This document shows, one piece after another, positions 1-32,803 of a DNA stretch of 32,803 bases. The stretch is from positions 1 to 32,803 of IMG/VR virus record IMGVR_UViG_3300033148_003939; one strand, written 5' to 3'. The notes under the pieces are model-generated. The model had not been told where the DNA came from. It did not search any database and saw only the letters and a list, made by a program, of their open reading frames with translations. How positions within the stretch are numbered: position 1 is the stretch's first letter; each line of letters begins with the position of its first letter. A program made the position numbers and the translations under genes. Source of the stretch: a virus.

Positions 1-168
1 GGCGACTGCACCTACCTGCGGGGAGACTGTTCCGGTTTGCATGGCGACTGCACCTACCTGCGGGGAGACTGTTCCGGTTTGCATGGCGACTGCACCTACC
101 TGCGGGGAGACTGCTCTGGCTTGCAGGGCGACTGCTCCGGCTTGCGGGGCGATATATCTGAGCTTGAA
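1..168 (+). repeat. 21-bp coding tandem repeat array (heptapeptide), start-of-window part
   Basis: The 21-bp unit ggcgactgcacctacctgcg(g) alternates with a variant ending in ggtttgcat, giving a 42-bp higher-order repeat at the left end. The array continues from 32648-32803. Copy number across the join is uncertain because repeats of this length can collapse in assembly. Confidence 0.85.
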
Positions 169-369
169 GGCGAAATAATCGCTACGCTGTGGGTGTGGCG
201 TTATCCGATAGTAAAAATTGCGGGTAAAAAAGAAATCGTCGCCGTGGGATGTATGCGGTTTGAGAAAAAACCTACCTATGAAAAAGTCAAGGGGCATATA
301 TCAGAAGGTGAATATAATCAACTGATTAAACTTTGGAATCCGTTGAAGCAAATAAAAAGTTGCTCGTAA
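1..369 (+). CDS. Heptapeptide-repeat Cys-rich protein, 3' part (5' part lies at 32555-32803)
   Basis: The frame is open from base 1, so the gene is cut by the end of the window. Joining the end to the start, after removing the 114-base duplicate, gives a 167-residue protein. Bases 1-168 encode 7-residue units of the form G-D-C-[ST]-x-L-[RHQ], ending in a Cys-free unit GDISELE. A non-repetitive C-terminal domain of about 65 residues follows (EIIATLWVWRYPIV..., ending IKSCS). That domain is nearly the same as the end of the protein at 22746-23450, so the two are paralogues. One Leu and one Cys per turn suggest a stacked solenoid, but the fold and function are unknown to me. Confidence 0.75.
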   Translation, partial: GDCTYLRGDCSGLHGDCTYLRGDCSGLHGDCTYLRGDCSGLQGDCSGLRGDISELEGEIIATLWVWRYPIVKIAGKKEIVAVGCMRFEKKPTYEKVKGHISEGEYNQLIKLWNPLKQIKSCS

Positions 370-386
370 AAAAAGGAGGTGTAATT

Positions 387-596
387 TTGTCGTATCAAAA
401 ACCTAAAAAAGAACCTGGCGAGATATTACACGAGGGGCAGGTGGTATTAGAAAACGATAGGAAATGGTTGCGGCGCATCGAACTCGTAACCATGGAATAC
501 TGCACTTGTGGCGGCTCAGGCCCAGGAGAATCGGACTGTAGCGCCTGCGCGATTTGGCATGAGTTTCGGGAAGAATGGGAGCGGAAATGCCTGTAG
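387..596 (+). CDS. Small Cys-rich phage protein (69 aa)
   Basis: I chose the TTG at 387 because an ideal ribosome site, aaaggaggt (372-380), lies just upstream. The frame stays open further 5' only by overlapping the previous gene. The protein has a charged N-terminus (SYQKPKKEPGE), then a cluster of four cysteines (CTCGGSGPGESDCSAC, around residues 42-57) that could bind a metal ion, then a charged helical tail. It sits 17 bases after the heptapeptide-repeat gene and 15 bases before an HTH gene, so it is probably in the same operon. I do not recognise the family. Confidence 0.6.
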   Translation: MSYQKPKKEPGEILHEGQVVLENDRKWLRRIELVTMEYCTCGGSGPGESDCSACAIWHEFREEWERKCL

Positions 597-611
597 AGGG
601 AGGTGTAATCA

Positions 612-971
612 ATGGAGAAGATTGGCGAAACGATACGGAAAATCAGGGCGAAGCGGGGCATGTCGATAACGGAATTCGCCAAGCTGCTTGGCGTAAGCCG
701 GGTGACCGTTTCTCGATGGGAAAACGGCGTCATGGCCCCGCGGGCTAGGATGGTGAAGCGGATAATGGAGCTTGCGGAACCAGCTCCCGCCGCTGAAGAG
801 AATGAGGCCCCGCCGGCCGAAGAACCGAAGCAGGAGTTACCGCCGCTGTGGTGGTGGTGTGTGATACTGAAGAACACGATATCGGAAGAACGGTGCCGGG
901 CGATATTTTCTACCGGGGAATATGTCGAGTGCCGAACCTGCAAGTATAGAACCAGTCAAGAGGAGGTGTGA
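612..971 (+). CDS. XRE-family HTH protein with C-terminal Cys motif (119 aa)
   Basis: Residues 4-55 form a Cro/CI-type helix-turn-helix: IGETIRKIRAKRGMSITEFA, then LLGVSRVTVSRWENG as the turn and recognition helix. A Pro/Glu/Ala-rich linker follows (about 57-77), then a C-terminal segment with CRAIFSTGEYVECRTCKYR, which offers three cysteines. By family it should bind DNA and regulate phage transcription. The Cys tail is unlike a standard repressor dimerisation domain. The ribosome site gggaggtg lies before the ATG at 612. It sits among small early genes transcribed rightward, with no divergent partner, so a classical CI/Cro switch is not evident. Confidence 0.8.
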   Translation: MEKIGETIRKIRAKRGMSITEFAKLLGVSRVTVSRWENGVMAPRARMVKRIMELAEPAPAAEENEAPPAEEPKQELPPLWWWCVILKNTISEERCRAIFSTGEYVECRTCKYRTSQEEV

Positions 972-973
972 AA

Positions 974-1207
974 ATGGATTACGACCCTGACGTGTGGGAT
1001 GCAATTATCGACAACGGCTGTGACAAATGCGGTAACAATGACCCTAACAAATTCGATGAGGTCGAAACGGACACCTGGGACGCACGCGGCTGGAAGGAAA
1101 TGAGCGGCACTGTTATTCACGCCGTGTGCATGGAATGCGGCGCGCCCTTCTCGTATTCAGACGAGCCGGACTGGGATTCCGAACGTGGCGGGTGGGATGA
1201 CGTTTGA
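974..1207 (+). CDS. Small zinc-ribbon-like acidic protein (77 aa)
   Basis: The start is the ATG at 974, seven bases after aggagg (961-966). A GTG at 968 is too close to that site. The protein is rich in Asp and Trp and carries two Cys pairs, CDKC (about residues 17-20) and CMEC (about 55-58), arranged like a zinc ribbon with an intervening beta-hairpin-sized stretch. It overlaps nothing but is tightly packed behind the HTH gene. Function is unknown; a small nucleic-acid- or protein-binding phage factor is possible. Confidence 0.6.
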   Translation: MDYDPDVWDAIIDNGCDKCGNNDPNKFDEVETDTWDARGWKEMSGTVIHAVCMECGAPFSYSDEPDWDSERGGWDDV

Positions 1208-1215
1208 AGCACCTA

Positions 1216-1245
1216 TTGACAACCCGCCCCGGCGTGTGTTATCCT
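1216..1245 (+). promoter_or_regulatory. Sigma70-like promoter upstream of the VRR-NUC gene
   Basis: A perfect -35 TTGACA (1216-1221) and a -10 TATCCT (1240-1245) are separated by 18 bases. Transcription would start near 1251-1253, immediately before a terminator-like hairpin. Confidence 0.55.
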
Positions 1246-1253
1246 GTTAACAA

Positions 1254-1307
1254 GCGCGGGGAGGACGTCCCACCTTCTGCCTCCCTTTCCTCTCCGCGCG
1301 TTTTTTT
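1254..1307 (+). terminator. Terminator-like hairpin between promoter and VRR-NUC gene
   Basis: The stem is gcgcggggagga (1254-1265) paired with tcctctccgcgc (1288-1299), 12 pairs with one G-T wobble and a 22-base loop. It is followed by a run of seven T (1301-1307). This is a good rho-independent terminator, but it starts right at the predicted transcript start of the promoter just upstream. It could act as an attenuator or make a ~55-nt RNA. Confidence 0.65.
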
Positions 1308-1320
1308 AAAAAGGGAAACG

Positions 1321-1731
1321 ATGTCTAAGCGGTTATCACCTCGTAAAGAATCCGAAATCCAGAAGGCCATTATTGATTTTCTCGCCGCCTTGCCCGGCGC
1401 CGAATTCTGGCGTGTAAACACCACCGGAGTTTACGATGTCGGAAGGGGGAAGTTTCGGGCCTATAAGGGAGGGCAGTATAAGGGCGTGAGTGACATCATC
1501 GGTTTTTACAGGGGTAAGTTCTGGGCGCTCGAAGTAAAGACGCCGGAACGGCGTGGTAACTTGACGCATGAGCAAAAACACTTCCTCAACTGTGCGCGGG
1601 CGAACGGGCAGGAGGCGCATGTGGTGACGTCGCTTGAGGACGCCATGGAGGTTTTCGGATTCCGCGACGCTTGTTGTCGCGCCCGCGACGCCTCTTATCG
1701 CGTTTCAAATCAAAACGGAAGGAGTAAATGA
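1321..1731 (+). CDS. VRR-NUC domain nuclease (136 aa)
   Basis: The protein matches the VRR-NUC branch of the PD-(D/E)XK nuclease superfamily: an N-terminal helix (SEIQKAIIDFLAAL), then GVSDIIGFYRGKFWALEVKT with the catalytic D and E-x-K, then the helix LTHEQKHFLNCARANG. These stand-alone domains are common in phages, where they are thought to cut branched or replicating DNA, or to act near packaging as HNH nucleases do. I chose the ATG at 1321 (upstream aaaaaggga). Extending 5' would run through the terminator hairpin and promoter. The tail after residue ~115 is low-complexity. It lies two genes upstream of terminase. Confidence 0.85.
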   Translation: MSKRLSPRKESEIQKAIIDFLAALPGAEFWRVNTTGVYDVGRGKFRAYKGGQYKGVSDIIGFYRGKFWALEVKTPERRGNLTHEQKHFLNCARANGQEAHVVTSLEDAMEVFGFRDACCRARDASYRVSNQNGRSK

Positions 1732-2066
1732 TGGGAAAGTTTAGGAAATTTTGGTCACGCGTAAAAACCGCCGTCAAAATTGGCGTGCATCGGTTTGTCG
1801 TGTGGTTCAATCTTCACGTAAAATCCGACCTGCTGGATTTCCTTGATGACAACAAGGACTTGGCAATGAGGATAGTCCTAGACGTGGCAAGGGAATTGGC
1901 GGGGCATCCCGGGAAGGTCAAGTTCAACGAAGCATTCAAGCGGCTTGCCGACCACCTGGCTCGTGAAGTGGAAAGCGGAACCGTAAACGTTACACGACAC
2001 ACTAGTTGGATAAACCTGCTTATAGAAATAGCCGTTCAGGTGTTGAAGGCGCAGGGGAGGCTATGA
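1731..2066 (+). CDS. Small phage protein, possibly LLH-type holin-like (111 aa)
   Basis: Two adjacent ATGs occur at 1728 and 1731. The site aaggag (1718-1723) is better spaced for 1731, and the gene overlaps the previous stop. The N-terminus is basic and aromatic (KFRKFWSRVKTAVKIGVHRFVVWF), perhaps membrane-associated but not a clean transmembrane segment. The C-terminal 70 residues are amphipathic helices, with a pattern (V-x-x-ARELAGHPGKVKF...LLIEIAVQVLK) loosely like the soluble domain of LL-H-type holins. That is only a pattern resemblance. Its place between a nuclease and terminase gives no firm clue. Confidence 0.45.
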   Translation: MGKFRKFWSRVKTAVKIGVHRFVVWFNLHVKSDLLDFLDDNKDLAMRIVLDVARELAGHPGKVKFNEAFKRLADHLAREVESGTVNVTRHTSWINLLIEIAVQVLKAQGRL

Positions 2067-2085
2067 AGGGTGGCAGCGGTGCCTC

Positions 2086-2115
2086 TTGACAAAATGCCGG
2101 GTAAGGTGGTAAGAT
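2086..2115 (+). promoter_or_regulatory. Sigma70-like promoter directly before terminase small subunit
   Basis: -35 TTGACA (2086-2091) and -10 TAAGAT (2110-2115) are 18 bases apart. The expected start point falls on or next to the ATG at 2122, so a transcript from here would be leaderless. A weak SD-like aaggtgg (2103-2109) would only serve a longer transcript. Confidence 0.5.
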
Positions 2116-2121
2116 AATAAC

Positions 2122-2577
2122 ATGCCGCCGAGTAAATACTCAGACGGAATAGCCGATGAGATAATCTCGTGTCTTCGCTTGGGGATGTTCTTATCCCACG
2201 CTGCGAGGGCTTGCGGGATTCACCCGGATACTATTCGGAACTGGAGGGCGAGGTATCCGGATTTCGATTTTCGCGTGAGAGAGGCCGAAGGGAAGGTCTT
2301 GCAGGGGTGGCTTAAGGAGCGCGAAAAAGCGAAGCGGAAAGCGTTGGAGAAGGAAGACTACCGGACGGTGCTTCGAGCGTTGGAGTGGGATATCGAAAAG
2401 AGATTCCCACGGCAATACGGAAGCATCCAGACGGTTAACCTTCAGGGGGACGCCGAAAATCCGCTTACGCTAATCGAAATAAAGAAGCTGATTTCCAAAG
2501 CCAGCAACGGAACCGGGCGGAAAAAGAAGAAGGAGGAAGATGCAAGCGGCAACGGCGACGGTGGAGGCGCGGGGTAA
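2122..2577 (+). CDS. terS: Terminase small subunit (151 aa)
   Basis: An N-terminal HTH of the terS/Hin type spans residues 8-45 (GIADEIISCLRLGMFLSHAA then CGIHPDTIRNWRARYPDF). A long helix for oligomerisation follows (about 48-100, REAEGKVLQGWLKEREK...), and the tail is basic and Gly-rich. It should form the ring that recognises phage DNA and hands it to the large subunit. The large-subunit gene overlaps its 3' end by 38 bases, the usual arrangement. The C-terminal LTLIEIKKLISKA is typical of the family. Confidence 0.85.
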   Translation: MPPSKYSDGIADEIISCLRLGMFLSHAARACGIHPDTIRNWRARYPDFDFRVREAEGKVLQGWLKEREKAKRKALEKEDYRTVLRALEWDIEKRFPRQYGSIQTVNLQGDAENPLTLIEIKKLISKASNGTGRKKKKEEDASGNGDGGGAG

Positions 2578-3988
2578 TCGAAAGTACAAGCGCACGTCCG
2601 GCGTGGTTAACTACCACGACTTAGCCAATATCGCTTCTTCCCCTCTGATTTTCGCGAAAACTATCCTTAACTTTACTCCTACTAAGCAGCAAGCCGAAAT
2701 TCTCGATGCGGTCGGAAAGCACGACCGGGTTTCGGTGCGTTCCGGTCGGGGCATCGGGAAAACCGCCTGCATCGCGGTCATCGCCCTGTGGTGGATTGGC
2801 ACGCGGGAAAGTTGCCGTATCCTGCTGACGGCGGCGAAGGAAGACCAGTTAAAGTATCAGATTTGGCCTGAACTTCGGAAGTGGCATTCCCGTGCGGTGG
2901 GGCAATGGAACGCCGACATTGAGATAGAGGCGAAGACGTTCTACGATAAGACGAACCGAACCGACGCTTTCGGGGTCGCCAACGTCGCGGCGCGCGGGTC
3001 CTCGGTCAGCCTCCAGGGATACCACCACGAAAACCTCATACAGATTGTTGACGAAGCCTCTGGCGTTATTGACGAACACTTCGAGGCGATTGAAGGCTCG
3101 CTTACCCAAGCGGGTAACAAGCTGCTGCTTTTCGGGAACCCCGTCTACAGGACTGGCTACTTCGCGCGAAGCCACGAGTTTGGAAGCCCGTTTCACCGGC
3201 TTGCGTTTTCTTCCCTCGATTCACCGCTTGTGAGCCACGATTTTGTAAAAGACTTGACGTTAAAATACGGGGAGAACTCCAACGTCTACCGCGTCCAGGT
3301 GCTTGGCGAATTTCCGACGCAGGTAAAGGACGCGCTTATCCTTCAGGAGTGGCTTGACGCCGCGTGCGAACGAAGCGGCGGCGTGGAGAGCGGCCCGATA
3401 ATCATCGGGATAGACCCAGGCCGTTCGGTTGACGGCGACGCCACGGGCCTCGTGGCGCGCGCCGGCGACAGGGTGATTCACGCGGAGCAGTTGTGGGTTG
3501 ACGACCTGATGCTTGTGGTGGGCCGGGCCCGCCGACTACGCGATGAACTGTGCGACGCTTATCCCGACTTGGACTTCGGCCACTACGCAATTGATGTTAT
3601 CGGTCTTGGCGGCGGCGTTGCGGACAGGCTCAGAGAGCAGGAGGCGGACAAGAGCACGGTGGTGGACGTCAACGTGGCGAAGCCTTCCCGAATGAAGGAC
3701 GCCAACGGGCGGGTGGAAGCGGATAAGCTGCGTGATGAGCTTTGGCTGAAATCCGCGCGGTGGATAAGGGATGTCGGGAGTCTTCGCGGCCTGGATGAAA
3801 AAACGCGGCTGGCCCTGATATCGGAACTGTCGGCGCCGAAATACGCGCCGACGTCGGCCGGAACCATCCGCGTGGAATCTAAGGCTTCGCTGAAACAGCG
3901 GGGCATCAAATCTCCGAATCTGGCGGACGCGCTGAACCTGACGTTCGCCGATAGCGAAAGCGGCTTGCCGTGGGTGGTGGTGATATGA
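2540..3988 (+). CDS. terL: Terminase large subunit, ATPase and nuclease (482 aa)
   Basis: This is the DNA packaging motor. The N-terminal ATPase has a Walker A motif SGRGIGKT (about residues 68-75) and a Walker B LIQIVDEAS (Asp-Glu near 171-172), followed by LLFGNP as the coupling motif. The C-terminal RNase-H-like nuclease shows IIGIDPGRSVDGDATG (first catalytic Asp near 292), YAIDVIGLGGG, and NLADALNLTF with a late Asp. Length is normal. The ATG at 2540 follows aaggaggaag, inside the small-subunit gene, implying translational coupling. I cannot tell cos from headful packaging by eye. Confidence 0.93.
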   Translation: MQAATATVEARGNRKYKRTSGVVNYHDLANIASSPLIFAKTILNFTPTKQQAEILDAVGKHDRVSVRSGRGIGKTACIAVIALWWIGTRESCRILLTAAKEDQLKYQIWPELRKWHSRAVGQWNADIEIEAKTFYDKTNRTDAFGVANVAARGSSVSLQGYHHENLIQIVDEASGVIDEHFEAIEGSLTQAGNKLLLFGNPVYRTGYFARSHEFGSPFHRLAFSSLDSPLVSHDFVKDLTLKYGENSNVYRVQVLGEFPTQVKDALILQEWLDAACERSGGVESGPIIIGIDPGRSVDGDATGLVARAGDRVIHAEQLWVDDLMLVVGRARRLRDELCDAYPDLDFGHYAIDVIGLGGGVADRLREQEADKSTVVDVNVAKPSRMKDANGRVEADKLRDELWLKSARWIRDVGSLRGLDEKTRLALISELSAPKYAPTSAGTIRVESKASLKQRGIKSPNLADALNLTFADSESGLPWVVVI

Positions 3989-4173
3989 AGGAACCGACAG
4001 AAAATAAGGGGCTTCATGTGGAACACATGGAAAAGAAAGGCAACACGATACAGGAGCGGCTTTTTCCTGTAGTAGAAAAAGGAAGCGTCCGCTATAAGAC
4101 GTGGGATGACGTGGTCAAGGAAATATCGAAGGAACTGAGGGAAAAGTATGTGGCCGTTCACGAGAAAAAATAA
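3985..4173 (+). CDS. Small phage protein between terminase and portal (62 aa)
   Basis: The start codon overlaps the terminase stop (ATGA), so it is probably translated by re-initiation. Its end overlaps the portal start. The protein is short, charged and predicted helical (TWDDVVKEISKELREKYVAV), with no cysteines or signal. I do not recognise it. The tight coupling on both sides suggests it is real. Confidence 0.6.
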   Translation: MKEPTENKGLHVEHMEKKGNTIQERLFPVVEKGSVRYKTWDDVVKEISKELREKYVAVHEKK

Positions 4174-5422
4174 TACCGGCGGCGATTCCACGGGTGGCAG
4201 GTATCCAGACCTGCTTGTGACGCCTTCCGTAACGTCCCGCCCGGACTACAAGTTCGCCGACTACTGCAAATACGCCTACGCGGCGAACTCCGCCGCCTAT
4301 TCCTGCATACGCCTCGTGGCGCGTTCGATTGCGGCGTTGCCCATCAAAGTGTACCGCGAACAGGGCGGGGATGAGGTGCTATTAAACGAGCATCCGGTGT
4401 GGGACTTGCTACGCCGCCCGTATATGCATCGCTTCCAAAGCTGGGAGAAGTTCATCACCGGAGTCGTATCGTTTCGGTATCTCAACGGGAACGTCTATCA
4501 TCTTATCGGCGGCATCCTCGGAATGCCGAAGGAAATCACGCTGCTTCGGCCCGACCTGGTGACGGTGAAGTTGACCAGAGACAAGCAGGCCATCAGTCAT
4601 TACGAATACAGGGCGGGAGGGAATTACCGCAAGCTGGAGCCGGAGAAGATTTTTCACTACGCTACTTTCAACCCGCTAAACGACATCTACGGAGAACCGG
4701 TGCTGAACGCCGCCTCGTGGGGCCTTGACCTCGACAACTATTCGGCGGAATGGAATGTATCTATTCTGAAAAACATGGCGCGGCCGTCCATCTTTTTAAA
4801 ATCTCCGGAGCACGCGCCGATGTTGTCGCCGCAACAGCTGAAGATACTTACCGACACGTGGAACGAGAAGTTCGCCGGTTCCAAGAAGGCGGGGAAAGTC
4901 ATCGCCATCGGGGGCGGGTACGAGCCGAAGATAATCTCGTGGAACGCCAAGGACCTCGATTGGCTCCGCGGAATGATAAGCGCCCAAATAAGAATCGCCA
5001 TCGTTTGCGGGGTGCCGCCTGAACTCATCGGCATCCAGGGGCAAAAGACATATTCCAATTACCACGAGGCCAGGATGGCGTTCTATCAGGAAACGGTTAT
5101 CCCGGAGGCCAAGCTCTATCTATCCGAACTAACAACGTTCCTGAATTATTGGTACGAAGACGATTTCATCATCGGCGTGGATGTCGAACAGGTAGACGCG
5201 ATTGCCGAAGACACGAATAACAAAAGCGAGCGCGTCCGGGAAGAATTGAAATACGGCCTTTACACGATTAACGAAGCGCGTCAGGCGTTGGGCCGGCCCG
5301 CGGTTGACGGCGGCGATGTGATTCTCGTGGGAGCAAACCAATTGCCGCTTGACGCCATCGCAGGGATGAGCGAAACGGAACCAGTAACGGCGGAAGCTGA
5401 AGAAGAAGAGGAGGGAGAATAA
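4148..5422 (+). CDS. Portal protein, HK97 family (424 aa)
   Basis: The portal forms the dodecameric ring through which DNA enters and leaves the head. Family features are visible: an N-terminal stretch AANSAAYSCIRLVARSIAALPIKVYR (residues ~46-71, split by sequence), HPVWDLLRRP, then the clip/stem region with KILTDTWNEKFAG, GLDLDNYSAEWN and IRIAIVCGVPPELIG, and a late RVREELKYGLYTINEARQALG. The last is the usual end of phage_portal family members. The acidic tail (EAEEEEEGE) is disordered. Length matches HK97 gp3. Confidence 0.92.
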   Translation: MWPFTRKNNTGGDSTGGRYPDLLVTPSVTSRPDYKFADYCKYAYAANSAAYSCIRLVARSIAALPIKVYREQGGDEVLLNEHPVWDLLRRPYMHRFQSWEKFITGVVSFRYLNGNVYHLIGGILGMPKEITLLRPDLVTVKLTRDKQAISHYEYRAGGNYRKLEPEKIFHYATFNPLNDIYGEPVLNAASWGLDLDNYSAEWNVSILKNMARPSIFLKSPEHAPMLSPQQLKILTDTWNEKFAGSKKAGKVIAIGGGYEPKIISWNAKDLDWLRGMISAQIRIAIVCGVPPELIGIQGQKTYSNYHEARMAFYQETVIPEAKLYLSELTTFLNYWYEDDFIIGVDVEQVDAIAEDTNNKSERVREELKYGLYTINEARQALGRPAVDGGDVILVGANQLPLDAIAGMSETEPVTAEAEEEEEGE

Positions 5423-5952
5423 TGGCGAGTATTATAACCAGCCCGTACTCGGTGCGGTATCTGGCTACAAGTATGGGTGGCACGACTAACCTGATTCTGA
5501 TTGACCTCGACGACACTACCTATTACCAACACGTAGCTACTAATAAGATTATCGTCAAAAGCGTTTTCGTAACGATGATGGTAAGAACGTCAAGCAATTA
5601 CCAATGGTCTTGGAAACTGGGATGCGTTTACGAGAACGACGATACGGACGGGTCGGTGGCGTGGTTCGCCGGTGGCTCAACCCAGCCGGGGCTTACGCCG
5701 TTCAGCCAGGAAATAATATACCCGCACGGCGGCCTTGACCTGGCGGTGGACGCGTCGATTCCTTATCTGAAAAACGTGCGGAGCAACGATACCACGGTCG
5801 ACAGCGTGATATACTCCAACGACGGCGGGCTGGGCAGTTTTCTCAACCCCAGCGCCAGCCCCGGCGTGGGGGATGTCGTGTTAAATGTCACCGAGGTGAC
5901 TGACGGTGGAACGTTATATTTTGACATGGTTATAAACTATGATACTGAGTAA
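5422..5952 (+). CDS. Putative virion accessory protein (176 aa)
   Basis: The start codon shares a base with the portal stop (taATGg). The sequence is beta-rich and Ser/Thr/Gly/Asp-rich, without cysteines clustered for metal binding or any signal peptide, as in small head-decoration or fibre proteins. Motifs such as LILIDLDDTTYYQHVATNKI and VTDGGTLYFDMVINY look like a beta-sandwich. Its position between portal and minor head protein supports a structural role. No specific family recognised. Confidence 0.65.
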   Translation: MASIITSPYSVRYLATSMGGTTNLILIDLDDTTYYQHVATNKIIVKSVFVTMMVRTSSNYQWSWKLGCVYENDDTDGSVAWFAGGSTQPGLTPFSQEIIYPHGGLDLAVDASIPYLKNVRSNDTTVDSVIYSNDGGLGSFLNPSASPGVGDVVLNVTEVTDGGTLYFDMVINYDTE

Positions 5953-6934
5953 GCAAATAACGAGCGGAGTTCCGGGCGTACCTTCACCGGGTTTGCCGCC
6001 GGAATATCCGTTCTACCTGAAGCCGATTCCGATAAACACCCGGAACGTGGAGCGGGAGCTTACGCAGATTATCACGGCGGAGCGCCCGAAGCTGGCGCGG
6101 TGGCTATATTCCACCTGGAACGCGGAGGCGAAGGCCATTAAGTACCAGGAGATTCGGAACGCCATCCGGGACGGCGTCATCCCTGAAGAATGGTTCGCCA
6201 TGTGGAGCCGCGATTACTCTAAGTTCGTCAACACGGTCATGGCGGCGTCCATGACCTCCGCGGCGGTTACGGCCGCGCGTAACGTATCGGCGGGAATCGA
6301 AGCGGCTTTCACCGCTCCCGGCCCCCGGACGTTTGAACTCCTGGAAGCGGCGACGGGGGGGTGGTTGAGTAAACATTCCGCCGAGCTTGCGGTAAACCTG
6401 ACGAACGAGCAGCGGAAGGCCCTCGGCGCGATACTGAAATACCATCTTCCGACCGGGATGCACCCGAGCGAGGCGGCGAGGTATATCAGGCCCGCCATCG
6501 GGCTTACCAAGGGGCAAGCGATGGCCGTGGCAAATTACCGGAAGGCGCTGCTTGACGAAGGCATATACGGCGCGGCCCGGGTGGAGCATATGGTTCAGAA
6601 CTACAGCGCGCGGTTGCACAGGCTAAGGGCGAACCTGATAGCGAGAACCGAGATGTCGTTCGCCTATAATCGCGGTCAGCTGGATGTCGTGAAGAAGTAT
6701 CGGGATGCCGGTTGGCTACCGAGCGGGAAGGTGGTAAAGGTGTGGGTCGCCGCAAGTGACGAGCGGATGTGTCCGTATTGCGGCGGGCTGGATGGACAGG
6801 AGATAGGACTCGATGACGACTGGAAACCGGCGAGGGACAGGCCGAACGGCGTGCCGGTCACCTTGGCCGCCGTTCCTGCGCCGCCGGCGCATCCGGGGTG
6901 CCGGTGCACGTTCGCCACGATGGTCAGGAGGTAA
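5939..6934 (+). CDS. Minor head (head morphogenesis) protein, SPP1 gp7 / Mu gpF type (331 aa)
   Basis: The helical N-terminal half (LARWLYSTWNAEAKAIKYQE...) is followed by the signature C-terminal region: LIARTEMSFAYNRGQ, WVAASDERMCPYCGGLDGQ, and a final HPGCRCTF, near residues 228-325. These are hallmarks of the Phage_Mu_F/SPP1 gp7 family, in which the Cys/His cluster probably binds metal. The protein associates with the portal and is needed for proper head assembly or DNA ejection. It overlaps the upstream gene by 14 bases and lies at the usual place between portal and protease. Confidence 0.88.
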   Translation: MILSKQITSGVPGVPSPGLPPEYPFYLKPIPINTRNVERELTQIITAERPKLARWLYSTWNAEAKAIKYQEIRNAIRDGVIPEEWFAMWSRDYSKFVNTVMAASMTSAAVTAARNVSAGIEAAFTAPGPRTFELLEAATGGWLSKHSAELAVNLTNEQRKALGAILKYHLPTGMHPSEAARYIRPAIGLTKGQAMAVANYRKALLDEGIYGAARVEHMVQNYSARLHRLRANLIARTEMSFAYNRGQLDVVKKYRDAGWLPSGKVVKVWVAASDERMCPYCGGLDGQEIGLDDDWKPARDRPNGVPVTLAAVPAPPAHPGCRCTFATMVRR

Positions 6935-6939
6935 GTACG

Positions 6940-7980
6940 ATGGAGTTGAAATCTTTTAAGGGCAAGCTGAAATCAATCGGAGACACGGGTGAATACGAAG
7001 CCTACGCCTCTGTCTTCGGCAACGTAGACCGCGACGGGGATATTGTCAAGAAGGGCGCCTTCAGTAAGACGCTCCAGGAACGGGAGATATTTCCTATCGT
7101 GTGGTTTCACCGGCCGACTGAAGTCCTTGGCGGCGCGAAGCTGGAAGAGGACAATTACGGCCTGAAGGTGTACGGCAAGCTCAACCTGAACGTAGTGGCG
7201 GCGCGGGAAAAGTACGAGCTTATGAAACAAGGCGTAGTCGCTGACCACAGCTTCGCTTACGACGTGATACGGAAAAGCAGCACCGTGAAGGATGGCAAGA
7301 ACGTGCGCGTTCTAGAGGAAGTTCGCCTCTATGAAGTGTCTCCGCTGCCTGTCGGATTCGCGGCCAACCCGAAAGCCACCATGACGCTGGTGAAGGCGTC
7401 CAATGGGCGGGTGATAGAGGATGACTTCTATCACGAGTACAAGAGCGTCGTTGGCTACCAGGACTTGCCGCTTGCCGACAGGGGCCAACCGTGGGATGCG
7501 TCAAAGGCCCGAAAAAGGCTTCTGGATTGGGCGCGTGATGAAGCACGCGCCCAATCCAACGGCGATGTCGATTGGGGTAAATACCGGAAGGGTTTTCTTT
7601 GGTTTGACTCAGAAAACCCGGACATCGCGGGCTCATATAAGTTGCCGATAGCCGACATCATCGACGGCGACATCAAGGCAGTCCCGCGCGCGATATTCGC
7701 GGCGGCGGCGGTCGTGATGGGCGCCCGTGGCGGCGCGGACATTCCTAGCGCGGATGTGCCGAAGGTCAAGAACCATTTGGCGAAGTATTACAAGAAACTC
7801 GACATGACACCGCCCTGGGAAAAAAGCGGGGTGGTTATTCAGGAGCCGGATGATATCCACTCCTGGACAGATGAAGGGCCGGGCATTGTCCACCCGTCGG
7901 AACTGGGAAAGGCGGCTGTGATACTCGCAGCCACTACAATGGAAATGAAACTCTACGCGGAATCGAGAAGAAGGAGGTAA
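6940..7980 (+). CDS. Prohead protease (HK97 U35 type) with a C-terminal extension domain (346 aa)
   Basis: Residues ~1-150 are a HK97-type prohead serine protease: YEAYASVFGNVDRDGDIVKKGAF, the catalytic His in FPIVWFHRPTEVLGG, and the Ser in GVVADHSFAYDV. A second domain (about 165-300) with PWDASKARKRLLDWA, KLPIADIIDGDIKAVPRAIFA and VKNHLAKYYKKLDM is one seen fused to or beside phage proteases and capsid proteins; its role is unclear to me. The protease should trim capsid and scaffold during maturation. The ATG at 6940 has caggaggtaa eight bases upstream; the longer frame starts inside the previous gene. Confidence 0.88.
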   Translation: MELKSFKGKLKSIGDTGEYEAYASVFGNVDRDGDIVKKGAFSKTLQEREIFPIVWFHRPTEVLGGAKLEEDNYGLKVYGKLNLNVVAAREKYELMKQGVVADHSFAYDVIRKSSTVKDGKNVRVLEEVRLYEVSPLPVGFAANPKATMTLVKASNGRVIEDDFYHEYKSVVGYQDLPLADRGQPWDASKARKRLLDWARDEARAQSNGDVDWGKYRKGFLWFDSENPDIAGSYKLPIADIIDGDIKAVPRAIFAAAAVVMGARGGADIPSADVPKVKNHLAKYYKKLDMTPPWEKSGVVIQEPDDIHSWTDEGPGIVHPSELGKAAVILAATTMEMKLYAESRRRR

Positions 7981-7987
7981 GTGAAAA

Positions 7988-9178
7988 ATGGAGCAGCTTG
8001 TCAGACTGATTGAAGAACAGAACAAGACTTGGGAGGAGTTCAAAAAAGTGGACGCGCGGCGCGACGCCGAACTAAAGGAATTCGGCGAAGCGCTCGGACA
8101 GACCACCGAGGCCATCGAGAAAATTAAGACCGACCTTATCGGCATCACCGACCAGGTAGCGGAACTGAAGGCGGGCATGGAGCGCCCCTCGCTCGACGGC
8201 GAAGATGAGGAAAAGAGCAAGGCCGGAAGCGGGGAATACAAGGCGGCCTTTATGAGCTACCTGCGAAAAGGCTACAACGACCTGACGCCCGAAGAGAGCA
8301 AGACCCTTTCCGAAGGCATCGATTCTCTTGGCGGCCACCTCGTTCCTTCCGACGTGGCGAACGAGATAATCAGGTCGGTAACCGAGACCAGCCCGATTCG
8401 GAGCATCGCCACGGTGCGCACTACCGGCCGGGACAGGTACGAAGTTCCGAAGAGGACGGGAACGTTCTCCGCCGTGTGGAGCGGGGAAACCCAGACCAGG
8501 AGCGAGACCACCGGCCTGGGGTTCGGGATGGAAGAGATACCGGTCAACGGACTGCAGGCGATGGTTGCGGTGACCATGGACTTGTTGGAAGACTCCGCAT
8601 TTGACCTGGAGCAGTTTCTCCGAGAAGAGTTCGCGGAGCAGTTCGCTAGTGCGGAAGGCGCGGCGTTCGTAAGTGGAAGCGGCAACAAACAGCCTGAAGG
8701 CTTCCTTACCAACAGCGCGGTGACAGCCGCTTACTACGCCAACGGCGACACCTCCGAATTGCAGGCCGACGCCATCATCAAGCTGCCGTATCAGCTGAAG
8801 GACGCCTACGGCAAGAACGCCGTGTGGGTGCTGAAGCGCTCCACCATCGGGGAAGTGATGGCGCTGAAGGACGGCAACGGCCGTTACCTGTGGAACCCCG
8901 GCGGCGGAATATCGGGCGGCCCCCCGGCGTCTATATGCGGTTATCCGTATGTGGAAGCCGTCGACATGGGAAGCGTGAGCAGCGGGGAATACCCGATGGC
9001 CATCGGCGACTTCAAGCGTGGCTACTACATCATAGACCGCCGCGGTATCACCGTCACCCGGATTCAGGACTCCACGACCATGCAGTCCAACTCGGTACAG
9101 TTCTGGGCGACCATGAGGGTCGGCGGTCAGGTGGTGAACGCCGAAGCAATCAAAGTTCTGAAGATGGCCGCGTCGTAA
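7988..9178 (+). CDS. Major capsid protein, HK97 gp5 fold (396 aa)
   Basis: An N-terminal coiled-coil scaffold (delta) domain (residues 1-~65, LIEEQNKTWEEFKKVDARRD...) is followed by an acidic linker and the capsid core. The core begins around GSGEYKAAFMSYLRKG. Core family motifs: LGGHLVPSDVANEIIRSVTETSPIR (split), ETGLGFGMEEIPVNGLQAMV-like E-loop region, and FVSGSGNKQPEGFLT. The end is FKRGYYIIDRRGITVTRIQD with FWATMRVGGQVVN. Length matches capsids that carry their own scaffold domain. The protease gene directly upstream fits proteolytic removal of the delta domain. Confidence 0.95.
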   Translation: MEQLVRLIEEQNKTWEEFKKVDARRDAELKEFGEALGQTTEAIEKIKTDLIGITDQVAELKAGMERPSLDGEDEEKSKAGSGEYKAAFMSYLRKGYNDLTPEESKTLSEGIDSLGGHLVPSDVANEIIRSVTETSPIRSIATVRTTGRDRYEVPKRTGTFSAVWSGETQTRSETTGLGFGMEEIPVNGLQAMVAVTMDLLEDSAFDLEQFLREEFAEQFASAEGAAFVSGSGNKQPEGFLTNSAVTAAYYANGDTSELQADAIIKLPYQLKDAYGKNAVWVLKRSTIGEVMALKDGNGRYLWNPGGGISGGPPASICGYPYVEAVDMGSVSSGEYPMAIGDFKRGYYIIDRRGITVTRIQDSTTMQSNSVQFWATMRVGGQVVNAEAIKVLKMAAS

Positions 9179-9193
9179 GAAAGGGGGTGTGTG

Positions 9194-10171
9194 ATGAGGA
9201 AAGCATTTCCGGCAATTCTAAGCGTCAGCCTGATTTTGGTGTTCGTCGCGGCTGTCGCCTATAACGTCAGTAACTACACCGAACAGGGCGGGGAACGCAC
9301 CGTCATCGGCGGTTCGCTCGACATCGTAAGCGGAGGTGAACTCGATGTGGAAAGCGGCGCCGCGTTTAAGGTGGCGGGCACCGCTGTCACCGCCACCGCT
9401 GCCGAACTGAACACTCTCGATGGCATCACCGCAACGGTTTCCGAGCTGAACATCCTGGACGGGGTTACGTCTGACGCTTCCGAACTGAACATCTTGGACG
9501 GCGTGACATCCACCACTACCCAGCTGAATGAAATCGTATATCACGAAGGCGCGCCTCCGGTGGCGGTTGTAGACCATACCGGAGAGTGCGCGGACGCCGA
9601 AACGGTTACCGTGAGCGGGCGGGTGTACGAATACGATACCGACAGTTCGATTACAGGCGATGTTGACGTTGATATTTCTGGCGGCTCGACTGCAACCGAT
9701 TGCGCGACGGCTCTGATAGCCGCCATCAACGGCGACGGTTCCGCGACAGTCGAAGCGGCGGACTTTTCCAACGGCACCGTGGCGCTTGTAGCGTTGAGCG
9801 CGGCGAGTTCCATAACGCTGGCGGAAACTCTTACAAACGGCATCATCAGCACGACTTCGGGCTTCGGCGGCGCGGCGGCTGGGAGAAAACGCGCATACGG
9901 GTGCACCCATACGGTGAGCGCGAACGAGGTTACCACGACCACAGACCAGAACGGGGCCATCGCTGTATGCGGCCTGACCCTTACATCGTCACCGACGGTG
10001 TACGTCGTGGATATCCGCGATTCAAACGGCGTGGAAAGCGCGTGTGCGACGTGTCAGTTCTCGTGGAGCCAGATAAACAGCGACCAGTACGTTCTGAAGC
10101 TGGTGGAAACGCAAAACGGAGCAACCGCGTTGACCGCTGGAGACGTGGTCAACGTAATAGTTCTCGAATAA
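9194..10171 (+). CDS. Signal-anchored structural protein with ELNxLDG repeats (325 aa)
   Basis: The ATG at 9194 follows aaagggggtg. Residues 1-24 look like a signal peptide or N-terminal membrane anchor (MRKAFPAILSVSLILVFVAA), which is odd for a protein coded between capsid and connector genes. Residues ~68-115 contain three tandem units of the form xELN[TI]LDG[IV]T, a motif seen in phage fibre and appendage proteins. The remainder is a Thr/Ser/Gly-rich beta domain (VTVSGRVYEYDTD...) with a few cysteines (CGLTL, CATCQF) that could form disulphides outside the cytoplasm. It may be a head fibre or surface protein; the signal segment leaves export possible. Confidence 0.75.
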   Translation: MRKAFPAILSVSLILVFVAAVAYNVSNYTEQGGERTVIGGSLDIVSGGELDVESGAAFKVAGTAVTATAAELNTLDGITATVSELNILDGVTSDASELNILDGVTSTTTQLNEIVYHEGAPPVAVVDHTGECADAETVTVSGRVYEYDTDSSITGDVDVDISGGSTATDCATALIAAINGDGSATVEAADFSNGTVALVALSAASSITLAETLTNGIISTTSGFGGAAAGRKRAYGCTHTVSANEVTTTTDQNGAIAVCGLTLTSSPTVYVVDIRDSNGVESACATCQFSWSQINSDQYVLKLVETQNGATALTAGDVVNVIVLE

Positions 10172-10192
10172 CACAGAGAGGAGGTTTTTGAG

Positions 10193-10606
10193 ATGAGCAA
10201 GAATCTGTATCCCGATATCGAGCCGGAATGGACGTTAGCGCCGGCGGCCAGGACTACCACGGCCACCGGAGACGTGGTTGACCTCGGCACTTATCCCGAC
10301 GCCACTTTCCTGGTGTGCGCGGGAACGGTAACCGACGGCACTCATACTGTGGAATTCCAGGAGTGCGCCACGAGCGACGGCACCTTCACCGCGATAGACG
10401 ATGACGACATCGAGGGCGATGACGAGCCCGCGCTCACAACCGCCAACGATGAAGACATCTTCGTTACCGACTACGTTGGCAACAAGCGGTATGTGAAGGC
10501 GAAGATAACCGTCACCGGTTCACCGTCCACCGGCGGGGTTATAGGCGTCGCCGTTCTGAAGCGCGGCGCGCGGCATAAACCCGCTCAGGAAACTCAGTCT
10601 CCGTAA
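10193..10606 (+). CDS. Small beta-sandwich virion protein (137 aa)
   Basis: It starts after agaggaggt (10179-10187). The sequence is Thr/Asp-rich with alternating strands (VVDLGTYPDATFLVCAGTVT, HTVEFQECATSDGTFTAI, NKRYVKAKITV), the pattern of a small immunoglobulin-like or jelly-roll fold. Such proteins are common beside the capsid gene and often decorate heads. The basic last 20 residues (LKRGARHKP) may be disordered. No specific family is named. Confidence 0.65.
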   Translation: MSKNLYPDIEPEWTLAPAARTTTATGDVVDLGTYPDATFLVCAGTVTDGTHTVEFQECATSDGTFTAIDDDDIEGDDEPALTTANDEDIFVTDYVGNKRYVKAKITVTGSPSTGGVIGVAVLKRGARHKPAQETQSP

Positions 10607-10627
10607 AACGACAAAGGAGTACGCGGC

Positions 10628-11206
10628 ATGGGTAGTAACGATTCAGGGCGGTTAGTGCTGGCGGTGGCCCCCACAACGGAGCCGGTCAGCGTGGCGGATG
10701 TCGAAACGCACCTCCGGCTGGACGCCTCGGGTGAAAGCAGTTACGTTTCCACCCTCATCAGCGCGTCCAGGCAGATGGTCGAGAGGATTACCGGGCGCGC
10801 GCTGATTACCCAGACGTGGCGGCTGGTATACGACGCGCCGCCGTCCAGGATTGTGTTGCCCATGCCGCCGCTTCAGTCGGTGGAATCCATTACGTTTTAC
10901 GACTGGGACAATGACTCCACAACTCAGGACTCGGACTCTTATATCGTTCAGACCAACACCGAGCCGGGGGAAATCATCCTGAAAAACGGCTACTCCTGGG
11001 ATTACCATCGCGATGTTGCCTCGTGCGAGATTCTATACGTCGCCGGGTACGGAAATGACTCCAGCGATGTGCCGGCGGCGCTTCGGCTCGGAGTGCTGAC
11101 GCTGACCGCGAAGATGTATGAGCGGCGAGGCGAGGACCCAAACCTGATGCTCATGGAATCCGACGTCCTCGGTCTGCTGCAACCGTATATCGTAATGGAG
11201 GCGTAG
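10628..11206 (+). CDS. Head-tail connector, phiE125 gp8 / HK97 gp6-like adaptor (192 aa)
   Basis: The N-terminus TEPVSVADVETHLRLD, followed by LISASRQMVERITGRALITQTWRLVYD (residues ~15-75), is the signature of the phiE125 gp8 family of head-tail adaptors. A beta region (MPPLQSVESITFYDWDND) and a C-terminal helix (PAALRLGVLTLTAKMYERRGED) follow. The protein should form the ring docked under the portal. It is first in a run of connector genes with overlapping stops and starts. Ribosome site aaaggagt before ATG 10628. Confidence 0.88.
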   Translation: MGSNDSGRLVLAVAPTTEPVSVADVETHLRLDASGESSYVSTLISASRQMVERITGRALITQTWRLVYDAPPSRIVLPMPPLQSVESITFYDWDNDSTTQDSDSYIVQTNTEPGEIILKNGYSWDYHRDVASCEILYVAGYGNDSSDVPAALRLGVLTLTAKMYERRGEDPNLMLMESDVLGLLQPYIVMEA

Positions 11207-11208
11207 TG

Positions 11209-11583
11209 ATGGTGTACGACAGAATATCCTATCGACGCGCCAAGGCCCCCTCCGTTGGAGACATGCGGGACGTGGTGACGATTCAGAAGCCGGTACGAAC
11301 CGCTGACGGCATGGGGGGCTATACCGAATCGTGGCAGGATGTGGCGCGGGTCAACGCGGTGATAATGCCGCTAAAAACCTACGAGCTTGCGCTTGCCGCT
11401 CAGTTGAAGCAGAACCACACACATCGGGTGGTAATCAGGTATCGCAGTGATGTTAAGCGCGGGTATCGAGTGGCGGTCGGTAACAAGGCGGAGCAGACGA
11501 GGATGTTCTACGTGGAAACGGTGATGGAAATTGACAACCGCCGACGGTTTCTCATCTTGGAATGCCGGGAGTACACCGAATGA
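11209..11583 (+). CDS. Head-tail adaptor / stopper, SPP1 gp16 type (124 aa)
   Basis: The family pattern is clear: an N-terminal SVGDMRDVVTIQKPVRTADG followed by GGYTESWQDVARVNAVIMPL (residues ~15-58), then HTHRVVIRYRSDVKRGYRV and FYVETVMEIDNRRRFLILECRE. This is the small beta-barrel that closes the connector after packaging. The ATG at 11209 follows ggagg (11197-11201) with seven bases between; a GTG at 11206 overlaps the previous stop and is less likely. Confidence 0.88.
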   Translation: MVYDRISYRRAKAPSVGDMRDVVTIQKPVRTADGMGGYTESWQDVARVNAVIMPLKTYELALAAQLKQNHTHRVVIRYRSDVKRGYRVAVGNKAEQTRMFYVETVMEIDNRRRFLILECREYTE

Positions 11584-11969
11584 ACGTAAACGTTGACATC
11601 AAGGGCCTGGATACGATGCAGCGGCGAATCGCGAAGCTTGCCGATGAATGGCAAGAGAAGGCGCTCGACATCACCAAGGAAGCCGCGATGAACATGCAGG
11701 CCGACGCCAAGCGGGATTGTCCGGTAGGAGACACCGGCAATCTACAGAATTCCATCCGCCTGCTTATCGAAGATGAGGGCAAGACCGTTGACGTCGTGGC
11801 GGGCGGCACTAGGGTCGGAGGGCGCGACGTGGATTACGCGGTGTATGTGGAGTTCGGCACCAGGAAGATGGCCGCCCGGCCATTCATGCGCGTCAACTAC
11901 AAAAAGTGGGCGCGGTGGATGCTGGCGGAGCATCGGAAGCTCGTGAAGGAAGCCAAGAGGATAAGGTGA
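11580..11969 (+). CDS. Tail component / head-tail joining protein, HK97 gp10 family (129 aa)
   Basis: HK97 gp10 features are present: a N-terminal VDIKGLDTMQRRIAKLAD helix, DCPVGDTGNLQNSIRL (residues ~46-61), then VDYAVYVEFGTRKMAARPFMRV (split) around 88-108. The protein works in tail completion at the head-tail interface. The start codon overlaps the previous stop (ATGA) and the end overlaps the next start, so the three genes are translationally coupled. I started at 11580 rather than farther 5' inside the adaptor gene. Confidence 0.9.
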   Translation: MNVNVDIKGLDTMQRRIAKLADEWQEKALDITKEAAMNMQADAKRDCPVGDTGNLQNSIRLLIEDEGKTVDVVAGGTRVGGRDVDYAVYVEFGTRKMAARPFMRVNYKKWARWMLAEHRKLVKEAKRIR

Positions 11970-12376
11970 TGTGGTCGGATTTTCAGAAGGCGCTTTACGA
12001 ACTTCTCACGTCCGATTCCACACTGATGGGAATGGTGAAGGAGGTCTCCGACTACATGGACGCCTCGAAGGAACTCCCGGTGGTGAATATCGGAGACGAT
12101 ATACTTGAGGACTGGGACGACAAGTTTAAGGACGGCGGGAAAATAACATCCTACATTCACATCTGGAGCGACGCTCCCGGATACGGCGAAGCGAAGGGGA
12201 TAGCAGACCGCATCAGGTATCTGCTTCGGAATAACAGGCCGCAACTAGATAGCAGTTGCGGGTACGCGGTAATTGCAACAGGCAGGCAGGGCGCGCCGGC
12301 CGTTTCCATAAGGGAAGAGGACGGTGCGATAAGGCATGTCGTGTTGCAATACGAATACTTAGTCGAGGAGGTGTAG
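11969..12376 (+). CDS. Tail terminator / completion protein, DUF3168 type (135 aa)
   Basis: The ATG at 11969 overlaps the previous stop. The fold pattern fits the DUF3168/lambda gpU-like terminator: a first helix DFQKALYELLTSDSTLMG, then LPVVNIGDDILEDW, ITSYIHIWSD, a helix AKGIADRIRYLLRNNR, and a last strand HVVLQYEYLVEE. The protein would cap the tail tube. Position just before the tail-tube gene is the normal place. Confidence 0.85.
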   Translation: MWSDFQKALYELLTSDSTLMGMVKEVSDYMDASKELPVVNIGDDILEDWDDKFKDGGKITSYIHIWSDAPGYGEAKGIADRIRYLLRNNRPQLDSSCGYAVIATGRQGAPAVSIREEDGAIRHVVLQYEYLVEEV

Positions 12377-12379
12377 AAA

Positions 12380-12781
12380 ATGAGCAGCGCTGATAAATCA
12401 AGAGGCGATGCCGCTTACGTGGAAGTTTACACCGGCGGGGGTTGGGTAAAGCCGGCCGGACAGGACGATGTCACCCTGTCTTTGAGTAAAGACACCATCG
12501 AAGTGACGGATAAGGACTCCGACGGCTGGGACGAGAACATTGACGGGTTTAAGAAGTTCGAGGTGTCGCTGTCGATGCTCTTTGTGGCCAGCGATTCCGG
12601 CCAGGTGGCGATTAAGGACGCTTATGACAACAACTCTCGTCTCAACGCGCGGGTGTTTGACGGCACCAACTACCACACCGGTTATGTGCGGGTTACGAGT
12701 TACGAGGTTTCGGCGCCGTTGAAAGACCCGATGAAAATTTCCGTGACCCTGACCGGTGACGGCGCGATTTCGCAGTCATAA
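12380..12781 (+). CDS. Major tail tube protein, TP901-1-like (133 aa)
   Basis: The family pattern is AYVEVYTGGGWVKPAGQDDVTLSLSKDTIEVTDKDSDGW (read in pieces, residues ~10-50), with KKFEVSLSMLFVASDS and ARVFDGTNYHTGYVRVTSYEV, ending PMKISVTLTGDGAI. That matches the short tail-tube proteins of TP901-1/lambda-V type. It should polymerise around the tape measure. The ribosome site gaggaggtg precedes ATG 12380. Confidence 0.88.
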   Translation: MSSADKSRGDAAYVEVYTGGGWVKPAGQDDVTLSLSKDTIEVTDKDSDGWDENIDGFKKFEVSLSMLFVASDSGQVAIKDAYDNNSRLNARVFDGTNYHTGYVRVTSYEVSAPLKDPMKISVTLTGDGAISQS

Positions 12782-12810
12782 CAGGACTGAAGAAAAGGAG
12801 GTAAATAAAA

Positions 12811-13158
12811 ATGAGTCAAACGATTACCAAGCAGACCCTTTCTATCGATACTCCGGCGACGATAAGCTACACCGCCGCTACGGATACGACTATCGACTTC
12901 GATAACAGCGGTTCGGGATTCCGGCTGTTGTTCATTAAGAACGACGGGGCCAGCGCGGTGACGTGCACCGTGGACAGTCCGACCGCGTGCGACCAGGGAA
13001 GCTATCACGACATCGAGGATTCGATTGCGGCTTCGGCCATCAAGATTTTCGGGCCGTTCAATCAAACCCGCTTCAACGATTCCGATGACAACGTCAACGC
13101 CACCCTGAGCACTTCCGACAGCGTAGACGTCGCCGTCGTGGAAGTGCCGGTCGTGTAG
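12811..13158 (+). CDS. Small beta-rich accessory structural protein (115 aa)
   Basis: It follows a strong aaaaggaggtaa site. The chain is Thr/Ser/Asp-rich with short strands (TISYTAATDTTIDFDN, FRLLFIKNDGASAVTCTV, IKIFGPFNQTRFNDSD), similar in style to the 10193 protein. It has two cysteines. Lying between the tail tube and chaperone genes, it may decorate the tail or head. No family recognised. Confidence 0.62.
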   Translation: MSQTITKQTLSIDTPATISYTAATDTTIDFDNSGSGFRLLFIKNDGASAVTCTVDSPTACDQGSYHDIEDSIAASAIKIFGPFNQTRFNDSDDNVNATLSTSDSVDVAVVEVPVV

Positions 13159-13168
13159 GGGGTGCGCC

Positions 13169-13534
13169 GTGGGAGTAGACGCCGAAAAAACGGTTACCTT
13201 CGGATTACAGGTGTGGACGTTGGAATACACCACCGCCGCCCTGTTGCGGTCTGAGGAAATCATCAAGCGTTCGCCGGGCGAGATAATCTCGGACGCCCGT
13301 GAAGGCGCCCTGAAATTCTCCGAACTCGCCGTGCTGCTTTGGGCCGGGCTTCAGAAGCACCACCGTAAAGAGTTTCGCACCGTGGATGCGCTGGTGGCGA
13401 TGATAAAGCCCCGAGAACTGATGAGCCTGAAGACCATCAGCGCGATAGTGGAAGCGCTGAACGCCTGCTATGACATGGATGACATCGAGGAACTTGCCGG
13501 GGCGGATGACGATACGGCCGACGACTCGGAATGA
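13169..13534 (+). CDS. Tail assembly chaperone, first reading frame (121 aa)
   Basis: The start is a GTG at 13169 after tagggggtg. The protein is helical, with EKTVTFGLQVWTLEYTTAALLRSEE at the N-terminus and AREGALKFSELAVLLWAGLQKHHRK near residue 55, typical of lambda gpG-like chaperones that coat the tape measure. The acidic end (ADDDTADDSE) meets the next gene in an ATGA overlap. In many phages a ribosomal frameshift joins the two; I see no convincing slippery heptamer here. Confidence 0.75.
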   Translation: MGVDAEKTVTFGLQVWTLEYTTAALLRSEEIIKRSPGEIISDAREGALKFSELAVLLWAGLQKHHRKEFRTVDALVAMIKPRELMSLKTISAIVEALNACYDMDDIEELAGADDDTADDSE

Positions 13535-13905
13535 GATGGGGCGGGGGGCGGAGGTGGTGGTTGCGGCTTCAGCGCGGTGTGCTGGAGGCCGGATACACGA
13601 TAGACGACTTTTGGAATATGACGCCGCGGGAGTGCAACCTCGTGATACTGGCGCATCAGAAATCAGAGCATGAAGCGTGGCGGCGCGCGGCGATGGTAAC
13701 GGCGACATTGAGGCGGGTCTTTGGTGATAAAAAGGTAACCATAAACGACATCGTACCGGAGTGGAGGGAGATGTTCTTGCCGCCGGAAAAGATAAAGAAG
13801 GAACGAACCGACGCCGCTTACAGGCGCGTGGCGTACCGGGAACGCAGGGCGGCTTACCAGTTGCTGAAGCGGCGAATGAGAGAGAAGAGGGAAGCGAATG
13901 GCTGA
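13531..13905 (+). CDS. Tail assembly chaperone, second gene (124 aa)
   Basis: The ATG overlaps the previous stop. Residues ~17-60 (LEAGYTIDDFWNMTPRECNL, then VILAHQKSEHEAWRRAAMV) match the pattern of small chaperones placed just before the tape measure in siphoviruses and Mu-like phages. The tail from ~85 is very basic and helical (KIKKERTDAAYRRVAYRERR). A second protein in this spot is expected from lambda gpGT. Coupled translation rather than frameshifting seems likely. Confidence 0.75.
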   Translation: MRWGGGRRWWLRLQRGVLEAGYTIDDFWNMTPRECNLVILAHQKSEHEAWRRAAMVTATLRRVFGDKKVTINDIVPEWREMFLPPEKIKKERTDAAYRRVAYRERRAAYQLLKRRMREKREANG

Positions 13906-16144
13906 TGTTGGCGAAGTTCGCGCGCGATTTGTCGCCGATACCAAAAGTTTCGAGAAGAAGATAAAGCGACTTGTAGGCGCGATAGGCGGGTTATACGCCG
14001 TTAAGAAAATCGGCGATGCGTTCGCGGCTCAAGTTAAAAACTTCGCCGCGTTTGAAAAGGGCCTCGCCGAAGTGAGCACCCTGTCCAACTTCACCGCGAA
14101 GCAGATGCGGTTGATGGCCGATGAAACCCTCAAGTTCTCTGTGCGGTTCAACCAAACCACGAAAGCGCTGAACAAAGCGCGTTACGACATCGTTTCGGCC
14201 GGGTTCGCCAAGATGAGTCAACAGACCAAGCTACTTGCGGTCGCTTCCAAGATGGCCGTCGCCGGTGTCTCCGACGTTTCCACCACCACCGACCTGCTGA
14301 CCACGGTTCTCAACTCGTATCGAATACCGGCAACGAAGGCTATGAAGGTAAGCGACACCCTGTTTTCCGTGGTGAAGGAAGGTAAGACCACCATCACCGA
14401 GATGGCCGCATCGTGGGGCACCATGTTGCCGTCGGCCAAGGCCGCCGGGATGTCATTGGAAGACCTTGGCGGCGCATTCGCAGTGTTAACCGCCGCCGGT
14501 ATAGATTCCCAGAACGCCTCTACGTATCTTCGCGGGGCGATTGACAAGCTCATTAACCCCACCAAGGAAGCGGCGGAGTATATGGAAACATTCGGCTTCT
14601 CCGCACGGGATAGCTCCGGCAACTTACGGAGCATCGTGGACATCGCAGAAGAGTTGAAGGTGTTGGGCCCCGACGCCATCAGGGCGATGATTCCCGACGT
14701 GCGCGCACAGATGGCGATGTTGAGCCTGGCTAATAACGCCGACATGCTAAGGCAGAAAGTTGAATCCATAAAAGGCGGCGCGGGGCGCACCGAGGAGGCG
14801 TTCACGAAGATGGCCGGCACCCTCGATTTTCAACTGGGGCAGCTTGGTAAGCGCTGGGATGCCTTTTGGATAAAGCTGTTTCAGGGCAAAGCGGGCGAAG
14901 CGCTCGCGGGTGGATTTGCGAGCATAAACGAATATATTGACAAAAATTCCAAACTTATCGAACAGGTTGTCGAAGTCTTAGGCAACTGGCTTGCGAAGGC
15001 TATCAAAGACGGATTCCTACCGCTACTTGACGGTTTCATGAAGGCCATTCTCGGTATAAATATGGCATTTCAAGAGTGGAGCAAGAGTTCAAACGCTACG
15101 GCGGCGGCGTTAAAGGATATCGTCGCCTGGATGAAAGAGCTTACAAATATAGGGTGGGAGAAGTTTAAAAAATGGTCGTTGCCTTCGCCTGGCGCGCTTG
15201 GCGCACAGGCGTTTCAAAGTATGGTTACCGGCCACCAGGCCGGAGGGTTCGTTCCGGGGAGCGGAAGCGGCGATATCGTACCTGCAATGCTGGAGCCTGG
15301 AGAATTGATAATCCCGAAGTCCGACGCGCCTGAGATGGCTGCCATCTGGAAGAACGTAAGGGGATACCAGGCCGGTGGAGTCGTGGGTGCTTCCACCCAA
15401 CACGGTTACCGCCCGCCAAGTTTGCCGGGGGCAGGCGAAGAGTTATCGTTTCTCGGAAAGATGCTGGGGGCCGGTTATCTAGCACCCGAAGAAATGGCGG
15501 CCGGAACCATCGCCATTGGTGATGGCGAATACATATCCGCCGTGGATAACATGATAGCGAAGGGAACGGAGTTCATCGACTTCCAATCACAGATGGCCGC
15601 GTCCATCAATCAGGAATTCGGCGCGGTGATAGGCGGGACGTATGACCAACTCGCCATGGCGTTTGGGAATCTGGTCAAGGGCCACAAGGTCGGAAGCAAA
15701 GCGATAGCACAAGCGCTCAGAACGCTGGTCGCGCAATCGATTCTGGCGGTAGGGAAAGAGGCCGCCGTAAAGGCTATCTTTTCCCTGGCGGAGGGAATCT
15801 TCGCAGCCGCACGGGGCGACCCTCGCGCCGGTGCGTTTTTCGCCGCGGCCGCCAAGTACGCGGCGGTCGCCACCGTTGCGGCGGCGGCTGGTGGGGCCAT
15901 GGCGGCCGGGGGCGGCGGTGGCGGCGAAGCCGGGGGCGGTTACGGCGGCGGCTACGGGGGCCCGGCGGAGGGGGAAGAAGCCGGAGCGGCGACGGGAGGG
16001 ATGGTGGTGAACATCACCGTACACGGGAATGTCGTGGATACACAGGCGTTTGTGGAAGAACACGTCGTTCCCGTTCTCTCCGAAGCCGTCGGGCGGGGAG
16101 TGGCGGCAAGCTCGGAATATAATATCACGGGAGAGAGGGACTAA
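13898..16144 (+). CDS. Tail tape measure protein (748 aa)
   Basis: The N-terminal ~330 residues are the TP901 tape-measure core, seen as FVADTKSFEKKIKRLVGAIGG, the long helix ALNKARYDIVSAGFAKMSQQ, MAASWGTMLPSAKAAGMSLE and GGAFAVLTAAGIDSQNASTY. After that come hydrophobic helices, a Gly-rich GGFVPGSGSGDIVPAMLEPG motif repeated near 460-500 (QAGGF/QAGGV), a long Ala-rich helix (about 620-670) and a Gly-rich stretch GGGGGGEAGGGYGGGYGG. It sets tail length; 748 residues implies a tail on the order of 100 nm. It overlaps both neighbours. Confidence 0.92.
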   Translation: MADVGEVRARFVADTKSFEKKIKRLVGAIGGLYAVKKIGDAFAAQVKNFAAFEKGLAEVSTLSNFTAKQMRLMADETLKFSVRFNQTTKALNKARYDIVSAGFAKMSQQTKLLAVASKMAVAGVSDVSTTTDLLTTVLNSYRIPATKAMKVSDTLFSVVKEGKTTITEMAASWGTMLPSAKAAGMSLEDLGGAFAVLTAAGIDSQNASTYLRGAIDKLINPTKEAAEYMETFGFSARDSSGNLRSIVDIAEELKVLGPDAIRAMIPDVRAQMAMLSLANNADMLRQKVESIKGGAGRTEEAFTKMAGTLDFQLGQLGKRWDAFWIKLFQGKAGEALAGGFASINEYIDKNSKLIEQVVEVLGNWLAKAIKDGFLPLLDGFMKAILGINMAFQEWSKSSNATAAALKDIVAWMKELTNIGWEKFKKWSLPSPGALGAQAFQSMVTGHQAGGFVPGSGSGDIVPAMLEPGELIIPKSDAPEMAAIWKNVRGYQAGGVVGASTQHGYRPPSLPGAGEELSFLGKMLGAGYLAPEEMAAGTIAIGDGEYISAVDNMIAKGTEFIDFQSQMAASINQEFGAVIGGTYDQLAMAFGNLVKGHKVGSKAIAQALRTLVAQSILAVGKEAAVKAIFSLAEGIFAAARGDPRAGAFFAAAAKYAAVATVAAAAGGAMAAGGGGGGEAGGGYGGGYGGPAEGEEAGAATGGMVVNITVHGNVVDTQAFVEEHVVPVLSEAVGRGVAASSEYNITGERD

Positions 16145-17382
16145 TGGCCGGAGAAGATAGAACGATTCTCGCGCACAACGTGATATTTGACGCCGAAGTC
16201 AGCAGCGACAGCGCCGAAGAGCACCACGAGGCGTGGCGGGTAACCGACGGCCTCCCGTTTACGTGGTGGGAGCCGTCAAGCGCGGCTTCGCACTATCTTA
16301 TTGTGAAGGCGCAGAACATGGCCATCAACGGCGACTTCGAGAGCAACGTGTCGGGCTGGTTCGTTTATAAAAGCGGCTCCGGCGACGGCACGTTTACTTA
16401 CGAACCATCAACCGTGATAGACGGCAACGGAAGCGGGAAATTCACGGCCACCACGGCGAACGATTCATCGGACGTTTGCGCGGTGGTCTCGTATAAAATT
16501 TTCAAGCTGAAGGCCAACCGAACCTACCGGTTGAGCTTCGCCGCGAAACAGACGGGAAGCGAGACTTTACGGTTCGGCTTCATGGGGAGCGACTTTTCCG
16601 AGGATTCAAACAATTACTCCACCGCAACGCCGGGCGCGTCGGTGGGCGCTTATTACAAGGAAATCACCCCGACTTCGGACGGGGAATATCGTATCTACTT
16701 CCGGGCCCTCGGTGCGGACACGTTTTACATTGACGACGTGCACCTTTTCCAATGTCGGGAAACCGATACTCTCGTAATTGGAAAAGGGCACCGGTGCGCG
16801 AACTTCACGGTGAAGGTGCAAACGCAGGAGAGTATTTACGATACCGGCTCGTGGGATACCTGGTTAAGCGAAACCAGCATCAACACCTACCAGCCCCTGA
16901 TGCTATCCTCGTCAGCTTCGGCGGCGATTAAGAAGTCGCCGATGTTCAAAATTATCATCGCCCCGCAATCGTCAGTGAGCGGACTGTCCGCGCAACAGGT
17001 GCCGATTTTATATATCGGGAAGAAGTGGACACTTGGAATAAGCGAAATAAAATTTACAAGCAATTTCGACCCCGACGCGGAAGAGACGATGATAAGTGAA
17101 ACTATCGGCGACCGCGGGGTGTCGGTGCGTGTCAAAAAAGCAAACAGGCGATATTTCAAATCGACAATCATGCCGATTACCGATACTGAATACGAGAACG
17201 TCAAGATGTTTTTCGAGGATACCGAAAACGGCTTACGGCCGTTCTTCTTCATCTACAACAGCGCCGCGGATATCCTTTACATGAAGCTCCGAAACACCAA
17301 GCGCGTAGCTCCGCTTATTCGGAGGGGCGTCAGGCAAATGGACTTGGACATGATGGAAATCGTAGGAGGCCGCGAACTGTGA
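16144..17382 (+). CDS. Tail-tip (distal-tail-like) protein with inserted carbohydrate-binding-like domain (412 aa)
   Basis: The flanks (residues 1-55 and ~205-412) look like a phage tail-tip scaffold, with WEPSSAASHYLIVKAQ at the front and MISETIGDRGVSVRVKKANR...FFIYNSAADILYMKLR at the end. Between them, about residues 57-200, is a jelly-roll module with NMAINGDFESNVSGWFVYKS, YRLSFAAKQTGSE and DTFYIDDVHLFQ. Those are hallmarks of CBM4/9-type carbohydrate-binding modules. It probably helps the tail bind host surface glycans. The gene follows the tape measure directly and overlaps the hub gene by four bases, the usual distal-tail position. Confidence 0.75.
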   Translation: MAGEDRTILAHNVIFDAEVSSDSAEEHHEAWRVTDGLPFTWWEPSSAASHYLIVKAQNMAINGDFESNVSGWFVYKSGSGDGTFTYEPSTVIDGNGSGKFTATTANDSSDVCAVVSYKIFKLKANRTYRLSFAAKQTGSETLRFGFMGSDFSEDSNNYSTATPGASVGAYYKEITPTSDGEYRIYFRALGADTFYIDDVHLFQCRETDTLVIGKGHRCANFTVKVQTQESIYDTGSWDTWLSETSINTYQPLMLSSSASAAIKKSPMFKIIIAPQSSVSGLSAQQVPILYIGKKWTLGISEIKFTSNFDPDAEETMISETIGDRGVSVRVKKANRRYFKSTIMPITDTEYENVKMFFEDTENGLRPFFFIYNSAADILYMKLRNTKRVAPLIRRGVRQMDLDMMEIVGGREL

Positions 17383-20300
17383 TTACCCTGCCTGAAAGCT
17401 TGAACAAGAAATTACACAACGCCTGGACTAAGCTGGTCTTTTACGTTTCTGTCGTGACCGATATTCTTGATGATAAGCTGTCGAGTAAAACGGACTGGGA
17501 GGCGTGCGAGCAGCAGAACGACCCGATTACCACGCAGATAGACGACGGCGACGGCATCACCGATTCGGATACCACCATCACTGTGGATTCCACAGACGGG
17601 TTTACCATCGCCTCTGCTGATGACCCGGCTTACCTGATTATCGAAGATGAAATTATAAAATATACCGCCATGGATGAAACCAGCTTTCAGAATTGCACGC
17701 GGGGGGAATACGGCACCACGGCGGCGGCGCACGCTGACAACACAACGGTATCGCAGCTTATCTTTTCCACCGGGGAAAGCCCGGATTATGATTTGCAGCC
17801 CCAGCCGCGGAACTGGTGGCGGCATTCCACGACGGGCGCGCCGGCGCAAAGGTTAGGCCACGGGTTCGTATTCCGGCCCGCCGACGGGTGCTTCTACATG
17901 TTCGGCGGTATCGGCGGCGGGGGTAATCGTTACTCGGACTTGTGGAAACTCGACCCGTCAACCCATACCTGGACACAGCTCACACCGGGCGGCGTGACGC
18001 CGACCGCCGTTTACGATATGGCGATGATATATAATCCAGATACTGACGAGATTTGGGTGGTCGGCGGATATTATTCTGCCGGAATATCGCAGAAGGTTTA
18101 CAAGTACTCGTTCTCATCAAGTGCTTGGAGCACGAGCGGAAGCTGGGACTGTCCCGCATTAATGGCGGAATCAGCCGCGGTCTATGACCCCGATAAAAAC
18201 CTGATGTACGTCATCGGCTCATCCGCTTCCGGCCATGAACACAAAGCCCTTTCATTCGATGGCTCGACATGGTCGTCTCTCACAGGTACGCCGTCTACTT
18301 TCCGCGCCGCACGCGGTTGCTACATGACCGCGGAAAAGAAAGTGATGTGTTTAGGGTGTCAGGAAAATTTACAGAGCAAACGCAACTTGATATACGACCC
18401 CGCTTCTGATTCGTGGGAATCCAAGAGCGTGATGAGCGGCGACATACGCGGCTTCAGCGGCGTCGCCTATGACGAGGCTTCTCAATGCGTGCTGGTCTTC
18501 GGCGGAATTCAATATAAGAACGGGCTGGCAAGGGGAGCCTTTGTCGACCTCTGGAAATATAAATACTCCGCTGATGAATGGATTAGTTTGGCGGACTACA
18601 ACTTCGGGAGCGACCTTTACGGCCACCACGGATTCGCGTGGAATCGCAACGATAACTACGCTTGCGCGTGGGGCGGGGTGAACGACCCATCGCCGTTGAC
18701 ATGGCACACGTATGACGAGCCTGTCTATTATTCGCACCGCCACGGCGCCGTCCAGGTGCGGACGCGAACGCTTGACCTGGGGGAAACGCCCACGGTTGCG
18801 GGCGTCTGGGAGTTGGAAGACGAGACCGATTTGACGAACGACAGCAACAGCATCAGTTACACGGCGGAATACTCCGATGACGCTTCGGCGTGGACGCCGA
18901 TGGGGGCGATTTCAGACGGCGATGAAATAGAGGAGAAGCACCGATATTATCGTGTGACGGTCACTTTCACTACGGAGGGAATACTGGCGCCGAAGGTGGT
19001 GTCGATAAACCCGAGTTTCGCGGTTACGACAAACTATTCGATGGCGTCAAAGCCCGTCAACTGTTACCCGCCGATAGTCCGGTCTATAAAATTCGCCACG
19101 TCAAAAATAGACGTTCTGAAGAACACGGCGTCAATTGGGACGCTGAACATTACGTTCATGGACGCAATGCAGATTTGCGATGAACTTTTCTTGGATACAT
19201 ATCTCAGAAACAGCGAAGTGCGCGTGTATCTTGGCGTGGAAGAAGATTGTTCGGTGGAAGATTTCATCCTGGTGGCGAAGGGCAAGGTAGATAGTTGGAA
19301 CCGGTCATCCAATCATTTGATAGATATTAAGTGTCTCGACTTCCTCGGTAAGCTGAAGATGGAAATACCGGAAGAGGAAACCGACGGCACGATTACCGCC
19401 CTGGTGTACGATGCCAGCGGAATCGCCGCGCACCCCGTGGACATCCTGGAAGACATCATCCGTAACCAGGTCGGCATCCCGGACAGGGATATCGATTTGG
19501 ATTCGTTCAATGTCGCCAAAAACGATGCAAGCATCGCGGATTGGAAATTCAAGCGAACGATATCCGAGCCGACCGATGCACAGAAGCTTTGCCTTGAGAT
19601 ATGCCGCCACATCGGCGCGGTGCTCATACCCCGGGAAACCGGGAGACTCGTATTGAAGATTCTCGACGCTTCCGATGAGCCGGTTACGACGTGGGATGAA
19701 CGGGAGTTGAATTTCAAGGACGTCAAATTCCACGGCATCGGGCAGACGTTCAGGAATTACATATCGACCTGGTACGGCTGGGACGGCTCCGGTGACGAGT
19801 ATACGAACTACGCCGGGGCGGAAGTTTCTACGGACGCCACGAGCGTTACCAACTGGGGAAGGAAGGTTCTCAGAACGAAGAGCCGCTGGCTGGGGCCTGA
19901 CGACGCCACTTATTACGGCAAAGACCGGGCAAGCGATATCAGTGAGAGAATCCTATCGATTGCCAAGTGGGGAATCCCGGTCTTGAGCCTTACCACCAAC
20001 ATGCGCGGCTTGCCGGTGGAGATAGGCGATATCATCCGCATACGGTCCTCGCTCGTTCGTAATCAGAACGAATATCTAGAGTGGCAGCGGAAGCACGACC
20101 CCTCCCGTTCGCTTTCGTTCCACGCCAAGGCGGGAAGGTACACGGTTCCCTACCTGATGTACGGATGCACTGAAAGCATCGACCACAAATGGTGGGCAAT
20201 CGAGAAGACGATAGACGCGGACAAGGGCGTCATCAAATGGAAGCTGGCGCGTGCGCGGGAAGCGCCGCTTTCATACGAGTACGACACGGCCGATGACTTC

Positions 20301-21149
20301 ACGGCCGGAGAAACCGATAACACGGTGATAGACGACGCCAACGACCGGGTTATCCTGGACACCGAAGTTTCCGACGTTCTCGATGATTGCGATTCGACAA
20401 GCGGGTGGAACTACGCGGGCAGCGCCACCGCGCCGACGCTGAATTCAGACGATGCGCAAGAAGGCGATTACTGTTTCGATATGGGCGCGAACTCAACCGC
20501 CAACGCGGTTTATTATAAAACGCTGTCTTCGGTGTATGACGCGACAAGTAAACTTCTCGGTGTTTACTTCTACGCCACGGCCGCCGCTGTTTCGGCGATT
20601 AACTATGTAGAATTGAGGCTCGGCGTTGACGAGGATAATTATTATTACGAGCGTTATTATCCTGGCACTGACTTTTACGAAGGGTGGAATTTACTAGGCC
20701 GGGCGAAGTCGGGAGACGGCCTGGTATCCGAAATGTCGGAATACGATTCGGTGGGCCCACCGGCGCTCGACATTACAAATCTGCAATACGTGGCCGTTAA
20801 TATAAATCTAAATAATACCATAACCCACGGCGATATTAAGATGGATTACTGGCGCCTTGACGAGTACGTATCGAGCGGCACGTGGACGGGAACGTTTGAC
20901 ATGGGGCAACAGCCGGAGCAGGACGGCGAATGGAGTATCACATCGAGCGGTTCGATTTCGCTGAAGGCGTGGGGAAGTGAAACCGGAGTATTCGATGGGG
21001 AGCAGTTGCCGCTCGGAACCATCACGGATGGAACGGCTATTACTACAAAGGTCAGATATTACAGGGTGGTGGCTACGCTGACCAGCGACCCGCCGTCTGA
21101 CCCTACGGCGGTGCTGTCTTATATAAAAGCGAATTTTCCGAACGGATAA
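17379..21149 (+). CDS. Tail hub / receptor-binding protein with Kelch beta-propeller insertion (1256 aa)
   Basis: The start is a GTG (17379) with taggagg upstream. Residues ~48-130 hold a phage-fibre module (ITVDSTDGFTIASADD...IIEDEIIKYTAMD...NCTRGEYGTTAAAHADN). Residues ~155-447 hold Kelch-like repeats, with FYMFGGIGGGGNRYSDLWKL, IWVVGGYYSAG, LMYVIGSSASG and VLVFGGIQYKN. Residues ~540-960 resemble the hub/Tal-type tail protein (SIKFATSKIDVLKNTASIG, VAKGKVDSWNR, CLEICRHIGAVLIPRETGRL). Residues ~997-1165 form a second jelly-roll-like module (DDCDSTSGWNYAGSATAPT ... IKMDYWRLDEY). It should sit at the tail tip and contact the host. Confidence 0.8.
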   Translation: MITLPESLNKKLHNAWTKLVFYVSVVTDILDDKLSSKTDWEACEQQNDPITTQIDDGDGITDSDTTITVDSTDGFTIASADDPAYLIIEDEIIKYTAMDETSFQNCTRGEYGTTAAAHADNTTVSQLIFSTGESPDYDLQPQPRNWWRHSTTGAPAQRLGHGFVFRPADGCFYMFGGIGGGGNRYSDLWKLDPSTHTWTQLTPGGVTPTAVYDMAMIYNPDTDEIWVVGGYYSAGISQKVYKYSFSSSAWSTSGSWDCPALMAESAAVYDPDKNLMYVIGSSASGHEHKALSFDGSTWSSLTGTPSTFRAARGCYMTAEKKVMCLGCQENLQSKRNLIYDPASDSWESKSVMSGDIRGFSGVAYDEASQCVLVFGGIQYKNGLARGAFVDLWKYKYSADEWISLADYNFGSDLYGHHGFAWNRNDNYACAWGGVNDPSPLTWHTYDEPVYYSHRHGAVQVRTRTLDLGETPTVAGVWELEDETDLTNDSNSISYTAEYSDDASAWTPMGAISDGDEIEEKHRYYRVTVTFTTEGILAPKVVSINPSFAVTTNYSMASKPVNCYPPIVRSIKFATSKIDVLKNTASIGTLNITFMDAMQICDELFLDTYLRNSEVRVYLGVEEDCSVEDFILVAKGKVDSWNRSSNHLIDIKCLDFLGKLKMEIPEEETDGTITALVYDASGIAAHPVDILEDIIRNQVGIPDRDIDLDSFNVAKNDASIADWKFKRTISEPTDAQKLCLEICRHIGAVLIPRETGRLVLKILDASDEPVTTWDERELNFKDVKFHGIGQTFRNYISTWYGWDGSGDEYTNYAGAEVSTDATSVTNWGRKVLRTKSRWLGPDDATYYGKDRASDISERILSIAKWGIPVLSLTTNMRGLPVEIGDIIRIRSSLVRNQNEYLEWQRKHDPSRSLSFHAKAGRYTVPYLMYGCTESIDHKWWAIEKTIDADKGVIKWKLARAREAPLSYEYDTADDFTAGETDNTVIDDANDRVILDTEVSDVLDDCDSTSGWNYAGSATAPTLNSDDAQEGDYCFDMGANSTANAVYYKTLSSVYDATSKLLGVYFYATAAAVSAINYVELRLGVDEDNYYYERYYPGTDFYEGWNLLGRAKSGDGLVSEMSEYDSVGPPALDITNLQYVAVNINLNNTITHGDIKMDYWRLDEYVSSGTWTGTFDMGQQPEQDGEWSITSSGSISLKAWGSETGVFDGEQLPLGTITDGTAITTKVRYYRVVATLTSDPPSDPTAVLSYIKANFPNG

Positions 21150-21165
21150 AGATGGAGGTGGTTAC

Positions 21166-21417
21166 ATGGAAACGATGATAACGGCAACGGTAGGCGGAAT
21201 CATAATAAGCCTGTTCGGCTTCGCCTGGCGCGCGCAGACGAAGAAGATTGAAGACATCGCCACCCGGAAAACGGATTACGATGTCTGCGTGGAAAAGCAT
21301 AAGGCGATTGACGAGAAGTTCGCCCGGCTTTTCGATAAACTCGACTCGAATAACGAACTGCTGAACACCATCTACACGGACGTTGCTATCGTGAAAAGGT
21401 GCATCAATGGCAAGTGA
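21166..21417 (+). CDS. Membrane-anchored coiled-coil protein, XhlA-like lysis accessory (83 aa)
   Basis: One transmembrane segment near the N-terminus (about residues 4-22, MITATVGGIIISLFGFAW) is followed by a charged helical region with a C/heptad pattern (KIEDIATRKTDYD..., DKLDSNNELLNTIYTDVAIV). This resembles hemolysin XhlA-type or holin-accessory proteins encoded just before endolysins. The site gatggaggtgg precedes the ATG. It overlaps the endolysin start by 11 bases. It might alternatively be an inner-membrane spanin-like protein. Confidence 0.6.
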   Translation: METMITATVGGIIISLFGFAWRAQTKKIEDIATRKTDYDVCVEKHKAIDEKFARLFDKLDSNNELLNTIYTDVAIVKRCINGK

Positions 21418-22117
21418 TACTAAAGTCCTCGCGGTTCAGAAGTTCTTGAGGGGCGCCGGATACGACCCGGGCCCGCTGGACGGGATAATCGGCCCGCTTA
21501 CATTACGGGCAATGGAGAGGTATATTAACCGAGAAATCCCTCCGCCTCAACGGAGCGTGGTGGAACTGTACTTCAGATATTGCGATGCGTTAAGCGAGCG
21601 CGCTATCTTAATCGAGTTGCTTCCGATAAAGCTCCGATACTGGCAGAATAACGAGGAGCGGGTGTTCTGGCTTCATAAGGATGTCCGTGATTCCTTCCGT
21701 GACGCCATCGCGGCGTGGGAAAGCGCCGGCGGGCACTTCCGAGTAACGGAAACTCTCAGAACCGTGGAGCAGCAGGAGCGGCTACATGAGAAGAAACCGC
21801 ACCTCGCCGCCAAGCCGGGCTGGAGCTTACACGCGCACGGCCGGGCCGTGGACTTCTCGACACGGGCGGTGGGGGAAGAGAACCTGGTGAGGTTCTACGC
21901 GCACATGCAGAGATACGGGTGGTATACCATCTTCAATTTTCCAGGCCGGCCGATTCACCTCCAGGCACACGAGGCGTGGCACTTGCAGAAAACCGAGCCG
22001 CCGGGAATCAGGGCGCGGGATTACCTCTCCCGGTGGGCTAGGGAAAAAGGCGCGGTTACTCCAGAGCAGCAAACCCGTATTTTACGGGCGCTGAAATACA
22101 AGAGAACAGGAGGGTAG
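21407..22117 (+). CDS. Endolysin: peptidoglycan-binding domain plus M15 (VanY-type) peptidase (236 aa)
   Basis: Residues ~3-40 are a PG_binding_1 domain (VLAVQKFLRGAGYDPGPLDG, IIGPLTLRAMERY). The C-terminal half has the zinc peptidase motif S-x-H-x-x-G-x-A-x-D (Ser140, His142, Asp149) and a later EAWHLQ (His192), the metal ligands of M15 D-Ala-D-Ala carboxypeptidase / L-Ala-D-Glu endopeptidases. It should cut peptidoglycan peptide cross-links at lysis. No signal peptide is visible, so release through a holin (22351) is expected. Confidence 0.9.
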   Translation: MASDTKVLAVQKFLRGAGYDPGPLDGIIGPLTLRAMERYINREIPPPQRSVVELYFRYCDALSERAILIELLPIKLRYWQNNEERVFWLHKDVRDSFRDAIAAWESAGGHFRVTETLRTVEQQERLHEKKPHLAAKPGWSLHAHGRAVDFSTRAVGEENLVRFYAHMQRYGWYTIFNFPGRPIHLQAHEAWHLQKTEPPGIRARDYLSRWAREKGAVTPEQQTRILRALKYKRTGG

Positions 22118-22121
22118 AGAG

Positions 22122-22328
22122 ATGAGTATCGAGGGAACCGTGGCGCTGATAGAACAGCTCGCCACAGACGCGGACAGGGAGGGGGATTACGAGTTTTTGA
22201 AAAGCCTGATGGCCGTGAAAAAGCGGCTGGGATATCCCACCACATCCGCGCTCTACGAGGACTTGCGGGAGAACATGCCGGAAGCGAAAGCGGATATCGC
22301 GCTTTTCCTTCTGCTGAAAACATCCTGA
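22122..22328 (+). CDS. Small helical protein in lysis cassette (68 aa)
   Basis: It starts four bases after the endolysin stop with ggagggtagag upstream. It is helical and charged (VALIEQLATDADREGDYEFL, DIALFLLLKTS), with no transmembrane segment. I do not recognise it; its place between endolysin and holin suggests a lysis-timing or structural role, but that is only context. Confidence 0.6.
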   Translation: MSIEGTVALIEQLATDADREGDYEFLKSLMAVKKRLGYPTTSALYEDLRENMPEAKADIALFLLLKTS

Positions 22329-22350
22329 AACAGAGAAAGGAGGTGAGGAT

Positions 22351-22563
22351 ATGTTGGTTGTGAAAAAAATCGTGGCAAGCAAGAAGTTCTGGGTAAGCCT
22401 CGTGGGCCTTATTATCGCCATCCTGGCGGCGAACGGGATTATCGTGCCGCCCGGAACCGAGGCCATCGCCCTGAAAATCATCGCGGCGGTGGTGGGGTCG
22501 TTCAACATCGGCCAGGGCATCGCCGACGGCCTGAGCAAGGGGGCGACCAGCGCGGGGAAGTAG
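22351..22563 (+). CDS. Holin (70 aa)
   Basis: A basic start (LVVKKIVASKKFW) is followed by a transmembrane helix (VSLVGLIIAILAANGIIV, about residues 15-32) and a second hydrophobic, weaker helix (AIALKIIAAVVGSFNIGQGI, about 38-57), ending in a polar tail. Length and pattern fit small phage holins that permeabilise the inner membrane to release the endolysin. Strong site aaaggaggtgagg. It is the last gene before a terminator. Confidence 0.75.
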   Translation: MLVVKKIVASKKFWVSLVGLIIAILAANGIIVPPGTEAIALKIIAAVVGSFNIGQGIADGLSKGATSAGK

Positions 22564-22592
22564 ACCAGTAAAATTTGACTGGCAAATGAATT

Positions 22593-22620
22593 AAACGCCC
22601 TCCGATGGGGCGTTTTTTTT
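22593..22620 (+). terminator. Rho-independent terminator closing the structural/lysis operon
   Basis: An 8-bp stem aaacgccc (22593-22600) / gggcgttt (22608-22615) is followed by an unbroken T run reaching 22621. It separates the late operon from the accessory region. Confidence 0.85.
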
Positions 22621-22683
22621 TCGGAAATTTGAAAAAAATTTGTAAGTCGTTGATATTAAAGAGAAAAAAAATTGAAAAAAGAC

Positions 22684-22712
22684 TTGACAAGCCCGAAAAA
22701 AGATGTTATATT
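22684..22712 (+). promoter_or_regulatory. Sigma70-type promoter, copy A, for heptapeptide-repeat gene
   Basis: -35 TTGACA (22684-22689), 17-base spacer, -10 TATATT (22707-22712). The same 29 bases recur exactly 800 bases downstream (23484-23512). Confidence 0.8.
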
Positions 22713-22745
22713 GATACTAAAACTAAAGAAGAGGGAGGCGTAACG

Positions 22746-23450
22746 ATGAAAACCGGCAAATTATATGGAAACACCAAAAATCTTACTGGAGATTACTCGG
22801 GGTTATATGGCGACTGCTCCTACCTGCGGGGAGACTGCACCGACCTGCGGGGCGACTGCTCCAACCTGCGGGGCGACTGCACCTACCTGCGGGGCGACTG
22901 CTCCGGTTTGCAGGGCGACTGCACAGACCTGTGGGGAGACTGCTCCGACCTGCGTGGAGCCTGCACCAACCTGCGGGGCAGCTGCACCGGCCTACGGGGC
23001 AACTGCTCCTACCTGCGGGGAGACTGCACCGACCTGCGGGGCAGCTGCACCAACCTGCGGGGAGACTGCTCCAAACTGTGGGGGGACTGCTCCGACCTGC
23101 GTGGAGATTGCTCCAAACTGTGGGGGGACTGCACCGACCTGCGGGGAGACTGCACCAACCTGCGGGGAGACTGCTCCAAACTGTGGGGGGACTGCTCCGA
23201 CCTGCGTGGAGACTGCTCCGGCTTGCGGGGCGATATATCTGAGCTTGAAGGCGAAATAATCGCTACGCTGTGGGTCTGGCGTTATCCTATAGTAAAAATT
23301 GTGGGTAAAAAAGAAATCATCGCTGTGGGCTGTATGCGGTTCGAGAAAAAGCCGACATACGAAGAAGTCGAGGAGTATCTGTCGGAAGATGAATACAACC
23401 AATTAATTGAACTCTGGGCCCCGTTGAAGCGGATAAAAATTTGCTCGTAA
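22746..23450 (+). CDS. Heptapeptide-repeat Cys-rich solenoid protein (234 aa)
   Basis: I chose the ATG at 22746, seven bases after gggaggcg (an upstream frame extension would cross the promoter). Residues ~8-168 comprise 23 consecutive 7-residue units G-[DSAN]-C-[ST]-x-L-[RWQ], of which 20 carry Cys at the third position and all have Leu at the sixth. A non-repetitive domain of about 65 residues follows (EIIATLWVWRYPIV..., RFEKKPTYEEVEEYL, LWAPLKRIKICS), shared with the gene at the window ends. Strict Leu/Cys periodicity suggests a stacked beta-solenoid with a cysteine ladder. Function unknown. Similar heptapeptide-repeat ORFs exist in other phages as far as I recall, without assigned function. 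Confidence 0.85.
   Translation: MKTGKLYGNTKNLTGDYSGLYGDCSYLRGDCTDLRGDCSNLRGDCTYLRGDCSGLQGDCTDLWGDCSDLRGACTNLRGSCTGLRGNCSYLRGDCTDLRGSCTNLRGDCSKLWGDCSDLRGDCSKLWGDCTDLRGDCTNLRGDCSKLWGDCSDLRGDCSGLRGDISELEGEIIATLWVWRYPIVKIVGKKEIIAVGCMRFEKKPTYEEVEEYLSEDEYNQLIELWAPLKRIKICS
22767..23249 (+). repeat. 21-bp coding tandem repeat, 23 units
   Basis: Exactly 483 bases = 23 x 21. Sub-blocks such as the units reading KLW-GDC-SDLR recur as 42-bp higher-order repeats. The array is open in more than one frame on both strands because of its composition. Confidence 0.9.
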
Positions 23451-23483
23451 CCCCCCCCCAGAGAAAAAAAATTGAAAAAAGGC

Positions 23484-23512
23484 TTGACAAGCCCGAAAAA
23501 AGATGTTATATT
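23484..23512 (+). promoter_or_regulatory. Sigma70-type promoter, copy B
   Basis: TTGACA (23484-23489), 17-base spacer, TATATT (23507-23512), with flanks agreeing over about 60 bases with the copy at 22684. It drives the gene at 23547. Confidence 0.8.
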
Positions 23513-23546
23513 AGTATCAAAGCTAAGGGAGAGGGAGGCAGAGAAA

Positions 23547-23894
23547 ATGATAATCCGCGAAGGAAAAATCAGAAGAAAAACCGAAAAGGCCGTTCTCTTT
23601 TTCGATGACCTCACCGCCGCGGAAATCTGGATTCCTCGGAGCCAGATGGCGGAACTCGACTACTACGAGGTTATCGGCAAGCCCACCAGAATCCATTTGA
23701 CACCCTGGATCGCCGAGCAGAAGGGCCTCGTCACCGCTGAAGAGCGCGCCCGGGAAGAAGAAGAGGAAAGGAAGGAAGAATACATCCGCCGGAACCTCGA
23801 CAAGGTTACCTACGAGGAAGCCGACGCCGCCGGCTACGGGAAGGAGTGGATAAAGCGGAGCAAGAAGAAGGGCGGCATCAACTATAAAAAATAA
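23547..23894 (+). CDS. Small charged phage protein (115 aa)
   Basis: The ATG at 23547 is preceded by gagggaggcag; the longer upstream frame would include the promoter. Residues ~1-55 form a small beta unit (GKIRRKTEKAVLFFDDLTAAEIWIPRSQMAE, read in parts) of a type often seen in phage early genes. The second half is a highly charged helix (EERAREEEEERKEEYIRRNL). Family function unknown to me. It heads the early operon that follows promoter copy B. Confidence 0.65.
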   Translation: MIIREGKIRRKTEKAVLFFDDLTAAEIWIPRSQMAELDYYEVIGKPTRIHLTPWIAEQKGLVTAEERAREEEEERKEEYIRRNLDKVTYEEADAAGYGKEWIKRSKKKGGINYKK

Positions 23895-23910
23895 GAAGGG
23901 AGACAGTGAA

Positions 23911-24201
23911 ATGACACGGCAAGAATGGGAAAAAGCCTTCAGAAAGGCGCGACGGGAATTAGGGCTTCCCCGGTTCGAGAGGGAATGTCGGTTAGTTCCG
24001 TTTGCTTCTTGCAGGATGGTGAAAGCTTACAAGGTGCCGGGGACGCAAGAACACGGAACGTACTGTATGTTAACCGCTCAGGCGCGAAGATTGGCTGAAG
24101 CTGAAACGGGGTTAAGATGGCCTTTTTTTGAGGAAAATATGACAAAAGGAGGCAAAGAAAATTCTGTTGTTATCAACCGGCGCGAAGGAGAAAAACGATG
24201 A
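23911..24201 (+). CDS. Small basic phage protein (96 aa)
   Basis: The site aagaagggaga precedes ATG 23911. It is basic and helical at the N-terminus (WEKAFRKARRELGLPRFERE), with three cysteines (residues ~28, 36, 52). The gene overlaps the next start by four bases (ATGA arrangement). Not recognised. Confidence 0.6.
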   Translation: MTRQEWEKAFRKARRELGLPRFERECRLVPFASCRMVKAYKVPGTQEHGTYCMLTAQARRLAEAETGLRWPFFEENMTKGGKENSVVINRREGEKR

Positions 24202-24647
24202 TGCCTGAACAAGAAATCAACAAGGAAGAACCCGAACGCCTGCCTTGCGGAACGTGTGACTATTATAATCACACAGGCTTATACCTAGCAAAAAGCACGT
24301 TCTACGAATACGAAACGGAACTTTGTATTCACCCCAAAAACATGAAGTACTCCGGCCGGGCAGCGGTGCCGCAACCAACATATCTTTTTAATGAAGACGG
24401 CCTCTGCGAAGGACATTCCAAGCGTCGAATGAAGAGGGCGAAGAATTTTAAAGCGACCAAAAGCTTCGGGCGTGTGTGCGACTTCGAAGGGGACAAAGAT
24501 TTTGGGCACGGAATCGACTTCGAGGGGGATAAAGACTTCGGGCGTGCATATAACTCTGGAGAGGTGTGCAGCTTCGGGGAGGGATGTGATTTCGGCGAAG
24601 ACTGTGAGAAAGAGAAGGGAGGCAAGGAAAATGAAGATAATGAGTAG
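24198..24647 (+). CDS. Cys-containing protein with hexapeptide-repeat C-terminus (149 aa)
   Basis: The ATG at 24198 is seven bases after aaggag. The N-terminal half has CGTCDYYNHTG and ELCIHPKN, a Cys/His arrangement that could bind zinc. From residue ~89 the sequence becomes eight 6-residue units of the form [SDN]-F-G-x-x-[CKY] (SFGRVC, DFEGDK, DFGHGI, DFGRAY, SFGEGC, DFGEDC), ending in a Lys/Glu tail. Hexapeptide units with an aromatic at position 1 and Gly at position 2 recall left-handed beta-helices. The same repeat is fully developed in the next gene. Confidence 0.7.
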   Translation: MMPEQEINKEEPERLPCGTCDYYNHTGLYLAKSTFYEYETELCIHPKNMKYSGRAAVPQPTYLFNEDGLCEGHSKRRMKRAKNFKATKSFGRVCDFEGDKDFGHGIDFEGDKDFGRAYNSGEVCSFGEGCDFGEDCEKEKGGKENEDNE

Positions 24648-25305
24648 AGAAGAATTTGAGGATTTCGACAGAGATGATAACGGCATCCTGTGCCTTCCTG
24701 GGAACACGGATTATTCGGCTATTAAAGATTTCCCGGACAGTTGCAGGTTCGGGGAAGGGTGTAACTTTGGAAAAGGCAGCAGATTCGGAACGCGGTGCAG
24801 GTTCGGGGATGACGTCAGCTTCGGAGAGTGGTGTGGATTCGGAGAACGGTGCCGGTTCGGGGAAGGATGCCGATTCGGGGAAGGATGCCGATTCGAGGAA
24901 CGCTGCAACTTCGATAGGTGGTGCAGCTTCGGGAGGCTATGTAGCTTCGGGCGTGTGTGCAGCTTTGGAGGAGGGTGCGAGTTTGGGGAGGGATGCAGCT
25001 TTGGAGAACGCTGCAGGTTTGGGGCGGTGTGCATCTTTGGAGACGCCTGCGACTTCGGCGATGGATGCGAAGCTACAGAACCTTATTGGAGCTTTGTGTA
25101 TCCCCCGCCGTTTAAGGCGAATGGCCGCATTCTACCACCGGCGACGTGTCGCCCCTTCTGGCGGGAAAAGCTGGCACCGTGGGGAATCTCGTTGGAAGGC
25201 TGCTACGAAGAAATCTCTGAAGAGCTTGCTCCCAAACTCGATGCGATTCTCCGGGAAGGGAATTGGACAACCTGCGAGAGGATGATTCTGGAATCGTGGA
25301 GGTAA
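24631..25305 (+). CDS. Hexapeptide-repeat Cys-rich beta-helix-like protein (224 aa)
   Basis: The ATG at 24631 follows gggaggcaagg and overlaps the previous gene by 17 bases. Residues ~38-145 hold 18 units of six residues with consensus x-F-G-x-x-C (RFGEGC, SFGEWC, RFGERC, SFGRLC, DFGDAC and others). A Phe/Gly pair and a small residue every sixth place match the [LIV]-G-x-x-[STAV]-x rule of left-handed beta-helices such as LpxA, here with Phe and Cys substituting. A C-terminal globular domain of about 75 residues follows (PYWSFVYPPPFKANGRI...). No acyltransferase catalytic motif is evident. Function unknown. Confidence 0.78.
   Translation: MKIMSREEFEDFDRDDNGILCLPGNTDYSAIKDFPDSCRFGEGCNFGKGSRFGTRCRFGDDVSFGEWCGFGERCRFGEGCRFGEGCRFEERCNFDRWCSFGRLCSFGRVCSFGGGCEFGEGCSFGERCRFGAVCIFGDACDFGDGCEATEPYWSFVYPPPFKANGRILPPATCRPFWREKLAPWGISLEGCYEEISEELAPKLDAILREGNWTTCERMILESWR
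24747..25068 (+). repeat. 18-bp coding tandem repeat (hexapeptide), about 18 units
   Basis: Imperfect 18-bp units centred on ttcggggaaggatgc-like sequence. Several units are exact duplicates (for example the two consecutive cgattcggggaaggatgc copies near 24870-24890). Confidence 0.8.
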
Positions 25306-25325
25306 AAAAAAATAAGGAGAATAAA

Positions 25326-25415
25326 ATGGAAAACATCCCTTCGTATCCATATAAGATTGGATTCAGGAAGGGGAAAGTTTTATACGAATGTAATTTCTTT
25401 GGAAAGAAATTATAG
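25326..25415 (+). CDS. 29-residue small protein
   Basis: The ATG at 25326 sits seven bases after aaggag. The product (ENIPSYPYKIGFRKGKVLYE, then CNFFGKKL) is 29 residues, aromatic and basic. It fills the only gap between the hexapeptide gene and the nuclease. The strong ribosome site and tight spacing favour a real micro-gene; nothing indicates its role. Confidence 0.5.
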   Translation: MENIPSYPYKIGFRKGKVLYECNFFGKKL

Positions 25416-25439
25416 ATGACCAGAAGGGAGGTAAAGGAA

Positions 25440-26264
25440 ATGGAAATGCCGCTCAATCACTTATCTTATTCCCAGGTGTCAATGTATCTTAGGTGCCCCA
25501 TGAAGTACTACTGGAGATATATCCGAGGCTACAAGATACCGCCGTCGGCGGCGATGTCCCTCGGGAGCAGCGTGGATTACAGCCTCAATTATAATTATTC
25601 GGAAAAGCTGAAAACCGGAACGGATGAACCGCTTGATACGCTCCTGGATGTTTTTCACGAGGACTTCACCGCTCGAAAAGAGGAGACGGACTTTTCCAAC
25701 GAGGCCCCGGAGAAGGTCGAGAAGGACGGCCTTGAGTTGGTAAAGGTGTACCGCCGGGAAGTCGCCCCCGCCGTCGAGCCTGTCGCGGTTCAGCCAAAGA
25801 TGACGGTGGAATTCGACAACCGCCCCTGGACGTTCGTTGCCTACCCCGACCTTATCCGCATCGAGGGGAATGGCGAAGCCGGGGTCATCGTCGACCACAA
25901 GACGAAGAAGCGGAACCCCTCGCCTGACGTGGCGGCCATTAGCCCCCAGCTTACGGCCTACGCGGCGGCGTATTCCGCCTATACCGGCGGGGTGTTGCCC
26001 GACGCCGTGGAAATCGACTGTCTTATCCGCCCGCAAAAGAACACGGGTGCACAGTTCAAACGATTCACGGCGGAGCGCGGGGAGAAGGAAATCGAGCGGT
26101 GGTGGTATATCGTGGATTCCGTGGCGAAGTCCATTTCGGCGGGAATTTTCCACCCGTGCTCGCCAACGTTATTCGACCGCCGGAATCCCGAATGTTCACC
26201 CGACTGGTGCGGGTACTGGGAACTGTGCCATAACGAGCAGAGTGCCGAATGGGAAGGTTTTTAA
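25440..26264 (+). CDS. RecB/Cas4-like PD-(D/E)XK nuclease with four-cysteine cluster (274 aa)
   Basis: The N-terminal motif LSYSQVSMYLRCPMKYYWRY (residues ~7-26) is the entry signature of RecB-family nucleases. The catalytic core appears as VAYPDLIRIEG, then VIVDHKTKKR (D...KTK), with LTAYAAAYS as the Q/Y motif helix. A Cys in RCP near the start, plus CSPDWCGYWELC near the end, gives the four cysteines expected of an Fe-S cluster as in Cas4 and AddB. In phages these proteins process DNA ends for recombination; a partner annealing protein lies at 27759. The ATG at 25440 has gggaggta before it. Confidence 0.88.
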   Translation: MEMPLNHLSYSQVSMYLRCPMKYYWRYIRGYKIPPSAAMSLGSSVDYSLNYNYSEKLKTGTDEPLDTLLDVFHEDFTARKEETDFSNEAPEKVEKDGLELVKVYRREVAPAVEPVAVQPKMTVEFDNRPWTFVAYPDLIRIEGNGEAGVIVDHKTKKRNPSPDVAAISPQLTAYAAAYSAYTGGVLPDAVEIDCLIRPQKNTGAQFKRFTAERGEKEIERWWYIVDSVAKSISAGIFHPCSPTLFDRRNPECSPDWCGYWELCHNEQSAEWEGF

Positions 26265-26648
26265 GTGAAGTGGTTACTGGCAGCCTCGGTTTTTATCGTG
26301 CTGACCGCCACGTCAGCGGTCGGAGGTGGGCGGTTATACCTGGGCTACACGCCAAACGCCCCCGCCAACTTCTATGCCGGCATCACCGCTGAAAGACGGC
26401 TGAATGAATTTCTCGGCTTTCGCCAGCCCGACATTTACCTGGTGGCGGATGTGAAAACTTTTCAAAATAAACTGGAAGAAGACGTTTACCGGTTTCAGCC
26501 GTCCTCGGTGGTGTACAGCTTCGGCGGTAGCGTTCGGTGGCGCGGGTTGTCGCTGACCGCCAGCCACAGGTGTTATCACGATATCAATAAAATCGGCACC
26601 GTCCGGGAGATTAACTACGTTGAAATATCCCTCGAATTTGGCATTTGA
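26265..26648 (+). CDS. Secreted small beta-barrel-like protein (127 aa)
   Basis: The GTG start directly follows the nuclease stop, with gggaaggt upstream. Residues 1-20 are a signal peptide (MKWLLAASVFIVLTATSAVG). The mature part shows alternating strands: RLYLGYTPNAPANFYAGITAE, DIYLVADVKTFQN, VVYSFGGSVRWRGLSLTASH, and a last strand INYVEISLEFGI. A single conserved-looking HRCYHDI segment recalls a set of phage-encoded small outer-membrane-barrel proteins I have seen. It may alter the host envelope, for example by receptor masking. This suggests a Gram-negative host but is inference. Confidence 0.6.
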   Translation: MKWLLAASVFIVLTATSAVGGGRLYLGYTPNAPANFYAGITAERRLNEFLGFRQPDIYLVADVKTFQNKLEEDVYRFQPSSVVYSFGGSVRWRGLSLTASHRCYHDINKIGTVREINYVEISLEFGI

Positions 26649-26673
26649 CAAACCTAAAGAGGTGTGCTAATAC
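26645..26673 (+). promoter_or_regulatory. Sigma70-type promoter for methyltransferase
   Basis: -35 TTGACA (26645-26650), 17-base spacer, -10 TAATAC (26668-26673). The -35 overlaps the stop of the upstream gene. Confidence 0.75.
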
Positions 26674-26698
26674 TGATGCTAAGAAGGGGGGCGTCACG

Positions 26699-27730
26699 TT
26701 GGATTACCTTTCACTATTTTCAGGAGCGGGACTCGGAGACCTCGGCCTGCAACACCTGGTCGGCCTGACCTGTAGGGGGTACGTGGAATATGACAAATAC
26801 TGTCAACAAGTCCTCAGGCAACGTATCGAAGACGGGTTCCTCGATGAGGCGCCGATATTCGGCGATGTGCGAAACTTCACCGGTGAGGGGTACGCCTTAT
26901 CGTATCAGGGGGTGGTTGAAGCAGTCACGGCGGGATTCCCGTGCCAGCCGTTCAGCGTCGCCGGAAAGCGGCTCGGAGAGAATGACTCCCGAAATCTATG
27001 GCCCGAGACTTTGCGAGTTATCCGAATCGTCCAACCGACAACCGTTTTTCTGGAGAACGTGCCAGGGCTGCTTGCCGCTCGACGTGAAAAATTATTCCGG
27101 TTTGTACAGACTGGAACCGGTAAACAAATTTCTGTCGAAGTTCATTCCTGCAAAATCAGACGAACTCCCTATGCCCTCCGAGTATACGGAGACCTTGCCC
27201 AAAGCGGGTATAGTGCTCGATGGCGTTGCGTATCGGCAGCCGAAGTGGGAGCGCCGCACAGGAGAGACAGGCTCTGGATTAGGGCCGACCGTAACGGTGA
27301 ACGGGAATTACAATCGAAAAGGGGCCAGCAAAACGAGCGGGGATGGACTGAATACAGTGGTGGCAAACGCGGGGCGCAAATGGCCCACACCGACGAGCAG
27401 GGATTACAAGGATACCGGAGACTTGAGCAAAGTCCCGGAAAACAGTTTGTTGCCGAGAAAGGTTTGGAATTATCAAAAGGATGGTGGGATGCCGACCCGG
27501 CGGATGTGGTTAACTCCGAAGTGTCCGAGCGGGGGAGGACAGGCGGTGAGGAAGACGACCGGTGGGGGATTACGAAAGCTGGAAGATCAAGCGGCTCCGG
27601 GGGGGCAACTCAACCCCTACTGGGTAGAGTGGCTCATGGGGTGCCCCATCGGGTGGACAGGCTTAGAGCCCTTGGGAACGCACAGGTTCCGCTCGTGGCT
27701 GCGGTCGCATGGATGCTGTTAACTGATTGA
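26699..27730 (+). CDS. dcm: C5-cytosine DNA methyltransferase (343 aa)
   Basis: I use TTG 26699 (aagaagggggg upstream); an earlier in-frame TTG is the -35 box itself. Motif I is FSGAGLGDLG (residues 6-15); motif IV is FPCQPFSVAGKR with catalytic Cys82; motif VI is FLENVPG (Glu119, Asn120, Val121). Motif VIII is RRDRLWIRA, and the end RVDRLRALGNAQVP (Gly326-Asn327) is motif X. The enzyme transfers a methyl group from SAM to cytosine C5, probably to protect phage DNA from restriction. The target-recognition half (after motif VIII) overlaps a second, conserved-looking frame. Confidence 0.92.
   Translation: MDYLSLFSGAGLGDLGLQHLVGLTCRGYVEYDKYCQQVLRQRIEDGFLDEAPIFGDVRNFTGEGYALSYQGVVEAVTAGFPCQPFSVAGKRLGENDSRNLWPETLRVIRIVQPTTVFLENVPGLLAARREKLFRFVQTGTGKQISVEVHSCKIRRTPYALRVYGDLAQSGYSARWRCVSAAEVGAPHRRDRLWIRADRNGERELQSKRGQQNERGWTEYSGGKRGAQMAHTDEQGLQGYRRLEQSPGKQFVAEKGLELSKGWWDADPADVVNSEVSERGRTGGEEDDRWGITKAGRSSGSGGATQPLLGRVAHGVPHRVDRLRALGNAQVPLVAAVAWMLLTD
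26982..27722 (+). CDS. Protein encoded in an alternative (+1) frame inside the methyltransferase gene
   Basis: This frame is open from 26790 to 27722 (310 codons). I place a likely start at ATG 26982 (cggagaga just upstream), though 26790 and 27171 are also possible. From about 27171 the sequence looks like a known standalone phage protein family: TLPKAGIVLDGVAYRQPKWE, RRTGETGSGLGPTV, NGNYNRKGASKTSGDGLNT, KWPTPTSRDYKDTG, GGQLNPYWVEWLMGCPIGWT, then PLGTHRFRSWLRSHG. I recall this WPTP...LNPxWVEWLMGxPxGWT pattern from phage and prophage proteins of unknown function. Both frames carrying family-like sequence suggests true overlapping genes. How it is translated is not clear. Confidence 0.6.
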   Translation: MTPEIYGPRLCELSESSNRQPFFWRTCQGCLPLDVKNYSGLYRLEPVNKFLSKFIPAKSDELPMPSEYTETLPKAGIVLDGVAYRQPKWERRTGETGSGLGPTVTVNGNYNRKGASKTSGDGLNTVVANAGRKWPTPTSRDYKDTGDLSKVPENSLLPRKVWNYQKDGGMPTRRMWLTPKCPSGGGQAVRKTTGGGLRKLEDQAAPGGQLNPYWVEWLMGCPIGWTGLEPLGTHRFRSWLRSHGCC

Positions 27731-27758
27731 AACTCTAAAAAAAAGGAGGCAAGAGAAA

Positions 27759-28817
27759 ATGACGAAACGTAATGACGACAGGCCAAGGCCGAAGACCTCC
27801 GCCGGCAACGGCGGGAGCCCAGTAACGAAAGACCAGGAAAACGGCAAGGATGTAGTCTTCACCCGCATGGACGACTACGACATCGAGCAGATAGTCCGCG
27901 CACAGGAGGGTTTGGACGCGGAGGCGATGGTTTACAACCTTCCCTTCCGCTCCAAGAACGGCGTCCTCGACTGTGGTTACTCGTGGTGCGACTACCGCGG
28001 GAAACACCCGCACGAGCACGCGGTCAGGATAGGAATCGCGGGCGTGGACGAAATCATCCGGCAGATGGGTGGCATCGAAGTCGGCCCGGTGGGCGATGTG
28101 AAAATGAAGGTCATCGACGGCCGGAAGTTCTTGGAAGCCACCGCCTACGCTTATGACAAATTTACCGGCGTCAAGCGCACCGCTACGGTCTATTACGACT
28201 TCGTAAAACGCGGCAACACCAGTCGCCCCCAGGACTGGCCCGTCATCGCCAAGCGGCTCGCCGAACGAAACGCCGCCACGACGCTGTTGCCGATGATAAC
28301 CAAGCAGAAAATCGCCGAACTTGGAAGGCAGGCTAAGCGCGTTCTGAGCGCGGAAGACATCGCGGCGATTCTGAGGCCCATCTACCAGGAGCGCGAGCCG
28401 AAAAAGATATTCTGGCTCCGCGCACAGGTCGAAGCACAGCGGGTCCTCTCCGGTTCGCAGCAGGCCCTTGATGATATACCCGCTCTTCCCATCCCGGCCG
28501 ACGCGGCGCCGCTTGACAACCCCGAAAATACGTGTAATAATAATGGTGATTCTGATACGGAAATCCGGGGAGGCGGAGCCGGGATGACGCAATCACAAAG
28601 GCGATATTTGTATAAACTGCTATCGGAATTCGGCGCGGACAAGGAAGACGTTTCCGAATTCCTGAAAGAGGCGGTGACCTCGAAACAGGACGCCTCCGCC
28701 GCCATCGAGAACTTTCTCCAGAAAGATTTTTCATCTTTCGAGAACTGGCTTGCCTTGAAAAAAAACGAGGAGGGAGATGAGAGCGATGAAAACGCCCAGG
28801 AAGACATACCCTTTTGA
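27759..28817 (+). CDS. Putative single-strand annealing / ssDNA-binding protein with SSB-like C-terminal tail (352 aa)
   Basis: The core (about residues 60-215) reads like a RecT/Rad52-type annealing protein: MVYNLPFRSKNG, a strand pair KFLEATAYAYDKFTGVKR, then IAKRLAERNAATTLLPMITK, where RNA...LLP echoes the RN-x-x-x-x-L-I-P motif of phage annealases. A disordered acidic linker and a small helical domain (TQSQRRYLYKLLSEFG..., 276-340) follow. The last residues EDIPF equal the SSB C-terminal interaction peptide. Together with the RecB-like nuclease it could form a recombination pair. Fold assignment is tentative. Start follows aaaaaggaggcaag. Confidence 0.65.
   Translation: MTKRNDDRPRPKTSAGNGGSPVTKDQENGKDVVFTRMDDYDIEQIVRAQEGLDAEAMVYNLPFRSKNGVLDCGYSWCDYRGKHPHEHAVRIGIAGVDEIIRQMGGIEVGPVGDVKMKVIDGRKFLEATAYAYDKFTGVKRTATVYYDFVKRGNTSRPQDWPVIAKRLAERNAATTLLPMITKQKIAELGRQAKRVLSAEDIAAILRPIYQEREPKKIFWLRAQVEAQRVLSGSQQALDDIPALPIPADAAPLDNPENTCNNNGDSDTEIRGGGAGMTQSQRRYLYKLLSEFGADKEDVSEFLKEAVTSKQDASAAIENFLQKDFSSFENWLALKKNEEGDESDENAQEDIPF
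28513..28541 (+). promoter_or_regulatory. Internal promoter-like sequence within the annealing-protein gene
   Basis: TTGACA (28513-28518), 17-base spacer, AATAAT (28536-28541). It lies in the disordered linker coding region, 43 bases before an in-frame ATG (28584) with ggggagg upstream. Confidence 0.5.
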
Positions 28818-29169
28818 CGAAGAACTGACGGCGTTTCTGGAGGCGAACGACATCGATGCCGTGGGGCACATGAGAACACTTTCCCGGCTTTGCGCGAAGC
28901 GGATGGTCGCCGGTATCGAAAAGCACGGGGATTTTCTGAGTAAGAGCGTGACTCCTATTTACTGGGTTTCCAGTATGGTGGAAGAGGTCGCCGACGCGAA
29001 GAACTATCTCGACATGTACGTCATATCCACCAACTCCAGGGTTAACGGCGCGCGGCTTTCGGAATTCGAGGAAACCGCGGTCAGAATCATGCAGCGTTAC
29101 CTAACCGCGGCCGGGTGCCTGGCTTATTCGCTGCTTGGACAGCGGGAAGGAAGCTCATCTAAACGATGA
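28786..29169 (+). CDS. Small helical protein, possibly MazG-like NTP pyrophosphohydrolase (127 aa)
   Basis: ATG 28777 is only three bases after gaggagg, so I prefer ATG 28786; either overlaps the upstream gene. The chain is all helical, with KRMVAGIEKHGDFLSKSVTP and MVEEVADAKNYLDMYVI (around residues 65-82), whose E-E-x-x-D pattern is like the metal-binding helix of MazG/dUTPase-type proteins. One such motif alone is weak evidence. It sits between recombination and replication-initiation genes, where nucleotide-pool enzymes are common. Confidence 0.5.
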   Translation: MKTPRKTYPFDEELTAFLEANDIDAVGHMRTLSRLCAKRMVAGIEKHGDFLSKSVTPIYWVSSMVEEVADAKNYLDMYVISTNSRVNGARLSEFEETAVRIMQRYLTAAGCLAYSLLGQREGSSSKR

Positions 29170-30242
29170 GGGTGACACCGAAGATACTGGATAGCGAGGT
29201 GTGGGAGATGCCTCTGAAAGCGAAAATGCTGGCGGTCACGTGTATGCTGCTCGCTGACAGCGACGGGCGGCTCGTGACATCAATCCGGGCCCTCTCCAAG
29301 TGCGCCTCGCTATCCCTTCAGCAGACCAGGACGGGGCTACACATCCTGCAAGATGCGGGTTTTCTTGAAGTCAAGCCAACACAACGAGAAACCGGAATTA
29401 TCGTAAATAAATCGCGCATTTACGAGGCCAAGAGACCGGCAGCCAACACAACCTTCTCCGGGCGCTCCGGAGGAGCCAACACAACTGAAAAATCGGAAAA
29501 ACCCAATGATGACGGCGACTTACACGGCCGCGAAAGCGCCGGCCAACACAACCTTGCCGACAGGGCCAACACAAACGAGACGCCGCGAAAAGACAATAAA
29601 AACGGTGACTTGCAAGGCCGCGAAGGTGTCAGCCAACACAACGGAGCCGAAAAATCGCAAGCCAACACAACTTTTCAAGGGGAAATCAACACAAGCGAGA
29701 CGCCGGAAAAACCCAATGATGACGGCGACTTACACGGCCGCGGAGAGGTGAGCCAACACAACTTTTCAAGGGGAAATCAACACAACGGTATATATATATA
29801 TAATACTAGACTAGAAAAGAATAACAGGAAAAAGAAAAGAGTAATTAGAAAAGAGAATAAGAAAAGCGTTACTGGTAGAGAAGAGGAAATTTTGGAAGAA
29901 GCGCTGTTCCGCGAATTCTGGGAGGTATATCCGCCGTGTCCGCCGTCGCGGAGAAGCCGGAAGGCCACCGTGGCAAGATGGAACGGGCTGGTGAAATCAG
30001 GTGTGAGCGCCGCCGAACTGGTGATGGCTGCGAAGCTCTACGCGGTGGAGAGGGACGGCGAAGATGAAAAGTATACGGCGGGCCCCCAGTTCTTCCTAGG
30101 GCCTCGTGACGAACGTTGGCGGGCCGTCCTGGCGCACGGACGCCGTGACGGCGACATCGCGGTGAAGCTGACGAAGAAGGAAAAGCGGAATATGGATGTC
30201 ATCAACACTATCCTGGGGGAATGCGGCGATGAAGATGAATAA
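29166..30242 (+). CDS. Replication initiator protein carrying an internal origin (358 aa)
   Basis: Residues 1-80 look like a winged-helix initiator N-terminus (RVTPKILDSEVWEMPLKAKM, then SIRALSKCASLSLQQTRTGLHILQDAGFLEV). Residues ~95-210 are a low-complexity spacer rich in N, H, T and Q, with the repeated phrases NDDGDLHGR and QHN. The C-terminal part (FREFWEVYPPCPPSRRSRKA, QFFLGPRDERWRAVL) matches the end of phage O-like/DnaD-like replication proteins. The spacer DNA contains iterons and a following AT-rich stretch, as in lambda gene O. The ATG overlaps the upstream stop. The helicase-loader gene follows. Confidence 0.78.
   Translation: MRVTPKILDSEVWEMPLKAKMLAVTCMLLADSDGRLVTSIRALSKCASLSLQQTRTGLHILQDAGFLEVKPTQRETGIIVNKSRIYEAKRPAANTTFSGRSGGANTTEKSEKPNDDGDLHGRESAGQHNLADRANTNETPRKDNKNGDLQGREGVSQHNGAEKSQANTTFQGEINTSETPEKPNDDGDLHGRGEVSQHNFSRGNQHNGIYIYNTRLEKNNRKKKRVIRKENKKSVTGREEEILEEALFREFWEVYPPCPPSRRSRKATVARWNGLVKSGVSAAELVMAAKLYAVERDGEDEKYTAGPQFFLGPRDERWRAVLAHGRRDGDIAVKLTKKEKRNMDVINTILGECGDEDE
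29443..29786 (+). other. Candidate replication origin: iteron array
   Basis: Nine near-identical copies of [C/T]CAACACAA[C/A/G] start at 29443, 29476, 29543, 29566, 29633, 29662, 29686, 29753 and 29777. Successive gaps are mostly 67 and 23-29 bases, forming ~90-base blocks. A 25-base direct repeat, with acttttcaaggggaaatc as its first 18 bases, occurs at 29670 and 29761. All lie in the initiator gene. Confidence 0.65.
29788..29868 (+). other. AT-rich stretch next to iterons, possible DNA unwinding element
   Basis: It opens with an alternating TATATATATATA run, then a purine-rich A/G tract (aaaagaataacaggaaaaag and onward). It directly follows the last iteron at 29777, the classical order for phage origins. 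Confidence 0.6.
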
Positions 30243-30870
30243 AAAGAAATTCGCCGCCGCGCTGTTTGGCCTCGCTTCGATATTCGATAAGGAACTGAGC
30301 GAGCCGCTGGTGGTGGCGTACCGAGACGCCCTGGCCGACCTGACGGACGAGGATATTAAGACCGCCTTCAATCGCGCCGCGAAGGAATGCCGCTTTTTCC
30401 CGCGGCCGGTGGAGCTGCGAGAACTCGCAAGCCATGACATGACGACGGTTGAGGACAAAGCGCACTTGGCTTTCAACATCGTACGGCGCGCGGCGAAGCA
30501 GGTCAGCCCCAGCCATTCCGTAACGTTCCCGCCGCCTATTAACGGCGTGCTGGAAGACATCATCGAGCCGTCAAGGTGGTGCTCCAGGTGGGAGCACGTG
30601 TGCAGCGTGTTCACCAGCGAACCGGAAGCGTTGCGCTTCGTAAAAAACGAGTTCGTGAAGGCTTACATAGCAAGAGTCCGCTCCGGCTATATGAGCGGGC
30701 CTGAACATATAACGGGAGGTGACGAGAGGTACGCGATAGCGAGAGGGAAGGAATGGACTGGCGCGGTAAAGAATATCTCGGAACTGTTGGAAGTGCCGCG
30801 AGCGCTGCTTGCGGTGAATCAAAAAACAAAAGAACTTACTGACGGAGGTATGAAAGATGATGAACGATGA
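30229..30870 (+). CDS. Replicative helicase loader-like protein (213 aa)
   Basis: Residues ~5-65 read FAAALFGLASIFDKELSEPL, VAYRDALADLTDEDIKTAF, and AAKECRFFPRPVELRELA, which fits the N-terminal helical domain of G39P/DnaB-loader type phage proteins (the CRFFPxPxEL motif is diagnostic). The rest is helical with LRFVKNEFVKAYIARVRSG. It should deliver the host DnaB helicase to the origin in the neighbouring gene. ATG 30229 and 30235 are both possible; both lie within the end of the initiator gene, with tgggggaat upstream. Confidence 0.78.
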   Translation: MKMNKKKFAAALFGLASIFDKELSEPLVVAYRDALADLTDEDIKTAFNRAAKECRFFPRPVELRELASHDMTTVEDKAHLAFNIVRRAAKQVSPSHSVTFPPPINGVLEDIIEPSRWCSRWEHVCSVFTSEPEALRFVKNEFVKAYIARVRSGYMSGPEHITGGDERYAIARGKEWTGAVKNISELLEVPRALLAVNQKTKELTDGGMKDDER

Positions 30871-31045
30871 AAACATTGGGAAGAAAATCAGGGAAGCGCG
30901 ACGCGCCAAGGGCTGGACTCAGGACGATTTGGCGCGGGCTGTCAACGTCTGCATCGGCACGGTAGGCAACTGGGAATCCGGCCGGACTAAGCCGTGGCCT
31001 CGGAAGGTCAGGCAGATAATGGAGATTTTGAAAAGAGAAGAGTAA
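30857..31045 (+). CDS. XRE-family HTH regulator (62 aa)
   Basis: The protein is a single Cro-like helix-turn-helix: IGKKIREARRAKGWTQDDLA followed by RAVNVCIGTVGNWESGRTKP, with nothing after residue 62. It is Cro-sized. ATG 30857 follows ggaggta by eight bases and overlaps the previous gene. Two palindromic sites lie just downstream (31052 and 31139) and are the best candidates for its operators. A second HTH gene follows them. Confidence 0.85.
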   Translation: MMNDENIGKKIREARRAKGWTQDDLARAVNVCIGTVGNWESGRTKPWPRKVRQIMEILKREE

Positions 31046-31051
31046 GGTCAG

Positions 31052-31061
31052 CGAAATTTCG
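31052..31061. promoter_or_regulatory. Operator-like palindrome, site 1
   Basis: The perfect 10-bp palindrome CGAAATTTCG lies in a 14-base direct repeat tcagcgaaatttcg (31048-31061). An identical copy occurs 87 bases on. Confidence 0.55.
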
Positions 31062-31137
31062 TTCTGTCAAATCCGACTGGCAGGTTAAAGAAAACGCTTT
31101 AAGATTAACAACTTATGATATCCACGACGTAAGTTCA

Positions 31138-31149
31138 GCGAAATTTCGC
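31138..31149. promoter_or_regulatory. Operator-like palindrome, site 2
   Basis: GCGAAATTTCGC is a perfect 12-bp palindrome, in the second copy of tcagcgaaatttcg (31135-31148). It lies 24 bases before the membrane-anchored HTH gene. No strong promoter was found between the two sites. Confidence 0.55.
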
Positions 31150-31173
31150 CGTAAAAAAAGAAGGGAGGAACGG

Positions 31174-31575
31174 ATGAATCTTGGAGAGCAGATACGGATG
31201 GCGCGGCACGCCCGCGATTGGACGCAGATGGAGCTTGGAGAAAAGGTCGGCGTGTGCGCGGCTACGATACACTCGTGGGAACGCGGCAAGCGGAAGCCGA
31301 CGTCAACGCACTTGCGGAAGCTGAAGGAAATCCTGGACATCAACCCGGCAAAAGAAACGGAGGGGAAGATGAGAAAGCGAAGTGCGACGGAAAACGCCTT
31401 GTACGCGATAGCCGTCATCCTTACCGCCCTGTGGTTCGCCTTTCTTGGCGGGATGGTAGCCCGCATTTACTACCAAGACCAGGCGAGGAACGGGGAGATG
31501 AAAATCGGGAATCAGGTGTATCACGTAGCGCCTATATACCGCGAACTTCACGAGGATGCCGATGACGGCCGATAA
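31174..31575 (+). CDS. Membrane-anchored XRE-family HTH protein (133 aa)
   Basis: Residues 3-55 form an HTH (LGEQIRMARHARDWTQMELG, then VGVCAATIHSWERGKRKP). A transmembrane helix spans about residues 75-97 (ALYAIAVILTALWFAFLGGM), followed by a 35-residue charged tail. A DNA-binding domain tied to the membrane is uncommon in phage regulators. ATG 31174 has gggaggaacg upstream. A second in-frame ATG (31369, residue 66) has its own ggagggg site, so a shorter membrane-only product is possible. Confidence 0.78.
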   Translation: MNLGEQIRMARHARDWTQMELGEKVGVCAATIHSWERGKRKPTSTHLRKLKEILDINPAKETEGKMRKRSATENALYAIAVILTALWFAFLGGMVARIYYQDQARNGEMKIGNQVYHVAPIYRELHEDADDGR

Positions 31576-32296
31576 ACTGAAAATCTGTATTTGCACGCCG
31601 GCGACGTGGCCGTTCGTCTGGCTCGGGCATCACTCGACGGTCGTAAATATGATACTGTCGGCGCCGAAAAACGTGGAGTTGACTACACTCTACGGAAAGC
31701 TTTTCCCGATAGACGCCAACCGTAACGCGCTGGTGAAGGCGGCCCTGGAGACGGACGCGGAATACCTGCTGTGGCTCGATATGGATAACGTTTTCCCGGC
31801 CAACACCATCGAGAAACTTTTTAAGGTAAACGCGGACATCGCCTCGGGCGTGTATTTCAAAAAGAAGGAACCCTACCCGGCGGTGCCCGGCAGGGCGCTT
31901 GACGAGCATTATTACCGCCCGCTCGATATAGTGGCTTGCGGAGGCCGGGTCGTGAACGCCGACCTGATAGGGATGGGGTGCGCGTTGATAAGACGTAGCG
32001 TTTTTGAAAACCTGCCACACCCGTGGTTTCGCTACGCCTATAATATCGAAACAGACGAGTGGAGCGTATCGGAAGACGTAGCGTTCTGCAAGGCCGCGCG
32101 CCGCAAGGGATACGAGATAAAGGTGGACACGAGCCTGATTTGCGGGCACGTCCGCCCGGAAGCCATTGGATACGAGCATCACCTCTACGGGCGGGAAGTG
32201 CTGAAACTCGAAGCCGCGCGCGATAAACAAGTCGCCGCGTATGTGTGGAGACCTGACTATGATGGAGCGTATCTTGCTGACGCAGCGGAAAAATAA
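31562..32296 (+). CDS. Glycosyltransferase, GT-A fold (244 aa)
   Basis: The N-terminus (KICICTPATWPFVWLGHHST, residues 6-25) and the motif EYLLWLDMDNVFPANTIEKL with the metal-binding D-x-D near residue 72 are typical of GT2-like GT-A enzymes. Later segments are IASGVYFKKKEPYP, IGMGCALIRRSVFENLPHPW (split), and SEDVAFCKAARRKGYEI, the acceptor/catalytic region. It would transfer a sugar from a nucleotide sugar; the acceptor could be DNA, a virion protein or a surface glycan. The ATG at 31562 lies within the previous gene's end. Confidence 0.82.
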   Translation: MTADKLKICICTPATWPFVWLGHHSTVVNMILSAPKNVELTTLYGKLFPIDANRNALVKAALETDAEYLLWLDMDNVFPANTIEKLFKVNADIASGVYFKKKEPYPAVPGRALDEHYYRPLDIVACGGRVVNADLIGMGCALIRRSVFENLPHPWFRYAYNIETDEWSVSEDVAFCKAARRKGYEIKVDTSLICGHVRPEAIGYEHHLYGREVLKLEAARDKQVAAYVWRPDYDGAYLADAAEK

Positions 32297-32558
32297 TTTT
32301 GACAAACACCGCGAGTTGCTGACGAAAATTGCCGCGAAGCGAGACCACGATATGAACTTCGTGCACCCTTGCGGCAAGAGCGGCCGGGAGGTGGAAGAGG
32401 CGGACCCGTGTCCCTGCCTGAAGTGCGAAATCTACGAAGAGTGCCTATCGTATTTTTCGCGGGTCTGCGACACGAGCGCGAAAGTCGGCAAGCCGCCGTT
32501 TTCCCTGGAGATGGAGCGGCGGGTTCTGAAAGACCAGAAAAGGAGGTGTGACGGATGA
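32259..32558 (+). CDS. Small Cys-rich protein (99 aa)
   Basis: Two ATGs lie together (32259, 32262) after gtggagacc, overlapping the glycosyltransferase end. The chain starts with a basic helix (LLTQRKNNFDKHRELLTKIA) and has cysteines at CPCLKCEIYEEC (about residues 50-61), a possible metal site. Its stop overlaps the next start (ATGA). Not recognised. Confidence 0.6.
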   Translation: MMERILLTQRKNNFDKHRELLTKIAAKRDHDMNFVHPCGKSGREVEEADPCPCLKCEIYEECLSYFSRVCDTSAKVGKPPFSLEMERRVLKDQKRRCDG

Positions 32559-32803
32559 AAAAAACCGGCAAATTAACGGAAACACCGAAACCGCCAAATT
32601 ATTGGGAGATTATTCGGGGCTATGTGGCGACTGCACCAGCCTGCGGGGGCGACTGCTCTAATCTGCGGGGAGACTGCTCCGGCCTGCGGGGCGACTGCAC
32701 CTACCTGCGGGGAGACTGTTCCGGTTTGCATGGCGACTGCACCTACCTGCGGGGAGACTGTTCCGGTTTGCATGGCGACTGCACCTACCTGCGGGGAGAC
32801 TGC
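32555..32803 (+). CDS. Heptapeptide-repeat Cys-rich protein, 5' part (continues at 1-369)
   Basis: The ATG at 32555 overlaps the previous stop and follows aaaggaggtg. Residues 1-7 (MKKTGKL) match the paralogue's start. Residues 8-31 read TETPKPPNYWEIIRGYVATA and onward, which in the paralogue is the product of another frame: two small indels (near 32576 and in the G run 32645-32649) shift the frame out and back. From residue 32 the 7-residue repeats resume (GDCSNLR, GDCSGLR, GDCTYLR, ...). The whole protein is 167 residues, with nine Cys-bearing units. Confidence 0.75.
   Translation, partial: MKKTGKLTETPKPPNYWEIIRGYVATAPACGGDCSNLRGDCSGLRGDCTYLRGDCSGLHGDCTYLRGDCSGLHGDCTYLRGDC
32648..32803 (+). 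repeat. 21-bp coding tandem repeat array (heptapeptide), end-of-window part
   Basis: In-frame 21-bp repeats run to the window end and continue at base 1. The last 114 bases are an exact copy of bases 1-114. Confidence 0.85.

Follow-up and report, generated by a model that had tools for sequence, protein, structure and literature searches.

The window analysed here, a 32,803-nucleotide stretch of viral DNA (IMG/VR record IMGVR_UViG_3300033148_003939), carries a gene in which a sequence-only reading had counted 23 consecutive 7-residue units with an invariant Leu and a near-invariant Cys. The locus raises the question of what kind of protein such an array builds and what the protein could do for the phage. 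The gene, denoted as gene A, and the signals in front of it are as follows.

22593..22615, + strand: intrinsic-terminator-like hairpin with a T-run, between the upstream lysis genes and gene A
22684..22712, + strand: sigma-70-type promoter of gene A, TTGACA-17-TATATT, near-consensus
22746..23450, + strand: gene A, encoding a 234-residue heptapeptide-repeat protein; ATG at 22746, stop at 23448-23450, ribosome-binding site GGGAGG at 22733-22738
22782..23243, + strand: residues 13-166 of gene A, the heptapeptide array; L-x-G-[DNSA]-[CYI]-[ST]-x repeated in phase 22 times, predicted by AlphaFold2 as all-beta
23244..23447, + strand: C-terminal domain of gene A (LEGEIIATLWVWRYPIVKIVGKKEIIAVGC...), common only to gene B; a C-terminal helix is predicted

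Twenty-two units of the array are consecutive and in phase, and one degenerate unit flanks them at either end, which makes 23 a fair count. Leu, Gly and Ser/Thr hold their positions in 22 of 22 units, Cys in 20 and Asp in 18, so the invariant Leu and the near-invariant Cys were read correctly. In-phase LxGxC occurs in 20 units, whereas the maximum in 20,000 residue shuffles was 3. At position 2, Arg is present in 15 of the 22 units and offsets the Asp at position 4. The third codon positions of the array differ while the residues are kept, as seen for Gly, where GGA, GGC and GGG are used 10, 9 and 3 times, respectively. The block containing the promoter and leader (22659-22740) resembles a second copy at 23460-23539 (90% over 80 bp), which precedes the next gene (23535-23894), and a weaker echo of it lies at 28512.

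A second array gene had been placed across the two ends of the window, and its parts, denoted as gene B, are arranged as listed below.

32555..32689, + strand: 5' part of gene B, before the terminal repeat; the start codon (ATG) overlaps with the stop codon of gene 32241-32558
32690..32803, + strand: 114-bp terminal direct repeat, identical to 1-114; an assembly overlap within the gene B array that adds no extra sequence
1..369, + strand: 3' part of gene B, with the rest of the heptads and the C-terminal domain

Gene B is real, although the direct joining of the two ends counts 38 residues twice and breaks the heptad phase. When the 114-bp overlap was collapsed, the phase became continuous and the gene encoded 167 residues with about 10 units. 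Because the overlap sits in near-perfect 42-bp repeats, it is uncertain how many units gene B has and whether the contig is strictly circular; the molecule is probably closed or terminally redundant. Compared with gene A, gene B carries a one-base deletion and a later compensating one-base insertion (32555-32690 versus 22746-22850); as such, the first ~24 residues after its start (TETPKPPNYWEIIRGYVATAPACG) correspond to the +1 frame of gene A and are not heptads. Heptapeptide arrays also often form the starts or ends of viral contigs in relatives (L012, L014/L027, L024 and L129). Assemblies thus break at these repeats, and metagenomic records of the gene are probably too few and cut short.

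The arrays of genes A and B are followed by C-terminal domains, 67 residues long in A, which share 82% identity. Their dN of 0.090 against a dS of 0.612 (dN/dS 0.147) reflects purifying selection, and both genes therefore look selected as proteins. Searches of viral contigs (run without a positive control), of 16 relatives and of phage records gave no relative of the domain, and by these comparisons it is private to the window phage within the collections searched. As such, the conserved C-terminal domain, earlier given as 65 residues, does unite the two genes, but it has no relative elsewhere, and most relatives of the array carry other caps. Grouped on the array alone, genes A and B appear to be divergent family members with a swapped end.

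To define the family, we took at least five consecutive units of L-x-G-[DN]-[C/V/A]-[ST]-x, a definition that takes in gene A (22 units) and gene B (about 10 units). In viral contigs, Cys-type arrays were found at 49 loci by profile search and in 48 stretches by degenerate DNA patterns for Asp-Cys, and Val-type arrays in 45 stretches by degenerate DNA patterns. Once loci sharing sequence were removed, roughly 80 distinct viral contigs carried arrays. A slightly broader pattern for the Cys type gave 8 stretches in 84,980 prokaryote genomes, with clear arrays in 3. At one genomic locus (L156), the ORFs after the array resemble, by eye, Erf and YqaJ recombination proteins. The genomic array loci examined look like prophage, and the family appears, from its sequence distribution, to be nearly phage-only. 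In sequenced phage records, one genuine match was present in 50,697. Searches of Pfam, PHROGs, NCBIfam and PDB yielded no family match that survived inspection, and the open-access literature contained nothing relevant on phage heptapeptide solenoids. Taken together, the arrays constitute an undescribed, widespread family of phage repeat proteins, of which A and B are two paralogous members, and with the fold prediction given below the label of an uncharacterised solenoid class stands.

The usual member consists of an N-cap, n units of LxG[DN][C/V/A][ST]x and a C-cap. In most members the N-cap reads MKKxLTR..LYHFxDGxxxxGPNP, and the C-cap has two related forms, xIT..ER..G[VI]DI..L[IV] and IP...RP..L.DWV; all of these are common but not universal. 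Gene A lacks the LYHFxDGxxxxGPNP N-cap and starts with MKTGKLYGNTKN, and the N-cap is also missing in L011, L019 and L021. Genes A and B also lack the family C-cap, in whose place the private domain stands. In one set of arrays the Cys position is 94% Cys, whereas in the Val-type set, with caps identical in type, it is 79% Val, 8% Ala and 7% Cys. Since Val, Ala and Cys are exchanged under the same caps, this is a core position at which cysteine is not required as a ladder, and the cysteine ladder earlier proposed as the defining feature has to be given up. Within the units, position 3 is always Gly, the most frequent residue at position 7 is also Gly (57%), and position 4 is Asp or Asn.

To see how the array might fold, we ran AlphaFold2 with gene A and 22 family members as input. 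The array of gene A was modeled as short strands with zero helix at a pLDDT of about 71-80 over most of its length, followed by a poorly predicted junction and then a C-terminal helix; the confidence of the whole model was moderate (mean pLDDT 67.7, pTM 0.50). A canonical relative gave a similar helix-free picture of the array at low confidence (54.6). When the gene A model was searched against PDB with Foldseek, no match was obtained at E < 1e-3, and the lower-confidence model of the relative gave generic beta-helix and repeat matches only. In VIA-align, right-handed beta-helices aligned best to the gene A model, with TibA at Z 14.0 (rmsd 4.0 over 193 residues) and Ag43 at Z 14.0 (rmsd 4.1 over 216 residues), and a second family member aligned to TibA at Z 11.1 (rmsd 3.3 over 144 residues). 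From the aligned chain ranges, simple arithmetic gives about 13-15 model residues for each 19-20-residue coil of TibA or HetL, which equals two heptads. Residue identity between units at the variable positions is highest at a lag of two units (z 5.3 versus shuffles), compared with z 2.0 and 1.4 at lags of one and three, respectively; this signal could stem from duplications of two units (42 bp) instead. The array thus probably folds, according to the models, as a rod-like beta-solenoid with about 14 residues per coil; its handedness, tentatively right, and its coil size follow from models of moderate or low confidence. Structure prediction, which had been proposed as a check, accordingly points to a beta-solenoid and to neither disorder nor a coiled coil.

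Among known systems, the pentapeptide-repeat proteins (PF00805; HetL, AlbG, MfpA and Qnr) resemble the array as modeled, being right-handed beta-solenoids of short period in which the inward residues recur, and HetL aligns to a family-member model at Z 8.6 (rmsd 3.0 over 139 residues). In contrast with PF00805, which has a period of 5, the consensus A[DN]LXX and 20 residues per coil, the window array has a period of 7, another consensus, coils modeled at about 14 residues and a family with its own caps. The window protein has no PF00805 match in Pfam, and genuine pentapeptide arrays occur on some heptapeptide-array contigs. A similar logic of two inward residues is found in the left-handed beta-helix hexapeptide repeats of PF00132, although their unit has a period of 6 ([LIV]-G-x-x-[STAV]-x), whereas A and B have a period of 7 and no PF00132 match. 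The YadA head (Hep_Hag) and the grass ice-binding beta-roll (PF21300) have a 7-residue unit as well, and their two units per 14-residue coil would agree with the coil size taken from the models. Two relatives match PF21300 weakly, far under the cut-off (E 0.045 and 0.44); the family consensus and the spacing of inward residues differ from those of these two-sided rolls, and the model aligns to right-handed helices. The closest solved folds by VIA-align are the right-handed beta-helices of TibA, Ag43 and the P22 tailspike (Z 10-14). These have at least 19 residues per coil and are secreted or virion-borne enzymes or adhesins, and the likeness is one of fold type only.

Several sequence matches were rejected on inspection. 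Pfam formally assigned gene A to PF02349, the Pneumocystis major surface glycoprotein MSG (E 2e-13, 50.7 bits versus a cut-off of 22), so a match to a known family did exist on paper. The match is gone in the Val-type relatives L106 and L134, which have the same caps, and its best stretch covers about 34 of 76 profile positions of a fungal surface protein; it reflects the Leu/Cys spacing only and is a compositional coincidence. Plasmid matches (Aeromonas, Salmonella and Kovacikia) contained stops or unrelated repeats on translation, and the PDB sequence match 8qox (E 0.0015) was a helical-looking Leu heptad match.

The number of units is changeable between close relatives. In pairs of phages whose flanking DNA is 98-99.8% identical, the array proteins are 222 and 145 residues long (L015/L036), 184 and 149 (L028/L070), and 296 and 254 (L088/L071); all of these differences are multiples of 7 residues, and the caps are intact. 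Unit number would shift in frame via slippage or recombination between the 21/42-bp repeats. As unit number changes in frame, array length seems to be loosely constrained. Several phages carry two or three array genes in tandem (L026:5944-7294, L115:4138-4902 and L105), which have the same caps, different arrays and partly overlapping stop and start codons.

We then looked at the genomic setting, for which an accessory region had been proposed. Gene A is bordered by lysis genes on one side. The block on its other side contains genes with period-6 Phe-Gly/Cys repeats, together with genes for a PD-(D/E)XK exonuclease, a cytosine methyltransferase and a replication initiator. Gene B lies downstream of a glycosyltransferase-like gene and a gene of no known type, and upstream of a regulator. 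Both are outside the head and tail block of the window, in accessory or early regions as expected. The annotated neighbour families of arrays were 12 early or nucleic-acid versus 3 late, compared with 8 versus 10 in random phage contigs, a weak enrichment (Fisher two-sided P 0.07, one-sided 0.04). There is no fixed partner, as any single family adjoins an array in at most 2 of 95 cases. The YqaJ recombinase was considered as a linked partner, and the association was lost when 7 of 50 array contigs were compared with 4 of 29 random contigs. The neighbouring exonuclease had no relatives in viral contigs.

Other short-period solenoid arrays (penta, hexa and Cys-tri) occur on about eight array contigs including the window, whereas the controls had 0 versus 3.4 expected (P 0.03). 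In the window, two overlapping genes at 24198-24647 and 24631-25305 encode period-6 arrays (FGEGCRFGEGC...) that are left-handed beta-helix-like and match PF00132 below threshold. The second of them, an F-G-x-x-C-x array about 1.2 kb downstream of gene A, has its own C-terminal domain with no match in phage records. Period-3 Cys arrays (CQDCQGCQDC, CTNCTNCTDC) are present on heptapeptide-array contigs at L023:5117-5647 (the same contig as L067), L048:5612-5764 and L078:5343-5585. The gene at 26645-27730, which adjoins the exonuclease, encodes a C5 cytosine DNA methyltransferase (Pfam 1e-33) and is a possible anti-restriction gene.

Our preferred reading, to which we give a probability of roughly 0.45, is that the array protein is an accessory, length-tolerant beta-solenoid binding rod of an undescribed phage family, acting in counter-defence or host takeover. 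Each unit of L-x-G-[DN]-[C/V/A]-[ST]-x would contribute Leu and Cys/Val/Ala as its two inward residues and turn at Gly-Asp/Asn, and two units would make one coil of ~14 residues. Stacked coils would form a straight rod built by the invariant residues, while positions 2 and 7, which vary, would face outward as rows of exchangeable side chains. We infer production in the host cytoplasm, where the rigid surface of the protein may occupy a host or defence protein. The reasons are that array genes stand alone, lack a fixed partner and are often found among early DNA-metabolism genes, and that A and B are outside the structural operon, A with its own promoter and B in an early gene block. In the window phage, the private C-terminal domain stands in for the usual C-cap, and it may determine what is bound or close the end of the rod. 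The analysis identified neither a defence system nor a target or partner for the array proteins. A stronger version, in which the proteins are early, rapidly length-changing binders for counter-defence or takeover with two units per coil and exchangeable, target-setting C-domains, is doubtful.

Many phage beta-helices are structural, and the array could instead belong to a structural protein of variable length (a fibre or capsid decoration of the virion, or a tail accessory), given that tailspikes and tail fibres are among the best fold matches and that a PHROG match is annotated as 'minor head protein' (PHROG 19577, E 3e-9). However, the proteins behind this PHROG match come from Bacillus phages, have coiled-coil-like heptads rich in Lys and Glu and a different architecture, and were rejected as relatives, the tailspike likeness is generic to right-handed beta-helices, and the array genes lie outside the head/tail block in the window and mostly near early genes in relatives. 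We consider a structural role unlikely. A DNA-mimic solenoid resembling MfpA or Qnr, which would inhibit a DNA-binding enzyme such as gyrase or a restriction or recombination nuclease, seems equally improbable. The predicted rod shape, an Asp/Asn once per heptad and the frequent DNA-metabolism neighbours, with the exonuclease and methyltransferase near in the window, are consistent with mimicry. The net charge is nevertheless mild, at about -0.4 per heptad and -7 for protein A as a whole, with the Arg at position 2 offsetting Asp, and in several family arrays it is zero or slightly positive; such a mild charge disfavours strong DNA mimicry.

It is also conceivable, at a much lower probability, that the array is a selfish or non-functional expansion of a 21-bp repeat that stays open in several frames by chance. 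Several reading frames are open across the DNA array of gene A, unit number drifts between near-identical phages and gene B carries the compensating indels, whereas the residues and both caps are kept across very different DNA and phages, Val-type arrays included, and gene A has a good ribosome-binding site and promoter in addition to the low dN/dS of its C-domain. The least probable of the alternatives is an alpha-helical coiled coil or leucine zipper with true heptads. Although the period of 7, the invariant Leu and weak profile matches to LPP, TSC22 and MSG, which are helical heptad families, would suit such a protein, Gly at positions 3 and 7 and Asp/Asn at position 4 disfavour a helix, and AlphaFold2 placed no helix in either modeled array.

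Taken all together, the family is common in uncultured phages, missing from the family libraries searched and almost missing from sequenced phage records. Among the short-repeat solenoids, which have periods of 5 and 6, it would be a new member with a period of 7, and the simplicity of its consensus recommends it as a candidate scaffold in the design of repeat proteins. The in-frame length change among near-identical phages is a natural test of array length against function. If a role in counter-defence is true, the array proteins would represent a new structural class of counter-defence proteins.

Follow-up and report, generated by a model that had tools for sequence, protein, structure and literature searches.

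Two almost fully overlapping reading frames of a phage genome most likely encode the two subunits of a single C5-cytosine DNA methyltransferase, a reading to which we assign a probability of about 0.86. The product of frame 0 (alpha) would form the catalytic domain, which binds AdoMet and holds the nucleophile loop (PCQ), ENV and motif X; the stretch between motifs VIII and X is predicted to be disordered. The +1-frame product (beta) would supply the small DNA-binding domain, comprising motif IX and a scaffold along with one or more target-recognition cassettes of the WPTP type. In this phage beta presumably has an internal start of its own, and the two proteins would assemble as a heterodimer, a single modification enzyme whose probable role is to shield the phage DNA from restriction by the host.

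The window, by which we mean the whole stretch of DNA analysed, is the virus record IMGVR_UViG_3300033148_003939 (32,803 bases), and its portal, major head and tape-measure genes identify it as a tailed phage. An exonuclease-like gene on one side and a replication-initiation-like gene on the other place the methyltransferase within a replication and recombination gene cluster; PHROG searches with the two open reading frames that directly adjoin it gave no match. The features of the locus and its surroundings are as follows.

25416-26264, exonuclease-like gene (PHROG 69), 5' of the methyltransferase
26265-26648, 127-aa open reading frame adjoining the methyltransferase on its 5' side, with a signal-peptide-like beginning (MKWLLAASVFIVLTATSAVGGG)
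26699-27730, + strand, alpha, C5-cytosine DNA methyltransferase subunit with motifs I-VIII and X (PF00145, PHROG 363)
26790-27722, + strand, beta, the +1-frame protein (PHROG 1008, PHROG 26627; selection tests)
26991-27275, + strand, conserved N-terminal block of beta, in the +1 frame over alpha motifs VI-VIII (alignment, zone dN/dS)
27276-27598, + strand, cassette region of beta, the probable target-recognition region (zone dN/dS; cassettes common to loci with divergent alpha)
From 27276, + strand, beta module, window cassette 1, (G)PTVTVNGNYNRKG..
From 27381, + strand, beta module, window cassette 2, WPTPTSRDYKDTG..
From 27507, + strand, beta module, window cassette 3, WLTPKCPSGGG..
27606-27659, + strand, candidate motif IX of beta, QLNPYWVEWLMGCPIGWT (near-invariant in 63 betas; profile alignment to M.HhaI)
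27662-27691, + strand, motif X of alpha, LRALGNAQVP, in frame 0 directly 3' of the +1-frame motif IX (conserved in the alignment of relatives)
27759-28817, 352-aa open reading frame adjoining the methyltransferase on its 3' side, with the ribosome-binding site AAAAAAAGGAGG ahead of it
29166-30242, replication-initiation-like gene (PHROG 270), 3' of the methyltransferase

Frame 0 is open from 26645 to 27730 (361 aa), and alpha likely starts at TTG 26699, with AAGGGGGG located seven bases ahead (26684-26691). Alpha matches PF00145 (DNA_methylase) with an E value of 1.1e-33 and 117.5 bits (gathering cut-off 22) and PHROG 363 with an E value of 8e-65, and the PCQ and ENV motifs of the catalytic domain are present as GFPCQPFSVAG and LENVPG. 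The match to PF00145 covers only about positions 1-175 of the 324 in the profile. An AF2 model of the 361-aa reading frame is confident for residues ~19-216 (the catalytic domain) and ~336-361 (the motif X helix), with low confidence for residues 232-331, and the best structural matches of this predicted fold are to M.HhaI (Z 23.1 over 197 residues, rmsd 2.7). A preliminary description of this DNA had assigned all expected C5-methyltransferase motifs to frame 0; motifs I-VIII and X are indeed found there, but neither the Pfam profile coverage nor the AF2 model reveals a recognisable motif IX or target-recognition domain.

In the +1 frame no stop occurs from 26769 until 27720-27722, and the reading frame 26790-27722 encodes 310 aa; the 310 open codons and all of the peptides quoted previously are present as stated. 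Candidate starts in the window are ATG 26790, GTG 26883, TTG 26916 and ATG 26982 (the last giving a 246-aa protein), none of which is preceded by a strong ribosome-binding site. Beta matches PHROG 1008 ('DNA methyltransferase', E 1.8e-14) and PHROG 26627 (E 1.9e-14), and all of the 63 betas scanned match PHROG 1008, 26627 and 27243. As alpha matches PF00145 and beta PHROG 1008 and 26627, the two frames represent two different known phage protein families. The window beta has no match in Pfam or NCBIfam, nor does beta fused to motif X; no direct match to PHROG 116 was found with the window beta, and PDB sequence searches with beta and beta profiles returned nothing meaningful. An AF2 model of isolated beta has a mean pLDDT of 58, and such a poor model fits a part that needs a partner but proves nothing. 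The same bases are read as FFWRTCQ in beta and as LENVPG in alpha. An insertion of ~29 residues at about 27075-27170, between alpha motifs VI and VIII, is absent from the betas of aligned relatives; it lengthens both frames and closes neither.

Dual coding of this region is real. A null is needed because motif conservation alone casts a shadow in the N-terminal block of beta, and alpha codons were synonymously permuted or resampled over the overlap in 156 dereplicated loci. These loci contain 33 beta-frame stops, against 545 (permuted) or 802 (resampled) expected, and 49 alpha-frame stops against 1396 expected when beta is recoded synonymously; neither frame survives when the other is recoded synonymously. 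For the window (180 codons tested) there are no +1 stops, against 5.0 (permuted) or 3.3 (resampled) expected, and stop-free shuffles number 0 of 100 and 1 of 100 respectively. Among the 122 test loci, all outside profile building, the beta C-terminal profile averages 65.5 bits versus 6.0 permuted and 2.7 resampled, with every shuffle exceeded in all 122, and the beta N-terminal profile averages 75.0 bits versus 43.0 and 36.3, with all shuffles exceeded in 107. The window itself scores 72.1 bits with the C-terminal profile, of which it is a training sequence, and its shuffles reach at most 23.4. Recoding of beta gives an equivalent picture for alpha motif X, with a mean of 53.7 bits versus 12.7 expected, and the window's motif X scores 66.7 bits versus a null maximum of 34.7 (beta kept, codons recoded).

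Selection was compared by zone using Nei-Gojobori counts for 40 independent pairs of relatives (a pooled version was also computed), with dN/dS given below in the order alpha / +1 frame / third frame.

Alpha-only N-terminus, 0.18 / 1.18 / 2.37
30 codons ahead of the beta block, 0.12 / 2.05 / 1.81
Over motifs VI-VIII (beta N-terminal block), 0.26 / 0.77 / 1.97
Cassette region, 0.92 / 0.43 / 1.35
Motif IX zone, 0.52 / 0.28 / 2.22

The beta-frame ratio falls below 1 only where beta exists (0.28-0.77), and that of the third frame is 1.35-2.37 throughout; because overlap biases simple Nei-Gojobori counts, it is the contrast between frames and zones, not the absolute dN/dS, that constitutes the evidence. 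Constraint thus moves from alpha to beta at the position of the target-recognition region in a single-chain enzyme, with both frames constrained at the ends, and alpha is relaxed, nearly unconstrained, over the variable cassettes of beta. The relatives avoid stops in the ~30 codons leading up to the conserved beta block, yet show no residue-level constraint there (dN/dS 2.05). These data show that both frames are coding and that both are under purifying selection. The comparison between frames suggested in the preliminary description, together with the stop counts and the shuffle nulls in both directions, bears out its proposal that two proteins share one stretch of DNA under dual constraint.

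WPTP-type modules number up to five per beta, and usually two or three. The second window cassette, WPTPTSRDYKDTGDLSKVPENSLLPRKV, resembles WPTPTARDHKDTGDLSNVPENGLLPRIV of a locus (L058) whose alpha is 34% identical, and cassette identity and catalytic-domain identity correlate at only 0.14 (8258 pairwise hits). The pattern VNGNYNRK served to recruit some of the first locus set, so that cassette is overrepresented. This behaviour fits cassettes that act as exchangeable target-recognition domains. Downstream of them, LNPxWVEWLMGxPxGWT is placed on motif IX in every hhalign comparison with M.HhaI or other single-chain methyltransferases, each weak singly; beta LNPYWVEWLMGCPIGWT is set on the M.HhaI motif IX, KLHPRECARVMGYPDSY, in the profile alignment, with single alignments at E 0.04-0.23. 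The fused layout is stronger evidence: the fused betas of L164 and mycobacteriophage Bora match positions 441-498 of PHROG 116 (E 5.7e-6 and 1.2e-5), positions ~204-385 of which match alpha. The window beta's putative link to motif IX runs through these relatives and the motif-level alignment, which is not significant alone. Bora gp5 gave only a sub-threshold Abi_C match in Pfam. As beta appears to carry the parts missing from frame 0, the target-recognition cassettes and motif IX, it is most simply a second subunit of the same enzyme. The earlier suggestion that the second product modulates the methyltransferase or has an anti-restriction role of its own gives way to this reading, in which it is probably the missing half of the enzyme.

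The architecture is widely shared. In viral loci retrieved with either protein, relatives of beta occupy the +1 frame of the methyltransferase. Of 211 loci scanned with four profiles (beta-N, beta-C, alpha X and alpha I-VIII), 208 have a beta-C match. Alpha I-VIII and X both lie one frame behind beta, with beta-N in the beta-C frame, in 190 of these 208; since the loci were recruited through beta this fraction is not a population estimate, and near-duplicates and copies of the window are counted among the 190, which dereplication reduces to 156. Motif X is in the beta frame in seven of the 208, and the remainder are truncated or frame-disturbed. X is part of beta, and alpha terminates after VIII, in the following loci:

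L028, L029, L030, L077, L127, L164 and L174, plus mycobacteriophage Bora (L213)

The Bora genes gp6 and gp5 form a nearly sequential pair with X on the beta-type protein. Loci from bacterial genomes span Proteobacteria, Verrucomicrobia, Actinomycetota, Planctomycetota, Bacillota, Nitrospirota and others, and a plasmid search gave a single match. A control set of methyltransferases recruited with PF00145 from 18 of the same genomes contains 13 loci with a +1-frame beta and 17 without. Two loci (L044 and L054), in which the alpha catalytic domain is divided between two frames ahead of the overlap, were set aside, as they may be decayed or misassembled.

Beta-frame ATGs and Shine-Dalgarno-backed starts cluster about 95 codons before the beta block, which is the alpha start itself. 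In a survey of 142 relatives with a long enough alpha, a beta-frame ATG occurs at the alpha start in 68 (4.1 expected) and a Shine-Dalgarno-backed beta start in 41 (2.6 expected); part of the reason for these low expectations is that frames close sooner after shuffling. A cleaner test uses the 68 loci with alpha beginning M-[NHDY]-[ED] and an expectation from codon usage: the second alpha codon ends in T in 66, against 30.7 expected, and a T in this position creates an ATG for beta 4 nt downstream of where alpha starts (NTG-AATG-AG). This tandem start stands behind one ribosome-binding site in, e.g., L011, L023, L048, L049 and L056. It is absent from the window, where the +1 frame opens only at 26769.

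Proteins with the WPTP...LNPxWVEWLMGxPxGWT signature had been described as separate phage ORFs. The family is indeed widespread in phages, but the 'separate' ORFs of SOVA965, phiKX1 and phPA-G lie in the +1 frame of an unannotated methyltransferase, and most 'stand-alone' beta genes checked are overlaps with one frame annotated. In SOVA965 and phiKX1 the beta frame is annotated and alpha missed, phPA-G has beta alone annotated, and in ABMM1, S9-5 and Mel-JY01 alpha is annotated and beta missed; both frames are annotated in Paenibacillus phage Bloom (BLOOM_56/57), and in four E. coli prophage records the match sits under a DNA cytosine methyltransferase. The apparent separateness thus arises largely because gene callers keep one of two overlapping frames. 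The question of whether such genes overlap or stand alone is answered mostly in favour of +1 overlaps among the annotated phages examined, with Bora nearly sequential.

Three other explanations deserve consideration. The +1 frame could be open, and similar among relatives, merely through the conserved methyltransferase codons beneath it, and the N-terminal block of beta does still score about 43 bits in frame-preserving shuffles. We consider such a shadow ORF barely credible, as the observed scores beat all shuffles in 107 of 122 loci outside the profile for this block and in 122 of 122 for the C-terminal block, the beta-frame dN/dS of 0.28-0.77 contrasts with 1.35-2.37 for the third frame, constraint on alpha all but vanishes precisely where beta is under constraint, and ordinary methyltransferases are without such a frame. 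Excess +1 conservation, on which the preliminary description had made its proposal depend, is evident in the shuffles, dN/dS and the beta-recoding test alike.

A single polypeptide, generated by a ribosomal frameshift that carries translation from alpha into the beta frame past motif VIII, is also quite improbable. Where X is in the beta frame (the minority layout), a +1 shift at that point would give a complete single-chain motif order, but the majority layout, including the window, has X in frame 0 and would require two shifts. The conserved beta block moreover begins before motif VI and would be left out by a late shift, and 68 relatives can start both frames 4 nt apart, with the beta-ATG base kept in 66 of 68 against 30.7 expected. 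The lack of a Pfam, NCBIfam or PDB sequence match to the window beta is what a separate regulator, inhibitor or anti-restriction factor with an incidental overlap might present; this, too, we regard as quite unlikely, given that alpha is without IX and a target-recognition region, that beta-type proteins fused to X exist, that IX-X of the fused betas matches the C-terminus of a profile also holding the catalytic domain, and that cassette modularity suits a specificity domain.

If the two-subunit reading is correct, a tandem start would couple synthesis of both subunits, and its form suggests a simple route to two subunits in a fixed ratio. Changes in methylation specificity would be constrained by the need to keep the second frame open, and the locus would offer a natural setting in which to study the diversification of a specificity domain whose bases encode another protein as well. 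A phage protein family of unclear function would be explained as enzyme subunits, and alpha cloned or annotated alone may be a dead methyltransferase. To our knowledge, long and conserved same-strand overlaps with measured selection in both frames are uncommon. The beta/methyltransferase family is absent from the accessible entries of the GeneTack survey of conserved frame transitions, and a literature search on overlapping phage methyltransferase genes, with subscription papers and REBASE outside its reach, found nothing relevant. We give even odds to the broader proposal that these nearly whole-gene +1 overlaps constitute an old unrecognised class, distributed among prophages and phages of many bacterial phyla; each would write one enzyme twice over, many members would have starts 4 nt apart behind a single ribosome-binding site, and cassettes would be exchanged inside the overlap.

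Among known systems, single-chain C5 methyltransferases such as M.HhaI, Dcm and those of PHROG 116 have the same catalytic domain (Z 23 to M.HhaI) and the same order of IX then X on the DNA, but use one frame and one chain, and 17 same-genome loci of this kind have no +1 protein. PHROG 1008, 26627 and 27243, which represent the beta family, are listed apart from the methyltransferase, with the overlap and the subunit relation unstated. The small-subunit gene of M.EcoHK31I, the one characterised bacterial enzyme known to have such a layout, lies in an alternative frame of its large-subunit gene. M.AquI (CYCGRG) has motifs I-VIII on its large subunit and IX-X on the small (PMC3404938), and in this it resembles the minority layout (the seven loci with X in the beta frame and Bora gp6/gp5); in the window motif X stays with alpha in frame 0 and the two genes overlap over nearly their whole length. 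The two-polypeptide methyltransferase M.EcoHK31I (YGGCCR; Lee, Kam and Shaw 1995, as described in PMC3404938) splits its motifs so that I-VIII and X fall to the large subunit and IX to the small one, and its predicted target-recognition domain is placed in the large subunit (PMC3404938). By its described motif layout the large subunit is like alpha; in the window, however, the VIII-X stretch of alpha is relaxed and predicted to be disordered, the conserved variable region is in beta, and the system is phage-borne. The window enzyme is best filed, by its motif layout, as one that would work like M.EcoHK31I. What is new here is the breadth of the family, the evidence of selection, the interchangeable cassettes and the tandem start common to 68 relatives.
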